Source of the DNA: a virus
Length of the DNA: 26,109 nucleotides
Virus record (IMG/VR): IMGVR_UViG_3300036884_000437
Location: 1 to 26,109 of that record
Reading direction: 5' to 3' (one strand)
In this document: positions 1-26,109 of the stretch, piece after piece
Numbering within the stretch: position 1 is the stretch's first letter
Layout of the letters: each line of letters starts with the position of its first letter
Position numbers and translations under genes: made by a program
Notes under the pieces: generated by a model
Told to the model about the DNA's origin: nothing
What the model saw: only the letters and a program-made list of their open reading frames with translations
Databases searched by the model: none

Positions 1-272
1 ACCGCTTCATTAAAAACCGCGTTCTGTTTTTCGTAGTCCGGTGGTGTCGCAAAGTGATTTTTATAAGCGTCGTATTTTGAAAGGAAATTCATACAATCCC
101 CGCTTATAAAATTTATAGGGCAGTTAAACCATTCTTCGTCTTCGTCAAGCCATTGCGCCGGGGATTGTGTTGGAACCTCGCATCCGAGGGTCAATTTCAT
201 TTCCGGCACGAGCTTGCAATTTGAGCATTTAAAATCAACCAGGCCCGCTCGTAGCCCGGCGATTACTTTAAA
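1..272 (-). CDS. Tail assembly chaperone, -1 frameshift extension (partial)
   Basis: From the slippery heptamer at 272-266 to the window edge, the -1 frame on the minus strand stays open with no stop (about 90 codons). I see no convincing ribosome binding site and start codon of its own. The best internal ATG lies well inside the frame. I therefore read it as the downstream half of a G/GT-type tail assembly chaperone pair, made by ribosomes that slip at the end of the 142-aa upstream gene. The translated extension has a CSNC motif near its start, later single cysteines (GCEV, FNCP, GDCM), and an acidic stretch, DEDEEW. The four or more cysteines could bind zinc, which is inference. In lambda the corresponding T domain recruits tail tube protein onto the tape measure. 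An independently translated tail protein is the alternative. The gene continues off the left edge. Confidence 0.6.
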
Positions 273-691
273 GACAGCTTTGTAATTTCGGATAGTCCGC
301 TGATCTTCTCGACCGATGCACGGATTCCGCTTATGATAAAGCCGGGCAGTCTGTCAAAGCCCTCTTTGCTGAAAGCGATCTCTTCGCCGGTTCCCGCATC
401 GTACAGATTCGACCAGCCCTTCACGCATCCGCGCAAGACTTCCTTGTTCGCCGCGGCAATCTCAAAAATCTTTTCCTGCGGCATGTCCGACGCGTACTCT
501 TTGCTGTTGACCGAAATCTGGTCTTTCTGCGCCTGAGTAAATGCGGTCAACTGGAAAACCGGTCGCAGCGTTGCGTCGGCGATGTTGTCAAACTCTTCCG
601 GTGTAAAGGGCACGGTCACTTCGGTTGAAAACGGCGTGTAGCCCTGCAAAAGCTTTCGGGTTTCCTCGTCAAGGATTCTTTTCTCTGCCAT
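263..691 (-). CDS. Tail assembly chaperone (gpG-like), short product
   Basis: This 142-aa protein starts at an ATG preceded by AAAGGGAGATAAA, a good ribosome binding site. No sequence motif identifies it firmly. The role is inferred from three things: its position after the tail tube gene in transcription order, its size (lambda gpG is 140 aa), and the slippery heptamer TTTAAAG directly before its stop codon. The protein is soluble and mixed-charge, with a phenylalanine/threonine-rich N-terminal third (TPFSTEVTVPFTPEEF) and a helical-looking middle. Such chaperones coat the tape measure protein during tail assembly and are absent from the virion. The tail tube gene lies beyond the inserted plus-strand HNH gene, so this gene is separated from its usual neighbour by that insertion. 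I see no clear minus-strand promoter just upstream. Confidence 0.62.
   Translation of the reverse strand: MAEKRILDEETRKLLQGYTPFSTEVTVPFTPEEFDNIADATLRPVFQLTAFTQAQKDQISVNSKEYASDMPQEKIFEIAAANKEVLRGCVKGWSNLYDAGTGEEIAFSKEGFDRLPGFIISGIRASVEKISGLSEITKLSLK
266..272 (-). promoter_or_regulatory. -1 ribosomal frameshift slippery site U UUA AAG
   Basis: On the minus strand the last sense codons of the 142-aa chaperone read TTA AAG TAA, preceded by T. This gives the heptamer T TTA AAG, which fits the canonical X XXY YYZ rule. Slipping by -1 re-reads it as TTT AAA and continues GTA ATC into the open frame running to the window edge. The stop codon immediately downstream should pause the ribosome. Programmed -1 frameshifting between two overlapping tail assembly chaperone genes is widely conserved in long-tailed phages. 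Confidence 0.7.
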
Positions 692-717
692 TTTATCTCC
701 CTTTTTATGGTTTTTTA

Positions 718-726
718 TGCTATATT
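718..726 (+). promoter_or_regulatory. Extended -10 promoter for the HNH gene
   Basis: TGC followed by TATATT forms an extended -10 element. No good -35 hexamer sits 17 bp upstream. Transcription would start about 6-7 nt later, at the first base of the pseudoknot arm at 732. The same geometry occurs in two other leaders in this window. Confidence 0.5.
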
Positions 727-731
727 AAGTA

Positions 732-828
732 CAGAGTCCGCAAAACTCCGAAACAAAACACATCCGGTTGCTCTGTCATTAAAGCGCGGCAATTTCTTTG
801 CGGACTCTGCCGCCGCCGGGTGTTTTTT
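732..828 (+). ncRNA. Pseudoknotted 5' leader, copy 1 (HNH)
   Basis: Helix P1 is a perfect 13-bp pairing of CAGAGTCCGCAAA (732-744) with TTTGCGGACTCTG (797-809). Helix P2 pairs ACATCCGG (760-767), inside the P1 loop, with CCGGGTGT (816-823) beyond P1. It has 8 bp with one G-U and gives H-type pseudoknot topology. A U6 run spans 823-828, overlapping the last P2 base, and the ATG follows 12 nt later with AAAGGATG as ribosome binding site. The loop between P1 and P2 is A-rich, typical of H-type pseudoknots. Helix spacings closely match the leaders at 7922-8024 and 23691-23790. A cis-acting attenuator or translation switch is the likely role. Confidence 0.6.
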
Positions 829-840
829 AAAGGATGAAAT

Positions 841-1434
841 ATGGGCAATCAATACACGAACCCTCTTAATCCAAAACATCCATCTGATGAAACCAAAAGA
901 AAAATGTCCGCGGCGGCGATGGGGCATGGCGCTTCCGAAATGACAAGAAAAAAAATCAGCGAGAAAAAGAGAAAACAAATTACGTACATTGTCAACGAAA
1001 ACGGATGTCATGTTTGCACGAGTCACTCCCATACTCGCTGGGGATACTCTCAATTTTATTATAATGGGAAATCCAGTTATGTTCATAGATACATTTACGA
1101 ACAAAAAACCGGGAAGCCGATCCCAGATGGTATGCAAGTTTGTCATCATTGCGACAACCCCGCCTGTATTAATTTTGAGCATTTTTTCCTTGGCACTCAA
1201 GCAGATAATACAAAAGATATGGATAAAAAGGGAAGACGCAAAGTTCATCCTCTTCGTGGAATAGAAAACCCATGCGCAAAACTTACAGAAAGCCAAGTTT
1301 TGGAAATACGATCTTCCCCCTATTCGGCGTATCAACTCGCAAAGGTTTATCCTGTAAGCGAGCGAGCTATAATGTTTATTAAAAACGGAAGAAACTGGAA
1401 ACATTTATTGCCTCTTAAGACATCGATCCGATAA
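841..1434 (+). CDS. HNH homing endonuclease with NUMOD3-like N-terminus
   Basis: This 197-aa protein is a free-standing homing-type endonuclease. Residues about 14-30 (SDETKRKMSAAAMGH) match the NUMOD3 DNA-binding motif. Residues about 79-125 form an HNH_3-type nuclease core, with HRYIYEQ, CHHCDNPACINFEH and GTQADN. The His-His pair plus the Asn and His of NFEH are the expected metal and catalytic residues. Residues about 138-190 (KLTESQVLEIR and later SERAIMFIKNGRNWKHL) look like a C-terminal helix-turn-helix that reads target DNA. It is the only real gene on the plus strand. It converges on the tail tube gene and overlaps its last 20 bases. It is visibly richer in A+T than the tail tube gene, consistent with recent arrival. 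It has its own promoter and structured leader, and no group I intron is evident. Confidence 0.9.
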   Translation: MGNQYTNPLNPKHPSDETKRKMSAAAMGHGASEMTRKKISEKKRKQITYIVNENGCHVCTSHSHTRWGYSQFYYNGKSSYVHRYIYEQKTGKPIPDGMQVCHHCDNPACINFEHFFLGTQADNTKDMDKKGRRKVHPLRGIENPCAKLTESQVLEIRSSPYSAYQLAKVYPVSERAIMFIKNGRNWKHLLPLKTSIR

Positions 1435-2782
1435 GAATTTGATACATCACAGAATTGGGAAGGGCCGAATCGACTGCACCTGCACCAAGATCATTTCTGA
1501 GGCACCGGTACACGCGGGAAGTATTGACATACCCCTCGCGGCTCGCAAGCGCCGGACTCAACATCTGCCCGTTGGGAACTTCAACCGTGATGTGTGGGCT
1601 TGCCTGCGAACTGGCAATGGTGATTTTACCGGTCACCTGATTACTGACGATATAATCCACGTCGTCCAGGGCCGCGCGCATCTGATAAGGATTTATCGAC
1701 AGCCGTGGGTCACGGTCCTGCGTGCCATAGTATGCAATGCCGGTGCTGGTGCTCTGATCGAGCAGCGGATTGACCACGCCGCCGAAGTCGAGCGAGAACT
1801 GGCTGATCGTGAGGTTGCCCTGAACCGTGGAGCCGTTGACGCGCATGGGCGCCGTCACGATGTTGTTGAGCATGACCTCCGGTGTCGTGGTCTGGGGAGC
1901 GGTCAGCAGCCTGGCCTGCGCCCAGGTGATGTCCGTAGTGCCCACAAAAGCCGCACTGTACTTGCCGGTGAGCAAATACACGTCGCCGACCTTGGAAGTC
2001 GCAATGCTGCTGCCGTTGCCGCCGTGGGCGCCGCAATAGCGGTACACGATAGCCGCCGGTGTGCTCACGTTCTCCGGGCTGATAACCCAGATTGTCGCCG
2101 TGACCTCGTTGGCGTGGATCATCGGCAGGAATCCCTGGCCGGTTGTGGTGTATTTGCGCCAGATATGGCCCATGGTGCGCATGAGCTTGGCCCAGAGCGG
2201 TACGGTCGTGACAGCGCCCGCCCAGGAAAGTTTCTGCGTGAAGGTGATCTCGGCCGACCGCATGCCGGCGATCGATAGGTCCCGGCCTTCGTCGCCCGCA
2301 GCATACCTGCTGGCCTCGTCGTCAAAGTCGATTTTCGGAGCGTCGCTGATCGTTTTGAACCGGCAGTTGAAATCCGCGCTCTGTATGGCGATTTCGACGC
2401 CGGGATTGAGCAGTGTCGGGCTGTTGGTTGCCAGATAACTGTTGACAAGGCCGCCTGCAAACGCCGGGCCGCCCGCAATGGTCAGACTGCCGGTGATTGC
2501 ATAACCGATACCATCGGCCTTAGGCGTGGCGACAATCGCAGACACGTTGGCGATTTTGATTGTTTCCGAGTTCGGCGCACCATTTGACGTGCCGACAAAA
2601 GAATCATCCCGGAGCGTGAGAATCTGGCCAACCTTAAACGGCGTCGCGCTCATTGTGTTGTACCCGGACACTGTAATGGTCGTGTCGCCTGCGGTGAGCG
2701 TAAGCGTGCACGGATTGCCGATGACCGGGCATTCTTCCACCGCCAAAATCGCCGATTTGTAAACTTGATTGAGAAGATTCAT
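1415..2782 (-). CDS. Major tail tube protein
   Basis: This 455-aa protein starts at an ATG with AAGGAGTTTTT upstream. It is rich in Ala, Thr, Ser, Val and Gly with alternating beta-type segments and no catalytic motif. The C-terminal half has tube-like features: VNGSTVQGNLTISQFSLDFGG, then a segment listing sequence-tagged strands ending GTQDRDPRLSINPYQ. It lies after the head completion genes and before the tail assembly chaperone, the normal place for the tube subunit of a long tail. At 455 aa it is large for a simple tube protein. The N-terminal 100 residues (LTAGDTTITVSGYNTMSATPF) may be an added beta domain. A tail sheath or a decorated tube protein are alternatives, but no sheath signature is visible. 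Its 3' end is overlapped for 20 bases by the convergent HNH gene. Confidence 0.65.
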   Translation of the reverse strand: MNLLNQVYKSAILAVEECPVIGNPCTLTLTAGDTTITVSGYNTMSATPFKVGQILTLRDDSFVGTSNGAPNSETIKIANVSAIVATPKADGIGYAITGSLTIAGGPAFAGGLVNSYLATNSPTLLNPGVEIAIQSADFNCRFKTISDAPKIDFDDEASRYAAGDEGRDLSIAGMRSAEITFTQKLSWAGAVTTVPLWAKLMRTMGHIWRKYTTTGQGFLPMIHANEVTATIWVISPENVSTPAAIVYRYCGAHGGNGSSIATSKVGDVYLLTGKYSAAFVGTTDITWAQARLLTAPQTTTPEVMLNNIVTAPMRVNGSTVQGNLTISQFSLDFGGVVNPLLDQSTSTGIAYYGTQDRDPRLSINPYQMRAALDDVDYIVSNQVTGKITIASSQASPHITVEVPNGQMLSPALASREGYVNTSRVYRCLRNDLGAGAVDSALPNSVMYQILIGSMS

Positions 2783-2811
2783 AAAAACTCCTTGGATAAA
2801 TTGTTTTCGCT

Positions 2812-3315
2812 TTAACTTCCAGCCCTGATTGACGGGTGCTGCCGATCTTGGCTGTATATCGCTTTGAATATCGCCCGTAATTGTCCGGGCCTCTGCACAT
2901 CGTTGCGCTTGATAATTTCAATCTGCGAACCCATATAGAGAATGTTGTCGCATGTGTCGTTGACCGTGTAATTTACGCCGAAAAGCATTTTTAAATCATC
3001 CAGGGCTTTGCGCAAATTAGAGCGAATGGCAAAATTAGGGTTCGTGCTTGTTGTGTCCAGTTCCCCTATGACAAGAATGGTAAAAAGCACCTCGTTGGTA
3101 TAGTCCAGCGAACCGATTCCGGCCAGCGTGTCCATGTTGGTTTCTTTGTCGGCCAGGCTGTCCGTGGGATTGATAACCGCGCGCGGGAACTCGCCGATTG
3201 AAATATCCTCTTCGTCACAAAGGCTCCACGAAAAGTTGTATCCGCCCGTGGTGCGCATGCCGCTAATTAAGGCGGCCATGGCGACTTCAATTTTATCGGT
3301 TATGGGTTGATTCAT
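2812..3315 (-). CDS. Tail completion / tail terminator-like protein
   Basis: This 167-aa protein overlaps the upstream gp10-like gene by 4 bases (ATGA), which suggests coupled translation. It starts MNQPITDKIEVAMAAL with a helical segment. Mixed alpha/beta segments follow (YTNEVLFTILVIGEL, NFAIRSNLRKALDDLK), in the style of tail terminator or minor tail proteins of the lambda gpU / HK97 gp10-neighbour type. Its position between a gp10-like protein and the tail tube fits a protein that caps the tube and joins it to the head. I recognise no specific motif, so the function rests on gene order and size. It is soluble, with no signal peptide or membrane segment. Confidence 0.5.
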   Translation of the reverse strand: MNQPITDKIEVAMAALISGMRTTGGYNFSWSLCDEEDISIGEFPRAVINPTDSLADKETNMDTLAGIGSLDYTNEVLFTILVIGELDTTSTNPNFAIRSNLRKALDDLKMLFGVNYTVNDTCDNILYMGSQIEIIKRNDVQRPGQLRAIFKAIYSQDRQHPSIRAGS

Positions 3316-3734
3316 AGTGCACCCGCCGCTTGCAGACCGGAGCGTAAAGCATTTTCAAGGCCGACGCGGAGATTCGGTTCCTGCTTTAACAGTGCCGCGT
3401 CAAGAAATTTATCCGGTGCCCAATGCGCACCCGTTTTACTATTTGTCCACCCCTCGTGGACATACGGGCCGTAGTAGGCCTTCTGCAGGTCCAGGCCGAC
3501 CTCGCCGATTAATCCGCTGGGGTCGATAGCTACGGTCACGCTGCGGTTAAGGTTTCCGGTTAAACGGTACCGGCGTTTTACAGATCGATTACTATGCCTG
3601 TGCGTCACCCGGGCCTCGCGCTGCACCTGGGTCAACTGATCCTTCATTTCGACACGCAGCGCCTTTCTGAGTTCGCCTGGTATCTTGGCGAAAGCGTCGA
3701 GCAGGCCATGGGTGTCAATGGTTATTTCGATCAT
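3312..3734 (-). CDS. HK97 gp10-like head-tail joining protein
   Basis: This 140-aa protein has the pattern of the HK97 gp10 / minor tail completion family. An N-terminal segment (TIDTHGLLDAFAKIPGELRKAL) leads into a basic stretch (HRHSNRSVKRRYRLTG), then the signature YYGPYVHEG near residue 90, and a C-terminal APDKFLDAAL helix. The YVHEG motif is the most telling feature. Proteins of this family act at the head-tail interface and help complete the tail. It lies between the connector-like gene and the tail terminator candidate and shares ATGA with the latter. Its own ribosome binding site is weak (TAAGTGG), so translation may depend on the upstream gene, whose stop lies 6 bases before its ATG. 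Confidence 0.8.
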   Translation of the reverse strand: MIEITIDTHGLLDAFAKIPGELRKALRVEMKDQLTQVQREARVTHRHSNRSVKRRYRLTGNLNRSVTVAIDPSGLIGEVGLDLQKAYYGPYVHEGWTNSKTGAHWAPDKFLDAALLKQEPNLRVGLENALRSGLQAAGAL

Positions 3735-3740
3735 AGCGTT

Positions 3741-4208
3741 TTACCACTTAATCGCAAATCCGCCACTGCCTGCGCGGGTAAAATTTTGCTGCAATCCACC
3801 GGATACGATTGTCTCGTATTTTAAACCGCCCTGAATGGCGATCAGGTCTTTTGAATATTCTTTGTACCGGATAAAATAAACATCATCCTGTACCCCGGCA
3901 TCGACGTTGTTTATGCCGTAATTGGCCTTGCATACGAGCATCTGCAAGCATGTAATAAGCCATTGTCTGACAAGATAATGTGTTCGGTTGGTGAGCGAGT
4001 TTGTCGGGTCGTTGACCTGAGCATTTAAAACGGCAACATCGATATTAAAAGAATTGACGAAATTAATGAACTTCGCCGCAGTCTGATCGTAGAAATTATT
4101 ATCAGGGTTAGGGTTTTGGGTCAAATACAAGTCGCCACGCTTTTTTATGAGCGCGTCATCGAGGTCAGAAAAATCTATCATCCAGCCGTATGCTGTGGGC
4201 GCTGTCAT
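3741..4208 (-). CDS. Head-tail connector-like protein
   Basis: This 155-aa protein starts at an ATG with CGGAGGAAAAC upstream, a strong ribosome binding site. It has a helical N-terminus (FSDLDDALIKKRGDLY) and a middle segment (THYLVRQWLITCLQMLVC) that reads as a buried amphipathic helix rather than a membrane span. It is the first gene after the major capsid gene and precedes the gp10-like gene, the usual slot for the head completion or adaptor protein that binds the portal ring. I do not see a diagnostic motif, so the call rests on position, length and helical content. A hairpin terminator lies between it and the capsid gene and probably lowers its expression relative to capsid. Confidence 0.5.
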   Translation of the reverse strand: MTAPTAYGWMIDFSDLDDALIKKRGDLYLTQNPNPDNNFYDQTAAKFINFVNSFNIDVAVLNAQVNDPTNSLTNRTHYLVRQWLITCLQMLVCKANYGINNVDAGVQDDVYFIRYKEYSKDLIAIQGGLKYETIVSGGLQQNFTRAGSGGFAIKW

Positions 4209-4220
4209 TGTTTTCCTCCG

Positions 4221-4256
4221 TTTTTAAAAGTGACGGGGCTTCGACACCCCGCCACT
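4221..4256 (-). terminator. Hairpin terminator after the capsid gene
   Basis: On the minus strand AGTGGCGGGGTGTCGAAGCC pairs back on itself. AGTG-CGGGG pairs with CCCCG-CACT across a short GTCGAA-type loop, followed by TTTTAAAAA. It lies 27 bases after the capsid stop codon and before the connector gene. The broken U run suggests partial termination, which would give more capsid than connector mRNA. Confidence 0.6.
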
Positions 4257-4283
4257 TCCGTTTCACACTCAACAGGAGAAAAA

Positions 4284-5483
4284 TTAGCCCATCAAGACCC
4301 CGAGGTTATGCGCATTGGTTACGCCCACACCCCAGGCAAGCGCCACTTCGATCTGTATCGAGCGGCCAGTCTGCCACATGAGCAGCTGATAGATCAGGCC
4401 GCAGCGCGGGTCCGGAATGGTCTGCTTGCCGATAAGCTGGCCCTGTACGCCCTCAAAGGCGATAAGCGGCTGCCGGGCAATCAGGGTAATCGCGTCGCGG
4501 GTGAAAAACAGGTTCGGGGTCATCGTGCCGGGAATGAAATGCACGACGGCGTTTATGAGTTCCGCAGCCATAAGGCCCGGCTCGGAAATCGTAATGGTTG
4601 TCGCCGTGTACGACTTGACCACATAGACAAACTGCTTGTCACTGCCGATGTAAAAACGGTCGCCAGCAACCGGCGTATGTGTCATGGGTGAACTGCAGGA
4701 ATTCACGGTCAGGGCAATCGCGGTCGCGCCGACAGCAAGGGCGCCGGTAAGAATCGGAAGGTCGTTCGCGTCCATCGTGGTCGTGACGGGGACTAACATC
4801 TCGTCGAGACCGACTGCCAAACCGGAAACCGTGCCGATTTCGCCTGTGCGCAAGAGCTTGTCGGTCCCGGCTTCGTTGGCCTTGAACAGCACGCTCTGCT
4901 TGCCCTGGATGTTGTAAACCGAATTGTTATTCAGAATCAGGCGCCTGGCAAGACCGCCAGCGGGCGAGCCGTTCTGATTGAACATGCGATTGCAGGCCGC
5001 AAAGTCCGTGAGGTCGCCTGCGGTCGCAAACGGGGTGGTCCCTGCGGTGATGGAATCCGTGCCCGTACCGATTGCGCGGCATGCGCCGGCAACACCAGCC
5101 GCGGCAATGTCCGCAGACACCAGTTTGCGCAGCGCGCGAACGGCCTGGGCCATCTGATCGGCGTAGTAGTTGCTGTAAGTCCCGGTGAGCTGCAGTTGGC
5201 GGATTTCGTCGCCGTTATACACGATACCAGCGTTTTTCGATTTGCTGATCGACAGCGTGCCGCTGCCGGCGGTCTGGCCGGAAAAGGACGGAACGGACGC
5301 GGGATCGACGTTATCGGTCGTGGCAACCGGAGCGATCGGATAGGTAATGACCTGGCCGACGTATGCCGATTCGAGCTTGGCGTTCATGTTCACGGCATCG
5401 ATAAGGTCGGTTTGTTCCTGCGCGACCTGATTGAGACCGACGTAAAAAGAGGGAACCAGAGCACTAAGGGTATTGACGCCCAT
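4284..5483 (-). CDS. Major capsid protein, P22 coat-like
   Basis: This 399-aa protein directly follows the scaffold gene, in the usual place and size for a major capsid protein. Its ribosome binding site is AAAGGAATAAATTTT before the ATG. The N-terminus (NTLSALVPSFYVGLNQVAQEQ) and the segment YYADQMAQAVRALRKLVSADIA resemble the N-arm and long spine helix of P22 gp5-type coat proteins. So does the Thr/Gly-rich beta insertion around residues 245-300 (ALAVGATAIALTVNSCSS, then TATTITISEPG), where P22 coat carries its extra telokin-like domain. It has the HK97 fold by inference. About 400 copies would form the shell. No protease gene or cleavable prodomain is visible, consistent with P22-like assembly on a separate scaffold. 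The general role is well supported and the P22 subfamily is less certain. Confidence 0.85.
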   Translation of the reverse strand: MGVNTLSALVPSFYVGLNQVAQEQTDLIDAVNMNAKLESAYVGQVITYPIAPVATTDNVDPASVPSFSGQTAGSGTLSISKSKNAGIVYNGDEIRQLQLTGTYSNYYADQMAQAVRALRKLVSADIAAAGVAGACRAIGTGTDSITAGTTPFATAGDLTDFAACNRMFNQNGSPAGGLARRLILNNNSVYNIQGKQSVLFKANEAGTDKLLRTGEIGTVSGLAVGLDEMLVPVTTTMDANDLPILTGALAVGATAIALTVNSCSSPMTHTPVAGDRFYIGSDKQFVYVVKSYTATTITISEPGLMAAELINAVVHFIPGTMTPNLFFTRDAITLIARQPLIAFEGVQGQLIGKQTIPDPRCGLIYQLLMWQTGRSIQIEVALAWGVGVTNAHNLGVLMG

Positions 5484-5507
5484 AAAATTTATTCCTTTGG
5501 CGTGCGC

Positions 5508-6257
5508 TTATGATTCTACAATCTGTCCACCGTTTTTTGAAAACTCAATCCGCTTGTCTATCGGGAGTTTTTCAAACTCTTCGATGGTCATAGATAAGCC
5601 GTCGCCCGTTGTTCCTTTGGCTCCGGCCGTATTCACGCCTTTGCCGCCGGATGTTTGTTTGGTTTTCGCCAGACTCGGGAACAGGGCTTTCACCTTGTCC
5701 ACCGCGTTCGGGCCTTTGGGATTAACCAGTGGAACGAACTCGCTGTCGATCATCAACCCTGGTGCTCCATCCTGGACAACAATCTGTTTTTTCAAGGACA
5801 GATTTTCCAGAACAAAATCGCCGTTGTCGCCGAATGCGTCCTTGATAGGACTTAAAAACTTTTCGCGCGCGCCCGATATAATCGCGTCCTGCCTGGCCTG
5901 GGCCTCTGCCGCTTTAGAAGCTTCGTTCTCCTTTTGCAGGCTCTCAAAGTTCTTTTCGATCTTTGTGAACTTCTGCATCAGGGCTTCGTACTCCGTCGCG
6001 GGCTTCGTGCCTGCCAGCTTTTTCTGCAACTGCGGGGCCAACTCCTCGTCGGGGTCAAGCTCCAATGCCTTGAGCGTTGCAATCAGTTTTTCCGCTTTGG
6101 TCTTGTGCGTATTGGCGACATTTTCAAATTCTTTCGCCCGGTCGCGCAAGCCTTTTGCCTCGGAATTTACCTTGTGCAGTCTTTCAGAGAATGCTTCGGA
6201 AATTTCCGTGCCATTCGGCAACTTGTTAATGACCTCCATTGCCTGTTCAAGTTCCAT
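5508..6257 (-). CDS. Scaffolding protein
   Basis: This 249-aa protein is highly charged and predicted to be coiled coil over roughly residues 20-125 (heptad-rich Lys/Glu/Ala, for example NVANTHKTKAEKLIATLKALE and ENEASKAAEAQARQD). A flexible Gly/Thr/Lys linker follows (GGKGVNTAGAKGTTGDG), then a short conserved-looking C-terminal helix, EEFEKLPIDKRIEFSKNGG. This layout and the position directly before the major capsid gene are typical of phage scaffold proteins. These fill the procapsid, bind coat through the C-terminal helix and leave before DNA entry. The start is an ATG with GGCAAGGAGTTGACAG upstream, a strong ribosome binding site. A 25-bp gap separates it from the capsid gene, so the two should be co-transcribed. 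Confidence 0.82.
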   Translation of the reverse strand: MELEQAMEVINKLPNGTEISEAFSERLHKVNSEAKGLRDRAKEFENVANTHKTKAEKLIATLKALELDPDEELAPQLQKKLAGTKPATEYEALMQKFTKIEKNFESLQKENEASKAAEAQARQDAIISGAREKFLSPIKDAFGDNGDFVLENLSLKKQIVVQDGAPGLMIDSEFVPLVNPKGPNAVDKVKALFPSLAKTKQTSGGKGVNTAGAKGTTGDGLSMTIEEFEKLPIDKRIEFSKNGGQIVES

Positions 6258-6281
6258 CTGTCAACTCCTTGCCCGCCGTGG

Positions 6282-6343
6282 GGCGATTGAAAAGTTTTTC
6301 GTCTCCGGGACTATGCGCGATCATCGCCTGGACTTGCGCGCAT
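6282..6343 (-). promoter_or_regulatory. Possible pseudoknot before the scaffold gene
   Basis: On the minus strand ATGCGCG (6343-6337) can pair with CGCGCAT (6319-6313). GGCGAT, inside that loop (6328-6323), can pair with ATCGCC further on (6287-6282). The order gives H-type pseudoknot topology ending 24 bases before the scaffold start. It lacks the U run of the three main leaders. A weak -10 (GATAAT) overlaps the first arm rather than preceding it. GGCGATGATC also occurs at 6452-6443 as a direct repeat. Confidence 0.3.
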
Positions 6344-6366
6344 TATCGAAAACATTTTCGGGCAAT

Positions 6367-6408
6367 AAAAAAAGGCCGTGCAACTGTGTAACCAGTTACA
6401 TGGCCTTT
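6367..6408 (-). terminator. Rho-independent terminator
   Basis: On the minus strand a long stem pairs AAAGGCCATG-(T)-AACTG with CAGTT-(G)-CACGGCCTTT around a 6-nt loop, then runs into seven Ts. It ends the small unit encoding the 43-aa and 99-aa proteins and isolates the scaffold and capsid genes from it. Confidence 0.88.
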
Positions 6409-6474
6409 AAGAATCTTGCAACTCCCCGCCCCGCTAAAGGCAGATCATCGCCCAAAAATGTCAAAGATCAAAAA

Positions 6475-6774
6475 TTAATTATGCCGTGTCTGTGAAATCT
6501 GGATTCTCATTTGATTTATCGTGCCCACCTGACTGATAATAACCTGCTCCTGTTTTTTAATCGCCTCACCCTGGACGCCGATCACATCGTTTGCCTGCCG
6601 GATGGTATCCTCAAGCTGTTTGATTCTGGCCGCCTGCAATTCGATAGTCTTGTCCCGCTCATCGGCCACGGGCGCAGGAGTGGTTTGAACCACCCCGGCC
6701 GCGTTCGTATGGTTCGGCCCTTTGTCGGCCATGATTGAGGCTGGTCGGCGCTCTGTATTTGATACAACCGGCAT
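6475..6774 (-). CDS. Coiled-coil phage protein of unknown function
   Basis: This 99-aa protein has a low-complexity N-terminal half (proline, threonine, alanine) and a C-terminal half that reads as one long amphipathic helix. The helix spans residues about 40-95 (ELQAARIKQLEDTIRQAND, then GEAIKKQEQVIISQVGTIN). The first ATG overlaps the stop of the 43-aa peptide as TAATG, which favours this start by translational coupling. An internal ATG 14 codons later is the alternative. It lies before the scaffold gene but is cut off from it by a strong terminator, so it belongs to a separate transcript with the 43-aa peptide. I do not recognise the family. A small accessory capsid or scaffold-interacting protein is possible, on position only. 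Confidence 0.6.
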   Translation of the reverse strand: MPVVSNTERRPASIMADKGPNHTNAAGVVQTTPAPVADERDKTIELQAARIKQLEDTIRQANDVIGVQGEAIKKQEQVIISQVGTINQMRIQISQTRHN

Positions 6775-6905
6775 TACATCGCCGATTTCTGAACGGCCTT
6801 GCCTTGTGCCGGATGCGCGCCGACTTTTTTTGCGTGCTTGGCCACTGCGCCAGCATGCTTCGCTTCTTTTGCAGCGTGCGGATTCGACTGTTTGGTAAAG
6901 GGCAT
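6774..6905 (-). CDS. Small Lys/Ala/His-rich basic peptide, 43 aa
   Basis: The ATG at 6905 has AAAGGAGATTCACC directly upstream, an excellent ribosome binding site, and 43 codons follow to a TAA that overlaps the next ATG (TAATG). The peptide reads MPFTKQSNPHAAKEAKHAGA and continues with AKHAKKVGAHPAQGKAVQKS. It is strongly basic, with repeated AKHA/AKK units, and has no cysteine, membrane segment or signal peptide. Composition suggests a DNA- or RNA-binding or histone-tail-like peptide, and it could be a small virion or DNA-condensing protein. This is inference from composition only. A candidate promoter lies about 60-85 bases upstream, and a terminator closes the unit after the next gene. 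Confidence 0.7.
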   Translation of the reverse strand: MPFTKQSNPHAAKEAKHAGAVAKHAKKVGAHPAQGKAVQKSAM

Positions 6906-6961
6906 GGTGAATCTCCTTTGGCGTTTAAACTAAAATACCGATATAATACTTTATGCCCTAA

Positions 6962-6989
6962 ATATTACATTGTGGGAGTTGAAAGTCAA
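6962..6989 (-). promoter_or_regulatory. Candidate sigma70 promoter
   Basis: On the minus strand TTGACT (6989-6984) is followed after 16 bp by TAATAT (6967-6962). The -35 shares TTGACTTTC with the near-consensus promoter at 8059. It would drive the 43-aa and 99-aa genes and lies just after the terminator at 7028-6994. Confidence 0.5.
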
Positions 6990-6993
6990 GGGG

Positions 6994-7028
6994 AAAATAA
7001 AAAGCCCTCGGTTTTATCCGAAGGCTTT
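6994..7028 (-). terminator. Rho-independent terminator
   Basis: The minus strand has an 11-bp stem, AAAGCCTTCGG with CCGAGGGCTTT (one T-G wobble), around ATAAAA, followed by TTTTTATTTT. It closes the transcript of the 196-aa gene after its repeat-filled 3' region. Confidence 0.88.
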
Positions 7029-7033
7029 AGGGT

Positions 7034-7315
7034 GCTTTGCCTTTGCGTTGCTCATCTGCGCTTGGCTTTGCCGTTGCTAAGCAATGCTTTGCTTTGCGTT
7101 GCCCTGCCGGGCCTTTGCTCCGCCGCGCAAGGCTCTGCCTTTGCTTTGCTTTGCTGCGCCGCGCAAGGCCGGGCTGCGCCTTTGCTTTGCGTCGCCGCAC
7201 CTGGCCTCGCCTTGCCTTTGCGTTGCTCTGCTTCGAGTCGCCGCGCCTTTGCCGTTGCTAAGCGTTGCTTGGCCCTGCCTTTGCCAGGCAAGGCCTTGCC
7301 GAGCAAAGCCCTCGC
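7034..7315. repeat. Degenerate 5-bp tandem repeat (NNNGC), about 280 bp
   Basis: The plus strand is an almost continuous run of pentamers ending in GC: TTTGC, GTTGC, CTTGC, CCTGC, TCTGC, CGCGC, AAGGC, with occasional one-base insertions (CTTTGC). On the minus strand, which is the transcribed one, this reads GCAAA, GCAAG, GCAAC. It begins 1 base after the stop codon of the 196-aa gene and ends just before the terminator, so it fills the 3' untranslated region. The period of 5 leaves several frames open on both strands, producing long false ORFs. Confidence 0.85.
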
Positions 7316-7316
7316 A

Positions 7317-7907
7317 CTAATCCAAAACCTTAAAAGTAAACCTGCCTTTCCCGGAATTGCGCCATTGACCAATCCCGCGCAGTTCTCCGTATTCGAGCCA
7401 TTCAGTAACGAGCTTCTCATACTTTTTGTCAAGTATTAAAATATCGAAAACAATCTTTGTGCCCGCCGGAATCTGCTCGCTGTTTGCCAAAGAGATTCTT
7501 TCGCCCTGCGCCGTCTGTCCGCGCAATGGCCGCTGACAATTTCCCATGACCGCGCCCTTTTCCAGAATGAGCGGTATCTGGCGAGGCTTCGGAAAAATAA
7601 GCCCGTCGATCACCTTTTTATAAGCTTTGAGTTCGCTGCTCTTTGTTCCGCCCGCCCGCGTCAGAGAACCGCAAGCATCTTTAAAAAATCCCTTGATCTG
7701 ATAATCCCAAAGAAACGGATTCCCGTCTTTGTCCTTTGGAAAAATCGTCATTGACTTTTCCTCCACCTCCTGCGCACCCATAACCGCGATTTCCTCTTTG
7801 CGCGTTGGTGCGTCCGGCGCATTCGCGGCGATAAACTCGGAATGAATTTCCGGGTTGTTAGGCTGCGTACCAAGCAGCGGCTCAATAAAGGTTAACTCCA
7901 CACGCAT
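7317..7907 (-). CDS. Conserved-looking phage protein of unknown function, 196 aa
   Basis: The ATG has CAGGGAGGTGTTTT upstream, a strong ribosome binding site. The protein begins MRVELTFIEPLLGTQPNNPE, with an unusually well-defined middle (GNPFLWDYQIKGFFKDACG) and a C-terminal glycine-rich motif, RGIGQWRNSGKGRFTF (about residues 176-191). The overall beta-alpha style with this late glycine loop recalls RAMP/ferredoxin-fold nucleic acid-binding proteins, but that is a speculative comparison. I believe similar proteins occur in phages and prophages without assigned function. The gene is an independent unit: near-consensus promoter, 117-nt pseudoknot leader, ORF, 5-bp repeat 3' region and terminator. 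This suggests separate timing or level of expression from the modification cassette upstream and the head genes downstream. Confidence 0.75.
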   Translation of the reverse strand: MRVELTFIEPLLGTQPNNPEIHSEFIAANAPDAPTRKEEIAVMGAQEVEEKSMTIFPKDKDGNPFLWDYQIKGFFKDACGSLTRAGGTKSSELKAYKKVIDGLIFPKPRQIPLILEKGAVMGNCQRPLRGQTAQGERISLANSEQIPAGTKIVFDILILDKKYEKLVTEWLEYGELRGIGQWRNSGKGRFTFKVLD

Positions 7908-7921
7908 AAAACACCTCCCTG

Positions 7922-8024
7922 AAAAAAACCGGCCCGGCGTTGTGCTGAACCTTGCGAGAAAAGCACACTTAGCACATGGTGACGTTCGGGCCGATATGTT
8001 GTTGTCTGTTAGTTTGCAAGGTTC
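7922..8024 (-). ncRNA. Pseudoknotted 5' leader, copy 3 (196-aa gene)
   Basis: In transcript direction, P1 is GAACCTTGC (8024-8016) with GCAAGGTTC (7955-7947), 9 perfect bp. P2 is CGGCCCG (7993-7987), inside the P1 loop, with CGGGCCG (7936-7930), 7 perfect bp. One G follows, then T7 (7928-7922), then a 13-nt CAGGGAGGTGTTT-type segment before the ATG. The loop before P2 is A-rich (AAACTAACAGACAACAACAT). The layout is the same as the leaders of the two HNH genes, although the stems have different sequences and this gene is not an endonuclease. Confidence 0.62.
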
Positions 8025-8030
8025 TGATTA

Positions 8031-8059
8031 ATTATATAAAATGCTTACCAGAAAGTCAA
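8031..8059 (-). promoter_or_regulatory. Near-consensus sigma70 promoter
   Basis: On the minus strand TTGACT (8059-8054), a 17-bp spacer, and TATAAT (8036-8031) differ from consensus at one base. The start point would be about 8024, the first base of the pseudoknot. The -35 overlaps the stop codon of the last glycosyltransferase gene. Confidence 0.85.
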
Positions 8060-8847
8060 GGCTTTATTTCCCTCAAATACGCCGTTGCTTGTGTCGTGTT
8101 TTGACATGCCAGTTCTAAAGTGTTGCCCCATTTTGATTTTAAAATATTCCAGTATTTCAGGCACATTTTATTTTTTTCGTCCATCCCATAAGACTGACTG
8201 CCGTGGTGATAAATATAAACGCTGTTTACAATAACAAGTTTGAGCCCGACTGATTTTACCCGCAGAGAATAATCGTCTTCGCTGCCGTAATGCGGGAAGG
8301 TGTTGACGTCCAACAGACCAACCTTGTTTAGGGCCGCGCGCTTTATGAAATAGGCAAAGCCATTGACCAGATCGACTTCTACTGGTTTCCGGCCGGCCAG
8401 CGGTGCAATAAGGTTTCTGCCGTACTGCCGGACTTTATGCAGGGGCACGCTGGGCATTCCAACGGACTGATAGGTCGCAGCATTGGACAGCACCCCGAGC
8501 ACGCCGATATCATCGTTACAGTTTCCATAGGTCGTTACCTCTGTCAGCCAATGCGGAGTAACAACAACAGTGTCGGAATTTAAAAGACAGACATATCCGC
8601 AGTCCAGACTTACTGCAATACCCATATTGCATGCCTGGCTGAATCCGGACGAGGCCTGATTGTGGATTAAAACATTTATTTTTTTTGAGTTAAAAAGCCA
8701 CTGACAAAAATCGGTTGTTTCTCTGTCTGATCCGTCGTTTACCACAACAATCTGATATTTTGATACAGTTATTTCCTTAATGGAATTTATGCAGGTTTGC
8801 AATAATTGCCATTGATTACGAACTGGAATAATGATCGAAACTTTCAC
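8056..8847 (-). CDS. Family 2 glycosyltransferase
   Basis: This 263-aa protein is a GT-A fold transferase. Its N-terminus (MKVSIIIPVRNQWQLLQTCI) is the classic GT2 opening. VVVNDGSD near residue 38 is the nucleotide-binding motif, LLNSDTVV near residue 92 is the DxD-equivalent metal and sugar nucleotide site, and HYGSEDDYSLRVKSVG near residue 190 holds the acidic catalytic pair (ED). Members move a sugar from a nucleotide donor to an acceptor such as a growing glycan. The gene ends the modification cassette and directly follows the CgeB-like glycosyltransferase. There is no membrane segment, so it acts in the cytoplasm. The sugar and acceptor cannot be read from the sequence. Confidence 0.9.
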   Translation of the reverse strand: MKVSIIIPVRNQWQLLQTCINSIKEITVSKYQIVVVNDGSDRETTDFCQWLFNSKKINVLIHNQASSGFSQACNMGIAVSLDCGYVCLLNSDTVVVTPHWLTEVTTYGNCNDDIGVLGVLSNAATYQSVGMPSVPLHKVRQYGRNLIAPLAGRKPVEVDLVNGFAYFIKRAALNKVGLLDVNTFPHYGSEDDYSLRVKSVGLKLVIVNSVYIYHHGSQSYGMDEKNKMCLKYWNILKSKWGNTLELACQNTTQATAYLREIKP

Positions 8848-9864
8848 TTAAAGCCATCCGCTGAATGTTGGCGTTTCAGTTTCAACTGTTGCAATTAAAT
8901 CTCTCAGGCGGTGTTCGGTTAAATGCTTTTCAAATATTAACGCGCGCGCGTTCGCGGCAATCTGTTTTCTCAGATCGTCGTGCGCCAGATAAAACAATAT
9001 TTTCTCCCGCCCCTCTTCAAAGGTTGAAAAAACGTCAATGTGTTTTTTAATTCCAAAGATATTTTCAATGCCCGCGGATTTATAGCACAGATAAAAAGCG
9101 CCGTAACCCATGGTAATAAAAGGGCGGTTGGAAAAATAGCAGAACGTGTCATCGACCTGCTTTGTGTGTATCCCCAGAAATATCTTGCCACTGCCGTACA
9201 TTCGGGCCAGACCAACGGTCTGGTTTTGCCACAAGCGTTTATTGTATTCGACCGGGTAATTCTTTTCGGAAACGTCGCTCATGTCCGGGAACATTCGCAG
9301 CGGGCAGTTTTGAGCGAATAAATATTGTACAAATTTCTTTCTGTCATCGTAATATTTTTCCGATACAAAAGGCGCGCACTGTCCGACAAAGGCGACCTCT
9401 GATTTGAACGCTTCGTCGAATACCGGCGAATCAAAATCATTGGCAAACTCATTCGGCAGAAAAGAAACCGTGATATCCAGATCGGTTTTATATCCTTGCA
9501 CATGACCGAAGCTGGTGACGAATAAATAATCTACGATAGAATTTTTTCTGTAATAGCTGCCCCAGCGGTCTTTCAGACTGGCCCAGTCGCAATGCCAGAA
9601 TATTACTCGCGCACCGTTTTTGTGTTCTGCCAGTACGTCGAAAATTTCTATCGGGTCATTTCTGTAAATAAAAATCGAATCCGGCCTGAAATCTATCAGG
9701 TCGTTTATTAGGTTCTGCCTGAAATTCTGCTGATCGGATTTTAGATATTTGACCTCAGTGGCGTTTTCCGCGCTCCATTTTGTAAAAAATCTATACCTGC
9801 TGCCATACTCCATGATGTCTTCATGGTCAGGAATGCCGATAACGTATAACCGTTTTATTTTCAT
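8848..9864 (-). CDS. CgeB-like glycosyltransferase (GT-B)
   Basis: I place the start at the ATG at 9864 (MKIKRLYVIGIPDHED), which has AAGGGA 6 bases upstream. An upstream in-frame ATG would overlap the methyltransferase gene by 70 bases. The 338-aa protein looks like a two-domain GT-B enzyme. The N-terminal half has a Rossmann-type region with FIYRNDP and IFWHCDWASL. The C-terminal half contains GLARMYGSGKIFLGIH, then FSNRPFITMGYGAFYLC and LRKQIAANARALIFEKHL. The motif RPFITMGYGAFYL followed by an Arg-rich helix near the C-terminus is characteristic of the CgeB/DUF3880-type family (Glyco_trans_1_2), common in O-antigen and flagellin glycosylation loci. The donor is unknown. It is the sixth gene of the cassette. 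Confidence 0.78.
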   Translation of the reverse strand: MKIKRLYVIGIPDHEDIMEYGSRYRFFTKWSAENATEVKYLKSDQQNFRQNLINDLIDFRPDSIFIYRNDPIEIFDVLAEHKNGARVIFWHCDWASLKDRWGSYYRKNSIVDYLFVTSFGHVQGYKTDLDITVSFLPNEFANDFDSPVFDEAFKSEVAFVGQCAPFVSEKYYDDRKKFVQYLFAQNCPLRMFPDMSDVSEKNYPVEYNKRLWQNQTVGLARMYGSGKIFLGIHTKQVDDTFCYFSNRPFITMGYGAFYLCYKSAGIENIFGIKKHIDVFSTFEEGREKILFYLAHDDLRKQIAANARALIFEKHLTEHRLRDLIATVETETPTFSGWL

Positions 9865-9871
9865 AGTTCCC

Positions 9872-10432
9872 TTATCCAAAAATCTGGTATGGTGTTTTGT
9901 CCCCGGTAGAAAGTCCATTTTTCTCAGCAATAAAGCATTCAAGGTACCTGTTTAGCGCCGTTTCATGTGTGAGTTGTGACAACAAAATATCATATTTATT
10001 TGCCTTGTAGAATTTATCAAGCAGAATAGGCGAAAACATATAAAACCCATGATCGATATATCCGTTTGAGGCCACAAAATGCAGCACGCGGCCGCCTACC
10101 TTGAGCATTTTAAAAATGTTGTTGAAAGCGTTAGGCACGTTAAAGACGTGCTCCAAGGTCCCGCCGTCAACGATGCAGTCATAGGCTCCCAGGCACTCGG
10201 CAGGCGGATCTGGGTGGTTAAGATCAAAAACGATTTCAGCACCCTCATAAGCGGATATATCCATGCGCTTGACTGTATCGAAACCCAGCTTCTTAAAAAA
10301 GTCGATATCGTCGCCATGTCCCTCCGGACGTCCGGATATTGACTGTACTCCAAGTGTCAGAACAGATCCATGGAAAGGGCGCAATCCAATTTCCAAGTTT
10401 AAAATATCGATTACAAAAGATGCGATACCCAC
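9872..10432 (-). CDS. Class I SAM-dependent methyltransferase
   Basis: This 186-aa protein has a Rossmann methyltransferase layout. VLTLGVQSISG (residues about 25-35) stands where the SAM-binding motif I usually is. DISAYEGAEIVFDLNHP carries the acidic residue after strand 2, YDCIVDGGTLEHVFN is motif IV with the typical GTLEHV, and LKVGGRVLHFVASNGYIDHGF is the strand 5 region of motif VI. These are characteristic of the Methyltransf_11/23 type that acts on sugars or small molecules. Motif I is less glycine-rich than usual. It lies 3 bases after the TylF-like gene and 7 bases before the CgeB-like gene, so it is part of the same transcript. It may methylate a sugar intermediate, which is inference from neighbours. 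Confidence 0.8.
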   Translation of the reverse strand: MGIASFVIDILNLEIGLRPFHGSVLTLGVQSISGRPEGHGDDIDFFKKLGFDTVKRMDISAYEGAEIVFDLNHPDPPAECLGAYDCIVDGGTLEHVFNVPNAFNNIFKMLKVGGRVLHFVASNGYIDHGFYMFSPILLDKFYKANKYDILLSQLTHETALNRYLECFIAEKNGLSTGDKTPYQIFG

Positions 10433-10435
10433 ATG

Positions 10436-11200
10436 TCACTCCTTCACGACGTACGCGGCCGGCGCGTTGGTATTCTGAAAGGTCTGCAATCTGACTTCCG
10501 GCTTATTGGTAAAATACTCGTCCACGGCCGCAGTCTCGCCCGGCCAGTCGTGGATTCCGTACTCATCGAATATCATCACCCCACCACGCGATAACCGCGG
10601 CCAGAAGGCTTCTAGGGCGGCTATCGTTGGCAGATACAGGTCGCAATCGAAGTGAATTAGGCTAAACCTCACGCCAAGATTGTCTTTGACGAAATTAGGC
10701 GCTGTCGATTCAATATTGCCATTGACCAGTTCAATACGCGGCTTCCAGGGGATAAACCTATCAGAATCATATATTTCTATAGCTGCCTTGATCTCTTCGT
10801 AAAACTGAATAGGATTGAACCCGCCCGAAACCTTATTGGCAGCTTCAACCGGATCGCCGTCCTGCGGGCACATGGCCGTAAACCCTTCCCAGTTGTCGAA
10901 ACCATAGACCATCTTGGTCCGGTCGCCGATGCAATAGCATTCCAGCAGGTTCGCCCAGGTCATCAGGCCCAGGCCGCGGAAGACACCAAGCTCGGCTATA
11001 TCGCCGGGGATATTCAATGTCTTCTGAAATAATTCGACGTGCGCCAGAAACCGCTTTAGCATCTGGCGCCGGGCCAAGACAGGAAATAATTTAACGGCGT
11101 TTAAAGCGTCGATGTTATACATGGCACAATGCTCGGCAAGTTTCAATTCAACGTCGTTATCAATTCCGGTTTTCTTAAAACCGTCAAATATTGCACTCAT
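10436..11200 (-). CDS. TylF-like sugar O-methyltransferase
   Basis: This 254-aa protein matches the TylF/MycF macrocin O-methyltransferase family. IPGDIAELGVFRGLGLMTWA gives the SAM-binding glycine motif. YGFDNWEGF is the typical family motif after it. VRFSLIHFDCDLYLPT holds the metal-binding aspartates, and RGGVMIFDEYGIHDWPGE with AAVDEYF completes the site. Family members need magnesium and methylate hydroxyls of sugars, and relatives occur widely in O-antigen and glycan loci. It overlaps the SPASM radical SAM gene by 4 bases and precedes the second methyltransferase. The adjacent pair of methyltransferases suggests a sugar with two methyl groups or a capped glycan, as inference. Confidence 0.88.
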   Translation of the reverse strand: MSAIFDGFKKTGIDNDVELKLAEHCAMYNIDALNAVKLFPVLARRQMLKRFLAHVELFQKTLNIPGDIAELGVFRGLGLMTWANLLECYCIGDRTKMVYGFDNWEGFTAMCPQDGDPVEAANKVSGGFNPIQFYEEIKAAIEIYDSDRFIPWKPRIELVNGNIESTAPNFVKDNLGVRFSLIHFDCDLYLPTIAALEAFWPRLSRGGVMIFDEYGIHDWPGETAAVDEYFTNKPEVRLQTFQNTNAPAAYVVKE

Positions 11201-12201
11201 AATTTAAACTCCTTATAGGCATCCAGTGGTTTATCCTTGTCAATATTCGGGACAATGTATTTATCAATAAACTCTTTACTCTCTCCGCACAGACACGGCG
11301 AACTCGACCAGCCGAACCAGTCGCATTTAAGCAAATCTTCCCGCATCTGCTTACATGATTTATCCGCCACGTTCCCGAGAGTGAACTGCATAAAATTACA
11401 GGGGAGAAAATTACCATCTGCCGATATTGCCATAAACTCGGTACCTGCCGGGCAGTGGTCATAATGGCCGCTGTAAACGTCGCGGTTAATCATGCGTTGG
11501 CCGTTAGGCAGCATTGGCGATTCTAATTGCATTTTTTTTATGAAAGCCGAATCTTCCTTTGTCATCAGCATTTCAGTATTGCCGTCCCACTTACCCACCG
11601 GCTCCGCAATCTGCACATCAAATCGAATTTTAAGAATGTACGCGATATTGAACGCCGTTCTGAACCCATCAGAGTGCAAACTTTCATGGGTTACAACCGT
11701 TGATATTGAAGACAAAAGTCCGGCGTTAAGAGTATCTTTAATGGCCTGAATTGTTTTCTTAAATGAGCCGGGGCCGCGGTTTGCATCGTGCTCGGACTCA
11801 ATGCCACTGTCCAGACTGTAAGCAATTTTATCCACGCCATGCGCTTTCAAGGTGTCAATTTTTTCCCGGTCCATTTCCCAGCCGTTGGAAACCACATTGA
11901 TATAACTTTCTTCGGGATAGAGCGCGGCAATGATATTCAGAAGCCTTTGAAAGTCGCATATCGGTTCCCCGCCCTGCAGCACCCAATGAAATACGCCCAT
12001 GCCACGCAATTCGGTTATCGCACACCCCAAAGCATAAAGGCTAATCAGTGGCGAGTTTCTGAATGTCGAGGCGTAACAATGCGGGCATGCCATGTTACAT
12101 TTATTTGTGGTATCGATGGAAATCGTGCGCAGATTGCCGGGGATATATTCGGCCTGTTTTTTGTGAAGCAATGGCTTTTGATTATACACCGGTACTCCCA
12201 T
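11197..12201 (-). CDS. Radical SAM protein with SPASM-type C-terminus
   Basis: This 334-aa protein has the radical SAM cluster CNMACPHC (Cys 35, 39, 42) within SIDTTNKCNMACPHCYAST. GGEPICDF follows at the SAM-binding step, then the usual barrel strands (YINVVSNGWEM, IAYSLDSG). The C-terminal third is SPASM-like: HCPAGTEFMAISADGNFLPC, later NFMQFTLGNV, then a group of cysteines ending SSPCLCGESKEF. Such domains hold extra iron-sulfur clusters. The family includes peptide-modifying enzymes, anaerobic sulfatase-maturing enzymes and sugar-modifying dehydratases such as the aminoglycoside type. No precursor peptide gene is next to it. Within a glycosyltransferase and methyltransferase cassette, a role in sugar modification is more likely. 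It overlaps both neighbours (4 and 20 bases). Confidence 0.9.
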   Translation of the reverse strand: MGVPVYNQKPLLHKKQAEYIPGNLRTISIDTTNKCNMACPHCYASTFRNSPLISLYALGCAITELRGMGVFHWVLQGGEPICDFQRLLNIIAALYPEESYINVVSNGWEMDREKIDTLKAHGVDKIAYSLDSGIESEHDANRGPGSFKKTIQAIKDTLNAGLLSSISTVVTHESLHSDGFRTAFNIAYILKIRFDVQIAEPVGKWDGNTEMLMTKEDSAFIKKMQLESPMLPNGQRMINRDVYSGHYDHCPAGTEFMAISADGNFLPCNFMQFTLGNVADKSCKQMREDLLKCDWFGWSSSPCLCGESKEFIDKYIVPNIDKDKPLDAYKEFKL

Positions 12202-12883
12202 AATATTTTACAAATAGTTCACGGTTCTTACCGCCGATGTCGTGCTCCGGGCCCCGCGTGTGATCTATGTGCATGCTAATTAGATCGTCGTTGGTCACAG
12301 ATATTACCCCGGCGCGCTTCATGCACGCCTGGTGCGCGTTGTCCGTGTACGATATTCCATAGCACAAGCGTTCGTCAAACATCCCGGATTTAAGAAAGTT
12401 ATATTTACAAGTGCAAGCACAAAAGTTTATAAGCGCATTCCTATGGACACTATGCTGATACCAGCGGATATGATTAAAATTATCGTCCACGTCTTCACAA
12501 GCGCAGAAGACGTAGGTGTTTTCAAAATCGTAAGCGTCCAGTCCTGCCAGAATATCGTTTTTAAATACAATCTCAGGACAGGTGACAATCAGGTTCGCTT
12601 TAGTCGCCATGGCCGTCCCGATATTCGACATATACCCGGAGTTAAATTTTAATTCTGTGCAAACATAGTATTTCAGATCAAAGCCACGCCCCACGATTTC
12701 GGCAACAGCCTGTTCAATATCCGGCTTAGTATTTTTAGCATCAAATACGATTACTATTTCAAAGTCGCGCTTTTCATAACCGAATTTATTAAACGAGTCC
12801 AGCGTTTTCTGCATAGACAGAAAGCGGTTGTTGTTGTTGTAATACAACCACACTATACTGTAGCTTTGCTGTTTTATTTCCAT
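12182..12883 (-). CDS. GT2-like glycosyltransferase
   Basis: This 233-aa protein has a GT-A style start (YSIVWLYYNNNNRFLSMQKTL), followed by DFEIVIVFDAKNT where GT2 enzymes have the nucleotide-binding strand and Asp. KFNSGYMSNIGTAMATKANLI and VTCPEIVF occupy the position of the donor site and DxD equivalent. The FDERLCYGISYTDNAHQACMKRAG segment matches the catalytic acidic region, where other GT2 enzymes have an ED or DE before a helix. The canonical DxD is not clear, so the fold is better supported than the activity. It starts at the base where the GT-B gene ends (overlap of 1) and runs 20 bases into the radical SAM gene. Confidence 0.75.
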   Translation of the reverse strand: MEIKQQSYSIVWLYYNNNNRFLSMQKTLDSFNKFGYEKRDFEIVIVFDAKNTKPDIEQAVAEIVGRGFDLKYYVCTELKFNSGYMSNIGTAMATKANLIVTCPEIVFKNDILAGLDAYDFENTYVFCACEDVDDNFNHIRWYQHSVHRNALINFCACTCKYNFLKSGMFDERLCYGISYTDNAHQACMKRAGVISVTNDDLISMHIDHTRGPEHDIGGKNRELFVKYYGSTGV

Positions 12884-13833
12884 TAGAACAACTTTTCTGT
12901 ATTGGCGATCATTCTATCCCAGGTATACACTTTGAGTTTTTCAATTAAATTTGTTTTAAAACATTCAGCATAAGAGCTCTGTGTTAAAATGGTTTTAGCT
13001 GCAAATATCAGTTCTTCACGATTGTCCTTTTCAGCAATCAGACACGTAATTCCATTGATAAACAGCTCCCCTATGGCGCCGTCGCAAATAACCGCTGGAC
13101 AACCGCACAAGGTTGACTCTTTCGGCGCAAGATTAAGTCCTTCGGAAATTGAAGGCATGACAAAAACGCTGCACTCACTGAATATTTCTTCTACCTGTAA
13201 GCAAGTTGCGTTTGGATAGTGTTTTACTAAACAGTTTGGTTTTGGGGCAGACCCATATCCGCATTCAACTCCAAAAGTCAAAACACCATTTATCAACCCC
13301 TGCTTGTATAATTCGTTACACACATCTACTCCAAGGGGATATCTTTTGTCAAGCGAAGGATGATATAAAATAGCGGCATATTTTTTTCTTTCAATATTAG
13401 GGAAACTAAAGTCCGGCGTTATCCTACCAAAGCCGACATTATGGCACGTTATGCCTTCGGACTCTATAAGTTTTTTAGTGCGAAGCGTGCTTGACATGAC
13501 AGTGAGTTTCGGGTTTAAAATATTCCGGTGCTCGCGTTCAATGCACATGCCATAAGACAGCATGTAAATTAAAACTTTCTTGACCTGCGGCAATTCGGTT
13601 AAAAGGTTGGTATACGGATTATCTGAATACGTTATAACGACATCAGACGCGGGGAAGGTGTGGTCAGGTAGGCCGATGCTGAAAGGGATATCCAAGTTAA
13701 ATTTATCGGGCGTTTCTCTCTGAAAGCGGATATGCACATCGTATTTTTTTTTAAGCTCTTGGGCCAGTGCGATTGTGTGGGAAATACCACCGGAATACGG
13801 GCTGTAAAATGGCAATTCAAGGGTGATGGTCAT
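12883..13833 (-). CDS. GT-B glycosyltransferase (family 4-like)
   Basis: This 316-aa protein begins MTITLELPFYSPYSGGISHT, where the SGG loop is the N-terminal glycine motif of GT4 enzymes. The C-terminal domain has ECSVFVMPSISEGLNLAPKE, followed by STLCGCPAVICD. This is the E-x7-E donor phosphate and ribose binding motif typical of retaining GT4 enzymes. At 316 residues it is somewhat short for the family. It is the first gene of the seven-gene modification cassette and overlaps the small zinc-ribbon gene by 4 bases, so the cassette is tied to the head gene transcript with no promoter of its own visible. The donor and acceptor sugars are unknown. There is no membrane segment. Confidence 0.87.
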   Translation of the reverse strand: MTITLELPFYSPYSGGISHTIALAQELKKKYDVHIRFQRETPDKFNLDIPFSIGLPDHTFPASDVVITYSDNPYTNLLTELPQVKKVLIYMLSYGMCIEREHRNILNPKLTVMSSTLRTKKLIESEGITCHNVGFGRITPDFSFPNIERKKYAAILYHPSLDKRYPLGVDVCNELYKQGLINGVLTFGVECGYGSAPKPNCLVKHYPNATCLQVEEIFSECSVFVMPSISEGLNLAPKESTLCGCPAVICDGAIGELFINGITCLIAEKDNREELIFAAKTILTQSSYAECFKTNLIEKLKVYTWDRMIANTEKLF

Positions 13834-14048
13834 TCTATGGCCTTTTTAAAATCGTAGTTATGATTTTTTCTCATTTGAGCCGTTGCCCGATTGTCGCGCC
13901 TGATGCGAAAGAAAAACTTACCACTACCCTTTCTCTCCTGTAACTCCCAAAGATGAACTAACCCGCAATCGCAACAGACAGTTTTATGCGCACGTTGTAA
14001 TTCCATGAGACAATCGTCGGACATTTGAACGTAGCGTTTTGCTCTCAT
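13830..14048 (-). CDS. Small zinc-ribbon-like protein, 72 aa
   Basis: The protein reads MRAKRYVQMSDDCLMELQRA, then TVCCDCGLVHLWEL, then a basic C-terminus (FRIRRDNRATAQMRKNH). The CCDCGLVH motif with a further cysteine at residue 14 and histidines could bind one metal ion. Small proteins with CCDCGLVH are familiar in phage genomes but have no assigned role that I can name. It overlaps the head morphogenesis gene by 4 bases at its start and the first glycosyltransferase gene by 4 bases at its end, linking head assembly and modification cassette in one transcript. A DNA-binding role is possible from the charge, but I would not assign one. Confidence 0.7.
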   Translation of the reverse strand: MRAKRYVQMSDDCLMELQRAHKTVCCDCGLVHLWELQERKGSGKFFFRIRRDNRATAQMRKNHNYDFKKAIE

Positions 14049-14809
14049 TCGCCCTCATCCATTGCGGTCATTACATCATAATCCGATCCGGTTTCCAGAT
14101 CATCCCCGCTCATATCGCCCGGGAGTTTGTAAACGGGCGTGAAAACACAAAAACAGTGTGGATGAATTGGGATGGCCGGGAAATTGTCAAGCGAGTAAAT
14201 CCCAGGGCCAGCGCCATTGTCCCTCTCTGATAATTCCAGGCATATCTCGCAATTCTCCACGCTGGTCGAAACATCAAACTGACCGGCCACGCAGTCTTCG
14301 TCGTTTACCGCTTCTGTAAACGCCCCGATATTATAAGCCCGGTTTGTTTCCGTCACGGCCAGGCGGAAGGCGTTTGACAGTGCTTTTTTATCAAGCGCGT
14401 TGTCCACGGCCTTGTCAAGCATGTCAGAGCTGAGATTATCGGCAGCGGTAACGATTTTATTGTAAGCCTTATCCAGTGCCGACGGGTCTTCGGTCAAATC
14501 AGGATAGGCGTTGAGCAGCTTTTTTAAATCGGCTGCATCACTCATGTCGCCGCGCATGACCTGCCGGGCTGCGGATACGATTTCCCTGATCGGCTTTTTA
14601 AGGTCTTCGGCGGTCGTGTAGTTGGAAAGGTCTTTTACAAGGTCACGGAATTTAAGCTGCCCGGACATTGCCACGCGCAGGTCTTCGGCAATCGCGTTGA
14701 CCATTGCGGGGGAGTACAGGCGCTCGGAAAGTGAAAGCGAATCCCCTGGAAAATAATTTCCGAGCAGGAAGCCACGCAGGTCGAGATTAGTTTTTACTTT
14801 AATGGTCAC
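14045..14809 (-). CDS. Head morphogenesis protein (Mu gpF-like)
   Basis: This 254-aa protein fits the phage Mu F / SPP1 gp7 minor head protein family. A long helical N-terminal and middle part (DLKKPIREIVSAARQVM, KALSNAFRLAVTETNRAYN) leads to the C-terminal metal-binding pattern. That pattern is ENCEICLELSERDNG (two cysteines spaced CxxC), then FPAIPIHPHCFCVFTPVY, the HPxCxC motif of the family. The LAVTETNRAYN segment is the family core helix. These proteins enter the procapsid in a few copies and are needed for infectious particles. The gene order portal, ATP-grasp protein, small genes, then this gene is slightly stretched compared with the usual portal-gpF adjacency. It overlaps both neighbours by 4 bases. 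Confidence 0.9.
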   Translation of the reverse strand: MTIKVKTNLDLRGFLLGNYFPGDSLSLSERLYSPAMVNAIAEDLRVAMSGQLKFRDLVKDLSNYTTAEDLKKPIREIVSAARQVMRGDMSDAADLKKLLNAYPDLTEDPSALDKAYNKIVTAADNLSSDMLDKAVDNALDKKALSNAFRLAVTETNRAYNIGAFTEAVNDEDCVAGQFDVSTSVENCEICLELSERDNGAGPGIYSLDNFPAIPIHPHCFCVFTPVYKLPGDMSGDDLETGSDYDVMTAMDEGE

Positions 14810-15033
14810 TTTTTCAATCCTGTTTTAATAGCCGCCTCTGCGCTGTCTAAAACCGCCTTTTTTAATTTACCTTTGACATCATGCTTCTTGAACAGTTCCC
14901 TGACGATCTTCCCCGCGTCCCTGGGCTTGGCGTTCTCAAGACGCTTGCGCAGTTCCGGCTTCATTGCGGCCAGCACCGGTCGGAAGCGCCGGACAAATTC
15001 AATGGCGTGCTTGCGGGCGGGGTTAATTCTCAT
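14806..15033 (-). CDS. Small basic helical protein, 75 aa
   Basis: I use the ATG at 15033 (MRINPARKHAIEFVRRFRP), because the longer frame back to 15195 would overlap the preceding gene by about 170 bases. The shorter start overlaps it by only 11. The protein is mostly helical and very rich in Lys and Arg (RKRLENAKPRDAGKIVRELF and KGKLKKAVLDSAEAAIK). It ends with an ATGA overlap into the gpF-like gene. Its composition and tight coupling suggest it may be the detached N-terminal part of the gpF-like head protein or a partner of it, since gpF-type proteins usually begin with a similar basic helical region. That is inference, and no specific family is recognised. Confidence 0.6.
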   Translation of the reverse strand: MRINPARKHAIEFVRRFRPVLAAMKPELRKRLENAKPRDAGKIVRELFKKHDVKGKLKKAVLDSAEAAIKTGLKK

Positions 15034-15412
15034 TGCATTTGTCCGTATATTTTTGCCAAGGGACGTCAAGAGCCGCTGCCATGATGCGCTCCACACCGGT
15101 CGCTTCGCAATGTTGCCGGGAATACGGGGCAGCTTCCGAATCCCCTGGCTCATCAATGTTTCCCGGCGAGCGAGCGGATTCAAACGATTCATCAAACGCT
15201 TTTATTTCAGGTTCAGGAACGCCGTCGTATTCCGTTCGCAAAACTTCCCAAAACTCATGCAGCAAAACAAGCATGTTCATTCTGATGTCGCCGAGGTCGC
15301 TTGTTCTTATTTGTAAAGTACCGATGGAGTCAAAAAAATAATCACCTTTTGTCGGGTAACGCTGTTCGCTTTGGGGAATTACTCGCATTTCAATATGGCG
15401 GATATTTCTCAT
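15023..15412 (-). CDS. Hypothetical phage protein, 129 aa
   Basis: The first ATG gives MRNIRHIEMRVIPQSEQRYP; an internal ATG at codon 9 is equally possible, as neither has a strong ribosome binding site. The protein has a soluble, mixed alpha/beta look with DYFFDSIGTLQIRTSDLGD and a helix MLVLLHEFWEVLRTEY, followed by an acidic low-complexity middle and a C-terminal DVPWQKYTDKCNEN. The HEFWE segment resembles a metal-binding HExxH-like helix only superficially, and a second histidine is missing. It is the first gene after the structured 336-bp gap and precedes the head morphogenesis genes. Function is unknown. Confidence 0.6.
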   Translation of the reverse strand: MRNIRHIEMRVIPQSEQRYPTKGDYFFDSIGTLQIRTSDLGDIRMNMLVLLHEFWEVLRTEYDGVPEPEIKAFDESFESARSPGNIDEPGDSEAAPYSRQHCEATGVERIMAAALDVPWQKYTDKCNEN

Positions 15413-15456
15413 GGCTTTTAACTCATTTCTTGATTTTATGCTTTTGGTGTTCGCCC

Positions 15457-15513
15457 GCCGAGCAAAACCCCCTCTTTCCCCCTTTTTAAAGGGAGCAGAG
15501 AAGATTGCTCGGC
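15457..15513. repeat. Inverted repeat with C-run/G-run core
   Basis: GCCGAGCAA (15457-15465) and TTGCTCGGC (15505-15513) form a perfect 9-bp inverted repeat. They enclose a core in which CCCCCTTTTTAAAGGG can fold on itself. Cores of this C-run, T/A, G-run form resemble dispersed hairpin repeats common in some anaerobic deltaproteobacterial-type genomes, so it may have come from the host chromosome. That origin is inference. Confidence 0.5.
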
Positions 15514-15719
15514 AAGATCATGCCCTTGGCATCCCACCCACCGCCGGATTAAGAACCCCGAACTATCCGGAAAATAAGAAAGCCCTCTGACCCTTATTTC
15601 ATCCCCCACTCGGTTCGGGGCGAGGGAGGGAATTTTGAGCCAGAAGGCTTACTTATTCTGTCCACCATTACCCGAACGTAATGCGGAAAGTTCGTAACTT
15701 TCTTACTTGCACTCATAAT

Positions 15720-15746
15720 TTAATATTATGGTCAAAAGAATGTCAA
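15720..15746 (-). promoter_or_regulatory. Candidate promoter (TTGACA)
   Basis: On the minus strand TTGACA (15746-15741) shares the TTGACnTTY form of the other phage promoters here. The -10 is poor: TATTAA after 15 bp or TAAATT after 18 bp. It lies just inside the end of the ATP-grasp gene and before the structured gap. Confidence 0.35.
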
Positions 15747-15748
15747 GG

Positions 15749-17011
15749 CTATAGCTTATTTGCCATGTCAAGGCATTCCTGCGCGGCGTCGAGGCAATGG
15801 GCGTGAATGCTAATCTCTGTGCCTTCGATTAGGGCCGCCGAGTCCTGACAGCTCTTGATTGCCGCTTCGAGCGTGTCACCGATTCCCGCAACACTTCCCA
15901 CGTCGCTCGTACCGCCCTGCTGCGGGACAATCGTACATAAGCCGTCTTTGACTTTATACTTTTTCAGGAATATTTGATCGGCAATTTTCGGCGGATAATA
16001 AATTGTCATCGCGTGATTACAGGCCCATTGCGATTCTATGAGTAACTCCACGCCGAATTGCTTGACCGCTTCGGGCTTGACCATTTCGCCGTTCGCGGCC
16101 GCCCACATCACCTCGCCAAGGTTTTTAAAGATCAACAGATAGATTGAACCCGGCGGGCACGGCATGCGCCCGGTAAAATCGGTCATAATACTTTTCTTGC
16201 CGACGATGCGATTTTCCAAACTTAAAAATCCGGTGTATTTATAATCCTTAAATTTCTTTGCAAACGCCGTGTTGAACTGCGTAATCAGTGGAGACAAATC
16301 GGAATACTTTTTGATCTGGCCGGCATAGGCCTTATCCTTCACCTCGCACCCGGATAGCCATAGCTCTGGGCAGGTCCCGCGCATGGTAAAGCCGTCGTAC
16401 CCCTGTTCTAATACCGGTTGCCCATTTTCGTCTTCGATAGGGTCTTCAACGATAAATTCTATGCTGTCTTCGATTGCGGCCAGGTTGTAACGGTCAACGA
16501 GAAGTTCCTCTTTTGACAGTTCGTAGTTTTTATGAAACCGGGTTTCAAAAAGACCGCGCCAGAAATTTACTTTCAACCAAAGATTATCATTTTTCTTAAG
16601 GTGATTTTCGAGCGCGTCAAAGCCGACAATCTTTTTCCATGGATTAACAGGCAGGCCAAGCTCGGCCATTTGTTCCTTGCACACATCCCGGTACAGTTCC
16701 AGCTCTTCGGCGTTCCCGCTGCCCCAGGTGATTTCCCCTTGAGATTTTAAAAACTCCTGAAAACTCCCTGTGTATACGTCTGGAAATATCCAGAAGTCGA
16801 TTTCGTCGTAAACGTCCCACGGATTGTTGACAACTTCGACGCCTTCGATCCCCTCGCCGATTTTTGTCTTGTTCGGCTTTGGGTAAGATTCGATCCACCA
16901 TGGAATGCAGTAGTAAACTGTTTTGTATTCTTTGGTGAGACGAACGGCCAGAGATAAATAATTCCCTGATGTGTCAATCACCATGGCCACAACATCCGAT
17001 GTCTTCTTCAT
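15749..17011 (-). CDS. ATP-grasp / PurD-like protein, probably altered site
   Basis: This 420-aa protein follows the layout of phosphoribosylamine-glycine ligase (PurD/GARS). The N-terminus (VVAMVIDTSGNYLSLAVRL) is Rossmann-like. Residues 96-121 (WGSGNAEELELYRDVCKEQM) correspond to the conserved helix that opens the ATP-grasp domain. Residues 370-397 (DVGSVAGIGDTLEAAIKSCQ) match the GARS C-terminal domain. In PurD the magnesium site is E-x-N-x-RFGDPE. Here the aligned stretch reads TDFTGRMPCPPGS (about residues 277-289), so Glu becomes Asp, Asn becomes Thr and the GDPE motif is lost. Purine synthesis is therefore doubtful. It overlaps the portal gene by 4 bases, which suggests a virion or head assembly job, or ligation of an unknown amine. 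Alignment is by eye. Confidence 0.7.
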   Translation of the reverse strand: MKKTSDVVAMVIDTSGNYLSLAVRLTKEYKTVYYCIPWWIESYPKPNKTKIGEGIEGVEVVNNPWDVYDEIDFWIFPDVYTGSFQEFLKSQGEITWGSGNAEELELYRDVCKEQMAELGLPVNPWKKIVGFDALENHLKKNDNLWLKVNFWRGLFETRFHKNYELSKEELLVDRYNLAAIEDSIEFIVEDPIEDENGQPVLEQGYDGFTMRGTCPELWLSGCEVKDKAYAGQIKKYSDLSPLITQFNTAFAKKFKDYKYTGFLSLENRIVGKKSIMTDFTGRMPCPPGSIYLLIFKNLGEVMWAAANGEMVKPEAVKQFGVELLIESQWACNHAMTIYYPPKIADQIFLKKYKVKDGLCTIVPQQGGTSDVGSVAGIGDTLEAAIKSCQDSAALIEGTEISIHAHCLDAAQECLDMANKL

Positions 17012-18780
17012 GCCACCACCTTTTTCTTAAGGCTGAACCCACGCTTGGCGCCCTTGCTGACCTTCTTGGGCGGGACCGGCACGGCGGTAGGGTCCTGCTG
17101 CCCCAGTGCCGCGGCTGCCGCTTCTGCTGCCAGTTCTTCGGGTGTCTTCGGCGGGGCGTTCGGATCGACCGGCGGTATCTCAAGCGCATTCTTGGCTTCC
17201 TCGACGGCCATTTCTTTTATTTCGTCGATCACTTCCGCCACTTCGTCTTCGTCGGCATCATCGAAGACCGATAGAGCGCACATCTTGAGCGCCAGCGCTT
17301 TGCCCTTCGGCCCCACGCCCATGTCAATAAAACTGGTGTAGAGCGCAACGTCATCGACGGGTTGCGCGTCCGGCTGGAAATCTTCTTCGTACAGAACATC
17401 GTAATCGAAAGTTGATTCACTCTTGACATAGAGCTTGAACATGCGAGCTATTTCCAGTTCAAGATTTTTCGCCATTTTGCTGGTTTCTTTTAAAACAAAC
17501 TGCATGGCGTGGAAATCATAAGCCTTGGACTGTCCACTCTGGGCCTTGCTTGTCGTGGCCTCAATACCGAGCTGTCCAGCCTGCCGGAACAAATCTTCTT
17601 CCATGGTCTTTATAAACGCGGCAATGGTATTAAAATCGGTTGTGGGATATTCCAGGTATCGCGTCGAAGCCGGGGCCCGGCCGTTCTCAGCCGGCGGTTC
17701 GTACATGCCCTGCATGGGATTGGATGCAACTGAGTTCCCCGCGTCAAAGCCCGACGGCGTGGGCCGGATCAGGATCGGGAACATCTGCGCACAAATCGCC
17801 CTGGCCTCTGCACTGTCGAAATTATAAATCGCCCAGTTACAGCGGGCAATATCGTAAAATGAGGGATGCGGCAGTATGGTCCCGTCTTCGCTTTCGCTCG
17901 ACATCACCGGGATCACCGGAACTTCCCCCAGGTCGTAAGATGATTTAGTTCCTGACAACTCTTCAAACTTCCCGGTCTTTGGGTTTTTGCGTATCTTGAC
18001 AGAATACGATACTGTCCATTTTTTCCAGCGCGGCTCTGTGGTTTTGTGTCCAGACTCCGGGTCTGCATACTCCTCCGGCATTTCCTTGAACATGATCTGC
18101 TGCACTTTGCCGAAATCATCCAGGATACTTTCGCTCTCCTCGACCTGCTGCGGCAGCCGGATATACAGATAGGGAAAAATGCGATTTTTAACCGCGGTCT
18201 TCACATCCAGGTCTGCGGGAATGTTTGGAAAATTGTCGATGATCACAAAGCAGGTTTCGAGAATGCGGGCGTTCTTTACGGCTCGTTTGCAAAAGCTTCC
18301 GATACCATGTCTGCGGTTATCCACGTTCTCAAGAAAGGCGTTCCACTGCGGGGCAATGTCTCCATCGTTGTCAATCTGCTCGCCGATCTTGGTCGTGCGC
18401 ATTACGCCGTCGCTGAACACCGGCTTATATGTTGCGTCGATAATCTGCTTGAGAAAATTACGGTAAAAGGAAATCGCGCGACGCAGTAAATACTGGTCAT
18501 CGACTTCGGTTGTCATCTTGCGCAGGATCGTACCGTCGTAAAATCCGCCAGTGCCCCAGTACGCCTGCCACATCACGTCGAATTTATTGAGCTTGAATAT
18601 GGCTGGTCCGGGCGGGGTGTTTTTGTCGCTGCCGGAGAGCGTGTTCTGCGCGGTTGCGACGGGTGCGCCGGTGGAAACTGAAACCGGATCATTGATCTGG
18701 TCGTATGCTCCGGTTGCTTGGACTCCGGAAGGGGCGAGAAAAGATTGAGCGACGGATTCAACGGCGAAGTCGTCTGACAT
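17008..18780 (-). CDS. Portal protein
   Basis: This 590-aa protein follows the large terminase gene (with two small genes between) and precedes head genes, as expected for the dodecameric portal ring. Residues about 85-135 (WQAYWGTGGFYDGT, LRKMTTEV, RRAISFYRNFLKQIIDATYK) form the typical N-terminal helical region. The middle (NARILETCFVIIDNF, SSYDLGEVPVIPV) is the wing and stem. TMEEDLFRQAGQLGIEATTSKAQSGQSK matches the crown and clip segment of the DUF4055-type portals, with the long helix KETSKMAKNLELEIARMF. The C-terminus is acidic (DDADEDEVAEVIDEIKEM), then Pro/Ala-rich and basic, probably facing the capsid interior. The ribosome binding site GGAG lies 7 bases before the ATG and can be masked by an upstream hairpin. 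Confidence 0.9.
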   Translation of the reverse strand: MSDDFAVESVAQSFLAPSGVQATGAYDQINDPVSVSTGAPVATAQNTLSGSDKNTPPGPAIFKLNKFDVMWQAYWGTGGFYDGTILRKMTTEVDDQYLLRRAISFYRNFLKQIIDATYKPVFSDGVMRTTKIGEQIDNDGDIAPQWNAFLENVDNRRHGIGSFCKRAVKNARILETCFVIIDNFPNIPADLDVKTAVKNRIFPYLYIRLPQQVEESESILDDFGKVQQIMFKEMPEEYADPESGHKTTEPRWKKWTVSYSVKIRKNPKTGKFEELSGTKSSYDLGEVPVIPVMSSESEDGTILPHPSFYDIARCNWAIYNFDSAEARAICAQMFPILIRPTPSGFDAGNSVASNPMQGMYEPPAENGRAPASTRYLEYPTTDFNTIAAFIKTMEEDLFRQAGQLGIEATTSKAQSGQSKAYDFHAMQFVLKETSKMAKNLELEIARMFKLYVKSESTFDYDVLYEEDFQPDAQPVDDVALYTSFIDMGVGPKGKALALKMCALSVFDDADEDEVAEVIDEIKEMAVEEAKNALEIPPVDPNAPPKTPEELAAEAAAAALGQQDPTAVPVPPKKVSKGAKRGFSLKKKVVA

Positions 18781-18785
18781 AGAAG

Positions 18786-18834
18786 GGCTCCAAGGTTTAA
18801 CCGCCTGGGTTGTGGGCGGCTCCTCCTGGGAGCC
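18786..18834 (-). promoter_or_regulatory. Alternative hairpins masking the portal ribosome binding site
   Basis: In transcript direction GGCTCC (18834-18829) pairs with the nearby GGAGCC (18823-18818), and CCGCC/GGCGG forms a second hairpin after it. An identical GGAGCC (18791-18786) contains the portal ribosome binding site, so GGCTCC could pair with either copy. That would switch the site between free and blocked. Confidence 0.35.
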
Positions 18835-18865
18835 TATAAGGGCTTACACTGGTATTATAATATAT

Positions 18866-19144
18866 TTATTCCGAAATTGGTACAAGATTATTTCCGGCCG
18901 CCTGTTCCACTGCTTTCTTTTTAAGCGCCAGGTCGTGCCGCCGGGCCTTGCAGAGCGCCTTGAACCGCTTGCGGGTAATGCCGAGTTGTTGGCATGCCGC
19001 GGTTTCTTGGCGGCGATTTGCCACAATATAAGGGCCGTTTGTAATTGTTGGACGCGGTTCCCTTGGTAATTCAAACCCCGGCTTGCGGATAAATACCCGG
19101 CGCTGCGAGGCGCGGGCTTCTGCTTGGGAGTCTTTGTAGTTCAT
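18866..19144 (-). CDS. Small helical protein, possible HTH, 92 aa
   Basis: I use the ATG at 19144 (MNYKDSQAEARASQRRVFIR), which has GAGAGGGTAACC upstream. A longer frame from 19189 would overlap the preceding gene. After a basic N-terminal region (RKPGFELPREPRPT) the C-terminal half reads NRRQETAACQQLGITRKRFK and ALCKARRHDLALKKKA. This has the spacing of a helix-turn-helix (helix, GIT turn, recognition helix with Arg and Lys). It could be a small regulator or a DNA-packaging accessory protein. It lies between the large terminase and portal genes. It starts 2 bases after the stop of the 66-aa gene and is 85 bases before the portal. No family is recognised. Confidence 0.6.
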   Translation of the reverse strand: MNYKDSQAEARASQRRVFIRKPGFELPREPRPTITNGPYIVANRRQETAACQQLGITRKRFKALCKARRHDLALKKKAVEQAAGNNLVPISE

Positions 19145-19146
19145 GG

Positions 19147-19347
19147 TTACCCTCTCAATACAAAGGTTGCATAATTTAGTTTTGACCAATCAACGCTCTT
19201 TATTCCAAGCGCGTAAGTTTTATTGAAAAGTTTTTTCTCCCTCAGAGTATACCGAAGGCCACTTCGCTCGTCCTGAATTTCTTTTTCAAATTCTTTGACG
19301 AATTGCAGCAGGAAAGAAATAAAATACCCGTGAATGTTTTTATCCAT
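19147..19347 (-). CDS. Hypothetical phage protein, 66 aa
   Basis: The ATG lies 1 base after the stop of the large terminase gene, and the terminase end supplies GGGGCAGGTG as ribosome binding site. The peptide reads MDKNIHGYFISFLLQFVKEF, then a charged region (EKEIQDERSGLRYTLREKKL), and ends YATFVLRG. The N-terminal FISFLLQFVKEF is hydrophobic but short and interrupted by charges, so it is probably an amphipathic helix rather than a membrane span. Coupled position between terminase and the next small gene supports real expression. I do not recognise the family and assign no function. Confidence 0.6.
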   Translation of the reverse strand: MDKNIHGYFISFLLQFVKEFEKEIQDERSGLRYTLREKKLFNKTYALGIKSVDWSKLNYATFVLRG

Positions 19348-19348
19348 G

Positions 19349-20821
19349 CTACACCTGCCCCGGCATCCTTCCTGTGAATTGTGCGCTTCCGCCCATACAC
19401 TTCGAAAAGAAAAGCAGGGCTTGGCTCATTGCGTCAAAACGGTCTTTAAAGGGAACGTGCGGAAAGCTCGTTATTTCTGATTTGTAAATTGTCGTATTGT
19501 GCGGGGAGTCTGCAACGTGAACATACCCCATTTCCCAAAGCGGCGAAATCAGATCACCGCGTTTATCTTTGCCGCCAAACTTGGCCGGAATGAACCGGTA
19601 CACATTGCGGCCGCGCTTCTCGCAACTCTCGGTCAGATAAAACCCGTTTGCCGCCTGCTCTATCACCTCAATGCTGTTCGGATAAAGCTTTTCAATCCGT
19701 TTTAACTGCGTATCGTTTTGAATTGCCGTCATGCGCTCGCTGTAATCGTAGAGCATGTAATAATCCGGCCGTCGGCATCCCCAGACCTGAATGCTCGCAA
19801 GACAACTCCCGTCACCGTCGGTCAGGCTGGCGTCAACGGAAATAATTACGGCTTCGAGCGCAGGCAATTCGCGCGGGGTGAAGGTACGAAACCAAGCGTC
19901 TTTTATAATCCTACCACCCGCGACCGTGGGCCTCTGATTAATCTGTCCGCTGTAACCCGAGCGCAATTCAAGTTTTTTATCATTTAAAACCTTCCGGCCC
20001 ATGCGTTCGGGAAACATCAGGCCGTTACGCTCCGGGTCTGCGCTCCGGTATTTATCGGTGAGCGCCAGCGGGAAAGGCCGATCTCCCTCGCTCAAATCGG
20101 CCGGTAGCGACAAGAACGCCCACAACTGCGGTTGCTCTTTTTTAAGATAGCCGGTTAAATCAAAGTTGTCGATCCGCTGCTGGATATTGATTTTAATCCC
20201 GATGTCCGCATTATCCAAGCGGCTGCTCATGGTTTCGGAATCCCATCTATTAACCAGATCCCGGTCGGCTTGGCTGTAGCGGTCGTCTGCCGCGTTTGGG
20301 TCGTCGTAGATGATGATGTCGGCCTTGTGGCCGGTCTTGCTGCTGCGCGGGCTTGTGACGCGCCTCTGCCCGCCCTTATCGTTCTCCAAAAACGTCTGCG
20401 CGTCGTTGGTGAGCTGAAACTTGTGGCCGAACAGTTCCTGATACCAGCCCGATACAATGAGGCTGCGGGATTCCCGGCAATCGCGTTCAACAAGCTCCGG
20501 TGAATACGAGGCGGTAATAAATTTCAGGTGCGGCGCGTGGACCCAAACCCAGGCAGGCAGGGCGACGGAAAAAATTGCAGATTTCAAACTTTTCGGCGGT
20601 GTATTTATACACAGATGATACTGCCGCTTTTCGTTTTTAATCACCCGCATTACGGCGGTCTGTGCTTCATCACAAAATATTTTTATGTGCCAGTTGTCGA
20701 TCAGCGGAATAGCAGGATTTAATACTTTCCATGCCCGTTTAAAAAACTTGTAAAACGATTTTTCACATGCCTGCCGCTCAAGCGGAAGGGTTAGCGAGTC
20801 CAAGGTCTTCAAGTCTTTCAC
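19349..20821 (-). CDS. Terminase large subunit (TerL)
   Basis: This is the packaging motor ATPase and nuclease. In the longest frame (GTG at 20878), the Walker A-like loop is NTPPKSLKSA (residues about 92-101), the Walker B is ADIIIYDDPNA (186-196) with the DDP carboxylates, and a motif III-like QQRIDNFDLTG follows. The RuvC-like nuclease domain starts at VIISVDASLTDGDG (Asp 349) and continues with EQAANGFYLTESCEK and FKDRFDAMSQALL. The longest start has no ribosome binding site and overlaps the small subunit by 101 bases. The GTG at 20821 has GGAG 10 bases upstream and overlaps by 44, so I use that, giving about 490 residues. The exact start remains open. The gene follows the small subunit and acts on the portal. 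Confidence 0.9.
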   Translation of the reverse strand: MKDLKTLDSLTLPLERQACEKSFYKFFKRAWKVLNPAIPLIDNWHIKIFCDEAQTAVMRVIKNEKRQYHLCINTPPKSLKSAIFSVALPAWVWVHAPHLKFITASYSPELVERDCRESRSLIVSGWYQELFGHKFQLTNDAQTFLENDKGGQRRVTSPRSSKTGHKADIIIYDDPNAADDRYSQADRDLVNRWDSETMSSRLDNADIGIKINIQQRIDNFDLTGYLKKEQPQLWAFLSLPADLSEGDRPFPLALTDKYRSADPERNGLMFPERMGRKVLNDKKLELRSGYSGQINQRPTVAGGRIIKDAWFRTFTPRELPALEAVIISVDASLTDGDGSCLASIQVWGCRRPDYYMLYDYSERMTAIQNDTQLKRIEKLYPNSIEVIEQAANGFYLTESCEKRGRNVYRFIPAKFGGKDKRGDLISPLWEMGYVHVADSPHNTTIYKSEITSFPHVPFKDRFDAMSQALLFFSKCMGGSAQFTGRMPGQV

Positions 20822-21263
20822 GGACACGGCGCTCCAACTCTTCGGGGCCAATGTCGTCGACGCTGCCAAATTTCCCACCGTTGTTTTTTAGGTTTATACT
20901 CTGTGGAGCGGAACCGTAAAGACTATCAAAAACGACCTTGGCGGCCTGGGTGTCACCCTGCTCTGCCGATGCGAAGGTCTTGGCCCAAACAACCGTCTCG
21001 TGTGTTATCTTGCCTCGGATATTCGGAGCAATTTTACGAACAATATCAGCGAAGTTTTCCGGTGGAAGCAGGTCTGCAAACCGGCGAGCCTCCGCATCCC
21101 GGCGCTTGGGCAATCCCCGGTTGGCTGGTTGCCGGTCTTTGGAGAACCGAGTCGGCTTTAGTTGGGCAATTCTTTTTTCCCGTATCGTTTCCGTAGATTG
21201 CGGAATATCGCCCTTTTCCTCTTGCTTAACCGTTTCAGGAGTGCCGTTTTCGATTGTTTCCAC
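20778..21263 (-). CDS. Terminase small subunit
   Basis: This 161-aa frame opens with a GTG (ETIENGTPETVKQEEKGDI) and ends inside the TerL frame. It has a charged disordered N-terminus, a basic patch (RFSKDRQPANRGLPKRRDAE) and a helical core (FADIVRKIAPNIRGKITHET, VVWAKTFASAEQGDTQAAKVV). An acidic C-terminal helix (EELERRVRERLEDLG) then likely binds TerL. Position, length and overlap with the large subunit support the role of pac or cos DNA recognition, although no specific family motif is visible. The GTG start has no good ribosome binding site, and the promoter at 21270-21299 places transcription start at or near this codon. It may therefore be translated from a leaderless mRNA, or the true start may lie further in. 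Confidence 0.75.
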   Translation of the reverse strand: METIENGTPETVKQEEKGDIPQSTETIREKRIAQLKPTRFSKDRQPANRGLPKRRDAEARRFADLLPPENFADIVRKIAPNIRGKITHETVVWAKTFASAEQGDTQAAKVVFDSLYGSAPQSINLKNNGGKFGSVDDIGPEELERRVRERLEDLGLANPSA

Positions 21264-21269
21264 GATCCA

Positions 21270-21299
21270 AGTATACTAAATATTTTCGGCAAAAGTCAA
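21270..21299 (-). promoter_or_regulatory. Sigma70-like promoter for the terminase genes
   Basis: On the minus strand TTGACT (21299-21294), an 18-bp spacer, and TATACT (21275-21270) are close to consensus. The expected start point is at about 21263, the first base of the terminase small subunit GTG. It shares the TTGACTTT form with promoters at 8059 and 6989. Confidence 0.75.
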
Positions 21300-21300
21300 T

Positions 21301-21735
21301 CTAAAAATAAATAGTCGTGTCTGAAAAAAGCGTATCCCTGACTGCCGTATTTGTCCAGGCTTGATTATTAACGTCCCAAAACCGTGATATTGATATAACA
21401 ACTGGCATGTCTGCGTGATAGATTTTAACAATAACCGTTGAGTCACGGAAAAAATCGATTGTTGTATTGCGATACGTATTCCCATTGATATTTTGAGGAT
21501 AATTCCAAATTACAACATTCGCAGAATGGCACGTCCAGCGGTATGGGCCTTGTCCGGTTGCAGTTCCAAAAAACACACTGTCAGAACCCGTTGTTGAGAA
21601 AACAAGCGTGACCGTATCGATTTTTACAGTATCTCCCCAAGTTATTTGGTCAGGTTGCGAAACTGTGGGCGTAACCGGATTCTCCTGGCACCCGACAACC
21701 GCCAGAATCAAGACCGCGAGAATAAAGCATTTCAT
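21301..21735 (-). CDS. Phage-encoded lipoprotein
   Basis: The 144-aa protein starts MKCFILAVLILAVVGCQENP. A short basic start, a hydrophobic stretch and the lipobox VVGC put the lipidated cysteine at residue 16. The ATG has AGGAGG upstream. The mature part is rich in Thr, Ser, Val and Asp, with alternating strands (ITWGDTVKIDTVTLVF, TTIDFFRDSTVIVKIYHADM), probably a beta-sandwich domain. It would sit on the outer or inner membrane surface facing the periplasm or outside. Phage lipoproteins made during infection or from a prophage commonly block adsorption or DNA entry of related phages (superinfection exclusion, as with T5 Llp). That is an analogy, not a homology claim. It is the last gene before the terminase promoter. 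Confidence 0.78.
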   Translation of the reverse strand: MKCFILAVLILAVVGCQENPVTPTVSQPDQITWGDTVKIDTVTLVFSTTGSDSVFFGTATGQGPYRWTCHSANVVIWNYPQNINGNTYRNTTIDFFRDSTVIVKIYHADMPVVISISRFWDVNNQAWTNTAVRDTLFSDTTIYF

Positions 21736-21755
21736 AAGACCTCCTGGTTAAAATG

Positions 21756-22544
21756 TTATTTCAAAAACAGCGCCGTCGGGTCTTTCTCCCGCGGCGTTAA
21801 AACAACGCCCGCGGCCTGCTCAAAGGCCCGGAGGTCGTGTTTAACGTAAAACGGCTTATCTGCCTGTCTGAGTACGTCCACGGCGTTACGCAGGAACTTG
21901 GCCCAGTCCATGGTGTTTGCGACATGGTTCAATTTTCCAATTTTAAAATGGTCAGTAACCGCCAGTGAAGCCCGGATACATGCCAAGGACTGCTCTGGAT
22001 CCAAGACCGGCTCAATCGACACCCAGGTTTTGATTCCGAGAGCGTGGAAAGCCTCAAGCATCTTAAGACGGTCTGCAGGGCTGGCGGCGCCGGGCTCCAC
22101 CGCAGCCGACCTTTCCTGGTCCATGAACGTAAGCGTGGCGCCTACTTTGATCCGATCCCCGAACGCCCGTATTTCGTCCAGTGCTGATAGTGCCCGGAGC
22201 CCGCCTTTGGTCAGGATTACTACCTTGGCGTGGTAGTGGTTAAGCAGGGCGAGCGCGCGCTTGGTAGTTTCGTATTCCGTTTCCGCAATCGGGAAAGGGT
22301 CGCTTGTGAATGAAATTAAAATCTGTTCTTTTGGCGCACCATGCTTTAGCAGATAGGTTTCGAGCGCTCCAAGGATTCCGTCACGCGGTTTGACTGTGGC
22401 GTGGATACTATTGCGCCCCTGAAATCCCGGCATATCGTGCGTAAAGCAATAAGTGCATCCAAAATCGCACGACTGATAAAGATTCAGCGCCCAGGGAGAA
22501 TACTCCGATGCGCGGCCGGCAGGTTTATAGAGGGCAGAAGGCAT
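21756..22544 (-). CDS. SPL-like radical SAM protein
   Basis: I use the ATG at 22544, which has AAAGGAGAAAAT upstream, rather than the longer frame from 22595. The 262-aa protein has the cluster motif CDFGCTYC (Cys 26, 30, 33) in NLYQSCDFGCTYCFTHDMPG, followed by ILISFTSDPFP and VVILTKGGLRALS. The pattern matches the group of radical SAM proteins loosely called SPL or DNA repair photolyase-like. ALYKPAGRASEYSPWALNLY at the start and EQSLACIRASL with KIGKLNH near the end are typical of the group. Proteins of this type occur in many phages without proven function. Spore photoproduct lyase proper repairs a thymine lesion, but substrate use here is unknown. It lies between a small basic gene and the lipoprotein gene in the HNH-led unit. 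Confidence 0.85.
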   Translation of the reverse strand: MPSALYKPAGRASEYSPWALNLYQSCDFGCTYCFTHDMPGFQGRNSIHATVKPRDGILGALETYLLKHGAPKEQILISFTSDPFPIAETEYETTKRALALLNHYHAKVVILTKGGLRALSALDEIRAFGDRIKVGATLTFMDQERSAAVEPGAASPADRLKMLEAFHALGIKTWVSIEPVLDPEQSLACIRASLAVTDHFKIGKLNHVANTMDWAKFLRNAVDVLRQADKPFYVKHDLRAFEQAAGVVLTPREKDPTALFLK

Positions 22545-22554
22545 ATTTTCTCCT

Positions 22555-22743
22555 TTAAACCGGTATAAGTAATTTGTTTTCGCTCCAACCAGCATTAATT
22601 CTTTGATGCAATCTAATTAGCTCCGACCTGCTCTTTATTTTCGGCTGCCCGATAATCAGCTTCCCATCACAATCGCGCAGGAGCCCGCGCTCCCTTTTCG
22701 TTTCCTGCCGTCGCAGCATGGCGATTTTGCGGATGTTCATCAA
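22555..22743 (-). CDS. Small basic protein, 62 aa
   Basis: This gene overlaps the RusA-like gene by 4 bases (ATGA) at its start, and its stop lies 10 bases before the radical SAM start, so it is a real member of the unit. The peptide is strongly basic: MMNIRKIAMLRRQETKRERG, then LLRDCDGKLIIGQPKIKSRS and a C-terminal helix, ELIRLHQRINAGW. There is no cysteine pair or membrane segment. A nucleic acid-binding role is possible from the charge. I do not recognise the family, and next to a Holliday junction resolvase it might assist DNA processing, as inference only. Confidence 0.6.
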   Translation of the reverse strand: MMNIRKIAMLRRQETKRERGLLRDCDGKLIIGQPKIKSRSELIRLHQRINAGWSENKLLIPV

Positions 22744-23162
22744 TTTTCCTCGTAATTAATTTTGATTTCAGTTCTCGGACACTCGCCGTATATTTTTATA
22801 AAGTCGATTTTATAAACCAGAGAATCATCGCGCCAGGCGTAACCGTTCAAAGAATCCAAGATTGCTTTTATTAAATTATCGCCGTCCGGCTTAGTAGTTT
22901 TCGGGATCATGCCCCCCGCAGTAATCATCCGCTTTGACAAGCTTTTAATGTAAGGAAATACTGCGCAAATATCGACGCTGATCGGGCATTTGATCGTTGT
23001 TGTTTTGTGGAACCTTTGAAGGTAACATACCCGGACAAGGTTTTCAAACGTCGCGGTTTCCTTTGGGGTGTAGGCCCTGGGAAATCCATGCTGCATGCTG
23101 AACCGTGGACGGCCTTTTGGGACTGGAATGCCGGGAATCGTGAAGATGATTGTCTGCATCAT
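22740..23162 (-). CDS. RusA-like Holliday junction resolvase
   Basis: The 140-aa protein has the RusA endonuclease pattern. IPGIPVPKGRPRFS (residues about 9-22) is the N-terminal strand-loop with the family lysine. KTTKPDGDNLIKAILDSLNG (about 88-107), then YAWRDDSLVYKIDFIK, carries the catalytic acidic residues at about Asp 93, Asp 95, Asp 103 and Asp 112/113. The KPDxDNL core matches well. RusA is a dimeric, metal-dependent nuclease that cuts four-way junctions, used by phages in recombination or to clear branches before packaging. Length is close to the family norm. The gene overlaps the HNH gene by 4 bases upstream and the 62-aa gene by 4 bases downstream. Confidence 0.92.
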   Translation of the reverse strand: MMQTIIFTIPGIPVPKGRPRFSMQHGFPRAYTPKETATFENLVRVCYLQRFHKTTTIKCPISVDICAVFPYIKSLSKRMITAGGMIPKTTKPDGDNLIKAILDSLNGYAWRDDSLVYKIDFIKIYGECPRTEIKINYEEN

Positions 23163-23677
23163 GCCGCCTCTTTTTTAAGATGCAGTTCTTGATGATGCTT
23201 TCTACAGAGCCATCGGATTTCAAGAGGCTTTAAATAGTCGTCGTGATGTCCTTGAATATCTATAATTGTTCCGCAAGTTTCACAGGGCTGCCTTTTTAAT
23301 ATTCCGCGTTCGATGGCGTGATAGGAGGCAATTCTTGCATGATATGCAGACTGGTTTGTGGTGTTTTTTAATTTCGTAATTGCGAGAAGATTGTCCTTGT
23401 TTTTTTGATAATACTTTCTATTGCTTTGGGCGTGCATTCCCGGATGTTCCTTATAATATTTTTTGTTTCTTTCTTTACATTTTAATTTATTATTTGAATA
23501 ATATTCTCTACTTTTAACTGCCATAACTTCGGCATTTTTTAAATAATTATCGTGCTGTCCTTTCTTTCTACATTCATTACATACGCCACGAGTTCCGATA
23601 TTGCCAGAATCAAAAACCCTGATTAAAAAATCGGTCATTTCTTTTTCTTCTCCACATTTCGTACAAGTCTTTTTCAT
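23159..23677 (-). CDS. HNH endonuclease with N-terminal zinc cluster
   Basis: I use the ATG at 23677 (MKKTCTKCGEEKEMTDF), which has GGGAGGGG upstream and directly follows the structured leader. The longer frame runs back through that leader and is excluded. The 172-aa protein has two N-terminal CxxC pairs (CTKC and CNEC), a basic Asn/Lys/Tyr-rich linker with repeated KYYKE/KYYQK elements, and the HNH core CETCGTIIDIQGHHDDYLKP followed by IRWLCRKHHQELH. The HH pair, the second CxxC-like set and the final HH fit a zinc-supported HNH nuclease of the phage homing type. It heads a unit with the RusA-like resolvase, overlapping it by 4 bases. It shares its leader design with the other HNH gene, although the proteins are not close relatives. 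Confidence 0.88.
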   Translation of the reverse strand: MKKTCTKCGEEKEMTDFLIRVFDSGNIGTRGVCNECRKKGQHDNYLKNAEVMAVKSREYYSNNKLKCKERNKKYYKEHPGMHAQSNRKYYQKNKDNLLAITKLKNTTNQSAYHARIASYHAIERGILKRQPCETCGTIIDIQGHHDDYLKPLEIRWLCRKHHQELHLKKEAA

Positions 23678-23690
23678 AACCCCTCCCAAT

Positions 23691-23790
23691 AAAAAATCCC
23701 TGTGCCTGGTATGGCGTCCAAGCAACACCAAGGCCATGCGCTTTGGGGCGCAATTTTACAGGGAATAGTTTTCGGGATGGTGGACGCCAT
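23691..23790 (-). ncRNA. Pseudoknotted 5' leader, copy 2 (HNH)
   Basis: In transcript direction, P1 pairs ATGGCGTCCA (23790-23781) with TGGACGCCAT (23720-23711), 10 perfect bp. P2 pairs TCCCTGT (23764-23758), inside the P1 loop, with ACAGGGA (23703-23697), 7 perfect bp. T6 (23696-23691) follows, and the ATG comes 13 nt later. A small hairpin (TGCGC/GCGCA) lies between the P2 and P1 arms. The segment before P2 contains CCCGAAAAC, similar to CTCCGAAAC at the same place in copy 1. The transcript should start at the first base of P1. Confidence 0.62.
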
Positions 23791-23797
23791 TGATTAT

Positions 23798-23826
23798 AAT
23801 ATACCTTAAAAACGATTAAAGGTCAA
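23798..23826 (-). promoter_or_regulatory. Sigma70-like promoter for the HNH-RusA unit
   Basis: On the minus strand TTGACC (23826-23821), a 17-bp spacer and TATATT (23803-23798) form a good promoter. The predicted start point, about 23791, coincides with the beginning of the pseudoknot leader. Confidence 0.75.
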
Positions 23827-23885
23827 TAGCCAACCGGCACCAATGGAAAAACGCGCACTGGATGGAATGCTCGGGTGATTTCATT

Positions 23886-24077
23886 TTATCCCCGGTCCCT
23901 TGCCGCATTCCGGCGATCCTCGATATAGGCGTCCTCGCTGTCCGAATCCATGCTGCACATTTCTGACACGGATATAATGCGCGGAGTATTCTTAACTGCC
24001 CTTGCCATGGCCTCGTTGCGCGCGTCGGCCTGTTGTCGCAGATCGTCCGGCGTGATGTTGTGGTTGTCCTGTGTCAT
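23886..24077 (-). CDS. Hypothetical phage protein, 63 aa
   Basis: The ATG overlaps the stop of the single-pass membrane protein as ATGA. The protein is hydrophilic and acidic-basic mixed: MTQDNHNITPDDLRQQADAR, then NEAMARAVKNTPRIISVSEM, then an acidic run (MDSDSEDAYIEDRR) and a basic end. The N-terminal half is probably helical. No cysteine pair, membrane segment or catalytic pattern is visible. Translational coupling to the gene before it is the main evidence that it is real. A promoter and leader for the next unit begin about 60 bases after its stop. Function unknown. Confidence 0.6.
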   Translation of the reverse strand: MTQDNHNITPDDLRQQADARNEAMARAVKNTPRIISVSEMCSMDSDSEDAYIEDRRNAARDRG

Positions 24078-24208
24078 AATTCACCGTCCTCTCGTTTGGG
24101 TTTTTCTTTCCAATCCAGCCAAAAGCTAAACGCGACAATGGCCGCGAATCCGGCAATGACAATACCCATAATGCACCAGATTAGTGTTTGCAATGGCATA
24201 GACAGCAT
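24074..24208 (-). CDS. Single-pass membrane protein, 44 aa
   Basis: The ATG overlaps the stop of the 63-aa coiled-coil gene as TAATG, and its stop overlaps the next ATG. The peptide starts MLSMPLQTLIWCIMGIVIAG, continues FAAIVAFSFWLDW, and ends KEKPKREDGEL. Residues about 7-32 form one strong transmembrane helix, with a charged C-terminal tail expected in the cytoplasm. Small single-span phage proteins of this kind include holin-like, spanin-like and host-takeover membrane peptides. No lysis gene lies next to it, so I do not assign a lysis role. Coupled translation on both sides argues it is expressed. Confidence 0.65.
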   Translation of the reverse strand: MLSMPLQTLIWCIMGIVIAGFAAIVAFSFWLDWKEKPKREDGEL

Positions 24209-24399
24209 TATGCTTTCCCCCTTTCTTTTTCCCGGATAATTTCAGCGTCTATTTCAACAATTTTCTTTTCCAGATCGTCGCGCTGGCGTTTATAGATTTC
24301 GATTTTAGCCTGGGCCTTGAGTATCTGCTCTGCTAACGAATCTTTATCGGCATAGAGTGCTGCGATCCGGGCTTTGTGCTGCAAATTGGTTGTGGGCAT
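24208..24399 (-). CDS. Small coiled-coil protein, 63 aa
   Basis: The ATG has AAAAGGAGTAAT upstream. The protein is almost one continuous amphipathic helix: MPTTNLQHKARIAALYADKD, then LAEQILKAQAKIEIYKRQRD, then LEKKIVEIDAEIIREKERG, with Leu/Ile at heptad spacing. This suggests a dimeric coiled coil of the kind found in small phage accessory proteins. It has no cysteine or membrane segment. Its stop overlaps the start of the membrane protein gene by one base (TAATG), so the two may act together at the membrane, as inference. Function unknown. Confidence 0.65.
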   Translation of the reverse strand: MPTTNLQHKARIAALYADKDSLAEQILKAQAKIEIYKRQRDDLEKKIVEIDAEIIREKERGKA

Positions 24400-24400
24400 A

Positions 24401-24676
24401 TTACTCCTTTTCCCTAAACTGGTTTTTGTCGCTTGGCTGCGACGTGTCCGCCTCTTCCAGGTCCCGGCGCTGGGCGTCCCGGGGATCCCCCGTAGGCCAG
24501 TCCGGCGAGCATGTATTTGCAGGGTCTGTTTCTGTGAGCGTGTCCAGCTCTGCGGGTGTCACCGCGCCGGGCTTGGCCTCCTTTGCCTGGGCAAGTTTTG
24601 GCACCCGCGTTTTTTTTATGCGATACCAGCCGCTGATTTTGCCGTGGTGTATTCTAATGCCGCCAGATATTTCCAT
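24401..24676 (-). CDS. Hypothetical phage protein, 91 aa
   Basis: The ATG has AGGAGGTAGCGTA upstream, a strong ribosome binding site. The N-terminal 35 residues (MEISGGIRIHHGKISGWYRI and KKTRVPKLAQAKE) look like a small beta-rich basic domain. The C-terminal half is low-complexity, acidic and Pro/Asp/Thr-rich (ELDTLTETDPANTCSPDWPT, then QRRDLEEADTSQPS), and probably disordered. It follows the 31-aa gene by 18 bases and precedes the coiled-coil gene by one base. No known family is recognised. The frame is consistent with the codon style of neighbours and there is no better alternative on either strand. Confidence 0.6.
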   Translation of the reverse strand: MEISGGIRIHHGKISGWYRIKKTRVPKLAQAKEAKPGAVTPAELDTLTETDPANTCSPDWPTGDPRDAQRRDLEEADTSQPSDKNQFREKE

Positions 24677-24694
24677 TACGCTACCTCCTATTTT

Positions 24695-24790
24695 TTATTG
24701 TGAGTTGTTGTCTACTTCTCCGTCCTGCCCACTGATTGCATACGGCTCAATCCTGGCACGCGACACGATCAAAGAAATTCCTATGCACAT
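24695..24790 (-). CDS. Very small phage protein, 31 aa
   Basis: ATG at 24790 has TTCGGAGGCTGT directly upstream and is followed by 31 codons to TAA. The peptide reads MCIGISLIVSRARIEPYAIS, then GQDGEVDNNSQ. The first ten residues are hydrophobic, but the stretch is too short and interrupted for a full transmembrane helix. The good ribosome binding site and placement in an otherwise empty gap between two same-strand genes are the main support. I see no family match and assign no function. Confidence 0.45.
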   Translation of the reverse strand: MCIGISLIVSRARIEPYAISGQDGEVDNNSQ

Positions 24791-24817
24791 ACAGCCTCCG
24801 AATGGTTAAATGATAAT

Positions 24818-25021
24818 TTACAGTTCCAGTATTCGCGTTAAGTCCGCGATAAACTTTTCGTATAGTTCCGGTGTTCGCTTATAATGCTCCGGCAATTTAT
24901 TATACATTTCTTTAAATATTTCGTATGTTTGCCAATCTCCCTTTGGTTCCATTTCTGCCAATTCTAAAATTCCTTGTGTCATAAATTCAATACCAGTCAT
25001 GGTCATAATATCAGAATCCAT
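24818..25021 (-). CDS. Hypothetical phage protein, 67 aa
   Basis: The first ATG gives MDSDIMTMTGIEFMTQGILE and overlaps the end of the helicase gene by 11 bases; later ATGs (codons 6 or 8) are possible. The protein is acidic and probably all helical (LELAEMEPKGDWQTYEIFKE, MYNKLPEHYKRTPELYEKFI, ADLTRILEL). No zinc or catalytic motif is visible. Location directly after the replicative helicase suggests a replication accessory or helicase-loading partner, but this is inference from position only. Confidence 0.6.
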   Translation of the reverse strand: MDSDIMTMTGIEFMTQGILELAEMEPKGDWQTYEIFKEMYNKLPEHYKRTPELYEKFIADLTRILEL

Positions 25022-25901
25022 TTTCTACCTCTGTAAATCGGCCATTATATTTATTATATTTCATAACTGAAACCCCAACCTGTCCATGATTACGAAATTT
25101 TATTTTTTGAACATATATTTCAACTCGCTCATTTTCCGGATGATCTGAATCGAATAGACGATAAACAGTAAGGCCGTTATCAGACTTGTTAAACCAATGG
25201 GCCGAACCATGAATATTATACAAAGTAGGAACATCGTATGTTTTTGTCCCGGTTTCTTTATCCATCTTGGCAGGGTGAGCCAATATAAAAAATAACACGT
25301 TTTTGGTTCTGGCAAAGCGCCGACAGGTTCTTAAAGATTCGCCAATATAATCAGATTCATTTTGACCAGAACTTCTTTGGTGAGTCAATTCGTTCCATGG
25401 GTCAATAACGATTCCTGTTGTTTTATTGTTTTCAATAGAATCATTGAAAACCTCTAAAATATACGGCAGTGTTAAATGGTCTTCATCAGGTTCTATAAAC
25501 CTAAAATGAGGTGCTGCCTCTTTATAATATTTAAGCGCCTGTTCATCATTTAAATTATCTACGTGACACCTATGTCCAGACCAAATTTCGATTATTTTTG
25601 TCATGTGTTGATCGGTTGGGTGTTCCTCCGGACTGAATACGGCCCAATTAATGCCGTGTGCCTTAGAGAGAGACACCATAATTGCAGTCATAAAACTGCT
25701 TTTACCGTGACTTGGAATACCCGTTATAATATTAAGTTTCCCGAATGCTGGTCTATATAAATTTAAAAGCTTCGGCCATTCGATCATAGCAAAACCATTA
25801 TCGTCTTTTTTCCCATGTAATCTTTCAAAAAAACTATCTTTATAATCCAGAAACGTTTTTATGTGTTCTGGATTGATTATTGTTTCACTCAATTTATCCA
25901 T
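25011..25901 (-). CDS. DnaB-like replicative helicase (RecA-fold domain)
   Basis: The 296-aa protein has the RecA-like core of DnaB-family helicases. Walker A is GIPSHGKSS at residues 61-69, within KLNIITGIPSHGKSSFMTAI. A Glu-containing motif, FSPEEHP, follows near residue 89. Walker B is GIVIDPWNEL at 163-172, a sensor-like LAHPAKMD lies near 207, and an Arg-rich late motif ends the core (YVQKIKFRNHGQVG). DnaB normally has an N-terminal primase-binding domain, which is missing here, so this is a short helicase of the phage type, with length close to that of a C-terminal domain alone. The start overlaps the replication initiator-like gene by 11 bases. It would unwind DNA at the phage replication fork. 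Confidence 0.88.
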   Translation of the reverse strand: MDKLSETIINPEHIKTFLDYKDSFFERLHGKKDDNGFAMIEWPKLLNLYRPAFGKLNIITGIPSHGKSSFMTAIMVSLSKAHGINWAVFSPEEHPTDQHMTKIIEIWSGHRCHVDNLNDEQALKYYKEAAPHFRFIEPDEDHLTLPYILEVFNDSIENNKTTGIVIDPWNELTHQRSSGQNESDYIGESLRTCRRFARTKNVLFFILAHPAKMDKETGTKTYDVPTLYNIHGSAHWFNKSDNGLTVYRLFDSDHPENERVEIYVQKIKFRNHGQVGVSVMKYNKYNGRFTEVENGF

Positions 25902-26109
25902 CCTCTTTTTTTAACCGTCTCTGGCATGGATACTGGTGGTTCATCCAACCATCTCTTTTTATTAAGATATGCCGAAGGATCGGGAATATATTGGCCGTTT
26001 TCTTTTGTCCATCCAGGGCTATTTGCCTGCCATTCAAGAGCGGATATTATTTTTTCAAACAATTCCGCCGGATTTAATTCTATCTTAAAAATTTGCTCCC
26101 ATTTTTTAA
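25889..26109 (-). CDS. Replication initiator-like protein, C-terminal end (partial)
   Basis: The frame enters at the right edge and ends at a TGA overlapping the helicase start. About 72 codons are visible. The C-terminal region contains WQANSPGWTKENGQYIPDPS, then AYLNKKRWLDEPP. The pattern of Tyr-Ile-Pro-x-Pro-Ser/Ala then Leu-Asn-x-x-Arg-Trp-x-Asp-Glu is characteristic of the C-terminus of phage replication proteins (gpO / DnaD-like group) that recruit the helicase. An adjacent helicase gene fits. The N-terminal DNA-binding part lies beyond the window, so the exact family is open. Confidence 0.65.
   Translation of the reverse strand, partial: KKWEQIFKIELNPAELFEKIISALEWQANSPGWTKENGQYIPDPSAYLNKKRWLDEPPVSMPETVKKRGWIN

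Follow-up and report, generated by a model that had tools for sequence, protein, structure and literature searches.

Pseudoknot-design leaders with their own promoters precede two HNH endonuclease genes and a third gene of an IMG/VR virus

Three genes of an IMG/VR virus are each preceded by a strong or extended -10 promoter and, within 5-7 nt of it, by a leader of 107-119 nt, and the three leaders follow one pseudoknot design. The window, by which we mean the whole stretch of DNA that was analysed, is the 26,109-base virus record, which carries tailed-phage structural genes, most of them on the minus strand. Two of the three genes are HNH endonuclease genes, named here HNH1 and HNH2. The presence of three leaders of this pseudoknot design is confirmed. 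On balance, we lean towards reading each leader as a 5'-terminal pseudoknot that acts in cis to hold down the expression of the gene directly behind it. HNH genes of several other phages show the same architecture as independent cases, and it probably throttles the downstream gene. Selfish endonuclease genes need to be expressed without harm to the phage that carries them, and the RNA brakes known so far are simple T4-type hairpins that rely on overlapping promoters.

The genes and their promoters are located as follows.

721-726, plus strand: -10 box TATATT of the HNH1 promoter, extended (TGC TATATT)
841-1434, plus strand: HNH1 gene, with an HNH_3 domain (Pfam PF13392, E 1.9e-12), a weak NUMOD3 match and matches to PHROG HNH families
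23798-23826, minus strand: HNH2 promoter, TTGACC-17-TATATT
23159-23677, minus strand: HNH2 gene, matching the PHROG 2340 endonuclease (E 9e-28)
8031-8059, minus strand: promoter of the third gene, TTGACT-17-TATAAT (11 of 12 positions match the consensus)
7317-7907, minus strand: third leader-bearing gene, encoding a conserved phage protein that is not an HNH protein and has 56 homologues

HNH1 is transcribed from the strand opposite to that of its neighbouring genes, and no good -35 box was found in its promoter, which has the extended -10 only. The HNH2 protein has no match in Pfam, and searches of Pfam, PHROG and NCBIfam with the protein of the third gene gave no match either. When the promoters of the whole window were ranked by their match to TTGACA/TATAAT, that of the third gene came out best, and two of the three leader promoters occupied ranks 1 and 2. 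Searches for relatives of the virus gave no hit with the portal protein and a single one, at 32% identity, with the terminase; no close relative with an empty (uninserted) site for HNH1 or HNH2 was found in the collections searched. Adjoining the third gene, at 7020-7316, are irregular CTTTGCTTTGCGTTGC-type repeats with a period of 36 and a match of about 73%, and in many other phages members of this gene family are closely preceded by similar repeats, rich in GCAAAGGC.

Leader 1, in front of HNH1, has loops of 15, 29 and 6 nt and consists of the following parts, all on the plus strand.

732-840, plus strand: leader 1 as a whole, followed by the start codon ATG at 841
732-744, plus strand: P1 5' arm CAGAGTCCGCAAA
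748-754, plus strand: CCGAAAC element, in loop 1
760-767, plus strand: P2 5' arm ACATCCGG (P2 has 8 bp, one of them G-U)
786-790, plus strand: P2b 5' arm GCGGC
797-809, plus strand: P1 3' arm TTTGCGGACTCTG (P1 has 13 bp and is perfect)
809-813, plus strand: P2b 3' arm GCCGC
816-828, plus strand: P2 3' arm CCGGGTGT and then U6 (P2' 816-823, U6 823-828)
829-836, plus strand: Shine-Dalgarno region AAAGGATG

Leader 2, in front of HNH2, has loops of 16, 37 and 7 nt.

23790-23678, minus strand: leader 2 as a whole, followed by the start codon ATG at 23677
23781-23790, minus strand: P1 5' arm ATGGCGTCCA, with the P1 3' arm at 23720-23711 (10 bp, perfect)
23768-23776, minus strand: CCCGAAAAC element, in loop 1
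23758-23764, minus strand: P2 5' arm TCCCTGT (P2 has 7 bp)
23737-23752, minus strand: hairpin TGCGC(CCCAAA)GCGCA, with the loop in brackets
23704-23734, minus strand: P2b (GCCTTGGT/ACCAGGC), enclosing the P1 3' arm
23691-23703, minus strand: P2 3' arm ACAGGGA and then U6 (P2' 23703-23697, U6 23696-23691)

Leader 3, in front of the third gene, has loops of 20, 31 and 10 nt.

8026-7908, minus strand: leader 3 as a whole, followed by the start codon ATG at 7907
8024-8016/7955-7947, minus strand: P1 (9 bp)
7995-7987/7936-7928, minus strand: P2 (9 bp, one of them G-U)
7976-7971/7946-7941, minus strand: P2b, TGTGCT/AGCACA
7928-7923, minus strand: U6

The order common to the three leaders is -10 box, P1 (9-13 bp), crossing P2 (7-9 bp), U6, Shine-Dalgarno and start codon. 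In all three, the P1 5' arm lies 5-7 nt downstream of the -10 box, which is the expected transcription start, U6 adjoins P2' directly and an A-rich stretch precedes the P2 5' arm. The distance from P2' to the Shine-Dalgarno is 0-10 nt in every leader of the design. In leader 1, the CATCC of the P2 5' arm has a second complement in the GGATG of the Shine-Dalgarno, and in leader 2 the hairpin loop CCCAA is complementary to UUGGG 3' of U6; no good match to the Shine-Dalgarno of this kind was found in leader 3.

This layout of promoter, P1, P2, U6 and start had been described for the two HNH genes in an earlier, sequence-only reading; each of these elements was found where that reading had placed it, the lengths, loops and spacers it gave for the two copies are right on re-check, and the CCGAAA(A)C element is indeed present in loop 1 (748-754 and 23776-23768). 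The spacer between P1' and P2' has the length reported, but it is not free of pairing, since the bases directly 3' of P1' pair with bases of loop 2 located 5' of P1'. We added this third helix, P2b, to the design; it is formed by GCGGC/GCCGC in leader 1, CTTGGTG/TACCAGG in leader 2 and TGTGCT/AGCACA in leader 3, and also by TTCCGGC/GCCGGGG in a leader from another virus, L042 (joint p 0.0001 for these four). Because P2b pairs across P1', P1' lies inside the loop of a hairpin made by P2 and P2b, which is also where the extreme 5' end of the transcript finds its partner. The same reading had taken the differing stems with conserved pairing as covariation. What the copies share is their architecture and not covariation, as the window leaders and L042 are not alignable by sequence.

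The stacking energy of P1 plus P2 was reached by none of 2000 dinucleotide shuffles of the leader concerned, for each of the three leaders. A search of the whole window for the design (P1 of at least 9 bp, crossing P2 of at least 7 bp, and a U-run) gave five matches, which are the three leaders and two weak ones, against 0.25 expected per shuffled window. A similarity search of phages with the DNA of leader 1 found nothing meaningful. We rejected a candidate fourth copy at 15.7 kb: it has a promoter and crossing pairings, but these lie 60 nt past the promoter and 130 nt before the gene, and its loop-loop pairing is no rarer than in shuffles. On the minus strand at 15716-15540, a TTGACA promoter is followed by a long leader that has three hairpins with complementary loops (GTTCGGG, CCCCGAAC and GTTCGGGG); no relatives of this leader were found in phages.

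The order of folding was modelled on prefixes of growing length for leaders 1-3 and three leaders from other viruses (L042, L080 and L156), allowing nested pairs only and hence no pseudoknots. In this nested-only model, each of the six leaders has P1 formed (P>=0.94) at a stage when P2' is still missing, and once P2' has been made P2 displaces P1 in five of them, leader 1 being the one that retains P1. The minimum-energy fold of leaders 2 and 3 is the P2/P2b hairpin. As a true pseudoknot would keep P1 and P2 together, the RNA would be either a knot or a sequential switch. The modelled sequence, P1 early and P2 later, is the one expected for a co-transcriptional knot or switch.

The mechanism that we propose would run as follows. 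Transcription would start at, or a few nt from, the P1 5' arm, and P1 would be the first helix to fold, with P2b and P2 forming around it after synthesis of the final 14-20 nt of the structure. The compact knot that we infer to form in vivo would end directly 5' of the Shine-Dalgarno, in the space that the 30S subunit needs, so that translation would start slowly, or only once the knot opens, and a signal might relieve this repression. The P2 5' arm of leaders 1 and 2 has two possible partners, P2' and, over 5 bp, the Shine-Dalgarno, so that refolding could cover the ribosome site itself. It is also possible that some transcripts end early at the U-run that follows P2. Because P2' is at or near the Shine-Dalgarno and the loop has this alternative pairing with it, control of translation start is favoured. 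If this is true, promoter and pseudoknot would make up a cassette that is a self-contained brake, movable with its gene into any transcriptional context.

The leader had been presented as a feature of HNH genes. Both HNH genes of the window do carry an own-promoter pseudoknot leader, but the third copy precedes a gene of another kind. Homologous leaders in relatives, on which the sequence-only reading had counted, were absent: none of the 56 homologues of the third gene that were checked has one, nor do the close homologues of HNH1 and HNH2 that were examined, with the exception of L080, which belongs to a distant HNH gene. As these homologues are devoid of the leader, it is not an old property of the genes.

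Phage and prophage DNA totalling 2.3 Mb, with 16,791 gene starts, was scanned for promoter-anchored pseudoknots, and only bulge-free helices were scored (none of 4000 in the null set fell below -31). Beyond the window, L080 (HNH), L156 (NUMOD4/HNH), L042 and L026 matched, as did a few weaker candidates. Four more, L114, L222, L197 and L231, came from a second scan that covered 3,531 phage genes; all four are HNH genes by Pfam or by an evident HNH motif. At E<=-30, matches were found for 9 of 148 HNH-like genes vs 22 of 3383 other genes (p 3e-6), or for 7 of 146 vs 21 of 3354 when the window was left out (p 1e-4), the HNH-like set having been grown by iterative search and including some non-HNH proteins, with p values of 3e-4 to 8e-4 for a narrower set. 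L156 and L114 had entered the collection via the non-HNH gene family and not via an HNH search. For L156, L114 and L197, the plan (-10, P1, crossing P2, Shine-Dalgarno, ATG) was found from the gene-start scan, and the genes then turned out to be HNH genes. L219, L222 and L231 are relatives of L156; their P2' adjoins or equals the Shine-Dalgarno and their U-run is missing or displaced, the remaining plan being common.

Two sets of chromosomal HNH genes gave little: none of about 20 Desulfobacterota HNH_3 genes whose start could be called had the design, and hardly any of 25 Bacillota HNH genes did. Among Enterococcus phage HNH genes, which are packed in operons, no leader of this kind was conspicuous. 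These three sets rule out that every phage HNH gene has such a leader. Fairly put, only a minority of phage HNH genes have a leader of this type; these are the ones with their own promoter, and the frequency is higher than among phage genes of other kinds.

Several observations were made on the leaders of other viruses. L042 (6545-6433, minus strand, virus G003) is a window-type leader with P1, P2 and P2b in front of a 62-codon ORF, which is possibly read through from an upstream start; an HNH gene of the same virus has an int-alpA leader. At L231 (2440-2497), the HNH transcript starts with a 9-bp hairpin, all 7 nt of its loop (CTCCAAT) being complementary to the Shine-Dalgarno ATTGGAGG. L224 (about 2400-2494) and L225 (about 2400-2500), which were also obtained via relatives of L156, are HNH genes with promoters of the Bacteroidetes type; their leaders have two kissing hairpins (loops GTCGCAG/CTGCGAC) enclosed by an outer stem that differs between the two loci by compensatory changes. 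The L231 and L224/L225 leaders belong to yet other folds.

No Rfam model matched anywhere in the window at E<=1, those of SAM-II, preQ1 and other described H-type riboswitches included; a riboswitch or ribozyme of a known class was rejected on this ground, in line with the sequence-only reading, which had not recognised the fold among the H-type classes. The int-alpA RNA (RF02996) has an inferred cis-regulatory role. With Rfam's own covariance model, which was used for all RF02996 assignments since an automatic model built from 22 leaders had a poor structure, the leader of the HNH_3 gene at L197 is an int-alpA RNA (49.3 bits vs a cut-off of 35.8). The leader of the NUMOD4/HNH gene at L222 scored 35.2 bits, slightly below the cut-off (E 3e-6), and that of L302, which is located in the same virus and precedes a gene with a weak I-HmuI-like domain match, 42.3 bits. 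Int-alpA thus precedes HNH or NUMOD4-type homing endonuclease genes in uncultured phages (L197, L222 and L302; viruses G003 and G686), and L114 and L219 have the int-alpA order of parts as judged by eye. It was found in 47 of 297 Desulfobacterota genomes, and it seems to extend beyond the Rfam model. At the int-alpA loci L301-L335 and L222, a hairpin with the Shine-Dalgarno in its loop follows the purine partner in 27 of 32 cases, compared with 21% of shuffles. At int-alpA-type loci, the pseudoknot loop can pair with its partner or, alternatively, with the Shine-Dalgarno side in 26 of 32.

The int-alpA order of parts is P1, UAG, a small hairpin (Pa), CGAAAAG, a hairpin with a C-rich loop, P1', a U-rich stretch and a purine partner of the loop. 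The window leaders resemble it in being phage-associated, in having P1 first, a C-rich strand crossing P1, a U-run and possibly a CGAAA element, and in placing the purine-rich partner strand just before or at the Shine-Dalgarno. The candidate counterpart of CGAAAAG is CCGAAAC in leader 1, CCCGAAAAC in leader 2 and the related CCCGAAC, which overlaps P2, in leader 3, and the pairing of the loop strand with a purine-rich strand before the start is present as P2 in all three. In contrast to int-alpA, their P1 is longer (9-13 bp), their strong P2 lies outside any clear P3 hairpin, there is an extra P2b, and neither Pa nor the UAG, which is the same in all of 22 aligned leaders of int-alpA or int-alpA-like type, follows P1 (leader 1 has ACTC there, leader 2 CCATC and leader 3 an A-rich stretch). 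The RF02996 model gave no match in the window at E<=10, and leaders 1 and 2 also gave none in lax short-range scans. Judged by sequence, the window leaders may well work like int-alpA; membership in this class is not indicated. The link would give int-alpA a testable mechanism, in which the loop pairs with a decoy or with the Shine-Dalgarno.

Among other explanations, the one that we rate highest, although still as improbable, is that the leaders are transcription attenuators. P2, P2b and U6 would then be an unusual intrinsic terminator, delayed or blocked by an early P1 that ties up its loop, and would set the share of transcripts that reach the gene. The sequence-only reading had also suggested an attenuator, from the U-run right after P2; this U-run is there, adjoining P2' in all three window leaders and accompanied by the A-rich stretch before the P2 5' arm, and both the minimum-energy folds of leaders 2 and 3 and the prefix order are consistent with it. 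However, a standard scan of the three leader regions for intrinsic terminators (a G+C-rich hairpin with a loop of 3-8 nt and a U-run) found none, as some 50-60 nt are enclosed by the hairpin here; L219, L222 and L231 follow the common plan but have their U-run out of place or not at all, and leader 1 prefers P1 to P2 when both are available in the nested model. Protection of the mRNA is unlikely: a 5' end buried in P1, together with the knot, would shield short autonomous transcripts from 5'-dependent decay (RppH/RNase E or RNase J), with initiation being unregulated. A P1 that starts, in each of the three leaders, where transcription is expected to begin and the presence of the element before functionally unrelated genes would suit this, but a simple 5' hairpin would be enough for it, and it leaves the position of P2' next to the ribosome site and the Shine-Dalgarno pairing of leaders 1 and 2 unexplained.

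Descent of the window leaders from RF02996 is a claim on ancestry and is compatible with other mechanisms. The shared order of parts (5' P1, a possible CGAAA element, C-rich P2 strand, U-run and purine-rich partner before the start), the presence of int-alpA on HNH genes elsewhere and its co-occurrence with the window-like L042 in G003 argue for it; the lack of any model match, under lax limits on leaders 1 and 2 as well, the missing UAG and Pa, and the new P2b argue against it, and we regard such remote descent as unlikely. Least probable of all, and very unlikely, is an operator to which the downstream protein or a phage RNA-binding protein would bind and so stop translation, by analogy with gp32. 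Autogenous repression via a 5' pseudoknot is known in T4-type phages (PMC3014915), but the stems and loop sizes differ between the copies and the three proteins are unrelated, and a shared binder would therefore read only the shape or the short CGAAA element. We retain the knot that limits translation start as the preferred reading. A wider proposal remains tentative, and we think it more doubtful than the preferred reading: that phage homing endonuclease genes with their own promoter have repeatedly and independently gained a throttling 5' pseudoknot, the window type being a new fold, a co-transcriptional switch with a terminator-like hairpin whose loop is threaded by the transcript's 5' end.

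In T4-like phages, the translation of homing endonuclease genes is held back by RNA structure (PMC2988022, PMC3014915), and the leaders of the window are like those of I-TevI, I-TevII and I-TevIII of T4, segB and Aeh1 mobE in that an RNA structure precedes a phage homing endonuclease gene near its ribosome site (PMC2988022). The late promoter of T4 I-TevI is placed such that its transcripts lack the 5' arm of the structure (PMC2988022). I-TevI-type brakes are simple hairpins on upstream transcripts, and an internal late promoter frees the ribosome site (PMC2988022), whereas in the window a pseudoknot lies wholly downstream of its own promoter. The I-TevI mechanism, which the sequence-only reading had brought up, does not fit: in each leader the -10 box precedes the P1 5' arm by 5-7 nt, and I-TevI timing cannot apply because the promoters precede the whole structure. 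In seg43(25) of Aeromonas phage 25, a stable structure is likewise located just upstream of the ribosome site of a homing endonuclease gene, which it excludes (PMC2988022), but that structure is a plain hairpin. T4 gene 32 is the nearest functional precedent for a 5' pseudoknot on a phage mRNA. The T4/T2 gene 32 mRNA has a 5' H-type pseudoknot that controls translation, called in 2010 perhaps the sole viral case of such autoregulation (PMC3014915). As in gene 32, the window pseudoknot is located at the 5' end of the mRNA, with P1 beginning at the expected start in all three leaders. The gene 32 knot, however, is separated from the start codon by about 67 nt and serves as the nucleation site for gp32 binding over an A+U-rich stretch, whereas the window knot ends 5-10 nt from the Shine-Dalgarno.
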